This document shows positions 1 to 42,209 of a stretch of 42,209 nucleotides of DNA, piece after piece. The notes beneath the pieces were generated by a model. That model was not told where the DNA came from and did not search any database. It saw only the letters and a list, made by a program, of their open reading frames with translations. How positions within the stretch are numbered: the first letter of the stretch is position 1; every line of letters begins with the position of its first letter. A program made the position numbers and the translations under genes. This DNA comes from Plantactinospora alkalitolerans (GTDB taxonomy: Bacteria; Actinomycetota; Actinomycetes; Mycobacteriales; Micromonosporaceae), in assembly GCF_015690345.1 (NCBI RefSeq), contig NZ_JADPUN010000226.1, forward strand, positions 1 to 42,209, written 5' to 3'.

Positions 1-323
1 CCCGCCAGCCCGTCCTTGGCGAACCGGGCGTGCGCCTCGGACGAATGCGCGAAGGTCAGCACGTCGGCGACCCGGAGAGTGAGGTGACCCCGCTCGACGA
101 ACTGGACCAGCTCGCGGAGCTGGGCGCCGTCGCTGTGCGGGCCGACGATCTCCATCCGGACGCCGCGCTCCGTCGGCGGTGTGGCCGGCGGTACGACGCT
201 GACGAAGCCTCGTCGTCGCGGACCGCTCCTGGACTCGGATCCGGACCTGACCGTCGAGGGTTCGGGCAGGGCGACGTCGACGACGGACAGTACTTCCGGG
301 CCACCGAAGGAGGTGAAAGCCAC
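1..323 (-). pseudogene. Internally deleted MDR-family (quinone oxidoreductase-like) remnant, partial at window edge
   Basis: Read leftwards from GTG 323 there is an open frame to the window edge. Its first ~20 residues (VAFTSFGGPEVLSVVDVALP) match the N-terminal beta strand of zinc-free MDR/quinone oxidoreductases. After a ~15-residue unmatched stretch it passes directly into what looks like the C-terminal end of the same family (RGFVSVVPPATPPTERGV, then DGAQLRELVQFVERGHLTL and SEAHARF). The whole NADPH-binding Rossmann core, normally about 200-250 residues, is missing although the frame is kept. An in-frame stop at 327-329 fixes GTG 323 as the earliest start. It is divergent from the MarR gene, a common arrangement in which the regulator controls the oxidoreductase. 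The fragment cannot bind NADPH. The family call rests on recognised motifs, and the C-terminus lies outside the window. Confidence 0.65.
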
Positions 324-419
324 GGCTCACATAGTGTCTCCGGGACGTTGGTGGGAGAATTAGTTAGCCGCGTAAAGATTGTGCGCGTAGTTGGTTGGTG
401 TGCAACCCGGAGGTCCACG

Positions 420-926
420 GTGAAGTACGAGCAGGCCGACGCGCTCAACGGAGCGATTCGGGTGATCGCCATCCGGCACCGGGCCCGTGCCGCCGCGAAA
501 CTGGCCGAACTCGGCCTGCATCCGGGGCACGAGGCGATCCTGCTGCTGCTCGACGCGTACGGGCCGCAGACCCAGAAGCAGTTGGCCGTCGGGGCAGGCT
601 GTGAGCCCCCCAGCATCACCCTGATGGTGCGCAAACTGGAGGCGGCGGGCCTGCTGAGCCGGCGCTCCTCGACCCAGGACGCCCGGGCGGTCGTCGTCGC
701 GCTGACCGACCAGGGGCGGGCGGTCATCGCGCCCCTGAAGGAGCTGTGGCGCGATCTCGCGGACGAGACCGTCGCCAGCCTGACCAGCACCAGTGCCGAG
801 CAACTGCTCGCCGTCCTGACCGACCTCGCCAACGGCCTGCGCAGGCCGTTGGCGGGCGACGGGTCGGGCAGCCCGGCGTCGGGCGACGGGTCGGGCAGGC
901 CGTTGGCGGGCGACGGGTCGGTCTGA
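420..926 (+). CDS. MarR-family transcriptional regulator
   Basis: A 168-residue winged-helix regulator. Helix-turn-helix and wing lie at about residues 35-100: LGLHPGHEAILLLLDAYGP, then TQKQLAVGAGCEPPSITLMV (recognition helix) and GLLSRRSSTQDARAVVVALT (the wing with the conserved D-x-R of MarR proteins). GTG 420 is chosen because CGGAGG at 408-413 sits 6 bp upstream and similarity to MarR begins just after it; the frame is open further upstream but that part does not look coding. The last ~28 residues are a low-complexity tail of repeated R-P-L-A-G-D-G-S units, outside the usual MarR fold (140-150 residues). It is divergent from the oxidoreductase remnant, so its probable original target is broken. 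The effector is unknown. Confidence 0.85.
   Translation: MKYEQADALNGAIRVIAIRHRARAAAKLAELGLHPGHEAILLLLDAYGPQTQKQLAVGAGCEPPSITLMVRKLEAAGLLSRRSSTQDARAVVVALTDQGRAVIAPLKELWRDLADETVASLTSTSAEQLLAVLTDLANGLRRPLAGDGSGSPASGDGSGRPLAGDGSV
842..925 (+). repeat. Short direct repeats encoding the MarR C-terminal tail
   Basis: The word GGCGGGCGACGGGTCGG, or a close variant, occurs three times with 24-30 bp spacing. It encodes RPLAGDGS-type units at the end of the MarR gene. Unit copies are close to identical, which points to recent slippage expansion. Confidence 0.7.
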
Positions 927-990
927 GGCGGCACCGGCCTTCTCGGGGCCGGCTGCCCGCGGCGGCCGGTTGCGGGGCTAACCTGCGCAG

Positions 991-2028
991 GTGACCGACC
1001 AACAGCAGGTGATCGAGGAGCAGCAGGCCGCGGATCGGAAATGGCCGTGGCCGGTCGGGGCGGCGACCGGCATCGGCTCGATGCCCGGCACCGACATCGC
1101 CGAGGCGCAGCGGATCGTGCTGGGCGAGCTGGCCCTGCCGCACCTGCCCGAACTGCCCGCGCGGGGGCCCGGTGCCGACCTGATCGGTCGGGCCGCCGCG
1201 CTGCTGGTCGACCTGCCGGTCGAGCTGTACGCGGCCCGGTGGCGGATCGCCGGACGCCCGGGTCGGGACCTGCGCCGTGCGCTGGACTTCCTGGAGCGCG
1301 ACCTGGACCAGATGACCGAGCAGGCCGGCGAGTACACCGGCACCTTCAAGGTCCAGGCGGCCGGGCCGCTCACCCTGGCCGCCGGCCTCGAACGGCCGGT
1401 CGGTGGGCGGATGCTCCGGGACCCGGGCGCGGTCCGCGATCTCACCGAGTCGCTCGCCGACGGGCTGCGGGCACATCTGACCGAGGTACGCCGTCGGCTG
1501 CCCCGGGCGACGGTACTGCTCCAGCTCGACGAGCCGACGATGCCCGCCGTACTGGCCGGACGGATCCCGACCGAGAGCGGGCTGGGGGCGTACCGGCCGG
1601 TCGAGGCGAGCACCGCCGCCGGGCTGCTCCGGACCGTCATCGCGGCGGCCGGCGTACCGGTCGTCGTGCACTGCTGCGCGCCGGACGTACCGCTGGAACT
1701 GATCCGGTCGACCGGAGCGGTCGCGGTCGCGCTCGACCTGAACCTGGTGGACCGGCTCGATCCGATCGGTGAGGCGATCGACGCGGGCCTCGGGCTGTTC
1801 GCCGGTGCGGCGCAGACGCTGCCTCCGCCGTCCGGTCAGGAGCCGTCGTCGGCCCAGGTCGCCGAGCGGATACGCCAGGTCTGGGACCGGCTCGGCTTTC
1901 CCCGTGGCCAGTTGGCGGAACAGGTCGTCGTCACCCCGGCCTGCGGGCTGGCCGGTGCCTCCGACGGGTACGCCCGGGCCGTGCTCACCGCCTGCCGGGA
2001 CGCGGGCCGACGAATCGCCGAAGAGTAG
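991..2028 (+). CDS. MetE-like (cobalamin-independent methionine synthase C-terminal domain) protein
   Basis: A 345-residue protein resembling the single catalytic barrel of cobalamin-independent methionine synthase, about half the length of full MetE. Early GAATGIGSMPGTD is the phosphate/glycine loop of the family, QLDEPTMPAVL is a conserved strand, VVVHCCAPDVP near residue 226 carries the His-Cys zinc pair, and TPACGLAG near residue 316 supplies the last zinc Cys. The zinc site that activates a thiol therefore looks complete. Actinobacteria commonly carry this short form near ligA; its methyl donor and acceptor are not established, so a methyltransferase acting on homocysteine or another thiol is inferred. 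Start GTG 991 follows a 64-bp spacer after the MarR gene, without a clear Shine-Dalgarno sequence. Confidence 0.8.
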   Translation: MTDQQQVIEEQQAADRKWPWPVGAATGIGSMPGTDIAEAQRIVLGELALPHLPELPARGPGADLIGRAAALLVDLPVELYAARWRIAGRPGRDLRRALDFLERDLDQMTEQAGEYTGTFKVQAAGPLTLAAGLERPVGGRMLRDPGAVRDLTESLADGLRAHLTEVRRRLPRATVLLQLDEPTMPAVLAGRIPTESGLGAYRPVEASTAAGLLRTVIAAAGVPVVVHCCAPDVPLELIRSTGAVAVALDLNLVDRLDPIGEAIDAGLGLFAGAAQTLPPPSGQEPSSAQVAERIRQVWDRLGFPRGQLAEQVVVTPACGLAGASDGYARAVLTACRDAGRRIAEE

Positions 2029-2062
2029 GTTTCCCGTCGTACCGGCGGGGCAGGATGTCGGC

Positions 2063-2437
2063 ATGATTGGTCAACTGCGCAGTGTGGTGATCGACTGTCC
2101 GGACCCGCGCGCCCTCGCCGGCTTCTACTCCGAACTGCTCGGCCTGCCGGTCGACGATTCCGGCGCCGACGACGACGACGGCTGGACCGTGGTCGGTGGC
2201 GGGCTTGGACAGCATCCCCGGCTCGCCTTCCAACGGGCGACGAACCTGCGGGAGCCGCGCTGGCCCGACCCGGACCGCCCGCAGCAGTTCCATCTCGACG
2301 TGACCGTCGAGGACATCGACGCGGCCGAGGCCCAGGCGTTGAAGCTCGGGGCCACCCGGCTGCCCGGCCAGGGTGAGGGCTTCCGGGTGTACGCCGATCC
2401 GGCCGGCCACCCGTTCTGCCTCTGCTGGGACGACTGA
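2063..2437 (+). CDS. VOC-family (glyoxalase/bleomycin-resistance fold) protein
   Basis: A 124-residue protein of the vicinal-oxygen-chelate fold, made of two beta-alpha-beta-beta-beta modules. MIGQLRSVVIDCPDPRALAG opens the first module and FYSELLGLPV is the typical alpha helix. QFHLDVTVEDIDAAEAQAL opens the second, and FRVYADPAGHPFCLCW is the usual last strand. ATG 2063 is used; the frame extends upstream but only into the MetE-like gene. The gene follows the MetE-like gene by 34 bp and may be co-transcribed. Metal ligands and substrate cannot be assigned; in such small actinobacterial members the reaction is generally unknown. Confidence 0.82.
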   Translation: MIGQLRSVVIDCPDPRALAGFYSELLGLPVDDSGADDDDGWTVVGGGLGQHPRLAFQRATNLREPRWPDPDRPQQFHLDVTVEDIDAAEAQALKLGATRLPGQGEGFRVYADPAGHPFCLCWDD

Positions 2438-2492
2438 GCCGCACCTCCCCGGGGGCCGCGCCGCCCGGTGGCGGTGCCCGGACGACTGGTGA

Positions 2493-3539
2493 ATGATGGC
2501 CGCCATGGTTGATCAGGTCACCGGTTCGCGGAGCGCCCCCATCGACGTGCGGCGCGCCTCCGGGTCGCTGTTCGGACTGGCCTACGGGGACGCCCTCGGG
2601 GCGCCGACCGAGTTCCTGTCGCTGGCCGAGATCGAGCGGCGGTACGGGCCGGCCGGCCCGCGTGACCTGGCCGGGGAGCCGGCCCGGGTCACCGACGACA
2701 CCCAGATGGGCCTGGCGGTCGGCTGGGCGCTGCACGAGGCCGGCTCGGCGGCCACCCCGGAGGTGCTGGAGCCGTTGCTCCGGCAGAAGTTCGTGGCCTG
2801 GGCGCACAGCCCGGAGAACAATCGCGCGCCCGGGATGACCTGCCTGCGGGCCTGCGGCGGGCTGGCCGAGGGACTGCGCTGGCAGGACGCGACGATCGCC
2901 GGCTCGAAGGGATGCGGCGCCAACATGCGGGTCACGCCCGTCGGCCTGGTGCCCGGATACGATCTGGACACCCTCGCCGGGGTCGCCCAGCTACAGGCCG
3001 GACTGACCCACGGGCATCCGACCGGGCTGGCCGCGAGCGAGCTGACCGCGTACGCCGTCAGGGTGTTGCGGGACGGCGCGGCCCTGACCGACCTCCCCGC
3101 CCTGCTCCGGCGCCGGGCCGAGGAACAGCGCACGGTCTACCGGGCGGACTGGTTGGGCGACCTGTGGCAGCAGCCCGCGGTCGAGGACCCGTCGACCTTC
3201 ATCTCCCGGGGCTGGGACGAGTGCCTGGCGGTGCTGGCCCGGCTCGACGCGGCGCTGCTCTGGCCGGATGACGGAGCCGACCCGTGCGAGGCCACCGGAG
3301 CGGGCTGGATCGCCGAGGAGGCCCTGGCCACCGCGTTGCTCTGCGCCGTACGCCACCACGACGACCCGGTTTCGGCACTGGCCCGCGCCGCCACCACCTC
3401 CGGAGACTCGGATTCGATCGCCTGCCTGGCCGGCGCCTTCGTCGGCGCGGCGTACGGCATGGCGGCCTGGCCGGTCGACTGGCGGAACCGGATCGAGTAC
3501 GCCGACCAGCTCACCGCCCTCGGTACGGCCTGGGACTGA
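2493..3539 (+). CDS. ADP-ribosylglycohydrolase (DraG/ARH-like) family protein
   Basis: A 348-residue all-helical hydrolase. Family signatures in order are GLAYGDALGAPTEF near the N-terminus, VTDDTQMGLAVGWAL (first T-D-D magnesium cluster), a central GANMRVTPVGL loop, and TSGDSDSIACLAGAFVGAAYG (second Asp cluster and glycine-rich end). Both metal clusters are intact, so it should be active, removing ADP-ribose from proteins or small molecules in the cytosol. ATGs at 2493, 2496 and 2505 are in frame and the exact start is uncertain. It is 55 bp from the VOC gene, and no ADP-ribosyltransferase partner is visible in the window. Confidence 0.88.
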   Translation: MMAAMVDQVTGSRSAPIDVRRASGSLFGLAYGDALGAPTEFLSLAEIERRYGPAGPRDLAGEPARVTDDTQMGLAVGWALHEAGSAATPEVLEPLLRQKFVAWAHSPENNRAPGMTCLRACGGLAEGLRWQDATIAGSKGCGANMRVTPVGLVPGYDLDTLAGVAQLQAGLTHGHPTGLAASELTAYAVRVLRDGAALTDLPALLRRRAEEQRTVYRADWLGDLWQQPAVEDPSTFISRGWDECLAVLARLDAALLWPDDGADPCEATGAGWIAEEALATALLCAVRHHDDPVSALARAATTSGDSDSIACLAGAFVGAAYGMAAWPVDWRNRIEYADQLTALGTAWD

Positions 3540-3576
3540 GCGAACCGGCGTCCTGTGTGGGCGGACCGCGCCGCCC

Positions 3577-3642
3577 CTGCTCGCCGTCGGCAGAGCCACG
3601 GCGTCCGGTCTGCTCGCCGTCGGCAGAGCCACGGCGTCCGGC
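3577..3642 (+). repeat. Two 33-bp tandem direct repeats in the spacer after the ADP-ribosylglycohydrolase gene
   Basis: A 33-bp unit beginning CTGCTCGCCGTCGGCAGAGC occurs twice back to back (3577-3609 and 3610-3642) with one difference at the last base; a third copy begins (CTGATCGCC) and breaks off. The spacer 3540-3725 holds no credible gene. Confidence 0.9.
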
Positions 3643-3725
3643 CTGATCGCCTAAGATCCTCTGGGCATGGTGGTCAATCGGGGAACGCGTCCGCCGGTTG
3701 GGCCGACCACGGCGGGGAAGGTCCG

Positions 3726-6026
3726 ATGAGCGGCACCGAGGCCGGACTGTGGACACTGCTCGCCGGCACCGACCACATGGCACCCGGACCGGCGCGGACG
3801 GCGCTGCTCGAGGACGTCATGTGGCGCGCGGACATCGGCGGCCACGCCAAACTCGCCTCCGTCGCGCGTCGCCTGGTTGCCGAGGCGTACTGCCAGGACG
3901 GTCAGTGGGAGCGGGCATTTCCGCTGTTCGACCAGTGCCTGCGCGAGTTCGACCTCCGACCCTGGGAGTTCGGCCCGGCCGAGGTGACCGACCTGGTCCG
4001 GTGGCTCACCTTCACCGCCCAGTCGATGGCGGACTTCCCGGACATCCCGCTGCGGCAGATCCACGACACGCACCAGGAATTGGAGGAGCGGCTGCGGGCG
4101 GCCGGGCACAGTCCCCGGGGCCTGTACGCGGCGCGACGCCGGCTGGCCCAGATGACCGGCGACTGGGATGCGGAGGAGCGGGCGTACCGGCAGTGGATCG
4201 CTGCCGGTGGGCCGGATCCGCACGACGTGTGGGACTTCGAGGCCGAACTCGAACGGCTGGTGCTGCGCGGCGACGCGGCGTCGATGGACCGGGCGCACGC
4301 CCTCGCCGGGCCGGTGCTCTCCGGCGAGCGCCGGTTCGCCGAGCCAGCGGTGCCGGTCCAGTGCCTGATGTTGCTGCCGCTGGTCAGGGCCGGCGAGCAC
4401 CGGACGGCGGCGCTGGTCGAGCGGCGGATCCGGCGGGCGATGGCCCAGGGCGCGCACCGCTACGAGTACCTCGGGATGCGGGTCGAGTTCTACGCGCACA
4501 CCGGCAACGAGGAGGCCGGGATCGACCTGCTGGGGCTGATGGAGGGCTTCGACGCGTTCGAACGGCCGAGCGGCAAGCTGGAGTTCGCCGCCGCCGTCGC
4601 GGTGCTGACCGGGCGGTTGACGGAACTCGGCCGGGGCGGGTCGCCGATCGACCTCGGTGACGGCCGGGGGGCGGTCTCCTTCCAAGCGTTGCACGACCGG
4701 ACCCGGGGGATCGCCCTCGAGTTGGCCGCGCGGTTCGACGCCCGCAACGGCAGCACCGCGTACGGCGACCGGATCAGGGCGCGGCTGGTCGCGGAACCGG
4801 TGACCGACTTCGTACCGCTTCGGCAGGGCAGCCGCCGACTGGTCGGTCTGCTGCCGTCGCCCGGTCTCTCCGACGAGCAGATGCTGGACCGGGCGGAGTG
4901 GCACAACCACCGCTGCGAACCCGACGAGGCACGGGCCTGCCTGGCTGCCGTCGGGGACCTGCCGGAGCGGCTGGCGGCCCGTGCGGTGGAGCTGCGGGCG
5001 ATGTTCTTCCAGGGCCCCGAGACCGAGTCCGGGTTGCGCTGGGCCGCCGAGGTGCACCAGCGGTACGGCGACCGTCAGCGGTCCCTGCTCACCCGGTGCT
5101 GGCTCGGCCTCTGGGTCGCCTACGACGGACGTGCCGAGGAGGGCGTGGCGTTGACGGCGGAGGCCGTTTCGGGGCTGCGCGACGACGGCTCCGAGTGGGC
5201 CCGCGCCTGGGGCGAGCACTGGCTGGCGTACGTCCTGGCGGGGCAGGGGCGCCGCGACGACGCGTACGCCGCGCTGCGGCGGGCCGAGGCACACGCGGCG
5301 CGGTCCGGCGATTCGCTGGTTGTCGGCGTGGTCGCCGGTCTGGCGGCGACGTGGCGGAACGCCGACCTCGCCGATCCCCGGCAGGTGATCGAGCTGGCCA
5401 CCTCGGCCGTGGAGTCCTTCGTCGCCGCGTCTGCGGGGCAGCGGGCGGTGGAGGCAGTCGAGCAGTTCCGGATCGCCGCCGTTCGGGCCGGAGCCGAACG
5501 GGAGTTCGCGGCGTTCGTCGATCGGCAGTTGGCGGTGCTGCCCGGAAAACCCGCCGGCGGGGACCGGGCCGATTCTCTCGACCGGTTCCGCGGACACCTG
5601 CGTTACCTGCGGGGCCGGCGGCTCGTCGAGGCGGGACGGGCGGCCGAGGCGGTCGACGACCTCTACGAGGCGGTCGGGCTGGCGGCCACGACGAGGCAGG
5701 ACGGTGCGGAGCTGTGGTACCACCTGGTCGTCGCCGCGCACGCCGACGGCCGGTTCGCCGAGGCGGTCGACGCGGGCCTGCGGGTCACGGACTGGTTGGA
5801 CCGGCTGCGGGAGACAGGTGATCCGGCCGGGATCGAGTGGGCGGACAACTGCCGGCTGTTGCTCGCCGACAGCTACCGGGGGATCGGTGAGCGCGTGGTC
5901 GCGCTCACCGAGTACGAACGGGTCGTCCGGAACATCGAGGACCACACCGGGGGCGTCGGCGTGCCTCCGGCCAGGGCGCTCTCGGCGATCGCCGAGCTCT
6001 ACGCCGAGTTGGACCGGGGCGGGTGA
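3726..6026 (+). CDS. Large tetratricopeptide-like helical repeat protein, function unknown
   Basis: A 766-residue soluble protein rich in Ala, Arg, Glu and Leu, made of paired helices. TPR-like units include RRLVAEAYCQDGQWERAFPL near residue 45 and ALRRAEAHAARSGDSLVVG near 520. Near the C-terminus come LVEAGRAAEAVDDLYEAVGL, then HADGRFAEAVDAGLRV and SYRGIGERVVALTEYERV. No enzymatic motif, signal peptide or membrane segment is seen, so it is probably a scaffold or regulator. ATG 3726 is preceded by GGGGAAGG about 5 bp upstream; the frame is open further upstream through the 33-bp repeats but that part is not convincing. A 207-bp spacer separates it from ligA. Confidence 0.75.
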   Translation: MSGTEAGLWTLLAGTDHMAPGPARTALLEDVMWRADIGGHAKLASVARRLVAEAYCQDGQWERAFPLFDQCLREFDLRPWEFGPAEVTDLVRWLTFTAQSMADFPDIPLRQIHDTHQELEERLRAAGHSPRGLYAARRRLAQMTGDWDAEERAYRQWIAAGGPDPHDVWDFEAELERLVLRGDAASMDRAHALAGPVLSGERRFAEPAVPVQCLMLLPLVRAGEHRTAALVERRIRRAMAQGAHRYEYLGMRVEFYAHTGNEEAGIDLLGLMEGFDAFERPSGKLEFAAAVAVLTGRLTELGRGGSPIDLGDGRGAVSFQALHDRTRGIALELAARFDARNGSTAYGDRIRARLVAEPVTDFVPLRQGSRRLVGLLPSPGLSDEQMLDRAEWHNHRCEPDEARACLAAVGDLPERLAARAVELRAMFFQGPETESGLRWAAEVHQRYGDRQRSLLTRCWLGLWVAYDGRAEEGVALTAEAVSGLRDDGSEWARAWGEHWLAYVLAGQGRRDDAYAALRRAEAHAARSGDSLVVGVVAGLAATWRNADLADPRQVIELATSAVESFVAASAGQRAVEAVEQFRIAAVRAGAEREFAAFVDRQLAVLPGKPAGGDRADSLDRFRGHLRYLRGRRLVEAGRAAEAVDDLYEAVGLAATTRQDGAELWYHLVVAAHADGRFAEAVDAGLRVTDWLDRLRETGDPAGIEWADNCRLLLADSYRGIGERVVALTEYERVVRNIEDHTGGVGVPPARALSAIAELYAELDRGG

Positions 6027-8366
<2,340 letters not shown>

Positions 8367-8546
8367 TTGATTGCTCAGCTCTCTGTTAGCAAAGGCACCG
8401 AAGCAAGATGCGTAGTATTTCAAGTTAGTCACGACTCGACCCGATTCGCGTCTGTCGCCCCCCGCGCGGCATGGGTCAGGGCGTTTCATGGGAGGCATGC
8501 CGCGCGGTACCGGCCGCGCCCTGGACCGAAAGGCTCGGGAGGTCCC

Positions 8547-10916
8547 ATGGAGGCCGCCGTGCTGCGGAACTCCGTTCCTCCGAATCGGACGGCGCCGTTC
8601 TTCGGTTTCGTCTGGGTGGTCGTCGGCCTGGCCGCCGGAGTCTCCGCCGTGCCGCTCGTCGGGCTGCCCGAGCGGATTCCCGGGCTGCCCGTGGCGTTCT
8701 GGTTGATGGCGGTGCTCGCGGTCACCTTCGACGCCCGCCCGTTCAGCCCGCACGGCGAGCGGCAGAGCCAGTCCGTCTTCCCGTCGATCTGCTTCACCTT
8801 TGCGATCGGCCTCGAATGGGGACTTGGGCCGGCGATCGCCGTACAGGCGGCGGCGGTGGTGGCCTCCGGCTGGCGGATGCGGTACGCCGCCTGGCGGACG
8901 ATCTTCAACATCGGCCAGTACGCCTGCTCCCTGGCTGCCGCCGACCTGATCATCCGGTTCGGCCCCACCGGTGGACCCGGGTCGGAGGGCCACCTGCGGC
9001 TGGCCGAGGTGGCCGTCGCGATCGGCGCCGGAGCCGCCTGGCTGACCGTCAACCACGGCCTCGTCGCCACCGCCGTCTGGATGCGCTTCGGCGGCCGATG
9101 GCGATCCCGGATCCGGCAGGGGCTCGGTTTCGAACTGCTCGCCACCGGATCCCTGTTGCTGCTCGGCCCGGTGCTGGTCGCCGCCGCCCGGTCCAACGCC
9201 GCGCTGATTCCGATGATCGTGCTGCCGCTCTACGCGGTCTCCCGGATGGCCCGGCTCTCGGCCGAACGGGAGCAACTCGCCCGGCTGGATCCGCTGACCG
9301 GCCTGGCCAATCGCAAGGCGCTGCGCGACAGGGTCACCGAGCAGGTGTCGATCCACGCCGAGTTGGCCGGCAAGGAGACGCCCGGCGGCCAGTTGGCGCT
9401 GCTGCTGCTCGACCTGGACCGGTTCAAGCACGTCAACGACGCCCTCGGGCACGCCGTCGGCGACCGCCTGCTGGTCGAGGTCACCCACCGGCTGACCGCC
9501 GCGGTACGCCCACAGGACGTGGTCGCCCGGCTCGGCGGCGACGAGTTCGCCATCGTGGCGACCCGGCTCTGCGGGGTCGACGATGCCCGCCAGCTCGCCG
9601 ACCGGATCGTCGGAGCCCTGACCGAGCCGGTTCCGCTCGACGGGCTGCCGCTCGACGTCGGCGGGTCGATCGGGATCGCGCTCTACCCGGAGCACGGCGC
9701 CGACTTCGCGACCCTGATGCGGCACGCCGACGTGGCGATGTACGACGCGAAACACCGTGGCGACCCGGTGGCGGTCTACGCCGCCGAATCCGACCACAAC
9801 TCCGCCGAACGGTTGAGCCTGCTGGCCGACCTGCGCCGGGTGTTGGAGACCGGCGGCACCGCCCCACCGGCCGGCGGGTCGGACCCGGCCGACGGCGACT
9901 CCGGCACGTCGACCTCCACGGTGGCCGGCGGCGACGCGGGCGAGATCACCCTCTACTACCAGCCCCAGGTCGCGATCGACACCGGCGAGGTGATCGGGGT
10001 GGAGGCGCTGCTGCGCTGGCGGCACCCCCGGCGCGGCATGGTCGACCCGGAGGAACTGATCCGGGTCGCGGAGCAGAGCGCGGTGATGCGGCTGCTGACC
10101 CGCCGGGTCATCGACGACGTCGTGGAGCAACTGGCGAAGTGGGCCGCCGCCGGGCTGGACCTGCGGGCCGCGGTCAACGTCAGCGTCCGTGACCTGCACA
10201 CCGGGGAGATCGCCGACCAGATCGCCGAACGGCTTGCCCAGTACGGCGTACCGCCGTCGCGGATCCAGTTGGAGATGACGGAGGGGGCGCTGATGGCGGA
10301 TCCGCGCCGGGTCCTCGCCACCATCACCCGACTGGACCGGATCGGGGTGGCGATCGCGCTGGACGACTTCGGCACCGGCTACTCCTCGATGCAGCATCTG
10401 CGCCGGCTGCCGCTGGCGGAGGTGAAGGTCGACAGGTCGTTCGTACTCGGGATGGCGGCCGACGCCGACGACGCGGCGATCGTCCGGTCGGTGATCGAGT
10501 TGGCCGGAGCCCTCGGGTTGCGGGTCGTCGCCGAGGGGGTGGAGGACGAGCGCACCTGGCGGCTGCTGCACGCGGCGGGTTGCGACGCCGCCCAGGGCTG
10601 GTTCTTCGCCCGACCGATGCCGGCGGAGGACCTGGTCACCTGGCTGGCCCGGTACCGGCCGGTCAGCCCGACCGGCAGCGGAGTGGTCCGGGCCGACCGG
10701 CGGGCGGCGCCGGAGGCATCACCGGCGACCCGGATCGACCTTCCGGTGGACTCGGTGGAGCCGCCGACGGTGCTGGTGGTGGAGTCGATGGAGCCGCCGA
10801 CGGGGCTGGCTGTGGAGTCGATGGAGCCGCCGACGGTGCTGATCGAGACCGTCCAGGCGCCGGTCCGGCCGGGGCCGGCCGAGTCGATCGCCGGGTTGCA
10901 TCCGAGCGTGGAGTGA
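8547..10916 (+). CDS. Membrane-bound GGDEF-EAL cyclic-di-GMP enzyme
   Basis: A 789-residue protein: about 250 residues with several membrane segments (e.g. FGFVWVVVGLAAGVSAVPLV, LLLLGPVLVAAARS), then GGDEF (about 245-415) and EAL (about 465-715) domains. The GGDEF motif RLGGDEFAIV near 329 is intact and is preceded five residues upstream by RPQD, a canonical RxxD product-inhibition I-site. The EAL side keeps GVEALLRWRH near 484, NVSVRDL, LEMTEG, LDDFGTGYSS near 605, VKVDRSF and VVAEGVED, so all metal and catalytic residues appear present. Both synthesis and hydrolysis of c-di-GMP are possible. A Gly/Ser/Thr-rich insert separates the domains and the C-terminus ends in near-identical VESMEPPT units. 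ATG 8547 has GGGAGG 4 bp upstream. It sits between ligA and gatC. Confidence 0.93.
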   Translation: MEAAVLRNSVPPNRTAPFFGFVWVVVGLAAGVSAVPLVGLPERIPGLPVAFWLMAVLAVTFDARPFSPHGERQSQSVFPSICFTFAIGLEWGLGPAIAVQAAAVVASGWRMRYAAWRTIFNIGQYACSLAAADLIIRFGPTGGPGSEGHLRLAEVAVAIGAGAAWLTVNHGLVATAVWMRFGGRWRSRIRQGLGFELLATGSLLLLGPVLVAAARSNAALIPMIVLPLYAVSRMARLSAEREQLARLDPLTGLANRKALRDRVTEQVSIHAELAGKETPGGQLALLLLDLDRFKHVNDALGHAVGDRLLVEVTHRLTAAVRPQDVVARLGGDEFAIVATRLCGVDDARQLADRIVGALTEPVPLDGLPLDVGGSIGIALYPEHGADFATLMRHADVAMYDAKHRGDPVAVYAAESDHNSAERLSLLADLRRVLETGGTAPPAGGSDPADGDSGTSTSTVAGGDAGEITLYYQPQVAIDTGEVIGVEALLRWRHPRRGMVDPEELIRVAEQSAVMRLLTRRVIDDVVEQLAKWAAAGLDLRAAVNVSVRDLHTGEIADQIAERLAQYGVPPSRIQLEMTEGALMADPRRVLATITRLDRIGVAIALDDFGTGYSSMQHLRRLPLAEVKVDRSFVLGMAADADDAAIVRSVIELAGALGLRVVAEGVEDERTWRLLHAAGCDAAQGWFFARPMPAEDLVTWLARYRPVSPTGSGVVRADRRAAPEASPATRIDLPVDSVEPPTVLVVESMEPPTGLAVESMEPPTVLIETVQAPVRPGPAESIAGLHPSVE
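10752..10845 (+). repeat. Short direct repeats at the end of the GGDEF-EAL gene
   Basis: GGAGTCGATGGAGCCGCCGA and close variants occur three times, spaced 36 bp apart, encoding the repeated (V/M)E-P-P-T-V-L tail after the EAL domain. They lie outside any recognisable domain. Confidence 0.7.
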
Positions 10917-10981
10917 CCTGCGGCACCCTCGCCCGGAGGATCTTCGGGGGAGCCGGGGACGGCGGCGGTCGGCGGCACAAA

Positions 10982-10987
10982 TAGACT
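10982..10987 (+). promoter_or_regulatory. Possible -10 element of the gatC-gatA promoter
   Basis: TAGACT in an AT-rich island (cacaaatagact) inside the GC-rich spacer 10917-11074, about 88 bp before the gatC start. No convincing -35 is visible. A 7-bp hairpin (CCCGGAG/CTTCGGG, 10932-10948) lies just upstream, after the GGDEF-EAL stop, and may separate the transcripts. Confidence 0.35.
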
Positions 10988-11074
10988 CGCTGCGGTCACG
11001 GCGCGCGTGCCACGCTGCGCCGGGAAGACGCCGGCGGAAGCCGCGTGGACGCCTGAGGCATGAAGGGGGCACCG

Positions 11075-11422
11075 ATGTCCGCCATCTCCCGCGAGGAGGT
11101 CGCGCACCTGGCGCGGCTGTCGCGGCTCGCCGTCACGGACGAGGAGCTGGAGACCTTTGCCGGTCAGCTCGACGTGATCCTGCAGGCCGTCGCCCGGGTC
11201 GGTGAGGTGGCCGCCGCCGACGTCCCGCCGACCTCGCACTCCGTACCGCTGACGAACGTGCTTCGCGAGGACGTGGTGGTGCCCGGCCTGACCCGGGCCG
11301 AGGCGCTCTCCGGGGCGCCGGACAGCGAGGAGGACCGGTTCCGGGTGCCGCGCATCCTGGACGAGGACGAGCCACCCAGCCCGCGTGGTGAGGGCCCGGC
11401 GGATTCCGAAGGGAAGGCGTGA
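11075..11422 (+). CDS. gatC: Aspartyl/glutamyl-tRNA(Asn/Gln) amidotransferase subunit C
   Basis: A 115-residue GatC that stabilises GatA-GatB. Family signatures are [20 protein letters not shown] at the start and [20 protein letters not shown] in the middle; the tail after [11 protein letters not shown] is a variable acidic extension. ATG 11075 has AAGGGGG 5 bp upstream; a further ATG at 11060 has no such site. The stop overlaps the gatA start by four bases (GTGA), so the two are translationally coupled. With GatA and GatB it converts mischarged Glu-tRNA(Gln) and/or Asp-tRNA(Asn) to the amidated form. Confidence 0.96.
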
Positions 11423-12903
11423 CCACGATGACTGACGTGACCAGGATGACCGCGACCGAGATCGCGGCCGTTCTCGCCTCCGGCGAGGCGTCCGCGGTCG
11501 AGGTGACCCAGGCCCACCTGGACCGGATCGCGGCGGTGGACGAGCGGGTGCACGCCTTCCTGCACGTCGACACCGAGGGTGCGCTGGAGTCGGCCCGAGC
11601 GGTCGACGCCCGGCGGGCGGCCGGGGAGGAACTCGGACCGCTGGCCGGGGTGCCGGTGGCGGTCAAGGACGTGCTCACCACCAAGGGCGTACCGACCACG
11701 GTCGGATCGAAGATCCTGGAGAACTGGCGCCCGCCCTACGACTCGACAGTCGTGCAGCGGCTCCGCGCCGCCGGCACGGTGATGCTCGGCAAGACCAACA
11801 TGGACGAGTTCGCGATGGGCTCCTCCACGGAATACTCCGCGTACGGGCCGACGGGAAACCCGTGGGACCTGGGCCGGATCCCGGGCGGCTCCGGCGGGGG
11901 CAGCGCCGCCGCGCTGGCCGCGTACGAGGCGCCGCTGGCGATCGGTTCGGACACCGGGGGCTCGATCCGGCAGCCGGGCGCGGTCACCGGCACCGTCGGG
12001 GCGAAGCCGACGTACGGCGGCACCTCGCGGTACGGCCTGGTCGCGTTCTCGTCCTCGCTCGACACCCCGGGCCCGTGCGCCCGGAACGTGCTGGACGCGG
12101 CGCTGCTGCACGAGGTCATCGGCGGGCACGACCCGCGCGACTCCACCTCCATCCCGCTGCCGGTGCCGGACGTGGTCGCCGCCGCTCGGGCCGGCGCCAA
12201 CGGTGACCTGACCGGAGTACGGCTCGGCCTGGTCACCGAGCTCTCCGGCGAGGGTGCCGAGCCGGGCGTGCTGGCCGTGTTCCGGGAGGCTGTCGACGCG
12301 CTGACCAAGCTCGGTGCCGAGGTGGTCGAGGTCTCCTGCCCGCACTTCCAGTACGCGCTGCCGGCGTACTACCTCATCGCGCCGAGCGAATGCTCCTCCA
12401 ACCTGGCCCGGTTCGACGGGGTCCGGTTCGGGCTCCGGGTCGGCGACGACGGTGTCCACTCGCTGGAGGAGGTCATGTCGCTGACCCGGGACGCCGGCTT
12501 CGGGCCGGAAGTCAAGCGGCGGATCATGCTCGGCACCTACGCCCTGTCATCGGGCTACTACGACGCCTACTACGGGCAGGCGCAGAAGGTGCGGACCCTG
12601 ATCACCCAGGACTTCACCAACGCGTTCGAGCGGGCCGACGTGCTGATCTCGCCGACCACCCCGCTGGTGGCGTTCCCGTTCGGTTCGCGTACGGCTGATC
12701 CGTACCAGATGTACCTGGCGGACCTCTTCACCATCCCGACCAACCTGTACGGCGGGCCCGCCATCTCGGTACCGTGCGGCCTTTCCGAGGGGCTGCCGGT
12801 GGGTCTGCAGATCATGGCGCCGACGATGGCGGACGACCGGATGTACCGGGTCGGCGCCGCACTGGAGTCGGCGGTCGGCACTCTCACCCCGCCGGAGCTC
12901 TGA
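11419..12903 (+). CDS. gatA: Glutamyl-tRNA(Gln)/aspartyl-tRNA(Asn) amidotransferase subunit A
   Basis: A 494-residue amidase-signature enzyme that releases ammonia from glutamine for the GatB transamidation. The Ser-cisSer-Lys triad is visible: Lys near 84 in [14 protein letters not shown], then [15 protein letters not shown] near 160 and [12 protein letters not shown] near 182. Downstream [19 protein letters not shown] and the C-terminal [15 protein letters not shown] are family hallmarks. GTG 11419 overlaps the gatC stop; ATG 11428 is an alternative start. gatB is not adjacent but lies about 28 kb downstream on the same strand. Confidence 0.98.
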
Positions 12904-12954
12904 CCGGAGGTCCACGTCCCCGTCGGAGACCCGCGGCCCCGACAGCCGGGTGCG

Positions 12955-13881
12955 TCAGGAGAGCGCCCTGTTGCGCATCCCGGTGATCAGTGCGGCGGCC
13001 TCCGACGTGTCCGGCACGATCCCGGAGTACCAGCGCATCGAGGTGTCCGGCTCTCCCGGACGCTCGCCGGGACGCCCTCGCCGGTAGATGGACAGGGTGC
13101 CGTCGTCCGACTCGTGCACCCGGACCACCTCGGCCCAGCGCAGTGACGGCTGCTCTCCGGGGCCCAGCCCGACGCCGCTTGTGACGGAGAGCCCGCCCTG
13201 CGTCACCGCCAGGTTGCCGAAGACCGCTCCGGCGCGGTGCAGCACCGCCTTCGCCGAGCGGGCGCTGGGCCGGCCCGCGCGGCGGGCCCGGATGGCGTCG
13301 ACGAACCGGTCCTGGTGGCGGTAGCCGTGGTACTCCAGGACCAGCGGTTTTCCGTCGCGCTCGGCGACGATCCGGGCGGCGGCGCCGGTGGCGGTCACGG
13401 TGCGGGCCATCCCGGCCGGCACCATGCCGACGGATTCCCTGCTCTGGTCGACCCGCCGGATCTGTTCGAACCGCACCGGCCGGATGACCAGGTCGTGTTC
13501 GGGCATCCCGCCGGAGGGGTCGGAGAAGGGCCGGGTGATGTCGATCAGGCCGTGCTCGTAGAGCGCGACCCAGCGGTCCGGCCCGTCGGGTGGCAGCAGT
13601 CGGGCCGCGATCGGCCCGGACAGCACCAGGCCGAGGATGTGCAGCGTGGCGACGAAGGCGAAGTACGCACCGTCGGGGTAGAGACGGTACTGGTGGTAGC
13701 GGGAGTACTGCTGGTCCCAGAGCACCCAGAGCAGGCCGACGAAGAGGCCCCCGAGGATCAGCCACAGCCACCGGGCCCGGAAGCGGATCAGCGGCCGTTC
13801 CTGCCGGTGCAGGCTGACCAGCGAGCCGAGTTGGTGCCTCTCTGCCGTCGGGGCGAGCGCGGAGCTGAGGTACCGCTTCAC
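12955..13881 (-). CDS. Membrane protein with PH-like repeats, function unknown (resembles DUF6585-type proteins)
   Basis: A 308-residue protein with two adjacent membrane segments near residues 35-90 (WLWLILGGLFVGLLWVLW and FVATLHILGLVLSGPIAARL). Two similar beta-rich modules follow. Each has a strand-turn of the type ALYEHGLIDI or LAVTQGGLSVTSG, followed by a W-x-E-V-like strand (SLRWAEVVRVHESDDGTLSI). This pattern is typical of actinobacterial PH-like domains facing the cytosol. GTG 13881 is used, with GGGTGGGA a few bases upstream; the frame continues upstream over the GNAT gene as an antisense shadow. It converges with gatA across a 51-bp spacer. The DUF number is from memory and unverified; no enzymatic residues are seen. 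Confidence 0.6.
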   Translation of the reverse strand: MKRYLSSALAPTAERHQLGSLVSLHRQERPLIRFRARWLWLILGGLFVGLLWVLWDQQYSRYHQYRLYPDGAYFAFVATLHILGLVLSGPIAARLLPPDGPDRWVALYEHGLIDITRPFSDPSGGMPEHDLVIRPVRFEQIRRVDQSRESVGMVPAGMARTVTATGAAARIVAERDGKPLVLEYHGYRHQDRFVDAIRARRAGRPSARSAKAVLHRAGAVFGNLAVTQGGLSVTSGVGLGPGEQPSLRWAEVVRVHESDDGTLSIYRRGRPGERPGEPDTSMRWYSGIVPDTSEAAALITGMRNRALS

Positions 13882-14057
13882 GATCCCACCCGGCGCGGGA
13901 CGCCCGGCCGCCGGACGCGTGCCGGAAGAGGGCGCCGACTCGATGCATCGAAGAACCGCACGACCGCAGACTACGGCGGCGCGGCCGGTTCTCGTGGTGG
14001 CCGGACAGCCACCACCGGGGCGTGGTGGTCCGCGATGCCGGTCACAGGGTCGGGGCT

Positions 14058-14082
14058 TATTGCCAATAGTTTGCAATAGTGT
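14058..14082 (+). promoter_or_regulatory. AT-rich dyad and -10 upstream of the GNAT/XRE operon
   Basis: TATTGC (14058-14063) and GCAATA (14073-14078) form an inverted repeat with a 9-bp spacer. The same stretch contains the direct repeat TTGC(C)AATAG. TAGTGT (14077-14082) is a plausible -10, so a protein bound here would block the polymerase. The dyad lies about 40 bp before the GNAT start, within the 237-bp spacer 13882-14118 that otherwise holds nothing recognisable. Confidence 0.5.
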
Positions 14083-14118
14083 GGGGGCGACCCGGCCGCT
14101 CCGCGAGAGGAGAAACTC

Positions 14119-14883
14119 ATGCCGTACGCCACCGATCCTGCCGCCCCTCGGGACAGCTACTCGGTGCCCGAGTTGACGATGGCGTGGGGGCGCGGCTGGG
14201 CCGTCTCCCGTGGCACCTCCGCCCCGGTCGGGGTGCCCGGCGGCTTCCGGGTCGACGTGGGCCTGCCAGGTCACCGGGTACGCCACGTGCTGCACACCCA
14301 CGACGCGGACGTCCTCGGCCGGCTGGGCCGGAAGTTGACCGCCCCGGGCAACTGGATCAAGGCGTGTGGGGACCCGGACGAGTTCCGGTCCGCCCTGCCC
14401 GACGGATGGACGATGGACACCGCCGGATACCTGATGACCGTACGGTTCCGCGAAGGCGCGGCCCGGCCACAGCCGGGGTACGCGGTCCGGGTCGACACCG
14501 ATCCCGACAGCGGGGTCGTCGTCGCCACGGTGCTCGACCGGGCGGGGGAGAAGGCGGCGTCCGGTCGACTGGCGCCGGCCGGCGAGTTCGGCATCGTCGA
14601 CAAGGTCGAGACCGAGCCGAACCACCGGCGACGGGGGCTGGGCACCGTTGTCATGCGTACCCTCGCCGACCGGGCGGCGGCGGACGGTATGCGTACCGGA
14701 ATCCTCGTCGCCACGGACGACGGACGAGCGCTGTACCGGTCACTCGGCTGGACCGTGCGCTCCGACGTCGCCGGCGCGTTCCGCCCGGGAGGAGGGAAGT
14801 GGTCCGCCGGTGGTACGGGCATGTACCGCGACCAGCGGGCGAGCGGGATAACGTCCAGGCATGACGCCACGACCGAGCGGTGA
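14119..14883 (+). CDS. GNAT-family N-acetyltransferase
   Basis: A 254-residue protein. The C-terminal half is a GNAT fold: EFGIVDKVETEPNHRRRGLG contains the beta-4 strand and the R-x-x-G-x-G acetyl-CoA loop, and ATDDGRALYRSLGWTV is the typical final helix and strand. The first ~120 residues are a less conserved N-terminal domain, as in two-domain actinobacterial members. The substrate is unknown. ATG 14119 has GAGAGGAG 6 bp upstream. The gene overlaps the following XRE regulator by 23 bp, so the pair is one operon. Confidence 0.82.
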   Translation: MPYATDPAAPRDSYSVPELTMAWGRGWAVSRGTSAPVGVPGGFRVDVGLPGHRVRHVLHTHDADVLGRLGRKLTAPGNWIKACGDPDEFRSALPDGWTMDTAGYLMTVRFREGAARPQPGYAVRVDTDPDSGVVVATVLDRAGEKAASGRLAPAGEFGIVDKVETEPNHRRRGLGTVVMRTLADRAAADGMRTGILVATDDGRALYRSLGWTVRSDVAGAFRPGGGKWSAGGTGMYRDQRASGITSRHDATTER

Positions 14884-16069
14884 CCCCGGCATCGGTGAGC
14901 GCATCCGCGCACGTCGCCTGCTTCGTAGCTGGAGCATCCGGTACGCCGCCAGCCGCGCCGGCATCTCGCACGCCACCTGGAGCCGGATCGAGCGGGGCAG
15001 GCAGGCTGCCGACAACCGGTTCACGCTGGCCGACATCGCGACGGCGCTGGACTGCGCGCCGGCCGAGTTGACCGGTGTGGTGGTGCCGGCGGCCGATCGG
15101 GACGTGGTGGCCGCGCACGCCGAGGTGCACGCCATCCGGCAGGCCCTGGTCGACGTCGACCTGTCCGAACCGGGCACCCGGCCGCCGGCCCCGATCGCCG
15201 AGCTGGCTCGTACGGTCACCCTGCTCGACACGTTGCGGCAGGCGTGTGACTACGCCGGCGCCGCCCGCCTGCTGCCAAACCTGCTGCGCGACCTGCACAC
15301 GGAGACCGCCGGCCCGGACCGGGAAGTCGCGTTGCGGATGCTCTGCGACGTCACGTTCGTCGCCTCGTCGGTGCTGCGCAACCTCGGCCGCCCGGCCGAC
15401 GCGTGGCTGGGTGCCGAGCGCTGCCGGGACGCGGCCGAAGCCGCCGACGACCTGGCGCTTCGCGGGTACGCCGCCTACGCCCGTGCCTGCGCGGCCACCG
15501 CCTGTGGCTCCTACCAGCGTGGCCTCACCCTGGCCGAGCGTGCGGTGGACGAGCTGCGCGGGCACACCGGCCAGCCGGGCATCGCCGAGGTGCTCGGCTC
15601 GCTGCTGCTCACCTGCGCGCTGGCCAGCCGCGGCCGCGGTCGCCTGGACGACAGCCGGGCCTGGTCGGCCGAGGCCGCCGGGCTCGCCGACCGCACCGGC
15701 GAGACCTCCACGATGGGCCTGTACTTCGGCCCGACAAACGTCGCCATCTGGCAGATCGGCATCGAGGCGGACGGCGGCGATCCGGGCCGGGCCGCAGTGA
15801 TCGCCCGCGCCACGAAGCCGGCGGCCATCCCGGCCAGTTTCCGGCAGGTGTTCTACTACGCCGATACCGCACGGGCCCTGGCCCGGCTGGGCGGCCGGGA
15901 CCGGGAGGCGATCCGCTTCCTGCTCACCGCCGAACGGCTGGCGCCCCAGCACGTACACACGTCGGCCCTGGCCCACGAGACCACCCGCGCCCTGTTGGAT
16001 CGCTCGATCCGCCGTGCCGGTGGCACGGAACTCCGCGGCCTGGCCGAGCGCCTACAGATCACGGGCTGA
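14861..16069 (+). CDS. XRE-family helix-turn-helix regulator with TPR-like C-terminal domain
   Basis: A 402-residue protein. Residues about 12-66 form a Cro/C1-type HTH (IRARRLLRSWSIRYAASRAG, ISHATWSRIERGRQAADNRF, TLADIATALDCAPAEL). The remaining ~330 residues are Ala/Leu/Arg-rich paired helices (RPADAWLGAERCRDAAEAAD, LALRGYAAYARACAATA), resembling the TPR effector domain of many actinobacterial XRE regulators. ATG 14861 lies inside the end of the GNAT gene, implying translational coupling. It may act on the dyad at 14058-14078, which is an inference from proximity only. Confidence 0.82.
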   Translation: MTPRPSGDPGIGERIRARRLLRSWSIRYAASRAGISHATWSRIERGRQAADNRFTLADIATALDCAPAELTGVVVPAADRDVVAAHAEVHAIRQALVDVDLSEPGTRPPAPIAELARTVTLLDTLRQACDYAGAARLLPNLLRDLHTETAGPDREVALRMLCDVTFVASSVLRNLGRPADAWLGAERCRDAAEAADDLALRGYAAYARACAATACGSYQRGLTLAERAVDELRGHTGQPGIAEVLGSLLLTCALASRGRGRLDDSRAWSAEAAGLADRTGETSTMGLYFGPTNVAIWQIGIEADGGDPGRAAVIARATKPAAIPASFRQVFYYADTARALARLGGRDREAIRFLLTAERLAPQHVHTSALAHETTRALLDRSIRRAGGTELRGLAERLQITG

Positions 16070-16148
16070 CCGCGACTGCCCGGAGGCGGTCGACGGTGGC
16101 ATAGCTGGCGGCATCGCCGGGGTTGCGTCGGTCGCCGATCATTGACCG

Positions 16149-17141
16149 GTGATGAGCCCTGCCGCGCCGTCCGTGGAACCAGGCACGTTCTCGTTTGCCA
16201 CCCCGCCGCTGTTCGCCGCCCTGGCCCCGGCCCGCAGCGTCCTGATCGCCGGTGCCGGCGGTGGTTTCGACGTGTACGCGGGTCTGCCGCTGGCCCTCGC
16301 GCTGTGGCACAGCGGCGTGCGGGTACACCTGGCGAACCTGTCCTTCTCGGAACTCGAACTGATGGACCGGAACTCGTGGGCGGCGGAGCACGTGGCCGCG
16401 GTCACACCGGACTCGACCAGCCCGGACTGGTACTTCCCCGAGCGCACACTGGCCCGGTGGCTGGCGGCTCATGACCTGCCGTCGACGGTGTACGCCTTTC
16501 CTCCGCTCGGTGTCCAGCCGTTGCGGGACGCCTACCGGTACCTGGTGGAACGCCTGGACATCGACGCGGTGGTGCTGGTCGACGGTGGCACCGACATCCT
16601 GCTGCGCGGCGACGAGACCACCCTCGGCACACCGGTGGAGGACATCACCAGCCTCGCCTCGGTGGCCGGCCTCGACCTACCGGTGAAGCTGGTCACCTGT
16701 CTCGGCTTCGGTATCGACGCCCACGACGGCGTCAACCACGTCCAGGTGCTGGAGAACATCGCCGCGCTCGACCGCGACGGTGGTTACCTCGGCGCGTTGT
16801 CCATACCCGGCGCGAGTCGGGAAGCGGTGCTGTACCGCGACGCCGTCGCCGACGCCCAGGCAGCCACCCCGACGCGGCCGAGCATCGTCCACGGCCAGAT
16901 CGCGGCCGCCACCAGCGGCGCGTTCGGAGACGTCCACTTCACCAGGCGCACCAGCGGCAGCGCGTTGTTCGTCAACCCGCTAATGGCGATTCACTTCACG
17001 GTCGATCTCGACAAGCTCGCCGCCCGATGCCTCTACCTCGACCGTATCGAGCACACCCTCGGCAGGCGCCAGGTGATCGGGCGCATCGAGGCGTTCCGGA
17101 ACGAGATCTCCACCCGCATCCCCCGCGCCTATCCCCACTGA
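16149..17141 (+). CDS. DUF1152-family protein, function unknown
   Basis: A 330-residue soluble protein. The N-terminal SVLIAGAGGGFDVYAGLPLA glycine-rich strand-loop, LVDGGTDILLRGDETTLGTP in the middle and a late LAARCLYLDRIEHT segment match the DUF1152 family as I recall it. The nucleotide-binding-like glycine loop suggests a Rossmann-type fold, but no reaction is known. GTG 16149 and ATG 16152 are adjacent in-frame starts; neither has a Shine-Dalgarno sequence. It converges with the APH-like gene across 17 bp. Confidence 0.72.
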   Translation: MMSPAAPSVEPGTFSFATPPLFAALAPARSVLIAGAGGGFDVYAGLPLALALWHSGVRVHLANLSFSELELMDRNSWAAEHVAAVTPDSTSPDWYFPERTLARWLAAHDLPSTVYAFPPLGVQPLRDAYRYLVERLDIDAVVLVDGGTDILLRGDETTLGTPVEDITSLASVAGLDLPVKLVTCLGFGIDAHDGVNHVQVLENIAALDRDGGYLGALSIPGASREAVLYRDAVADAQAATPTRPSIVHGQIAAATSGAFGDVHFTRRTSGSALFVNPLMAIHFTVDLDKLAARCLYLDRIEHTLGRRQVIGRIEAFRNEISTRIPRAYPH

Positions 17142-17158
17142 ACGCCGTGCAGTGGCAC

Positions 17159-18061
17159 TCACGCCAGTTCGGCGATCACTGCCCGGACCATTCGGCGGCC
17201 GTGCTCGGCCATTCGCGGAAAGGTACGCCGGTAGTAGTCGATGCCGGTCAGTGACGGTGCGAGGGCCCAACCGCAGGCGCGGCGCCAGGTGGCGTCGTCG
17301 TACCCGATTGCGTCCCGGTAGGCGTCCCGGGCCGCGCCGGTGAAGGTCCACAGCGCCGGAGCAACGTCCGGCGCCGGATCGCCGACACCGAGTGCGCCGA
17401 AATCGATGACCGCGGTCAGCCGGCCGCTGTCGATGATCAGGTTGCCTGGCTGCAGATCACCGTGGATCCATACCGGGTCGCGGTCCCAGTCAGGAGCGGC
17501 CAGGCAGGCCTCCCAGGCCGCCTCCGCCGCGGTCACATCGAAGCCGTCGTCGTGCCCGGCGAGCCGGGGCAGCACCCGGCGGACGGCTTGGTCGGCGTGG
17601 AGCAGAGCGGATCCGCGGGAACCCGGTGGCTTGACCGGACCACCGGCCGGATCCACGCCGTGCAGGGCGTGGACGAACGCCGCCAGATCGCGGGCCAGGC
17701 GTACGTCGTCACAGCCGAGCCTGGGAGGCGTACTTCCCACGACCCACGGCACCACGGTCCACCGCCACGGGTACCCCGCGCCCGGCCCGCCCAGGTGAAG
17801 CGGAACGGGGATCCGCGCGGGCAGGTGGGACGCCAGCAAGGGCAGCCACCGCGCATCAGAATCGGCCTGGCCTACCGCCGAGGCAATCTTGGGCATCCGG
17901 GCGACGAGTTCGTTGCCGATCCGAAAGAGTACGTGGTCCGTGCCCTCCAACTCGTCGGGCAGGGGTGTCACGGGAAGGTCGGCCCACTGCGGGCACTGGG
18001 CCGCCACCAGACGGCGTACCTGCCCGACGGTGACTCGGACCTCGTCATCATGGATGGGCAC
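17159..18061 (-). CDS. Aminoglycoside phosphotransferase (APH)-family kinase
   Basis: A 300-residue small-molecule kinase of the protein-kinase-like APH fold. The N-lobe has LFRIGNELVARMPKIASAVG, where the Lys should bind ATP. The catalytic loop VWIHGDLQPGNLII lies near residue 199, followed by the metal-binding VIDFGALGVGDPAPDV near 219. All key residues are present, so it is likely active; the substrate may be an aminoglycoside, macrolide or endogenous metabolite. GTG 18061 is 8 bp downstream of the VOC stop, implying coupled translation; an ATG at 18118 inside the VOC gene is an alternative. Confidence 0.83.
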   Translation of the reverse strand: MPIHDDEVRVTVGQVRRLVAAQCPQWADLPVTPLPDELEGTDHVLFRIGNELVARMPKIASAVGQADSDARWLPLLASHLPARIPVPLHLGGPGAGYPWRWTVVPWVVGSTPPRLGCDDVRLARDLAAFVHALHGVDPAGGPVKPPGSRGSALLHADQAVRRVLPRLAGHDDGFDVTAAEAAWEACLAAPDWDRDPVWIHGDLQPGNLIIDSGRLTAVIDFGALGVGDPAPDVAPALWTFTGAARDAYRDAIGYDDATWRRACGWALAPSLTGIDYYRRTFPRMAEHGRRMVRAVIAELA

Positions 18062-18069
18062 GCGGTCAC

Positions 18070-18504
18070 TCAGTCGAGACAGAACTCGTTGCCCTCGATG
18101 TCCTGCATCACGATGCACGACTCGTTGTCTTCATCGGCAGCCAGTAGTCGCTCGCGTACCGCGCCGAGCGCGACCAGGCGGGCGCATTCGGCCTCAAGTA
18201 CGGCCAGCCGCTCCGCACCGACGAGCCCGGTGCCGACCCGCACGTCGAGATGCACCCGATTCTTGACGACCTTTCCTTCCGGAACGCGCTGGAAGTAAAG
18301 CCGCGGACCCACGCCAGTGGGATCAACGCAGGCAAACGCCGCACCCTGCTGCTCGGGCGGCAGCGCGCGATCGAAATCGTCCCAGGTAGCGAACCCCTCC
18401 GGTGGCGGCGGTACGACGTACCCCAACACCTCGCACCAGAACCGGGCGACGCGCTCGGGTTCCGCGCAGTCGAAGGTGACTTGGATCTGCTTGACCGACG
18501 CCAT
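18070..18504 (-). CDS. VOC-family (glyoxalase-like) protein
   Basis: A 144-residue VOC protein of the actinobacterial glyoxalase-like type. It begins MASVKQIQVTFDCAEPERVA, then RFWCEVLGYVV, with RVHLDVRVGT opening the second module and VMQDIEGNEFCLD as the closing strand. It heads a two-gene operon with the APH-like kinase. VOC and APH folds both occur in antibiotic self-protection, but nothing here proves resistance. The divergent neighbour is the decayed FAD monooxygenase at 18640. Confidence 0.83.
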   Translation of the reverse strand: MASVKQIQVTFDCAEPERVARFWCEVLGYVVPPPPEGFATWDDFDRALPPEQQGAAFACVDPTGVGPRLYFQRVPEGKVVKNRVHLDVRVGTGLVGAERLAVLEAECARLVALGAVRERLLAADEDNESCIVMQDIEGNEFCLD

Positions 18505-18639
18505 CGCTCAACCATAGGGGCGGGGTCTTTCGTCGGGTCCACGGGCCCCTGCCAGGGCCAGGTCGGGAAATCCGGCCCGACGAATTACCGCCCACCCGCT
18601 AAGTACGATGACGATGCGAACGGAAGGCGGCACGGGTCG

Positions 18640-19348
18640 ATGAGCGGTGTGCGGGTCGCGGTGGCCGGTGCCGGCCTCGGCGGGCTGTGCCTGGCCCAAG
18701 GCCTCGTACGGGCCGGTGTCGACGTCCAGGTCTACGAGCGTGACGTCGCGGCCGGCATCCGCCGGCAGGGCTACCGGCTGCACGTGGACGCGCGGGCCGG
18801 CCTCGCACTCGACAGGTGCCTGTCGCCGGAGCTGTTCCGGCTCTTCCTCGCGACGGCGGGCCGGCCCAGCCGGAAGTTCAGCGTGCTCTCCGCCCAGTTG
18901 CGCGTCGTGCACGAGACACCGGAGGACCCGAACCGGGATCTGGACAGGCCGGAGACGCTCAGCACAGCGGTCAACCGTGGCACGCTCCGCGAGATCCTCG
19001 GTACCGGCCTCGACGACCGGATCCACCACGGCCGCGAACTCGTCGGGTACGAGCAGGACGCGCACGGTGTGACGCTGCGGTTCGTCGACGGCCCGACCGA
19101 GCGCGCCGACGTGCTCGTCGGCGCGGACGGCGTGAACTCGGCGGTCCGCCGTACGATGCTGCCCGAGGCGATGATCATCGACACCGGTTCACGCATCGTC
19201 TACGGCAGGACGCCGCTCGACGGCGAGACGCGGCGGCTCCTTCCACTACGGCTTCGCCGCGGTCGAAGCATTCCGGCAGGCGGAGGCGCAGACCACCCGG
19301 CGGAGGAACCCGCTGTGGCGCTGGATCATCAGCCACCTGCCGAGGTAG
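18640..19348 (+). pseudogene. Decayed FAD-dependent monooxygenase (internal deletion plus frameshift)
   Basis: From ATG 18640 about 195 residues match the N-terminal half of aromatic-hydroxylase-like FAD monooxygenases. FAD loop VAVAGAGLGGLCLAQGLVRA opens it and ADVLVGADGVNSAVRRTML is the second FAD motif. Near 19230-19240 the frame changes: the original frame runs on as Arg/Pro-rich nonsense, while the +1/+2 frame reads HYGFAAVEAFRQAEAQTT and then NPLWRWIISHLPR to a TAG at 19346. That matches the very C-terminus of the family. The intervening ~130 residues, including the FAD-phosphate GD motif, are gone, so the gene cannot work. Segment 19349-19436 ends in another coding-like fragment (GDGTVVWQKGSHLSAIQARF) of unknown origin. 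Confidence 0.8.
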
Positions 19349-19503
19349 CACCGCAGCCAGCACCGCTGGCGACGGCACCGTGGTGTGGCAGAAGGGATCC
19401 CACCTGTCGGCCATCCAGGCCCGCTTCACCTGGTGAACCTTTGCCGGATCCGCCGCTCGGGGCGCTCGCACCGAGCCCCCGAGCGGCCTCCTCGGGTAGC
19501 CGC

Positions 19504-20391
19504 TTACCGCCCCTGCGGCTGTCCGTCCAGGACGCGGTCCCAGTCGACGGTGCGAGCCCAGTCGGCGTAGCTGTGCCAGGCCACATCCGGATACCTGCCG
19601 TGCAGCGCGTCGATGTCGAGGAAGTCGGTGTTGTCCTCGAAACGCTGGAACATGTCGGCGATCTCGTCGCCGGCCCACTGACGGACCTGGTCCAACGGCA
19701 TCTGCTGGTACGGGATCTCGCGGCCGAGCACTTCGCTGAGGATCCGGGCCGCCTCTTCGCCGGTCACCCGGTCGGAGGCGACGTCGATCCGCTCGCCGAC
19801 GAACCGGTCCGGGTGCTCGATGGCGTGCACGGCGAGGCCGGCAATGTCCCGGACGGTCACCTGGTCCAGCGGCTTGCCGGGAGAGAGCGGGTTGGCCAGG
19901 ACGCCGTCGGGAAGGCGGCTGAACCCGGTGTTCAGGGCGTTCTCCATGAAGTACACCGGTCCGAGGACGGTTGCGCGTACCGGCTGGTCCCGCAGGTACG
20001 CCTCGACGAGCTGCTTGCTGTCGGCGTGGTCGAGGTCGGTTTCGCCCAGCCGGTCGGCACCGCGTACCGAGGAGTAGACGAGATGCGCCCCGGCCTGCCC
20101 TGCGGCGTCGGTCAGGAGGCGACCCTGGGCGACCTCCTCGTCCTTGCCACCGGAGCCGAACGGTACGGACAGGCCGAAGACCGCGTCGACGCCCTTGGTG
20201 GCACTGGCGAGCGCCTCCCTGTCGGCCAGGTCGCCGGTGACCAGTCGAGCCCCGGCGGCGGATAGTGCCCGGGCGGACGGCGACTCGGGTGACCGCACGT
20301 ACGCGGTGACGTCGTGGCCGTGGTCGAGCAGCAGGTCGGCCACCGCGCCGCCCTGCTTTCCGGTGGCGCCGATGACGAGAACAGTGGTCAC
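19504..20391 (-). CDS. NmrA-like NAD(P)-binding oxidoreductase (atypical SDR)
   Basis: A 295-residue Rossmann protein. VLVIGATGKQGGAVADLLL near residue 5 is the atypical-SDR nucleotide loop, followed by VTGDLADREALASATKGVDA, then LVYSSVRGAD and PVYFMENAL, all typical of NmrA/QOR2-like redox sensors and quinone reductases. The SDR Tyr-x-x-x-Lys is replaced by an H-A-D-S-K-type site (LDHADSKQLVEAYL). GTG 20391 is chosen because GGGAG lies 7-8 bp upstream; ATG 20445 is possible but would overlap the promoter. The promoter at 20431-20461 has MerR-type architecture, implying induction by a redox or drug signal. Confidence 0.88.
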   Translation of the reverse strand: MTTVLVIGATGKQGGAVADLLLDHGHDVTAYVRSPESPSARALSAAGARLVTGDLADREALASATKGVDAVFGLSVPFGSGGKDEEVAQGRLLTDAAGQAGAHLVYSSVRGADRLGETDLDHADSKQLVEAYLRDQPVRATVLGPVYFMENALNTGFSRLPDGVLANPLSPGKPLDQVTVRDIAGLAVHAIEHPDRFVGERIDVASDRVTGEEAARILSEVLGREIPYQQMPLDQVRQWAGDEIADMFQRFEDNTDFLDIDALHGRYPDVAWHSYADWARTVDWDRVLDGQPQGR

Positions 20392-20430
20392 GAGGAGACT
20401 CCCAGATCGCATTGGTGGACAACGATGCCG

Positions 20431-20461
20431 ATCCTGCGGGCTCAACTGCGGTTGAGGTCAA
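20431..20461 (-). promoter_or_regulatory. MerR-type promoter with dyad in a 19-bp spacer, driving the NmrA-like gene
   Basis: On the minus strand TTGACC (-35, 20461-20456) is separated by exactly 19 bp from CAGGAT (-10, 20436-20431). The spacer region holds a perfect inverted repeat CTCAAC-TGCG-GTTGAG (20441-20456). An over-long spacer with a central dyad is the hallmark of promoters activated by MerR-family DNA distortion. No MerR gene is present within 20 kb in this window. Confidence 0.75.
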
Positions 20462-20637
20462 GCGCGCCGGACGGCCCCGTGCCGGAAGTTCGACCACATG
20501 CCGCCACCTTGATGGAGTTGATGCGGGTTTCTGAGAAGGTCGCCCCGCGGATCAAGGCATCTCCGCTGACCCGGGCCGGTTCGGGGTTCGCCGTGGCCTG
20601 GTGGTGATACGTCCGTTCGATGCCAGTCAGGATTGAA

Positions 20638-20671
20638 CTTTCGGCAGTGCCGGATGGTCCGCGTCTTACAT
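20638..20671 (+). promoter_or_regulatory. Promoter/operator of the first histidine kinase gene (shared motif)
   Basis: CTTTCGGCAGTGCCG (dyad CGGCA-G-TGCCG at 20642-20652) is followed by GATGGTCC (20653-20660) and a -10-like TTACAT (20666-20671) six bases before ATG 20678. The same order of elements occurs at 24247-24285. The -10 to ATG distance predicts a leaderless transcript, which fits the lack of a Shine-Dalgarno sequence. Confidence 0.6.
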
Positions 20672-20677
20672 ACCGTC

Positions 20678-22138
20678 ATGTCTGTGAACGCGACCACGAC
20701 CGGGAAGAGCGCGGCCGGAGGCAGCCTGGCTGGCTTCCGGCGGGTGTTTGATCCAGGCAACCTGCTGGCGGCGGCTACGACGGTAGCGGCCGGTTTGAGT
20801 GTGGTAAGTCCGTGGTGGGCCGTGCCAACCGTGGCCACCGCGTTCCTGGCAGGGCGGCGACCTGGGAAAATCCGTCCGACAGTACTGGTATTGGTTGCAG
20901 TTGTCGCGGCCGGAATAGTGTCCGCGTCCGTGGTGCCCTCGTGGCTGGGTGTAGGGAGTCGGTTCGTGGGGGTGGTGGTGCTCGCCGCCATGCTGCCCTG
21001 GTTCGCGGGTCGGTTCTGGCGCCAGTACCAGGAACTGATCAGGGCCGGTTGGGAGCGGGCCGAGCACCTGGAACGAGAGCAGCGGTTGGTCGCTGAGCAG
21101 GCCAGGCTGCTTGAGCGGGCTCGCATTGCGCAGGACATGCATGACGTTCTCGGCCATGACCTCAGTCTGATAGCGCTGTCGGCCGGCGCACTGAAGCTCG
21201 CGCCTGGCCTGGAAGACCATCATCGGCTGGCTGTTCAGAACATCAGGGCCAAGGCCGCGGCTGCGGTGGAGCGTCTCGGCGAGGTGATCGGTGTCCTGCG
21301 CGAGGAATCAGATGACGCACCGATGCGGCCGTCCAGGTCCAGCCTTACGCATCTGGTGGACGAGGCATCCGCGTCCGGGATCGCGGTCGAACTGCATGTC
21401 GATGGCGAGAGAGCAGGACTTCCCCCGGTGGTCGAGCGGGCCGCACATCGCGTCGTGCAGGAAGCGCTGACCAACGTGGCCAAGCACGCTCCCCATGCGG
21501 CGACGACCGTCCACGTGTCGCATACGGCGACAGAAACAGCGGTTTCGGTGAAGAACGGCCCCGCGTCGGCTGCGGCCGGCTCTCGTCCACGGAGCGGAGG
21601 CCGCGGCCTCATCGGTCTCGATGAACGAGTCCGGTTGGCCGGAGGCTTCTTCGAGTACGGCCCTCAAGGCGGCGGATACGCAGTCGTCGCCCGGCTGCCG
21701 CACATGCCCCCAGCGCAGGCACCGCTCCCGGCCGACCCCACTCCTCATCGACAGAGGGGCGAACTGCCGCAGGAATACCGCCGTGCTCGACTCCGTGCCG
21801 GCCGCACCCTAGTCACAGCGGTGATGCTGCCTCTTGTCACCGGCGCGGTGCTGAGCGGAACGCTGATGGTGTGGGAGACGCTGTCGGCGTCACGTTCGGT
21901 GCTGGATCCGCGCGACTACGCCCGCCTGCGGGTGGGGCAGGATCGCTCCGAGGTCGAGCGTGTGCTGCCGGACCGTCAGACGATCCACCGCCCGTCGGCT
22001 ACCGAACCAGAGGGACGAGGTATTACGTGCGAGTACTACGCGATGACGGCCGATCGGTTCGACGACCGGTCCGGAGACGCGTACCGGCTGTGCTTCCAGC
22101 GGAACGTGCTGGTGTCTCTCGATGCCCTGACGCCGTGA
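20678..22138 (+). CDS. NarL-system sensor histidine kinase with extra C-terminal membrane-anchored domain
   Basis: A 486-residue kinase. Residues ~25-115 contain three or four membrane segments. The HisKA_3 dimerisation helix RIAQDMHDVLGHDLSLIALS carries the phospho-His near 154, and the HATPase has the N box HRVVQEALTNVAKHAP and G box GRGLIGLDERVRLAGG. Kinases of this type usually end there, but this one continues about 120 residues. A charged stretch, a membrane segment near 380-403 (TLVTAVMLPLVTGAVLSGTL) and a probably extracytoplasmic domain follow. That domain contains YARLRVGQDRSEVERVLP, reminiscent of the SmpA/BamE fold, and two cysteines. ATG 20678 fits a leaderless start; TTG 20633 is less likely. 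The response regulator starts 7 bp after the stop. Confidence 0.88.
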   Translation: MSVNATTTGKSAAGGSLAGFRRVFDPGNLLAAATTVAAGLSVVSPWWAVPTVATAFLAGRRPGKIRPTVLVLVAVVAAGIVSASVVPSWLGVGSRFVGVVVLAAMLPWFAGRFWRQYQELIRAGWERAEHLEREQRLVAEQARLLERARIAQDMHDVLGHDLSLIALSAGALKLAPGLEDHHRLAVQNIRAKAAAAVERLGEVIGVLREESDDAPMRPSRSSLTHLVDEASASGIAVELHVDGERAGLPPVVERAAHRVVQEALTNVAKHAPHAATTVHVSHTATETAVSVKNGPASAAAGSRPRSGGRGLIGLDERVRLAGGFFEYGPQGGGYAVVARLPHMPPAQAPLPADPTPHRQRGELPQEYRRARLRAGRTLVTAVMLPLVTGAVLSGTLMVWETLSASRSVLDPRDYARLRVGQDRSEVERVLPDRQTIHRPSATEPEGRGITCEYYAMTADRFDDRSGDAYRLCFQRNVLVSLDALTP

Positions 22139-22145
22139 GCGTTCG

Positions 22146-22829
22146 ATGATCCGGGTCCTGATAGCCGACGACGAGGCGATGATCCGTGCAGGCGTGCGGG
22201 CCGTGTTGTCCACCGATCCCGGCATCGACATCGTCGCCGAGGCAGCCGACGGGCATGAGGCTGTGGAACTGGTCCGGCGCCACCGCCCCCAGGTGGCCGT
22301 GATCGACATCCGGATGCCGAAGGTCAACGGCATCGATGCGGCGGCGGAGATCCGCAGGACGGTGCCGACCACCGGTGTGATCATGCTGACGACGTTCGGG
22401 GAGGACGACCACATCCTCCAGGCGCTGGGCGGCGGCGCCGCCGGTTTCCTGATCAAATCGGGCGAGCCCGAGGAACTGATCGCGGGAGTCCGTGCGGTGG
22501 CTGACGGCGCCGCCTACCTGTCACCGAGGGTCGCGGCCCGAGTGGTGGCGTACCTCGCGTCGAGCGGCGCCGGTGCCCTGGCCAGTCGGCGTGGCGCCGC
22601 CCGTGAACGGGTCAATGTGCTCACCACCCGGGAACGCGAAGTGCTGTCCTTCCTCGGCAGCGGGTTGTCCAACGGCCAGATCGCCCGCCGACTGCATGTG
22701 GTGGAAGGAACGGTCAAGGCGCACGTCAGCTCCGTCCTGGCCCGTCTGGGTGTGGACAACCGGGCCGCTGCCGCCGTTGTAGCTCATGAGGCCGGCATCG
22801 TTCCGCCACCAGCGCCTGACCAGCAATGA
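22146..22829 (+). CDS. NarL/LuxR-family response regulator
   Basis: A 227-residue regulator. The receiver domain starts IRVLIADDEAMIRAGVRAVL with its acidic pair, has the phospho-acceptor Asp in VAVIDIRMPKVNG near residue 54, Thr in IMLTTFGED and Lys in GFLIKSGEPEEL. The LuxR HTH is LTTREREVLSFLGSGLSNGQ, then IARRLHVVEGTVKAHVSSVL. It is the partner of the kinase 7 bp upstream. A plausible target is the shared dyad CGGCA-N1/2-TGCCG. Its last ~309 bp are also covered, on the other strand, by the open frame of the PAP2 gene. Confidence 0.95.
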   Translation: MIRVLIADDEAMIRAGVRAVLSTDPGIDIVAEAADGHEAVELVRRHRPQVAVIDIRMPKVNGIDAAAEIRRTVPTTGVIMLTTFGEDDHILQALGGGAAGFLIKSGEPEELIAGVRAVADGAAYLSPRVAARVVAYLASSGAGALASRRGAARERVNVLTTREREVLSFLGSGLSNGQIARRLHVVEGTVKAHVSSVLARLGVDNRAAAAVVAHEAGIVPPPAPDQQ

Positions 22830-23507
22830 TGTTGCCGGTACCGCGAGCGGCATCACAGCGAGCAACACAGCAGCCGCGACGGTACCGCCGAGAATCGCAC
22901 CGGCGAGCACATCGTGGGGGTAGTGGACTCCCACCAGGACGCGGAGCAGCGCCGCCGCCCCGGCCAACGGCAGTGTCACGAAAACCAGACGAGGCCGCAG
23001 CACGGCCAGCCCGACCGCGAGAGCGGCGGCCAGGGTGGCGTGGTTACTCGGGAAAGACCAGTCGCCCACTTCCGGACACTCCGCGATCGCCTCGACCCCT
23101 CGCAACGCTCGGCAGGGCCGCTCCTCGTTCACGACCAGTTTCAGGGCCTCGCTGATCGCGTAGGCGGCAACGGTGCCGACACCGATCACGACGGCCCCTG
23201 CGGCGCTGGCCGCGTCCTTGCGGCGGACTGCGGTCCAGCACAGCCAGACCAGCAACAGTCCAAGGATCACCAGGGTGCCCTCGGTGGCCACCTCAAGAAG
23301 CGAGCCCATCCATGCCGGCGCGTCCGCCACAGCTCCGGTCACCGACCGGTACGCGGACACCGAAGTTCCCCGCATGACCTCAGTTGCGTCAACCTTGCCC
23401 AACCCACCTGGGGACAGCCAGACAATCGCTCCAACTCCCGCTCCCAGCAATGCCACGGAGCCCAGCAGGCGGGTGACCCGTAAGCTTTCTCGAGACTGCG
23501 TTTCCAT
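22521..23507 (-). CDS. PAP2-family membrane phosphatase with 3' end running antisense into the response-regulator gene
   Basis: The first ~226 residues are a complete PAP2 membrane phosphatase with about six membrane segments. The phosphatase motifs are KLVVNEERP (Lys123, Arg130, Pro131), FPSNHA (His156, a PSxH form) and RVLVGVHYPHD (Arg189, His195, Asp199); the usual Ser before Arg189 is Leu. It probably dephosphorylates a lipid such as undecaprenyl diphosphate or phosphatidic acid. The frame has no stop there and continues 102 residues to 22521, overlapping the response-regulator gene. That tail (GGSGPVVHTQTGQDGADVRL and so on) has no family resemblance. ATG 23507 lies 7 bp after a -10-like TACGTT, suggesting a leaderless mRNA. 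Confidence 0.85.
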   Translation of the reverse strand: METQSRESLRVTRLLGSVALLGAGVGAIVWLSPGGLGKVDATEVMRGTSVSAYRSVTGAVADAPAWMGSLLEVATEGTLVILGLLLVWLCWTAVRRKDAASAAGAVVIGVGTVAAYAISEALKLVVNEERPCRALRGVEAIAECPEVGDWSFPSNHATLAAALAVGLAVLRPRLVFVTLPLAGAAALLRVLVGVHYPHDVLAGAILGGTVAAAVLLAVMPLAVPATSLLVRRWWRNDAGLMSYNGGSGPVVHTQTGQDGADVRLDRSFHHMQSAGDLAVGQPAAEEGQHFAFPGGEHIDPFTGGATPTGQGTGAARREVRHHSGRDPR

Positions 23508-23514
23508 GGCCTCG

Positions 23515-23520
23515 AACGTA
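23515..23520 (-). promoter_or_regulatory. -10 element of the PAP2 gene, leaderless arrangement
   Basis: TACGTT on the minus strand, exactly 7 bp before ATG 23507, matches the spacing of the other leaderless-type starts in the window. Upstream TTCGGC and GCATCCGA resemble, but do not equal, the dyad found at 20642 and 24251. Confidence 0.4.
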
Positions 23521-23697
23521 GGAGCGGCAGCAGTCGGATGCCTGCGCCGAATGGCAAGGTCGGACTTGGACGATGGTCAGGGTTGACGCCACAGGAGACC
23601 TCGTCGTTATGCGGCTGCTCTTGCCGCACAAGCCCTCGGCTCGGCAAGTCTCCCAGGTTAGGCTCGGCGCGGATTCCTGACCTCGGGGGAGTTGTCG

Positions 23698-24222
23698 ATG
23701 CGCGTCACCGCCTGGCTCCGGAGACCGTCCATCCGCAGGCGCCTGATCATCGCCGCCGTGCTGGTCGGCTGTTTCGTCTGGGCGATGGTCGTCGTCGGGC
23801 TCTCGTTCGCGATGGTGGAGCACGGCGGCGGACAGTGGTGGGTGATCCCGCTTTTCGGGGCGTTCGTGCTGACGATCACGGTGCTGGCCGTCCGCCGGGC
23901 CCCTGCGGCCCCGGCCAGCGCCGGCACGGCGGCGGCAGACGTTCCCGTACCGGCCGTCCCCGTCGCCGTACCCGTACCCGTCGCCGTCCAGGGTCCGCCG
24001 CCGGTCGCGGTGCGGCGCACGCCCGCCGAGACGCTCAGCCCGCGCGAGATGGAGGTGCTGCACCACCTGGCGGCCGGCCGAACGAACGCGGAGATCGCCA
24101 GGGTGCTCTTCGTCGCGCCCGGCACGGTGAAGGCGCACCTCAACCACATCTTCCGCAAACTCGAGGCGGCGAGCCGTCTGCAGGCCGTTGCGCACGCCCG
24201 CGAGGCCGGACTGCTCGACTAA
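23698..24222 (+). CDS. Membrane-anchored LuxR-type HTH protein
   Basis: A 174-residue protein. Two membrane segments (about 18-42, LIIAAVLVGCFVWAMVVVG; about 48-66, WWVIPLFGAFVLTITVLAV) are followed by an Ala/Pro/Val-rich linker (VPVPAVPVAVPVPVAV). A complete LuxR HTH follows (ETLSPREMEVLHHLAAGRTN, then AEIARVLFVAPGTVKAHLNH). There is no receiver domain or known sensor domain, so it would have to regulate from the membrane or after release. ATG 23698 has GGGGGAG 6 bp upstream. It lies between the PAP2 gene (divergent) and the polytopic membrane protein gene, whose start is 70 bp downstream. Confidence 0.8.
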   Translation: MRVTAWLRRPSIRRRLIIAAVLVGCFVWAMVVVGLSFAMVEHGGGQWWVIPLFGAFVLTITVLAVRRAPAAPASAGTAAADVPVPAVPVAVPVPVAVQGPPPVAVRRTPAETLSPREMEVLHHLAAGRTNAEIARVLFVAPGTVKAHLNHIFRKLEAASRLQAVAHAREAGLLD

Positions 24223-24246
24223 ACCCGGTTTAAACCACAGGTAGTT

Positions 24247-24285
24247 CTTTCGGCAGATGCCGCACCCGATGGTCCTGCCTAGCGT
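24247..24285 (+). promoter_or_regulatory. Promoter/operator of the polytopic membrane protein gene (shared motif)
   Basis: CTTTCGGCAGATGCCG (dyad CGGCA-GA-TGCCG at 24251-24262), GATGGTCC at 24268-24275 and TGCCTAGCGTC at 24276-24286 with -10 TAGCGT (24280-24285). The -10 ends 7 bp before ATG 24293, as expected for a leaderless mRNA. The first two elements repeat those at 20638-20660; the 11-mer TGCCTAGCGTC recurs at 36187-36197. Confidence 0.65.
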
Positions 24286-24292
24286 CCGGGGC

Positions 24293-25015
24293 ATGAAGCA
24301 ACGTATCGACCAGCTCACGCCGCTCGCCCTCGTCGCGGTATTCACCGTCGTGGTGCAGGGCCTGTCTCTGATGGAGTTCCTGCCACCGCCGATCGCACTG
24401 CTGATCGCAGCCGGCTGGGCGGTCCTCATCGGACTCGCCGCGCGCTGGGCCAACCGCAGGCCGGCGCTGAGCGCCTGGGCCGAGGACGGCCTCGTGGCGC
24501 TGGGCTGCGTGACCATGGCACTGTTCGCGTTCGGCGGTGCCGTCGGGCTGATGATGCTGGGCACCGCGCTGGACAGCTCGTCGATCACCGGGGAGACGAT
24601 GGTGACGATGTTCCTGCCCAGCATTCCCATCGCTATCGCGGCGAACGTCCCCACCGAACTCCTCGTCATCCCGGGCCTGCTGGTCCTCGGATGGCGTCCC
24701 GGCGCCCGCCGGATCCTCTTCGTCACCGCGGCCACGCTCTACTTCGTCCACCGCATCTGGACGTACCTCGTGTTCGTCCCCGACCGCCTGGACTTCGCCG
24801 CGGCGGAGCGCTCCACGGCGGTGCTGACCGCGGCGGAAAAGGTGCAGTTCGCCGCGGCGCTGCACGTCGACGACCCTCGGTGGATCCTCAATCTGCTGAT
24901 CTTCGGGGTCTTCCTACTGTCGGCGTTCTTCTCCCGGTCGCGTCGGCGCGGGCGACTGCTCGGCGAAAGTTCTCGTTCGGCGGCAACCTCGCCGACCCGG
25001 ATCGGCTGTACCTGA
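24293..25015 (+). CDS. Polytopic membrane protein, function unknown
   Basis: A 240-residue protein with about six hydrophobic segments. The first are PLALVAVFTVVVQGLSLMEF and PPPIALLIAAGWAVLIGLAA, and the last is WILNLLIFGVFLLSAFFSRS. An Arg/Ser-rich tail follows. I do not recognise a family and no catalytic motif stands out. ATG 24293 is preferred over ATG 24257 because the -10 TAGCGT lies 7 bp before it and ATG 24257 lies inside the operator. The promoter shares its operator with the two-component kinase gene, which suggests it belongs to that system's regulon. The lipoprotein-sigma operon starts 31 bp downstream. Confidence 0.7.
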   Translation: MKQRIDQLTPLALVAVFTVVVQGLSLMEFLPPPIALLIAAGWAVLIGLAARWANRRPALSAWAEDGLVALGCVTMALFAFGGAVGLMMLGTALDSSSITGETMVTMFLPSIPIAIAANVPTELLVIPGLLVLGWRPGARRILFVTAATLYFVHRIWTYLVFVPDRLDFAAAERSTAVLTAAEKVQFAAALHVDDPRWILNLLIFGVFLLSAFFSRSRRRGRLLGESSRSAATSPTRIGCT

Positions 25016-25046
25016 ACGTAACCGTCGATCCCGGTCCGGAGGAACG

Positions 25047-25499
25047 ATGAACGTGAAGCGTCTGTGGGTCCTCGTGCCCGTCACCCTGCTGGCGGGGTTG
25101 GCAGCCTGCACCGCTGCCTCGCCACGACCGGTACCTCTGGTCGGCACTCCGCTGCCCGAATCCAGTGCCACGTCGGCCACACCGACCACGGCCACGGCAG
25201 CGTCCACCGCTGCCGTGGAGCCGGTGAAGGCCGCCTGTCCGGCCAGCGTCGCGGCCCTGGAGCGGGCGGCGGGGGTGTCCGATGGCTACCGGATCGATCC
25301 GGACCAGATCCGCTGCGCCCAGAGGTGGGCCACGGCCAGCCTGATCGCCCCCAAACCCGAGTTGCAGGGCGATGGTGTGATTCTGTTCGAGTACAGGGCC
25401 GGTAGCTGGACGATGGTGGTCGAGGGCAGCGCGCTTGAATGCACACCGCACGGCATCCCGAAGGAGATCGGTGACCAGGTCGGCTGTCGCGACGACTGA
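25047..25499 (+). CDS. Lipoprotein with a four-cysteine domain, paralogous to the anti-sigma partner's exported domain
   Basis: A 150-residue secreted lipoprotein: signal peptide MNVKRLWVLVPVTLLAGLAAC with lipobox LAAC (Cys21), a Thr/Ala/Ser-rich linker to about residue 60, then an ~85-residue domain. That domain (CPASVAALERAAGVSDGYRI, QGDGVILFEY, EGSALEC, GDQVGC) aligns over its whole length with the C-terminus of the protein at 26058-26672. About half of the positions are identical, including four Cys and the words SDGYRID, QGDGVILF, EGSA and GDQ. The domain is not one I recognise. RBS GGAGGAACG precedes ATG 25047. The sigma gene overlaps its 3' end, so the three genes form one operon. Confidence 0.78.
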   Translation: MNVKRLWVLVPVTLLAGLAACTAASPRPVPLVGTPLPESSATSATPTTATAASTAAVEPVKAACPASVAALERAAGVSDGYRIDPDQIRCAQRWATASLIAPKPELQGDGVILFEYRAGSWTMVVEGSALECTPHGIPKEIGDQVGCRDD

Positions 25500-26058
25500 G
25501 ATGTCACCGGCATCCGGCGCCGTACTCCCCGCAGGGGATGACCCGGTCGAGGTGCGGTTCAACGAGTTCGTGCGGACCCGCACCGCGGCACTGCTGCGGA
25601 GCGCCTTTCTGCTGACCGGCGACCGGTACCTGGCTGAGGACCTGGTGCAGGACGGGTTGGCACGCACCCATCGGGCACTGCGTCGGCTCGCCGACGACGG
25701 GCATTTCGAGGCCTACACCCGTACCGCGATGTATCACCTGCATCTCCGCCGGTGGCGCCGGCGCCGCGTCACCGAGACGCTGCCCGGCGAAATGGCCGAC
25801 CTCGCCCAGCCGGCCAGTGACCACGCCGACCGCGTCAGTTTGAAGATCTCGCTGCACCGGGCGCTGGCTCAGCTCACCCGGCGGCAGCGGGCCGTGCTGG
25901 TGCTGCGGTTCTTCGAGGACCGCAGCGAGGCAGAGGCCGCCGAGATCCTGTCCTGCTCCGTCGGCACGATAAAGAGCCAGACCAGCAAGGCGCTGGCCCG
26001 GATGCGCACCATCGCGCCGGAGCTGCTGGCGCCCGCCACGGCGCGGGGGGCATCCTGA
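25471..26058 (+). CDS. SigE-family ECF-type RNA polymerase sigma factor
   Basis: A 195-residue sigma factor. Region 2 reads FNEFVRTRTAALLRSAFLLT, GDRYLAEDLVQDGLARTHRA and AMYHLHLRRWRRRR. Region 4 reads ALAQLTRRQRAVLVLRFFED and RSEAEAAEILSCSVGTIKSQ, followed by TSKALARMR. This is the actinobacterial SigE-like group. GTG 25471 has AAGGAG 4 bp upstream but overlaps the lipoprotein gene by 29 bp; ATG 25501, directly after that gene's stop, is the alternative. The stop overlaps the next gene's ATG (TGATG), the usual coupling of a sigma factor to its membrane anti-sigma partner. Confidence 0.9.
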   Translation: MTRSAVATTEMSPASGAVLPAGDDPVEVRFNEFVRTRTAALLRSAFLLTGDRYLAEDLVQDGLARTHRALRRLADDGHFEAYTRTAMYHLHLRRWRRRRVTETLPGEMADLAQPASDHADRVSLKISLHRALAQLTRRQRAVLVLRFFEDRSEAEAAEILSCSVGTIKSQTSKALARMRTIAPELLAPATARGAS

Positions 26059-26672
26059 TGACCGACGACCTCGATCCGCTCCGCCGTGCAATGGGCGACC
26101 TGGCCGAGCACGGCGGCAACGCCGACCTGTACGAGCGCTCACTGGCCACGTCCCGGCGGATGCGCCGACGCGGCACCATGCTCAACGTCGGTGCCACGGC
26201 GATCGCCGTCCTGGGGATCGGCGCAGGCATCGCTGCAATCAACGGCGGAGCGCCAGGACGCGGCCCGGTCGTCGGTCTCTCGGGCCCCGTATCCACCCCG
26301 ACGCTGCGGTCACCCTCACCCGCACAGTCCCCGCCAGCTTCGTCGCCGCCGACCCGCTCGCCCGCCTCATCCGCCTCATCGAGGGCCCCCGTCAGCGACG
26401 GCTGCCCGGTGCGGGCGTCCACCTTGCAGCGGGTGGCGCAGCTGTCGGACGGCTACCGGATCGATGCCGATTCGGTGGAATGTTGGAAGGGCTGGGCCAG
26501 TGCCGGTCTGACTGCTCCCACGCCCGATCAACAGGGCGATGGCGTGATCCTCTTCCGATACGATCCGGACCGCGGCTGGCGAAGGCACTCCGAGGGCAGC
26601 GCCTTCGACTGTGCGGACCTGGGGATCAAGAAGACGTCCGGCGACCAGCCGCCATTCTGCACGTACAACTAG
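26058..26672 (+). CDS. Probable membrane anti-sigma factor with exported four-cysteine domain
   Basis: A 204-residue single-pass protein. The cytosolic part (about 1-40, DLDPLRRAMGDLAEHGGNAD) is too short and different to match a zinc-binding anti-sigma domain, but its position fits that role. A membrane segment follows near 41-63 (MLNVGATAIAVLGIGAGIAA), then a Pro/Ser-rich linker. The ~88-residue C-terminal domain (LSDGYRIDADSVEC, QGDGVILFRY, EGSAFDC, GDQPPFC) is a paralogue of the lipoprotein at 25047. N-in topology would put this domain outside. It is coupled to the sigma gene by a 1-bp overlap. The anti-sigma role is inferred from position and topology. Confidence 0.7.
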   Translation: MTDDLDPLRRAMGDLAEHGGNADLYERSLATSRRMRRRGTMLNVGATAIAVLGIGAGIAAINGGAPGRGPVVGLSGPVSTPTLRSPSPAQSPPASSPPTRSPASSASSRAPVSDGCPVRASTLQRVAQLSDGYRIDADSVECWKGWASAGLTAPTPDQQGDGVILFRYDPDRGWRRHSEGSAFDCADLGIKKTSGDQPPFCTYN

Positions 26673-26852
26673 GTTCCAGAGCGGGCGTCGCGGGCGTCGG
26701 CGTCCGGCGCCGCCTGTTCCCGGCCGACCAGACGTCCAGGCGTGTCCAACCACGTCCAGGATGCCCGGCGACCGTGCTGGACATCGATGACGATCTCCCC
26801 AGTAGTCGCGCCGGAGGGGTCGGCGCGATGCCTACCGAGGAGGAGACGGTAC

Positions 26853-27935
26853 ATGAGAGTTCTCGCGAACAGGGCCAACTGGGCGACAAAGGTGGCGGTC
26901 GCACTGGTGTTGGCTGCGGCGCCCGCGCTGGCGCTGGGCCAGTCGGCGAGTGCCGCACCGGCACCGGGCCTGGACCCCGGTGCCACCGCCGACGCGTGGG
27001 CCGCCGGTCGGGCCGCGTACGGAGCGGGCGCCACCGAGCACCAGGCGATCGTGGCGTACTGGACGCCGGAGCGGATGCGGGCGGCGCAGCCGGCCGAGGA
27101 GTCGCCGGCCTACCGGCAGGCGGTCAAGCGGTACGTCGACAGTGGCCAGGCCGCCCCTCAGTCGGTCGACCGGGGCGCCCGGCTGACCGTCCCGCCGGCC
27201 GCCGGTGCGCTGGGCGTACCGAACAACGGCCCCGTCCCCGCGGCGCTGAACCCGAACTTCGCGTCCAACCATCCGACGGCCCGGACCAGCGGCAAGGTGT
27301 TCTTCACCCTGAACGGTGGCAACTTCGTCTGTTCCGCCACGGTGATCAACTCGGAGGGTCAGGACACCGTCTGGACCGCCGGGCACTGCACCCACTCCGG
27401 CGGCGCGGCCGGCGCGTTGGCCACCAACTGGGCGTTCGTGCCCGCGTTCGACGACGACCTGGCCAACCAGCGGCCGTTCGGCACCTGGACCGCGGCGCGC
27501 CTGATTCCCGCACCGGCCTGGCAGGCCAGCGGAAACTTCAACGAGGACATGGCCGTGGCGATCATGAACACGCTCAACGGCCGGCACATCGTCACCCAAC
27601 TCGGCGGGCAGGGCCTGGACGTCAACCGGGGCCTGAACGTCGCGATCAACGCCTTCGGCTACCCGCAGGAGGCGCCCTTCGACGGCGGCAACCTGATGCG
27701 CTGCTCCGGCGCCTCGCAACCCGAGTTCCCGGGCGCGACCCAGACCATCCGGATCCCCTGCGACATGACCCGTGGCTCCAGCGGCGGCGGTTGGCTGCTG
27801 AACTGGGACGGAAACTTCGGCTACCTGTACGGCGTCAACAGCCGGATCGACCGGATCGTCTCTCCGACCATCATGATCTCGCCGTTCTTCGACAACACCG
27901 CACTGAACCTCTACAACCAGACCAGGAACCTCTGA
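26853..27935 (+). CDS. Secreted trypsin/V8-like serine protease
   Basis: A 360-residue preproprotein. A Sec signal peptide (KVAVALVLAAAPALALGQSA, cleavage near residues 34-35) and a ~95-residue propeptide-like region precede an S1-type protease domain. The triad is visible: His near 177 in VWTAGHCTHSG, Asp near 231 in FNEDMAVAIM, and Ser near 309 in MTRGSSGGGWLL. The RGSSGGGW form is typical of the V8/Glu-specific-like group. ATG 26853 has GAGGAGGAG 7 bp upstream. It lies 180 bp behind the sigma/anti-sigma operon and could be a target of that sigma factor, though no shared promoter was found. Confidence 0.9.
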   Translation: MRVLANRANWATKVAVALVLAAAPALALGQSASAAPAPGLDPGATADAWAAGRAAYGAGATEHQAIVAYWTPERMRAAQPAEESPAYRQAVKRYVDSGQAAPQSVDRGARLTVPPAAGALGVPNNGPVPAALNPNFASNHPTARTSGKVFFTLNGGNFVCSATVINSEGQDTVWTAGHCTHSGGAAGALATNWAFVPAFDDDLANQRPFGTWTAARLIPAPAWQASGNFNEDMAVAIMNTLNGRHIVTQLGGQGLDVNRGLNVAINAFGYPQEAPFDGGNLMRCSGASQPEFPGATQTIRIPCDMTRGSSGGGWLLNWDGNFGYLYGVNSRIDRIVSPTIMISPFFDNTALNLYNQTRNL

Positions 27936-27968
27936 TCACCTGATCGGCCGTCCTGTGGTGCGGCTCCA

Positions 27969-28000
27969 GCGGGTGGACCCGGTGCAACGGGTTCGCCCGC
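27969..28000. terminator. Bidirectional hairpin between the protease and alpha/beta-hydrolase genes
   Basis: GCGGGTGGACCCG and CGGGTTCGCCCGC pair along 13 positions (two G-U type wobbles) with a 6-base loop GTGCAA. It sits in the 86-bp gap between converging genes and has no T tract on either side. Confidence 0.65.
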
Positions 28001-28021
28001 CGGGGCCGTGCCTGTCTGGTA

Positions 28022-28909
28022 CTAGCGGGCCATGGCCGGTTGAGCCTGCATCCGGCCGAGGAACTCCCGGACGTGGCCGGCGATCTCGTCGACGTTGGTC
28101 TCCAGCGCGAAGTGCCCGGCGTCGAGCAGGTGAACCTCGGCGTTGGGCAGGTCCCGTTTGAAGGCGCGGGCACCATCCGGGCCGAAGATCTTGTCGTTGG
28201 CTCCCCAGACCGCGAGCAGCGGCACCTGGGTCTGCCGGAAGGACTCCTGCGCCTGCGGGTAGATGTCGAGATTCGTCTTGTAGTCCCGGAAGAGCTGCAA
28301 CTGGTTCTCGTCGTTTCCGGGCCGGGCGAGGACCTCCAGAGCGTGCCGCCAGGCGTCCGGGCTGACCAGGCTGACGTCGGATACGCCGTGCTCGTACTGC
28401 CAGCGGACCATCTTCTCGCTGAAGGCCTGCCGGGCGGCGGCCTCCGTCTCGGGTCCGGGAGAGCTGGCGTACGCGAACAGCGGGTTCCAGAACTCCTCCA
28501 CGAATCCTTCCGGGTACGCGTTCCCGCTCTGGCTGATGATCGCCGAGATGCTCTCCGGGCGGCGTAACAGCAGTCGCAGCGCGATCGGCGCTCCGTAGTC
28601 CTGCATGTAGACCGCGTACCGGCGGATGTCGAGCTGGTCCAGCAGGCCCGCGGTGACGTCGGTCAGCGCGTCGAAGGTGTACGGAAAGTCGCTCAGCGGC
28701 GGCGCCGAGGAGTAGCCGAACCCGATGTGGTCGGGGGCCACCAGGTGGTACTGGTCGGCCAGCGCCGGCATCAGCTCCCGGAACATGTGCGAACTGGTCG
28801 GAAAGCCGTGCAGCAGGACGAGCGGTGGCGCCCCGGGCGTGCCGGCCTCGCGGTAGAAGACGTCCAAGCCGTCGACCGTCGCGGTCCGGTGATGTACGCC
28901 GCCGACCAT
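28022..28909 (-). CDS. Alpha/beta hydrolase with Asp nucleophile (haloalkane dehalogenase / epoxide hydrolase type)
   Basis: A 295-residue alpha/beta-hydrolase. LVLLHGFPTSSHMFRELMPA supplies the oxyanion HGxP loop. The nucleophile elbow reads VYMQDYGAPIALRL, so the nucleophile is Asp near 104 rather than Ser; Q-D-Y/W-G is the elbow of haloalkane dehalogenases and related epoxide hydrolases. The acid is probably Asp in WGANDKIFGP near 238, and the His is in LLDAGHFALE near 267. It should cleave C-halogen or epoxide bonds by an ester intermediate; the substrate is not predictable. ATG 28909 has a run of seven G about 5 bp upstream; an ATG at 28993 is an alternative. Confidence 0.85.
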   Translation of the reverse strand: MVGGVHHRTATVDGLDVFYREAGTPGAPPLVLLHGFPTSSHMFRELMPALADQYHLVAPDHIGFGYSSAPPLSDFPYTFDALTDVTAGLLDQLDIRRYAVYMQDYGAPIALRLLLRRPESISAIISQSGNAYPEGFVEEFWNPLFAYASSPGPETEAAARQAFSEKMVRWQYEHGVSDVSLVSPDAWRHALEVLARPGNDENQLQLFRDYKTNLDIYPQAQESFRQTQVPLLAVWGANDKIFGPDGARAFKRDLPNAEVHLLDAGHFALETNVDEIAGHVREFLGRMQAQPAMAR

Positions 28910-29049
28910 GATGCCCCCCCGTTCGCCCACCCGAGCTGTGATGTCCTCCTCATACTGCCGGGCCTGCGGTCCTGCTCGGGCGGGTATCGACATCGGCGTA
29001 CCCCGTCGGCGTACCCCGTTCGTGGTCTGCCGGCCGCCGGGCGTGCCGG

Positions 29050-29886
29050 TCAGGCCGAGGGCAGCTCGTGCGCGGTGAGAAGTTCCGCACCGTCGAGGAT
29101 CAGCGGCGTCCACTCCGCCGCCCCGGTGCGCCCGTGTTTCGGATCGATCGCGGTGAAGACCCGGCCGCCGACCCGTACCCGGACGTGCCGGGCGGACCAG
29201 TCGACGGTGGCGCGCTGGCGTACCCGGCCGGGGCAGCGCCAGGTCCGGTCGGCGAAGCGTACGGGCTGGGAATGCCCGTGTACCTGGCCGAACGGCACGA
29301 ACCCGCCACCGGCGTAGAACTCCAGCCAGGGTTCGTGCAGTTCCCAGCCGGCCTCGGCCCAGAACGGGCCGGCCGCCCGGTCGACCCCGAACTCCCCACC
29401 CCGGAAGATCAACGGCTGCGGGCGTTCGTTGAGCAGCCGGGCGGCGATCGCGGCGGTCGGCGGCTCGGCCAGCTCCCGCCACGCGCCGACCGTCAGCCCG
29501 GCGTGGGTGACCAGCAGGTCGTCCCCGTCCGCCGTCCGGATCGCGACGGCCACCCGCAGTCGGCCCTCTGCCCACCAGGACCGCAGCAGGTCCGCGTCGG
29601 CGTCGTCCAGGCGTTCCGGCCAGAACTCGGCGCCACCGGGCAGGTACTGCGACTCGTGGTTGCCAACCAGCTGGATCCATCGCTCCGGCTGATTTTCGAG
29701 GTATCCGCGCACGATGGCCAGCACCGCCCGGCTGTCCGGACCACGATCGACGAGGTCACCGACCTGGACCACCGTCATCCCCTCGGGCAGGTGATGCCGG
29801 TCGACGTCCGCGCCGAGCGAGGAGAGCGCGTCGCGAAGTTGGCCAGGGTGGCCACCGACGTCTCCGACAACAACTACCCGGGCCAT
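29050..29886 (-). CDS. Calcineurin-like metallophosphoesterase
   Basis: A 278-residue phosphoesterase with the complete two-metal motif set in order: VVVGDVGGHPGQL, QVGDLVDRGPDSR, LVGNHESQY, LLVTHAGLTVG and QVHGHSQPV. The order and spacing fit PPP-like/ApaH-like bacterial phosphatases acting on phosphoproteins or dinucleotide polyphosphates. The substrate is unknown. ATG 29886 has GGGAGTGGAG directly upstream; an in-frame ATG at 29964 would overlap less convincing sequence. It lies between the alpha/beta-hydrolase (140 bp) and the FAD monooxygenase (110 bp), all leftward. Confidence 0.9.
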   Translation of the reverse strand: MARVVVVGDVGGHPGQLRDALSSLGADVDRHHLPEGMTVVQVGDLVDRGPDSRAVLAIVRGYLENQPERWIQLVGNHESQYLPGGAEFWPERLDDADADLLRSWWAEGRLRVAVAIRTADGDDLLVTHAGLTVGAWRELAEPPTAAIAARLLNERPQPLIFRGGEFGVDRAAGPFWAEAGWELHEPWLEFYAGGGFVPFGQVHGHSQPVRFADRTWRCPGRVRQRATVDWSARHVRVRVGGRVFTAIDPKHGRTGAAEWTPLILDGAELLTAHELPSA

Positions 29887-29996
29887 CTCCACTCCCGTTT
29901 CCCGTGCTGAGTCGACCTCACGCCCGGCGAGCGTATCCCGCCGACACCACCGATCCCGGGGCACGGCGGTGGCCGGTCAGCGGCCGGAGCGGCGGG

Positions 29997-31436
29997 TCAC
30001 CGCCCGGACCAGAGCACCCGGGCCAGGATGCCGGGGGCGAAGAGTGCCGTTGGCGGGGTCATCAGGTTCGCCACGCTGAGGAAGCGCCGGCCGACGACCG
30101 GATGCCGCTCCGCCGCGACGTGCAGCCTGCCGACGTACGCGTTGAGGAAGTTCGTCTTCCGGCTGCGCGGGCCGACCACGGCCGGATACCGGAGGTCGGC
30201 GCCGACGGCGATGTCCCACGCCACGTCGTTGACCTTCGCCGCCCCGGCGAAGTACTGCCGCGTCAACCCGCCGCGTCCCTTGTGGAGAAGCAGGTCCCGC
30301 AGCACATTCGCCTGCGCTGCCGCGACGGTCATCCCCTGGGCGTACGCGGGATTGAAGGTGCAGACCGAGTCCCCGACCGCGATGAATCCCTCCGGTAGGC
30401 GGCGCAGGTGCTCGTAGCGGCGCCGGACGCTGGTGGGCAGCCGGATGGGCCGTGGCGGGCCCAGCGGCTCGGCCCGGTGAAGCAGGTCACGAAGCTCCCG
30501 GGCGGGCAGCCGGGCGGTGAATTCGAGATAGCCGTCGGGGTCCGTCGGCGGGGGCTCGGCGCCGCCCGCACTGAACAGGGTGACCATCCACCGGTCTCCC
30601 TCGGTGGCGATGGCGATGCCACCGTGCGGGTTGGCGGGCGAGGGCGACGTCACGGTCGCGGCGAAGTCGGCGTCGCCGGGCGACCGGCGGTAGTCGCGGG
30701 ACACGTAGGTCGTCTGCGGGTCGACCCGTTCCTCCGGCGGGCGCTCGAAGCCGATCTCGGCCAACCAGGTCGGCCCTCGGTTGCCCCGTCCGGTGGCGTC
30801 GACCACCAGTTCGGCGTCGTGTCGCTGCTCGACGCCGCCCTGGTCGCGTACGTCGTGTCCCGGCGGCGGGCCGGTGTCGTGTCCCGGCGGCGGCCCGGTG
30901 TCGTGTCCCGGCACCGGGCCGGTGTCGTGCCCCGGCGGCAGGCGGACGTCGTTCCTCGCAAGCACGCGGGCGCCGCTGACGGCGTCGCCGGTGGCGTCGG
31001 TGAGCAGGCCCAGCGCCTCGTGACCGGCGCGGATCTCGACGTGCGCGATCGCCTGGACCCGGTCGCGGACGTACGCCTCCAGTGCGGGGCGGCTGAGACA
31101 GATCCCGCGTATTCCGGAGGAGGCCCGGGGAATGGCCCGGCCGTCGTTTCGCCAGATGCAGTCCCGTTGCACGTCGACCGGAACGGCACCCTGGGCGGTC
31201 AGGTCGCCGGTGAACCCGGGGAAGAATTCCTCGAGGATCTGTCGTCCCCGGGCGAGCAGCCCGTGCAGATGCTCGCCCTGTGGTACGCCCCGGCGGTTGG
31301 TCGCGCCGGCCGGCAGGTCGTCACGGTCGAAGACGGTGACCTTCTCGAACGACTCGCTGAGCGCCCGGGCGGCGAGCAGGCCACCGATGCTGGCGCCGAG
31401 CACGATGGCGTGACCGGATCTTCTGTCAACAGACAT
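29997..31436 (-). CDS. FAD-dependent monooxygenase (halogenase/hydroxylase-like) with a GHD-repeat insert
   Basis: A 479-residue flavoprotein. The FAD loop is AIVLGASIGGLLAARALSES (G-x-S-x-x-G variant). GVPQGEHLHGLLARGRQILE, LVVDATGRGNRGPTWL and FIAVGDSVCTFNPAYAQGMT (FAD-phosphate site) follow in order, as in actinobacterial hydroxylases of the 2-polyprenyl-6-methoxyphenol hydroxylase type. Near residues 167-197 an insert of four 8-residue GHDTGPPP-type units, encoded by a 24-bp tandem repeat, interrupts a surface region before the second FAD motif. ATG 31436 has TGGAG about 7 bp upstream. The substrate is unknown. Confidence 0.82.
   Translation of the reverse strand: MSVDRRSGHAIVLGASIGGLLAARALSESFEKVTVFDRDDLPAGATNRRGVPQGEHLHGLLARGRQILEEFFPGFTGDLTAQGAVPVDVQRDCIWRNDGRAIPRASSGIRGICLSRPALEAYVRDRVQAIAHVEIRAGHEALGLLTDATGDAVSGARVLARNDVRLPPGHDTGPVPGHDTGPPPGHDTGPPPGHDVRDQGGVEQRHDAELVVDATGRGNRGPTWLAEIGFERPPEERVDPQTTYVSRDYRRSPGDADFAATVTSPSPANPHGGIAIATEGDRWMVTLFSAGGAEPPPTDPDGYLEFTARLPARELRDLLHRAEPLGPPRPIRLPTSVRRRYEHLRRLPEGFIAVGDSVCTFNPAYAQGMTVAAAQANVLRDLLLHKGRGGLTRQYFAGAAKVNDVAWDIAVGADLRYPAVVGPRSRKTNFLNAYVGRLHVAAERHPVVGRRFLSVANLMTPPTALFAPGILARVLWSGR
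30852..30947. repeat. In-frame 24-bp minisatellite, four copies
   Basis: A 24-bp unit beginning GTCGTGTCCCGGCGGC on the + strand occurs at 30852, 30876, 30900 and 30924; the first two copies are nearly identical and the last is more diverged. On the minus strand it encodes four GHDTGPPP-type units inside the FAD monooxygenase. The unit length keeps the frame whatever the copy number. Confidence 0.92.
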
Positions 31437-31502
31437 GCTTGGCTCCAGTGATGAGATGTACTCAAGTTATGGAGGCGCACTGGTCGTCAAGAATCGCGAT
31501 GA

Positions 31503-31514
31503 ATTGACGTCAAT
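31503..31514. promoter_or_regulatory. Perfect palindrome upstream of the FAD monooxygenase gene
   Basis: ATTGACGTCAAT is a perfect 12-bp palindrome, 67-78 bp upstream of the monooxygenase start. A related half, TACGTCAATG, lies near 31726. It is a possible operator for an unidentified dimeric regulator; by length alone it could also be chance. Confidence 0.35.
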
Positions 31515-31570
31515 GGGACGGTTGTTGTCGCATTCGGCCTGATCGATCGTTCTCGACGATTTATCGAACT

Positions 31571-31753
31571 TCACGACCCGTCCTGCGGGCCGGTCCCGTT
31601 CTCGTCCTGCTCGTACGTCGGAAGTTCCGGCAGGTGTCCGTCGACGATGGCGGACTCGGCAGCGTGGCGTCGGGATGGCATTACAACGGGGGCATCGAAG
31701 AGTGATCGTAGAGTGACTCTCTGGTGTACGTCAATGTCTGCCGCCGCTGGCAC
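31571..31753 (-). CDS. Doubtful small ORF (60 residues)
   Basis: The last ~30 codons (AAESAIVDGHLPELPTYEQD to the end) use G/C at third positions as real genes here do, while the first half does not. An internal ATG would give about 36 residues. No ribosome-binding site is clear and the product is not recognised. It may be a small acidic peptide, or the 3' end of a lost gene. Confidence 0.2.
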   Translation of the reverse strand: MPAAADIDVHQRVTLRSLFDAPVVMPSRRHAAESAIVDGHLPELPTYEQDENGTGPQDGS

Positions 31754-31854
31754 AGGTGGCTTTACCAGCCAATTCGGATGGTTGGGCCGGCTTCGCCCCC
31801 GCGAAGATCTCCCGTCGGAAGGAAGGGCGGGATGATCCAGATGAAATGATCGAC

Positions 31855-31860
31855 TAGGGT
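31855..31860 (+). promoter_or_regulatory. -10 element, leaderless start of the EspC-like gene
   Basis: TAGGGT ends 7 bp before ATG 31868 and no Shine-Dalgarno sequence is present, so transcription should begin at or next to the A of the start codon. Confidence 0.5.
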
Positions 31861-31867
31861 CCTTGCC

Positions 31868-32191
31868 ATGACCGGTGGCTCAGGCGACGGCTTCACCGTG
31901 GACCCGGCGGCGCTGGAGACCTTCTCCAAGACCAGCTACGCGCGGGCGGACGACTTCGACGGGATACGCGGGCGGCTACGCGACGGCGCGGTCGGGCGTT
32001 CCTCGTTCGGCATCATGCCCGCCTCGTTCACGCTCTACGACCAGTACGAGACGTGCCTCGACGACTGCCTCCAGGCGCTGGCGGACGGCGTCGAGGTGAT
32101 GGAGGTGATCGCCGACGCGATCACCGCCGAGCGGGACGCGTACCTGGCCAGCGACGCCGCCGCACAGGGGCGGTTCCGGACCGGTGGCTGA
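31868..32191 (+). CDS. Small helical protein resembling type VII-secretion EspC/WXG100-type proteins
   Basis: A 107-residue protein, mostly amphipathic helix. FTVDPAALETFSKTSYARAD and the later LADGVEVMEVIADAITAERD give a helix-turn-helix layout, with the early VDPAAL motif seen in EspC (DUF2580)-like ESX-associated proteins. There is no signal peptide or W-x-G motif. The gene opens a rightward cluster of five genes (to 35042) in which the second is WXG-like and the third YbaB-like, a combination common near type VII secretion substrates. No EccC ATPase or other secretion core gene is in the window. Assignment is by size, helix pattern and neighbourhood. Confidence 0.55.
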   Translation: MTGGSGDGFTVDPAALETFSKTSYARADDFDGIRGRLRDGAVGRSSFGIMPASFTLYDQYETCLDDCLQALADGVEVMEVIADAITAERDAYLASDAAAQGRFRTGG

Positions 32192-32302
32192 CCGGACGGG
32201 CGGCTGACCGGACCGGTCGGCGGGGCCGGTCGACGACCACCGGCAGCCCCGGGCGGATCACCCATGACGACGCGTGCAGAAACCACGAAGGGGGATGGCT
32301 GA

Positions 32303-33229
32303 GTGTCGGCCGTCGCGCTGGAGCGCAGCAAGACCTATTTCGAGCAGTTCGTCGGCTCGGTGCCGGAACCGTTGCAGGGCTTCACCCGTACGGTGTTGTC
32401 GCCGTTCGAGCAGCTCCTGGAACAGGTGGCCGGCGACCCCGACGACCTGATGCGGGGCGCCGAGCGCTGCCTCGCCGCGTCGACCGACGTACTCGGGATC
32501 GCCGCACAGCAGGCGAGCGACCGGGCCCGGCTGCAACCGCCGGCCTGGGGCGGAGAGGCCGCGAACGCGTTCCAGACCGGCCTGGCCAACGTCGAGGAGT
32601 CGATCCGGCAACTCGGGGACGGGCTGGCGGCGGCGAAGGAGGTGCTGGTCGAGGCGGCGAACGCCGCGGTGGACGCGTTCAACCTGCTCTGCGAGCTGAT
32701 CTTCGAGTTCCTGACCGCCTTCCTGATCGAGGCGATCATCGCCGCCGCGGCGGCGTTCCTCAGCTTCGGCGCGTCGATCGCCGCGTTCGCCGTACGCTGG
32801 CTCGCCCGGCTGGCACTGACGCTGGGTCGCGGCGCCCGGATCGTGAGCAGGCTGGTCCGGGTCCTGGTGAAGCTGGCCCGCAAGCTCGACGACGTCAAGG
32901 CCCTGCTCACCACCTACCGCAAGCGGGTCATGGAGCTGCGCAAGCTCAAGAAGCAGTACGCGATGTGGCGACAGCAGGGTCGGACCCCGCAGGGCCTCGC
33001 GGTGGCGAAGGAGTACGGCCTCAAGGTCGGCCTGCCACGCTTCGTCTTCAACCAGGCGTCGCCGGTCAACCTGAGCGGCAAGGGCGGGGCGGTGCTGGAC
33101 ACCGTGGTCGGCGGGCAGGACATCCGCGACGGCCAGAAGGACCGCAACTACGCGACCGACGGCACCTACCGGGACGACATCGGCCCGTACACCAAGAGCG
33201 TGCAGGATCTGATCGACTCGGTGGGCTGA
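32303..33229 (+). CDS. WXG-like protein with hydrophobic centre and basic C-terminal region, function unknown
   Basis: A 308-residue protein. The first ~105 residues are helical with LQPPAWGGEAANAFQTGLAN near 75-95, a W-x-G-type turn as in WXG100 proteins. A long hydrophobic stretch follows (about 130-172, FLTAFLIEAIIAAAAAFLSF), then basic helices (LVRVLVKLARKLDDVKALLT) and a polar C-terminus (DTVVGGQDIRDGQKDRNYAT). The layout of N-terminal export-like domain, hydrophobic centre and unfamiliar C-terminal domain resembles type VII-exported effectors, but no toxin motif is recognised. GTG 32303 has GAAGGGGG about 10 bp upstream. The gap from the previous gene is 111 bp. Confidence 0.6.
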   Translation: MSAVALERSKTYFEQFVGSVPEPLQGFTRTVLSPFEQLLEQVAGDPDDLMRGAERCLAASTDVLGIAAQQASDRARLQPPAWGGEAANAFQTGLANVEESIRQLGDGLAAAKEVLVEAANAAVDAFNLLCELIFEFLTAFLIEAIIAAAAAFLSFGASIAAFAVRWLARLALTLGRGARIVSRLVRVLVKLARKLDDVKALLTTYRKRVMELRKLKKQYAMWRQQGRTPQGLAVAKEYGLKVGLPRFVFNQASPVNLSGKGGAVLDTVVGGQDIRDGQKDRNYATDGTYRDDIGPYTKSVQDLIDSVG

Positions 33230-33284
33230 CCCACCGGGCCGGCGGTCGCCCGATCCGGGCGGACGAGGGCAGGAGAGGAACGAC

Positions 33285-33611
33285 GTGGAATACCCCGCGC
33301 TGGATCGGCTGGAGCAGCTCGCGAACAGCCTGGACGGCCTGCAGGACAGGATGAACCGCCGGGTCGAGGAACTCCGGCAGCAGCCGGTCGAGCTGGAGAG
33401 CGAGAGCGGCGCCGTGCGGGTGTCGGTCGACCACGGCGGTCGGGTGGACCGGGTGGACATCACCTCCCGGGGCATGCGGTACAGCCCCGACCAGCTTGGT
33501 TCGGAGATCACCGGCACGATCCGGCGGGCGCAGCGGGAGGCGACCAGGCGGCTGCAGGATTCGATGCGGGAGGTGCTGGGCAGCGCCGCCGACGACTATC
33601 CGCTGGGCTGA
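33285..33611 (+). CDS. YbaB/EbfC-like small protein
   Basis: A 108-residue protein. An N-terminal coiled-coil-like helix (LEQLANSLDGLQDRMNRRVE), a beta hairpin (GAVRVSVDHGGRVDRVDITS) and a C-terminal helix (LGSEITGTIRRAQREATRRL) match the YbaB/EbfC fold. That fold is found both in nucleoid-associated proteins and in proteins encoded with type VII secretion substrates. GTG 33285 has GGAGAGGA 7 bp upstream. The next gene begins 3 bp after the stop, indicating coupled translation. Confidence 0.75.
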   Translation: MEYPALDRLEQLANSLDGLQDRMNRRVEELRQQPVELESESGAVRVSVDHGGRVDRVDITSRGMRYSPDQLGSEITGTIRRAQREATRRLQDSMREVLGSAADDYPLG

Positions 33612-33614
33612 GCC

Positions 33615-34232
33615 GTGGGTACCGACCACCACCACCTGTACGGGGACGCGGTCGCCCACCGGCTGGAACCCGGCGAGGCGATGCTCGCGTGCAGCGAGGC
33701 CAAGCGTCCGCACGGACTGGCGCCGGACCCGCCGCCACGACCGCCGGAACCGGCCCCGGGCGACGGGGCGAAGGTCGCCGGAATGGGCCTGGCCGGCGCC
33801 GCGCTCAGCGGCATCGAGTTCATCGACAACCTCGGGGGCGGCGGCCCCACCGACTGGCTGATCCGGCTTTTTTTTGGTCGCGCGGCGCGCGGCCGGCTCG
33901 ACTCGGTCGCAGCCGGCTACGTGCGCGCGGTGCCGACCGACGACAAGCTGCTGGTCGTGGTGACCGACCGGCGGCTGATGGTGCTGCGGGTCGGCCGTTC
34001 CAACGAGGTCCGACCGTTCGGCGAGCCACGCAAGCCGGTGGTGGCGGCGAAGCTGAAGCCGCTGTGGTCGGTGCACCGGGCGGAGATCACGGGCGCCCGT
34101 CAGCGCTGGCACCGGCTGCACGGTGCCCGGCTCCGGGTGATGTTCCGGGACGGCTCCTGGTTGGAGGTGACCGGTCCGCTGTGCATGGGCCGTCGTCGGG
34201 CCGGTGAACTGCGCGACGCCCTGTGCGGCTGA
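33615..34232 (+). CDS. Probable PH-like domain protein, function unknown
   Basis: A 205-residue protein. The N-terminal ~95 residues contain a Pro-rich stretch (GLAPDPPPRPPEPAPGDGAK) and a short hydrophobic helix. The C-terminal ~105 residues are beta-rich, with KLLVVVTDRRLMVLRVGRSN, LWSVHRAEITGARQRWHRLH and ARLRVMFRDGSWLEVTGPL, a pattern of PH-like domains. The coding region contains an uninterrupted run of eight T (33868-33875) encoding L-F-F, very unusual in this GC-rich DNA. GTG 33615 follows the YbaB-like stop by 3 bp. No family name can be given with confidence. Confidence 0.6.
   Translation: MGTDHHHLYGDAVAHRLEPGEAMLACSEAKRPHGLAPDPPPRPPEPAPGDGAKVAGMGLAGAALSGIEFIDNLGGGGPTDWLIRLFFGRAARGRLDSVAAGYVRAVPTDDKLLVVVTDRRLMVLRVGRSNEVRPFGEPRKPVVAAKLKPLWSVHRAEITGARQRWHRLHGARLRVMFRDGSWLEVTGPLCMGRRRAGELRDALCG
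33868..33875 (+). repeat. T8 homopolymer tract inside the PH-like gene
   Basis: Eight consecutive T in the coding strand, the longest A/T homopolymer I noticed in the window. Loss or gain of one T would frameshift the gene before its PH-like domain. Confidence 0.9.
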
Positions 34233-34304
34233 GTATGCGCCGCGCAGTACCGTGGCCGACGGACGACGGGTACGGGGGCCGCCCGGCGCGAAGGAGGTTC
34301 GACC

Positions 34305-35042
34305 ATGAGCCGGGGCTGGGTGCTGGACGACTGGCGTGAGGCGTTCCTCGTCGAGGCCCGGCTGCGCCGGCTGCCCGGCACCGAGATCGGTGAGGCGCTC
34401 GCCGAGATCGACACGTACTGCGCCGACTCCGGCGTCGATCCCACCGAGGCGTTCGGCGAGCCGGCGGAGTACGCCACGGCCCTCGCCCACGGTCGCCGAT
34501 CCGGGCGGGGTTCTCCGGCCGGGCGACGCCAGCTCTGGCGCGGCGTACTCGTCGCGAGCGGCACCCTGACCGGCGTGATGTCCCTGCTCGCCGGGGTCGA
34601 CGCGGCCACCCGGGACGTCCGGGCCACCGTCACGGTCGGTCAACTCGTCTCGGTCGCCGTCGGGGTCGCCGGGATCGTCGGCGTCGCCGCGTTCCTGCTC
34701 CGGCCGGGTCGCCGCCGCTTCGGTGGCTTCGACTGGCGGTTCGGCCTGGTCGCGGGCGTCGGGATCGCCGTGACGACCGTTCCGCAACTGGTCTGGCCGC
34801 AGGAGGTGCTCCGGGCATCGGCCTGGCCGCTGCTCGGCGTCGGCCTGGTGGTGCTGTTGTTCGCCTGGTGGCCCCTGCTCTCCGGCCGGCTGCTGGCCGA
34901 CCGGGTGGTCGATCCCGTCACCGGGGCCGAATCGGTCAGAACCCGGGGGTGGCTGCTCGGCGCCGTCCGGTGGGGCCTGCCGGTCGCGCTGCTCTGTGCC
35001 GTGCTCGTCGCGGTCCTGTTCGGTACCACCGGCCCGGGCTGA
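34305..35042 (+). CDS. HAAS-type membrane protein
   Basis: A 245-residue protein. Residues about 1-60 (WREAFLVEARLRRLPGTEIG, EALAEIDTYCADSGVDPTEA, FGEPAEYATAL) resemble the HAAS signalling helix domain, often found with PadR-type regulators. Five or six membrane segments follow, such as LVSVAVGVAGIVGVAAFLLR and WPLLGVGLVVLLFAWWPLLS. No PadR gene is in the window. ATG 34305 has AAGGAGG 7 bp upstream. It ends the type VII-like cluster; whether it belongs functionally is not shown. Confidence 0.7.
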   Translation: MSRGWVLDDWREAFLVEARLRRLPGTEIGEALAEIDTYCADSGVDPTEAFGEPAEYATALAHGRRSGRGSPAGRRQLWRGVLVASGTLTGVMSLLAGVDAATRDVRATVTVGQLVSVAVGVAGIVGVAAFLLRPGRRRFGGFDWRFGLVAGVGIAVTTVPQLVWPQEVLRASAWPLLGVGLVVLLFAWWPLLSGRLLADRVVDPVTGAESVRTRGWLLGAVRWGLPVALLCAVLVAVLFGTTGPG

Positions 35043-35057
35043 GGCGCCGCCGCGGTG

Positions 35058-35088
35058 CCGATGCCCCTCATGCTCCGAGGGGCGTCGG
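35058..35088. terminator. Bidirectional hairpin between the HAAS and methyltransferase genes
   Basis: CCGATGCCCCTC and GAGGGGCGTCGG pair over 12 positions (one wobble) around a 7-base loop ATGCTCC. It lies in the 107-bp gap between converging genes and has no T tract. Confidence 0.65.
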
Positions 35089-35149
35089 GTGCCGTCTCGA
35101 CGGACCCGCCCACGGGGCGCCGCCACGGTGTCGCCCGGCTCGGCCAGTA

Positions 35150-35959
35150 CTAGGGCACCCGCCCGGACGCGAGCAGTGCGGCGGTGGGCAGCGCCAGGAC
35201 GCCGCCGTCGGTGAGGTGAATGGTGGTGAGGCGGTCGTAGTGCTGTCGGATCTGCTCGACCACCTCCGGCGGTTGGGCCGCCATCACCCTGCCCAGACGT
35301 CCGATGCCGCTGGCGGTGCCGTACCACCAGTCCTCGGGATCGGTCTGGTGGACCCAGGCGATGGTTTCGCAGCGCACGTCCGTCAGCGAGGCGGAGCGGA
35401 GCAGCTCACAGAATCCCTCGGCGGTATGCGCGAAGTCCCGCTCCGGCGGGACGGCCGGCTCATCGGCCGGACGTCGGACCCCGGCGGCGTCGAAGACCTG
35501 TTCCCAGAGTCGCTGCAACGGCGGTCGGGGACTCGGCCAGACCGTCGCGGCGATCCGACCGCCCGGACGGACGATCCGGCGCAGCTCGGCGACCGAGACC
35601 GCCGGGTCCCCGACGTGGTTGAGTACGAAGTTCGCCACCACCGCGTCGAAGTGGTCGTCCGGAAACGGAAGCTCGGGCAGGACGGCGTGGCACAGCCCGG
35701 CCTGCGGTACGCGGCGGCGGGCCAGCCCCAGCATGCTGAACTCGGCGTCGACCGCCATTACCCGCGCCTCCCGGGCACAGGCGAGGCCGGCGACCGTCCC
35801 CGGACCCGTGCCGACGTCCAGCACCCGCGTTCCGGCCCGGACCCGCGCGGCGTCGAGCAGCGCCGCCGCCGGATGAGCGCAGAGCTGGACGAAAGAGCGT
35901 TCGTACGCCTCCGCCTGTCCCGCCCAGTGCGTTCGTTGCATGCGGTCGAACGCGGTCAT
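35150..35959 (-). CDS. Class I SAM-dependent methyltransferase
   Basis: A 269-residue methyltransferase of the UbiE/COQ5-like group. Motif I is RVLDVGTGPGTVAGLAC, motif II contains VMAVDAEFSMLGLA, and LPFPDDHFDAVVANFVLNHV is the post-II acidic strand. ELRRIVRPGGRIAATVWPSP is the final characteristic strand, and the ~100 residues after it are variable. The substrate is unknown. ATG 35959 has GGGG about 12 bp upstream. The frame runs further upstream to 36043, through the 14-bp tandem repeat, and is not convincing there. Confidence 0.88.
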   Translation of the reverse strand: MTAFDRMQRTHWAGQAEAYERSFVQLCAHPAAALLDAARVRAGTRVLDVGTGPGTVAGLACAREARVMAVDAEFSMLGLARRRVPQAGLCHAVLPELPFPDDHFDAVVANFVLNHVGDPAVSVAELRRIVRPGGRIAATVWPSPRPPLQRLWEQVFDAAGVRRPADEPAVPPERDFAHTAEGFCELLRSASLTDVRCETIAWVHQTDPEDWWYGTASGIGRLGRVMAAQPPEVVEQIRQHYDRLTTIHLTDGGVLALPTAALLASGRVP

Positions 35960-36016
35960 TGGCAGCGGGCCCCTTCTCTGACGCGGCGTCGACGCCTGAC
36001 CGGCGCACATTAGCAG

Positions 36017-36086
36017 GATGGCGGGCCACGGATGGCGGGCCACGGATGGCGGGCCACGGATGCCGCGCCACGGATGCCGCGCCAGG
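36017..36086. repeat. 14-bp tandem repeat, five copies
   Basis: GATGGCGGGCCACG repeats three times exactly (36017, 36031, 36045), followed by two variant copies (GATGCCGCGCCACG/AGG, 36059 and 36073). It lies in the spacer between the divergent methyltransferase and second histidine kinase genes. Confidence 0.92.
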
Positions 36087-36186
36087 GAGCCCGGTCGGTA
36101 CGCCGGCTACCGCGTCTGGCGTAGGTCGTGCTCGGTTGGCGTACCCGGGGATGACGGCCGTTGGTCGACGCGGCGGCAGTTGGCTA

Positions 36187-36197
36187 TGCCTAGCGTC
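36187..36197 (+). promoter_or_regulatory. TGCCTAGCGTC promoter element of the second two-component system
   Basis: TGCCTAGCGTC, with -10 TAGCGT at 36191-36196, is identical to the element at 24276-24286. CGGCAG lies 13 bp upstream. Here the start is 36 bp further on, with a good RBS, so the leader is short but present. Confidence 0.5.
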
Positions 36198-36232
36198 GGT
36201 GTCGTCAGCTTCGCCGAGGAGGGACGACCGAC

Positions 36233-37516
36233 ATGAAAACAGAAACCGGATACGCGGACCAGCAGGTCCCGGACCGGAGTCGACCGGAGATCGGGCATGC
36301 TCGACCGATGGTGGCAGGTGGTGGGCCCGGGACCGGAGCCGGATCGGCGGTTGTGCGCCGGCCGGTCTGGCGGGACCTGGCGCTGGCCGGCCTGACGACG
36401 TTCGGCGTGCTGGTCGGTACGGCCGTCGCCGGGGCGCCGATCACGTACGAGGGCACAGTGCCGATGGCCACCACGCTCGGCCTGCTCCTGCTGGCCCACC
36501 GCCGCTGGCCGGTGGCCGTGCTGCTGACCAGCCTGGCCGCGATCATCGCGATGCGTACGGCGGAACTGACCGACGCCGGCTGGGTGTGGCCGGCAGCGGT
36601 GATCTTCTTTGTCGTCGCGGCGGACGACACCTCCGCCCGCCCCAGGCTGCGCTGGGCGATCGGGGCGGGCCTGTTCCAGCTGCTCTTCGCCGTCAACTGG
36701 CAGTGGTCGGTGGACGGGCAGGCTGCGCAGCGGGCGATCGGCGAGGTCGGCGGCGAGGCGGTCAGCCTGGCACTGCTCATCGCCGTGGCCGTGGCGTACC
36801 GCAACTGGTCGCGGTGGCGTACCGAACTCGCCGCCGGGCTGGCCCATGCCGAGCAGGAACGGAAACTGGAGGCGGATCGGCGGTCCGCCGAGGAGCGGTT
36901 GCAGATCGCCCGGGAACTGCACGACGTGGTGGCGCACACCCTGACCGTGGTGGGCGTACAACTGCGGGTCGTGGACGAGGCGCTGGACGACTCCACCGCC
37001 GAGGCGCGAGCGGCACTCCGTACCGCCCAGGAGGTCCGGGCCAAGGCGGTGGCCGACCTGCGGTCTCTGATCGACGTGCTGCGGTCGCCGGATGAGCGTT
37101 CCGAGGCCGGTGCCGTACCCGCACCCCAGACCGACCTGGCCGGCCTGGCCGACCTGGTGGTACGGAGCCGGAACAGTGGGCTGGAGGTCGTCGTGGAGAC
37201 CAGTGGCGATCCGGCAGTGGTCTCCGCGCCGGTGGCCCTGGCCAGCTATCGGGTGATCCAGGAGTCCCTGACCAACACCGTCAAGCACGCCGAGGCCCGC
37301 CGGGCCACGGTGCGGCTGGACATCACCGCCGACTCGGTGGGCGTGGTGGTCACCGACGACGGGGTCGGTCCGGGACCGGATGCGGTGCCCGGTCACGGCA
37401 TCAACGGGATGCGGGAACGGGTGGCGGCGCTCGGCGGTACCTTCCGGGCCGGTGCCGCCGAGGGCGGCGGCTACGCGGTGCACGCCACGATCCCTGTGGC
37501 AGGCTTCCGGCCGTGA
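36233..37516 (+). CDS. NarL-system sensor histidine kinase (HisKA_3)
   Basis: A 427-residue membrane kinase. A ~40-residue polar N-terminus precedes about five membrane segments (about 45-185, e.g. TLGLLLLAHRRWPVAVLLTS, WPAAVIFFVVAADD). A coiled linker leads to the HisKA_3 helix LQIARELHDVVAHTLTVVGV, with the phospho-His in ELHD near 229. The HATPase carries the N box RVIQESLTNTVKHAE and G boxes VTDDGVGPG and GHGINGMRERVAALGG. No separate sensor domain is evident. ATG 36233 has GAGGAGGGA about 9 bp upstream. The regulator gene overlaps its end by four bases (GTGA). Confidence 0.93.
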   Translation: MKTETGYADQQVPDRSRPEIGHARPMVAGGGPGTGAGSAVVRRPVWRDLALAGLTTFGVLVGTAVAGAPITYEGTVPMATTLGLLLLAHRRWPVAVLLTSLAAIIAMRTAELTDAGWVWPAAVIFFVVAADDTSARPRLRWAIGAGLFQLLFAVNWQWSVDGQAAQRAIGEVGGEAVSLALLIAVAVAYRNWSRWRTELAAGLAHAEQERKLEADRRSAEERLQIARELHDVVAHTLTVVGVQLRVVDEALDDSTAEARAALRTAQEVRAKAVADLRSLIDVLRSPDERSEAGAVPAPQTDLAGLADLVVRSRNSGLEVVVETSGDPAVVSAPVALASYRVIQESLTNTVKHAEARRATVRLDITADSVGVVVTDDGVGPGPDAVPGHGINGMRERVAALGGTFRAGAAEGGGYAVHATIPVAGFRP

Positions 37517-38196
37517 CGATCACCGTGCTGCTCGCCGACGATCAGGCCCTGGTCCGGGCGGGGTTCCGCAGCCTGCTCGGCCGGGGCCGGGACATCGAGG
37601 TCGTCGGCGAGGCGGCCAGTGGCGACGAGGCGGTCCGGCAGGCCCGTACCCTTCGGCCCGACGTGGTGCTGATGGACATCCGGATGCCGGGGATGGACGG
37701 GCTCGCCGCCACCGAACGGATCGTGCGGGACCCGACGCTGTCCGGGTGCCGGGTCATCATCCTCACCACCTTCGAGACCGACGAGTACGTCTTCGCCGCG
37801 CTACGGGCCGGGGCGAGCGGTTTCCTCACCAAGGAGATCGAACCGGCGCAACTCCGCCAGGCGGTCGGGATCGTGGCCGCCGGCGAGGCGCTGCTGTCGC
37901 CCAGCGTCACCCGCCGGGTCATCGAACAGTTCGCGCACCGGCCGGTGGCGCCCACCGACACCGAGGCGCGGTTGTCGGTGCTCACCGAGCGGGAGCGTGA
38001 GGTGCTGCAACTGATCGCCACCGGCCTGTCGAACGAGCAGATCGCGCAGCGCCTGTTCATCAGCCCGCTGACCGCGAAGACCCACATCAGCCGGGCGATC
38101 GGCAAGCTCGGGGTCCGGGACCGGGTCCAGCTCGTGATCCTGGCGTACGAGACCGGCCTGGTCCGCCCCGGCTCGTCGCCAGAACCGCCGGTCTGA
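37513..38196 (+). CDS. NarL/LuxR-family response regulator
   Basis: A 227-residue regulator coupled to the preceding kinase. The receiver starts TITVLLADDQALVRAGFRSL, has the phospho-Asp in VVLMDIRMPGMDG near 54, Thr in IILTTFETDEY and Lys in GFLTKEIEPAQL. The LuxR HTH is LTEREREVLQLIATGLSNEQ, then IAQRLFISPLTAKTHISRAI. Targets are unknown; the neighbouring MFS exporter has its own TetR control. Confidence 0.96.
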   Translation: MTITVLLADDQALVRAGFRSLLGRGRDIEVVGEAASGDEAVRQARTLRPDVVLMDIRMPGMDGLAATERIVRDPTLSGCRVIILTTFETDEYVFAALRAGASGFLTKEIEPAQLRQAVGIVAAGEALLSPSVTRRVIEQFAHRPVAPTDTEARLSVLTEREREVLQLIATGLSNEQIAQRLFISPLTAKTHISRAIGKLGVRDRVQLVILAYETGLVRPGSSPEPPV

Positions 38197-38206
38197 GTCC
38201 CCGCCG

Positions 38207-38241
38207 CCGGCCGGTCGACGTGATCTCCCGTCGCCGGCCGG
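38207..38241. terminator. Bidirectional hairpin between the response-regulator and MFS genes
   Basis: CCGGCCGG-T-CGACG (38207-38220) pairs with CGTCG-CCGGCCGG (38229-38241): 13 bp with one bulged T and an 8-base loop. It fills most of the 61-bp gap between converging genes and has no T tract. Confidence 0.65.
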
Positions 38242-38257
38242 TGCGGTTCGGTCCGGT

Positions 38258-39685
38258 TCAGGCGACGGCCGCCACCTCGGCGACCCGCTCGGCGTCGGGT
38301 CGCAGTTGCGGGCTGGCCAGGGTGAGGAGCACGTTGGCGACCGCGAACGCCGCCGCGACCAGCAGGCCCCGGTGGAAGCCCTCCACCAGCGCCTGCTGCT
38401 GGCCGGCTCCCTGGGCGAGCGCGTCGCCGACGCGGGTGGTGGAGAGCGTGGTGACGACGCCCAGGCCCAGCGCGCCACCGACCTGGAAGAAGGCGTTCAC
38501 CACGCCCGATGCGGCGCCCGCCTCGTGGTTGGCAACGTCGGCGACGGCGACGATCTGGGCCGGCACGCTGAGGCTGACGATGCCGAACCCGAAGAGCAGC
38601 AGTCCGGGGAGCAGTTCGGTGGTGTAGCTGCCACCGGCTCCGGCCTGGCCGAGCAGCAGCAGGCCGACGAGGCCGACGGTGGCCCCGGTGAGCTGCACCG
38701 TACGGGTGCCGAGCCGGTGCACCAGTTGGCTGGCGAGGACGGCACCGAGGATGGCCGAGGCGCCCATCGGCAGGAAGTGCAGCCCGGCTTCCAGAGCCGA
38801 GTCGCCACGTACCTGTTGCAGGTAGATCGCGGTCAGGAAGAACATCGACAGGAACGCGGCGCCGTTGAGGGCCAGGGCTGCGCTCGACACGCCCAGCGCC
38901 CGGGACCGGAACAGACGCAGCGGGACCAGCGGGGCGGCGGAGCGGGCTTCGACGGCGACGAAGGCGATGAGCAGGGCGACACCGCCGAGAAGGAAGGTGA
39001 GCACCTCCAGTGATCCCCAGCCGCTCGGTTCGGCCCGGACCACTCCGAAGACGACCGAGAGCAGCCCGGCGGTGCCGAGCAGCGCTCCGGCCGCGTCGAA
39101 GGTTCGGGCGCCGTCCGGGTTGTGCCGGATGTCCCGGACGTAGCCGGGGATGACGGCGACGAGCCCGATCACGATCGGCACGTTGACGAAGAAGACCCAC
39201 TGCCAGCTCAGCGAGTCGACGAGCAGGCCACCGGCGACGACGCCGAGGGTGCCGCCGAGTCCGGCGAGGCCGCCCCAGACTCCCATCGCGATGTTCCGTT
39301 CGCGGCCGTGCGGGAACGTGACGGTCAGCAGGGCCAGCGCGGCCGGGGACAGCATCGCGCCGCCCAGGCCCTGGACGGCCCGCGCGCCGATCAGGAAGCC
39401 GGGGGAGTCGGCCAGCCCGGCGACCAGCGAGGCGGCCCCGAACAGGACGAGCCCGGCGATGAAGACCCGGCGCGGGCCGAGCAGGTCGGCGGCCCGGCCG
39501 CCGAGGAGCAGGAAGCCGCCGAAGAGCAGCGTGTACGCGCTGATGACCCATTGCAGGCTCTCGGGCGCGAAGCCCAGGTCGGCCTGGATGTGCGGCAGCG
39601 CGACGTTCACGATCGTCACGTCGAGCACCACGATGAACTGCGCGAGTGCCAGCACCGCGAGTGTGGCCCAGGGACTGCGTCGCAT
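38258..39685 (-). CDS. DHA2-type MFS drug exporter (EmrB/QacA-like)
   Basis: A 475-residue transporter with about 14 membrane segments. Family marks are LDVTIVNVALPHIQADLG in the first helix, LLGGRAADLLGPRRVFIAGL (the MFS loop 2-3 motif), ARAVQGLGGAMLSPAALALL and GVWGGLAGLGGTLGVVAGGL (antiporter motif C region). It probably exports lipophilic drugs or a natural product by proton antiport. ATG 39685 has GAGGTAGG about 4 bp upstream. It is divergent from a TetR gene across a 99-bp region with two palindromic operators, so induction by an exported ligand is likely. Confidence 0.95.
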   Translation of the reverse strand: MRRSPWATLAVLALAQFIVVLDVTIVNVALPHIQADLGFAPESLQWVISAYTLLFGGFLLLGGRAADLLGPRRVFIAGLVLFGAASLVAGLADSPGFLIGARAVQGLGGAMLSPAALALLTVTFPHGRERNIAMGVWGGLAGLGGTLGVVAGGLLVDSLSWQWVFFVNVPIVIGLVAVIPGYVRDIRHNPDGARTFDAAGALLGTAGLLSVVFGVVRAEPSGWGSLEVLTFLLGGVALLIAFVAVEARSAAPLVPLRLFRSRALGVSSAALALNGAAFLSMFFLTAIYLQQVRGDSALEAGLHFLPMGASAILGAVLASQLVHRLGTRTVQLTGATVGLVGLLLLGQAGAGGSYTTELLPGLLLFGFGIVSLSVPAQIVAVADVANHEAGAASGVVNAFFQVGGALGLGVVTTLSTTRVGDALAQGAGQQQALVEGFHRGLLVAAAFAVANVLLTLASPQLRPDAERVAEVAAVA

Positions 39686-39728
39686 TACCTACCTCGTCTG
39701 CGGAAGTGGTCGGATGTATACGGCGTAC

Positions 39729-39776
39729 GTCTACGTAGTATGTCTACACCGTAGACCAAAAGTCTACGGTGTAGAC
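39729..39776. promoter_or_regulatory. TetR operators controlling the MFS/TetR divergent promoters
   Basis: GTCTACACCGTAGAC (39742-39756) and GTCTACGGTGTAGAC (39762-39776) are exact reverse complements separated by CAAAA. Each is itself a dyad GTCTAC-N3-GTAGAC. A third partial site, GTCTACGTAGTA, begins at 39729. TAGACT (39772-39777) inside the right site is 7 bp before GTG 39785 and serves as the -10 of a leaderless TetR mRNA, so repressor binding would directly block it. Confidence 0.9.
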
Positions 39777-39784
39777 TTGGCGAC

Positions 39785-40486
39785 GTGGCAGGTATGAGCA
39801 AGGACACCGGCCGGCAGCGGCGCCTCGATCCGGACAGGATCGCGGAGAGCGCCCTGGCCATCGCGGACGCCGAGGGGCTGTCCACGCTGACGGTCCGGCG
39901 GCTCGCCCAGCACCACGGCGTCACCCCGATGGCCCTCTACCGGCACTTCCGGGACAAGGACGAACTCCTCGACGCGATCGCCGAACGGCTCTTCGCCGCC
40001 GTCGTCGTGCCCGAGCCCGGCGACGCGCCCTGGCACGAACAGCTACAGGATCTCCTCGCCGCGATCCTCGCCGCGCTGTCGCCGCATCCCAACGCCGCCG
40101 GGCTCACCCTGCACCGGATCCTCGCCTCGGAACCCGGCCTGACCGTGGCCGAACGGGCCCTCGCACTCCTGGCCGAAGCCGGCTTCTCCACGGACCAGGC
40201 CGCCGAGATCGGTAGTCAGGTGATCGGCTCCCTGATCGCCATCGTCACCCCCGCACCGGGGACCACGGAGGATTCCGATCCCGAGGTCAGGGACGAGCGG
40301 TTCCGGGCCAAGCGGGCGGCGCTGGCGGCCCTCTCGCCACGGCGTTACCCGCACGTCGTCGCCTCCGCCGAAACCCTGGTGCACTGCGCCAGTGGACGGC
40401 GCGACCAGGCCCTGGCCGTACACCTCATCGTGGCGGGCGTCCGGGCCGTGCGGCCGACCGGCTCCCCGGCCGCCGCCGGGGTCTGA
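39785..40486 (+). CDS. TetR/AcrR-family repressor
   Basis: A 233-residue regulator. The N-terminal HTH is [40 protein letters not shown], then [16 protein letters not shown]. The C-terminal helices resemble the TetR_C ligand pocket. GTG 39785 fits a leaderless transcript from the -10 at 39772; ATG 39794 is the alternative. It very likely binds the palindromes upstream, repressing both itself and the divergent exporter. Confidence 0.95.
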
Positions 40487-40626
40487 CCGCCGGTGGCGGT
40501 GCGCCGATGGCGCGCCACGATCCCCCGCCAAACCCGGGCGAGGCCGGGTCGGGTGAGCCATTAGGCTTGCAGGGTTCTGTCCGGATGTTTGCCGGGGGCG
40601 GTTGCCGCCCGAGAGCTGGAGTCTTG

Positions 40627-42129
40627 ATGAGCACGACCGTCCTGCCCTCGTACGACGAGGTCGTCGAGCGCTACGCCCCGGTGATCGGCCTGGAGACCCA
40701 TGTCGAGCTGGGCACGAACACCAAGATGTTCTGTGGCTGCCCGACCGACTTCGGCGGCGAGCCCAACACCCGTGTCTGCCCGGTCTGTCTGGGTCTGCCC
40801 GGTTCGCTGCCGGTGGCCAACAAGGCGGCGATCGAGGCGACGATCCGGATCGGCCTGGCGCTGAACTGTTCGATCGCCTCCTGGAGCCGGTTCGCCCGGA
40901 AGAACTACTTCTACCCGGACATGCCGAAGAACTTCCAGATCAGCCAGTACGACGAGCCGCTCTGCGTGGACGGCTTCCTCGACGTCGAGGTCGACGGGGA
41001 GATCGTCCGGATCGGGATCGAGCGGGTGCACCTGGAGGAGGACACCGGAAAGAGCCTGCACGTGGGCGGCGCCACCGGTCGGATCCAGGGTGCGACGGAG
41101 TCGCTGGTCGACTACAACCGGGCCGGCATCCCGCTGGTGGAGATCGTCACCAAGCCCATCCCCGGTACCGGGGCGAAGGCGCCGATCGTCGCCCGGGCGT
41201 ACGTGACCGAGCTGCGGGACGTGCTCCGCACGCTCGGAGTCTCCGACGTCCGGATGGAGGAGGGCTCGCTGCGCTGCGACGTGAACACGTCGCTGTCGCC
41301 CGCCGGGTCGGCCGAGTGGGGCACCCGGACCGAGACCAAGAACGTCAACTCGCTGCGCTCGGTCGAGCGGGCGGTCCGGTCGGAGATGCTGCGCCAGGCC
41401 GCCGTACTGGACGGCGGGGGCCGGATCGTCCAGGAGACCCGGCACTTCCACGAGGACAGCGGCGACACCACCTCGGGCCGGTCGAAGGAGACCGCCACCG
41501 ACTACCGCTACTTCCCGGAGCCCGACCTGGTGCCGCTGGCGCCGGACTCGGCCTGGGTCGCCGAGCTCAAGGCCGCACTGCCGGAACTGCCCCGGGTGCA
41601 CCGTCGGCGGTTGCAGCAGGACTGGGGCCTGTCCGACCACGACATGCAGTCGGTGCTGAACGCCGGTGCGGTCGAGCTGATCGAGCAGACCGTGGCCGCC
41701 GGGACGACGCCGGCCGGCGCCCGGAAGTGGTGGCTGGGCGAGCTGTCCCGGCGGGCCAACGAGGCAGGTGTCGAGTTGTCCGCGGTCGGCGCCAGCCCGG
41801 CACAGGTCGCGGAACTGCAACTCCTGGTCGACGAGGGCAAGCTGAACGACAAGCTGGCCCGTACCGTGCTCGAGGCCGTGGTGGCGGGTGAGGGCTCGCC
41901 GCGCGAGATCATGGCCGCCCGGGGCCTGGAGGTCGTCTCCGACACCGGCGCGCTGACCACCGCCGTCGACGCGGCGATCGAGGCCAACCCGGACATCGCC
42001 GCCAAGGTCCGGGACGGCAAGGTGGCCGCGGCCGGTGCCCTGGTCGGGGCGGTCATGAAGAGCACCCGGGGAGCGGACGCCAAGACCGTCCGCTCGCTGA
42101 TCCTGTCCCGGCTCGGCGTCGAGGGCTGA
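40627..42129 (+). CDS. gatB: Aspartyl/glutamyl-tRNA(Asn/Gln) amidotransferase subunit B
   Basis: A 500-residue full-length GatB, the subunit that phosphorylates and amidates the misacylated t[23 protein letters not shown] opens the catalytic cradle, with the zinc cysteines in MFCGCPTDF and [14 protein letters not shown]. The kinase-like core carries [29 protein letters not shown] and [15 protein letters not shown]. The C-terminal YqeY-like helical domain ends [23 protein letters not shown] 40627 has GGAG 6 bp upstream; the frame continues upstream to 40507 without support. It is separated from gatC-gatA by about 28 kb and so has its own transcript. Confidence 0.98.
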
Positions 42130-42140
42130 CCTGTAAGGAA

Positions 42141-42183
42141 GGGCCCCCGCTTATCGTTTTCTGCATAAGCGGGGGCCCCTTTT
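42141..42183 (+). terminator. Strong intrinsic terminator after gatB (REP-like)
   Basis: GGGCCCCCGCTTAT (42141-42154) and ATAAGCGGGGGCCC (42165-42178) form a perfect 14-bp stem with loop CGTTTTCTGC, followed by CTTTT. The flanks (TGTAAGGAA before, TTTTAACAC after) and the GGGCCCC core resemble a dispersed hairpin element that I recall from Micromonosporaceae intergenic regions; that recollection is unverified. Confidence 0.92.
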
Positions 42184-42209
42184 AACACCTCAGCCAGTGG
42201 GGGTGGGGG

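Follow-up and report, generated by a model that had tools for sequence, protein, structure and literature searches.

We describe a three-gene system of the Micromonosporaceae in which the gene for a SigE-family sigma factor lies between the genes for a lipoprotein and a one-pass membrane protein, and in which these two proteins carry the same exported four-cysteine domain. The best explanation that we can offer, put forward tentatively, is that the three genes encode an autoregulated sigma/anti-sigma switch, with its sensor divided between the lipoprotein and the anti-sigma factor.

A sigma factor gene between two copies of one exported domain

The DNA analyzed here, referred to as the window, is a stretch of 42,209 nucleotides from Plantactinospora alkalitolerans, a member of the Micromonosporaceae (assembly GCF_015690345.1, contig NZ_JADPUN010000226.1, positions 1-42,209). 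The three genes lie on the forward strand in the order lipoprotein, SigE-family sigma factor and one-pass membrane protein, and the coordinates given for them in the initial annotation proved correct. The lipoprotein (25047..25499, 150 residues) was assigned from hydropathy and from its homology to the membrane protein. It has a LAAC lipobox, located by eye, its best 19-residue hydropathy is 2.04 (residues 6-24), and it contains one four-cysteine domain (25230..25496, from the domain alignment and profile). The sigma factor (25501..26058) scores 160.7 bits against the SigE-family model TIGR02983, for which the cut-off is 141.55, and it matches the Pfam sigma70 r2 and r4_2 domains of ECF sigma factors. 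The membrane protein (26058..26672, 204 residues), assigned from profiles and hydropathy, possesses a single hydrophobic stretch at residues 40-65, predicted by hydropathy to form the transmembrane helix (26175..26252). Ahead of the helix is an N-terminal segment (26058..26195), of which about 39 residues are cytosolic and whose 46 modelled columns extend into the helix. Beyond the helix lies the second four-cysteine domain (26391..26669), delimited by the domain alignment and a structure model. When hydropathy was run over the 30 trios described below, the protein start was misplaced in 4 of the 30 rows (L074, L095, L070 and L077).

The sigma factor gene had been described as overlapping both of its neighbors. 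On the downstream side this holds, as the sigma and membrane-protein genes share one base within a TGATG stop/start overlap (26056..26060), and such an overlap is present in 30/30 trios, as TGATG in 27 and as ATGA in three. On the lipoprotein side the overlap hinges on the sigma start. The ATG at 25501 leaves a 1-base gap after the lipoprotein stop; an alternative in-frame GTG at 25471, which by eye has GAAGGAG ahead of it, would give a 29-base overlap. In 24 of the 30 trios at least 50 bases separate the end of the lipoprotein gene from the nearest ATG sigma start, and the usual distance is 50-130 bases.

BLASTP aligned 142 positions of the lipoprotein and the membrane protein, linkers among them, at 42% identity (E 6e-30), confirming that they carry the same domain. 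In the domain alignment the two window copies are 48% identical, in agreement with an earlier estimate of about half of the positions. The domains by themselves reach a local score of 212, whereas 1000 shuffles averaged 25.8 and never exceeded 51. The four cysteines align as had been proposed, with C64, C90, C132 and C147 of the lipoprotein matching C116, C142, C185 and C201 of the membrane protein. All of the 100 tabulated domains have the second and third cysteines, 97 have the first, and 94 have the fourth, with six gaps. The structure model of the window membrane copy (mean pLDDT 90) comprises one helix, four strands and a short second helix.

We searched for relatives of this domain at the level of profiles and structures, as the initial annotation had advised, and Pfam, NCBIfam and the PDB yielded none that was convincing. 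Pfam gave nothing for the lipoprotein and, at E up to 1, solely Rv2743c for the membrane protein (E 0.024, below the cut-off). The NCBIfam matches to the exported proteins were weak (E 0.5 and 0.2), and PHROGs returned E 0.03 for the membrane protein and nothing for the lipoprotein. A sequence search of the PDB with the domain found no entry at E up to 1, and Foldseek against the PDB with the domain model had a best E of 0.16 and thus no hit at E 0.001. No match recurred in family searches of 37 four-cysteine domains, and LppP/LprE (PF14041) was matched neither by the window lipoprotein nor by any of these 37. We thus regard the four-cysteine domain as an exported domain family that has no description in the libraries searched.

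The surroundings of the trio in the window vary from those of its relatives. By eye a kinase/regulator pair lies upstream, and a trypsin-like protease gene (26742-27935; a weak Pfam match, below the cut-off) lies directly downstream. Neither is common to other trio loci, and the protease was for this reason left out of the system. Among frames of at least 100 residues in the fetched flanks, no family occurs in more than 4/30 trio loci, and none of the window's neighbors is common to the other trio loci. No second locus with the domain was found in the window's own genome at E 0.001.

The trio recurs across the family

The lipoprotein, sigma factor and membrane protein singled out in the initial annotation recur as a trio, in this gene order, in at least 30 of the 354 genomes of the family, the window's included. 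The domain profile matches 82 of the 354. We read 60 regions from other genomes (29 trios and 31 others), which with the window makes 61, and scanned them for the domain, the sigma factor and the N-terminal segment, using a profile of each. The 60 were mostly drawn from matches at E 1e-14 or better and most weaker matches were left out, so that 30 trios is a lower bound. A further 17 loci (16 trios and one remnant) were taken as already covered and are not added to the counts; L126 gave no hit at the script threshold, and one of the three domains of L127 was tabulated.

In the 61 regions read, all membrane proteins that combine the N-terminal segment with the four-cysteine domain sit in trios. 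The lipoproteins of 10 of the 30 trios carry two domains in tandem, giving 40 lipoprotein domains over 30 loci. Another 30 loci are solitary, with the domain in an exported protein, by eye mostly a lipoprotein, and with no trio-type sigma factor; at one of them, L110, a more distant sigma gene lies about 3 kb off. In a class-level sample of 394 genomes, the domain was matched in three genomes outside the family. Two of these matches (L193 and L194) have the four-cysteine domain fused behind an LppP/LprE lipoprotein domain (PF14041), and neither a trio-type sigma factor nor the N-terminal segment was found in them.

The solitary loci suggest that the domain has a job of its own, from which a different reading of the trio could be built. 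The lipoprotein would be a protective output of the sigma factor, and the anti-sigma factor would have borrowed its domain in order to detect whatever that output acts on. A simple output, however, need not stay beside the sigma gene, as the lipoprotein does in 30/30 trios, and we consider this reading unlikely; its other evidence is taken up with the promoters and the known systems.

The membrane protein is probably an anti-sigma factor

Conservation is strong over the N-terminal 46 residues of the membrane protein, where 14 of the 46 columns are invariant in 13 sequences, and a profile of this N-terminal segment has matches in 159/354 genomes of the family. From a much longer match list we chose 20 further regions. 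In 19 of these the segment adjoins a SigE-type sigma gene, including regions where it is joined to other sensors, which strengthens the initial view of the cytosolic segment as anti-sigma-like. The sole exception, L143 of Micromonospora zingiberis, is a broken remnant. In this remnant (L036, L143) an apparent lipoprotein start region is apparently fused directly to a membrane-protein start, and neither the sigma factor nor the domains were seen.

Fourteen of the 20 regions (L144-L157) have the N-terminal segment joined to other exported parts, and no match to the four-cysteine domain was found in them. The exported part of L150 is a WD40-like beta-propeller according to Pfam, and by eye most of the remaining ones are similar. 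The N-terminal segment thus appears to be a module that accompanies SigE-type sigma factors whatever the sensor, and by this association the membrane protein is probably the anti-sigma factor of the trio.

In length the cytosolic segment fits the short anti-sigma factors of class II, of which CnrY is an example. It is shorter than the class I anti-sigma domain, which has at least 50 residues and an average of 101 (PMC7406223). Pfam recognised no anti-sigma domain in the membrane protein, class I and RsgI-type domains included, and the partner here is a SigE-family ECF sigma factor. The missing domain match and a cytosolic part of only about 39 residues would also suit a membrane protein that is no anti-sigma factor, in which case the trio would comprise co-transcribed envelope genes with a sigma factor controlled by other means. 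We judge this very unlikely, since the same segment adjoins SigE-type sigma genes when it carries other sensors, and since the stop/start coupling is kept in every trio.

A conserved promoter-like element precedes the lipoprotein gene

Upstream of the trio in the window we located a promoter-like element, GGCAACC-N16-GCTGTA (24982..25010, forward strand), with a putative -35 at 24982-24988 and a putative -10 at 25005-25010. It is matched only once in the window, where 0.02 matches are expected from shuffles. The general form, GGCAACC-N16-[CG]NTGTA, stands ahead of the lipoprotein gene with the same spacing in 29 of the 30 trios, the exception being L094. A script located the lipoprotein start in all trios save L072, L075 and L092; 26 of these 27 starts have the element, in 23 cases 41-45 bases before the ATG. 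By comparison, the element is found at one of the 30 solitary loci (L122) and upstream of none of the 14 other sigma systems (L144-L157). This distribution indicates that the trio is very probably autoregulated, each sigma factor reading the promoter of its own operon with the lipoprotein as first product; recognition of the element by the sigma factor and a single transcript are both suggested by the association. Since the lipoprotein gene comes first behind the conserved element, the lipoprotein would be made by the switch as well as feeding into it.

Seven of the 14 systems L144-L157 have a GGCAAC[CG] -35 with a CGT[CT]T -10, a -10 that occurs in 0/30 trios. The -35 is common to the trios and to other SigE-type systems that have the same N-terminal segment. 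In the variant systems described below, the strict element stands before the sigma gene of L141, and L138-L140 have GGCAACC-N16-CGTGTG by eye.

The solitary lipoprotein with the trio element, L122, belongs to the same genome (G192) as the variant L140, whose sigma system is without an adjacent lipoprotein copy. Perhaps the L122 lipoprotein is the partner of the L140 system, relocated elsewhere. Its promoter element would also suit a lipoprotein that serves as protective output.

We looked for further outputs with the strict element in 10 genomes. It occurs at 42 sites, of which 10 are the operons themselves, and a backwards control gave 26. Outputs beyond the operon were hence not visible above chance in these genomes, apart from one extra site in G258, and the absence of a common further output gene speaks against the lipoprotein as a protective output. 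At the locus of the extra site (L180, minus strand, 40-1398), a near-copy of the trio promoter region lies before the gene for a BNR_4 protein, a possible additional target.

Variants of the system keep two copies of the domain

Five sigma systems differ from the trio (L138-L142). In three of them (L139, L140 and L141) the membrane protein bears two four-cysteine domains, and the fetched flanks, a few kb in extent, yielded no lipoprotein copy. The membrane protein of L138 likewise bears two and is accompanied by a downstream lipoprotein; in L142 the membrane protein and a downstream lipoprotein have one domain each. In the tandem membrane proteins, the first domains match the trio domain (E 2.3e-11) and are in turn matched by the second domains (E 2.2e-8). 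Compared directly with the trio domain, the second domains reach a non-significant E of 0.23, so that their homology to it rests on the intermediate set. Counted in this way, all 35 intact systems that we read have at least two copies of the domain, whether within a single protein or spread over two.

The sigma factors of the 35 four-cysteine systems form one clade (100/99). Within it, L139-L141 lie outside a moderately supported group of the rest (94/86), and L142 lies beside the window on a long branch. The position of L139-L141 weakly suggests that the tandem form is the older one and that the lipoprotein form arose from it by a split.

We also compared the domains in a tree of 85 columns and 100 rows, in which the bootstrap had not settled. 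Lipoprotein copies and membrane copies fall into separate groups for many of the trios. The two copies of one locus cluster together in L094 (100/94), L092 and L073. Those of L094 share 98% DNA identity, with third positions equal at 80/81 identical residues, which points to a recent gene conversion or re-duplication. DNA identities of 78% and 71% in L092 and L073, respectively, indicate that any such event there is old. The window lipoprotein domain clusters with the solitary copies, apart from its membrane partner (100/99). Partners may thus have been exchanged, and this grouping would be unexpected of a tightly co-evolving pair.

The motif xDGxxLF is kept in 40/40 lipoprotein copies, 27/30 solitary copies and 13/30 membrane copies. 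The 17 losses among the membrane copies coincide exactly with one clade and so probably reflect one event. Within this clade the lipoprotein and membrane copies are not equivalent.

This asymmetry bears on the decoy mechanism raised in the initial annotation. In the form considered here, both domains would bind the same small ligand or wall component and the autoinduced lipoprotein would soak it up and shut the response off, with no contact with the membrane protein. The clear homology of the two domains accords with a common ligand, as does their near-identity in L094, and a lipoprotein gene placed first behind the conserved promoter-like element is what titration would call for. Loss of the motif from 17/30 membrane copies, even if it was a single event, is at odds with equal copies that share one ligand, and titration makes little sense in L139-L141, where both copies reside in one membrane protein. 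The simple decoy is therefore the less well supported form of the original proposal and we regard it as doubtful; the same two observations favor a pair with divided roles.

A proposed switch with a divided sensor

In the divided-sensor switch that we prefer, the membrane protein would hold the sigma factor via its short N-terminal segment, and its exported domain would pair with the lipoprotein domain, either directly or over a shared, hypothetical ligand or surface. An envelope signal would alter the pairing and release the sigma factor, probably through proteolysis of the membrane protein. Free sigma factor would read GGCAACC-N16-[CG]NTGTA, giving more lipoprotein, sigma factor and anti-sigma factor on one transcript. 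Newly made lipoprotein would most likely re-engage the membrane copy and reset the switch. This negative feedback is a guess by analogy with CseA of Streptomyces coelicolor, the loss of which raises sigE promoter activity (PMC6767563).

Action of the two exported domains as a pair is a suggestion to which we give slightly less than even odds. It draws on the copy number of two, which is kept while the carrier protein changes. The solitary loci count against it, as the domain there works without the switch, and a model of the two-domain lipoproteins (nine rows; pLDDT 47, pTM 0.29) gave no structural support for contact between domains. More speculatively, the sensor might be a matched pair of one domain, split from an ancestral tandem, with the amount of lipoprotein setting the threshold of the switch.

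To our knowledge, only a minority of the sensors and signals of actinobacterial ECF switches have been identified. The trio is small and self-contained, and its strict promoter element could serve as a reporter. Its natural variants, with one or two lipoprotein domains or with tandem membrane domains, raise the question of whether an anti-sigma factor can sense by pairing with a product of its own operon. The system also points to an undescribed family of exported domains, and to a short module, anti-sigma-like in character, that is common to systems with very different sensors.

Comparison with known systems

CnrY/CnrX/CnrH of Cupriavidus, a metal-sensing system, combines a short cytosolic anti-sigma segment with a separate exported sensor partner. 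The trio would resemble it in both features; we know of no duplicated domain in CnrY/CnrX/CnrH.

Also close are the systems L144-L157, which share with the trio the N-terminal segment, the order of sigma factor and membrane protein and, in 7/14, the upstream GGCAAC[CG]. They differ in the sensor, a WD40-like propeller in L150, in a -10 of CGT[CT]T instead of TGTA and in giving no match to the four-cysteine domain.

The sigE-cseA-cseB-cseC operon of S. coelicolor resembles the trio in its SigE-type sigma factor and lipoprotein, and the targets of its sigma-E include GGCAACC...CGTCT sites with the same type of -35 (PMC6767563). That account describes two-component control with no anti-sigma factor, and a sigE promoter that is not a target of sigma-E. 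In the fetched flanks of the trio loci, no neighbor family, such as a cseB-cseC pair, was found in more than 4/30.

The initial annotation knew of no anti-sigma system built like the trio. We likewise found no such trio among the titles and abstract openings of the literature searched; the underlying logic, however, has a precedent in SigI6/RsgI6 of Clostridium thermocellum. According to PMC4711584, the sensor domain of the membrane anti-sigma factor RsgI6 is homologous to Xyn10D (57% over 381 residues), an exported protein under the same sigma factor, and the sigma gene is autoregulated. This is also the precedent for an anti-sigma factor that borrows the domain of an output. The same source sets SigI6/RsgI6 apart from the trio: its domains are enzyme and carbohydrate domains of known kind, the N-terminal part of RsgI has about 165 residues, and the sigma factor is a SigI instead of an ECF protein. 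Xyn10D itself is a cellulosomal enzyme, not a lipoprotein, encoded by a separate gene that, judging by its locus tag, lies elsewhere (PMC4711584), whereas the trio keeps its lipoprotein gene beside the sigma gene.
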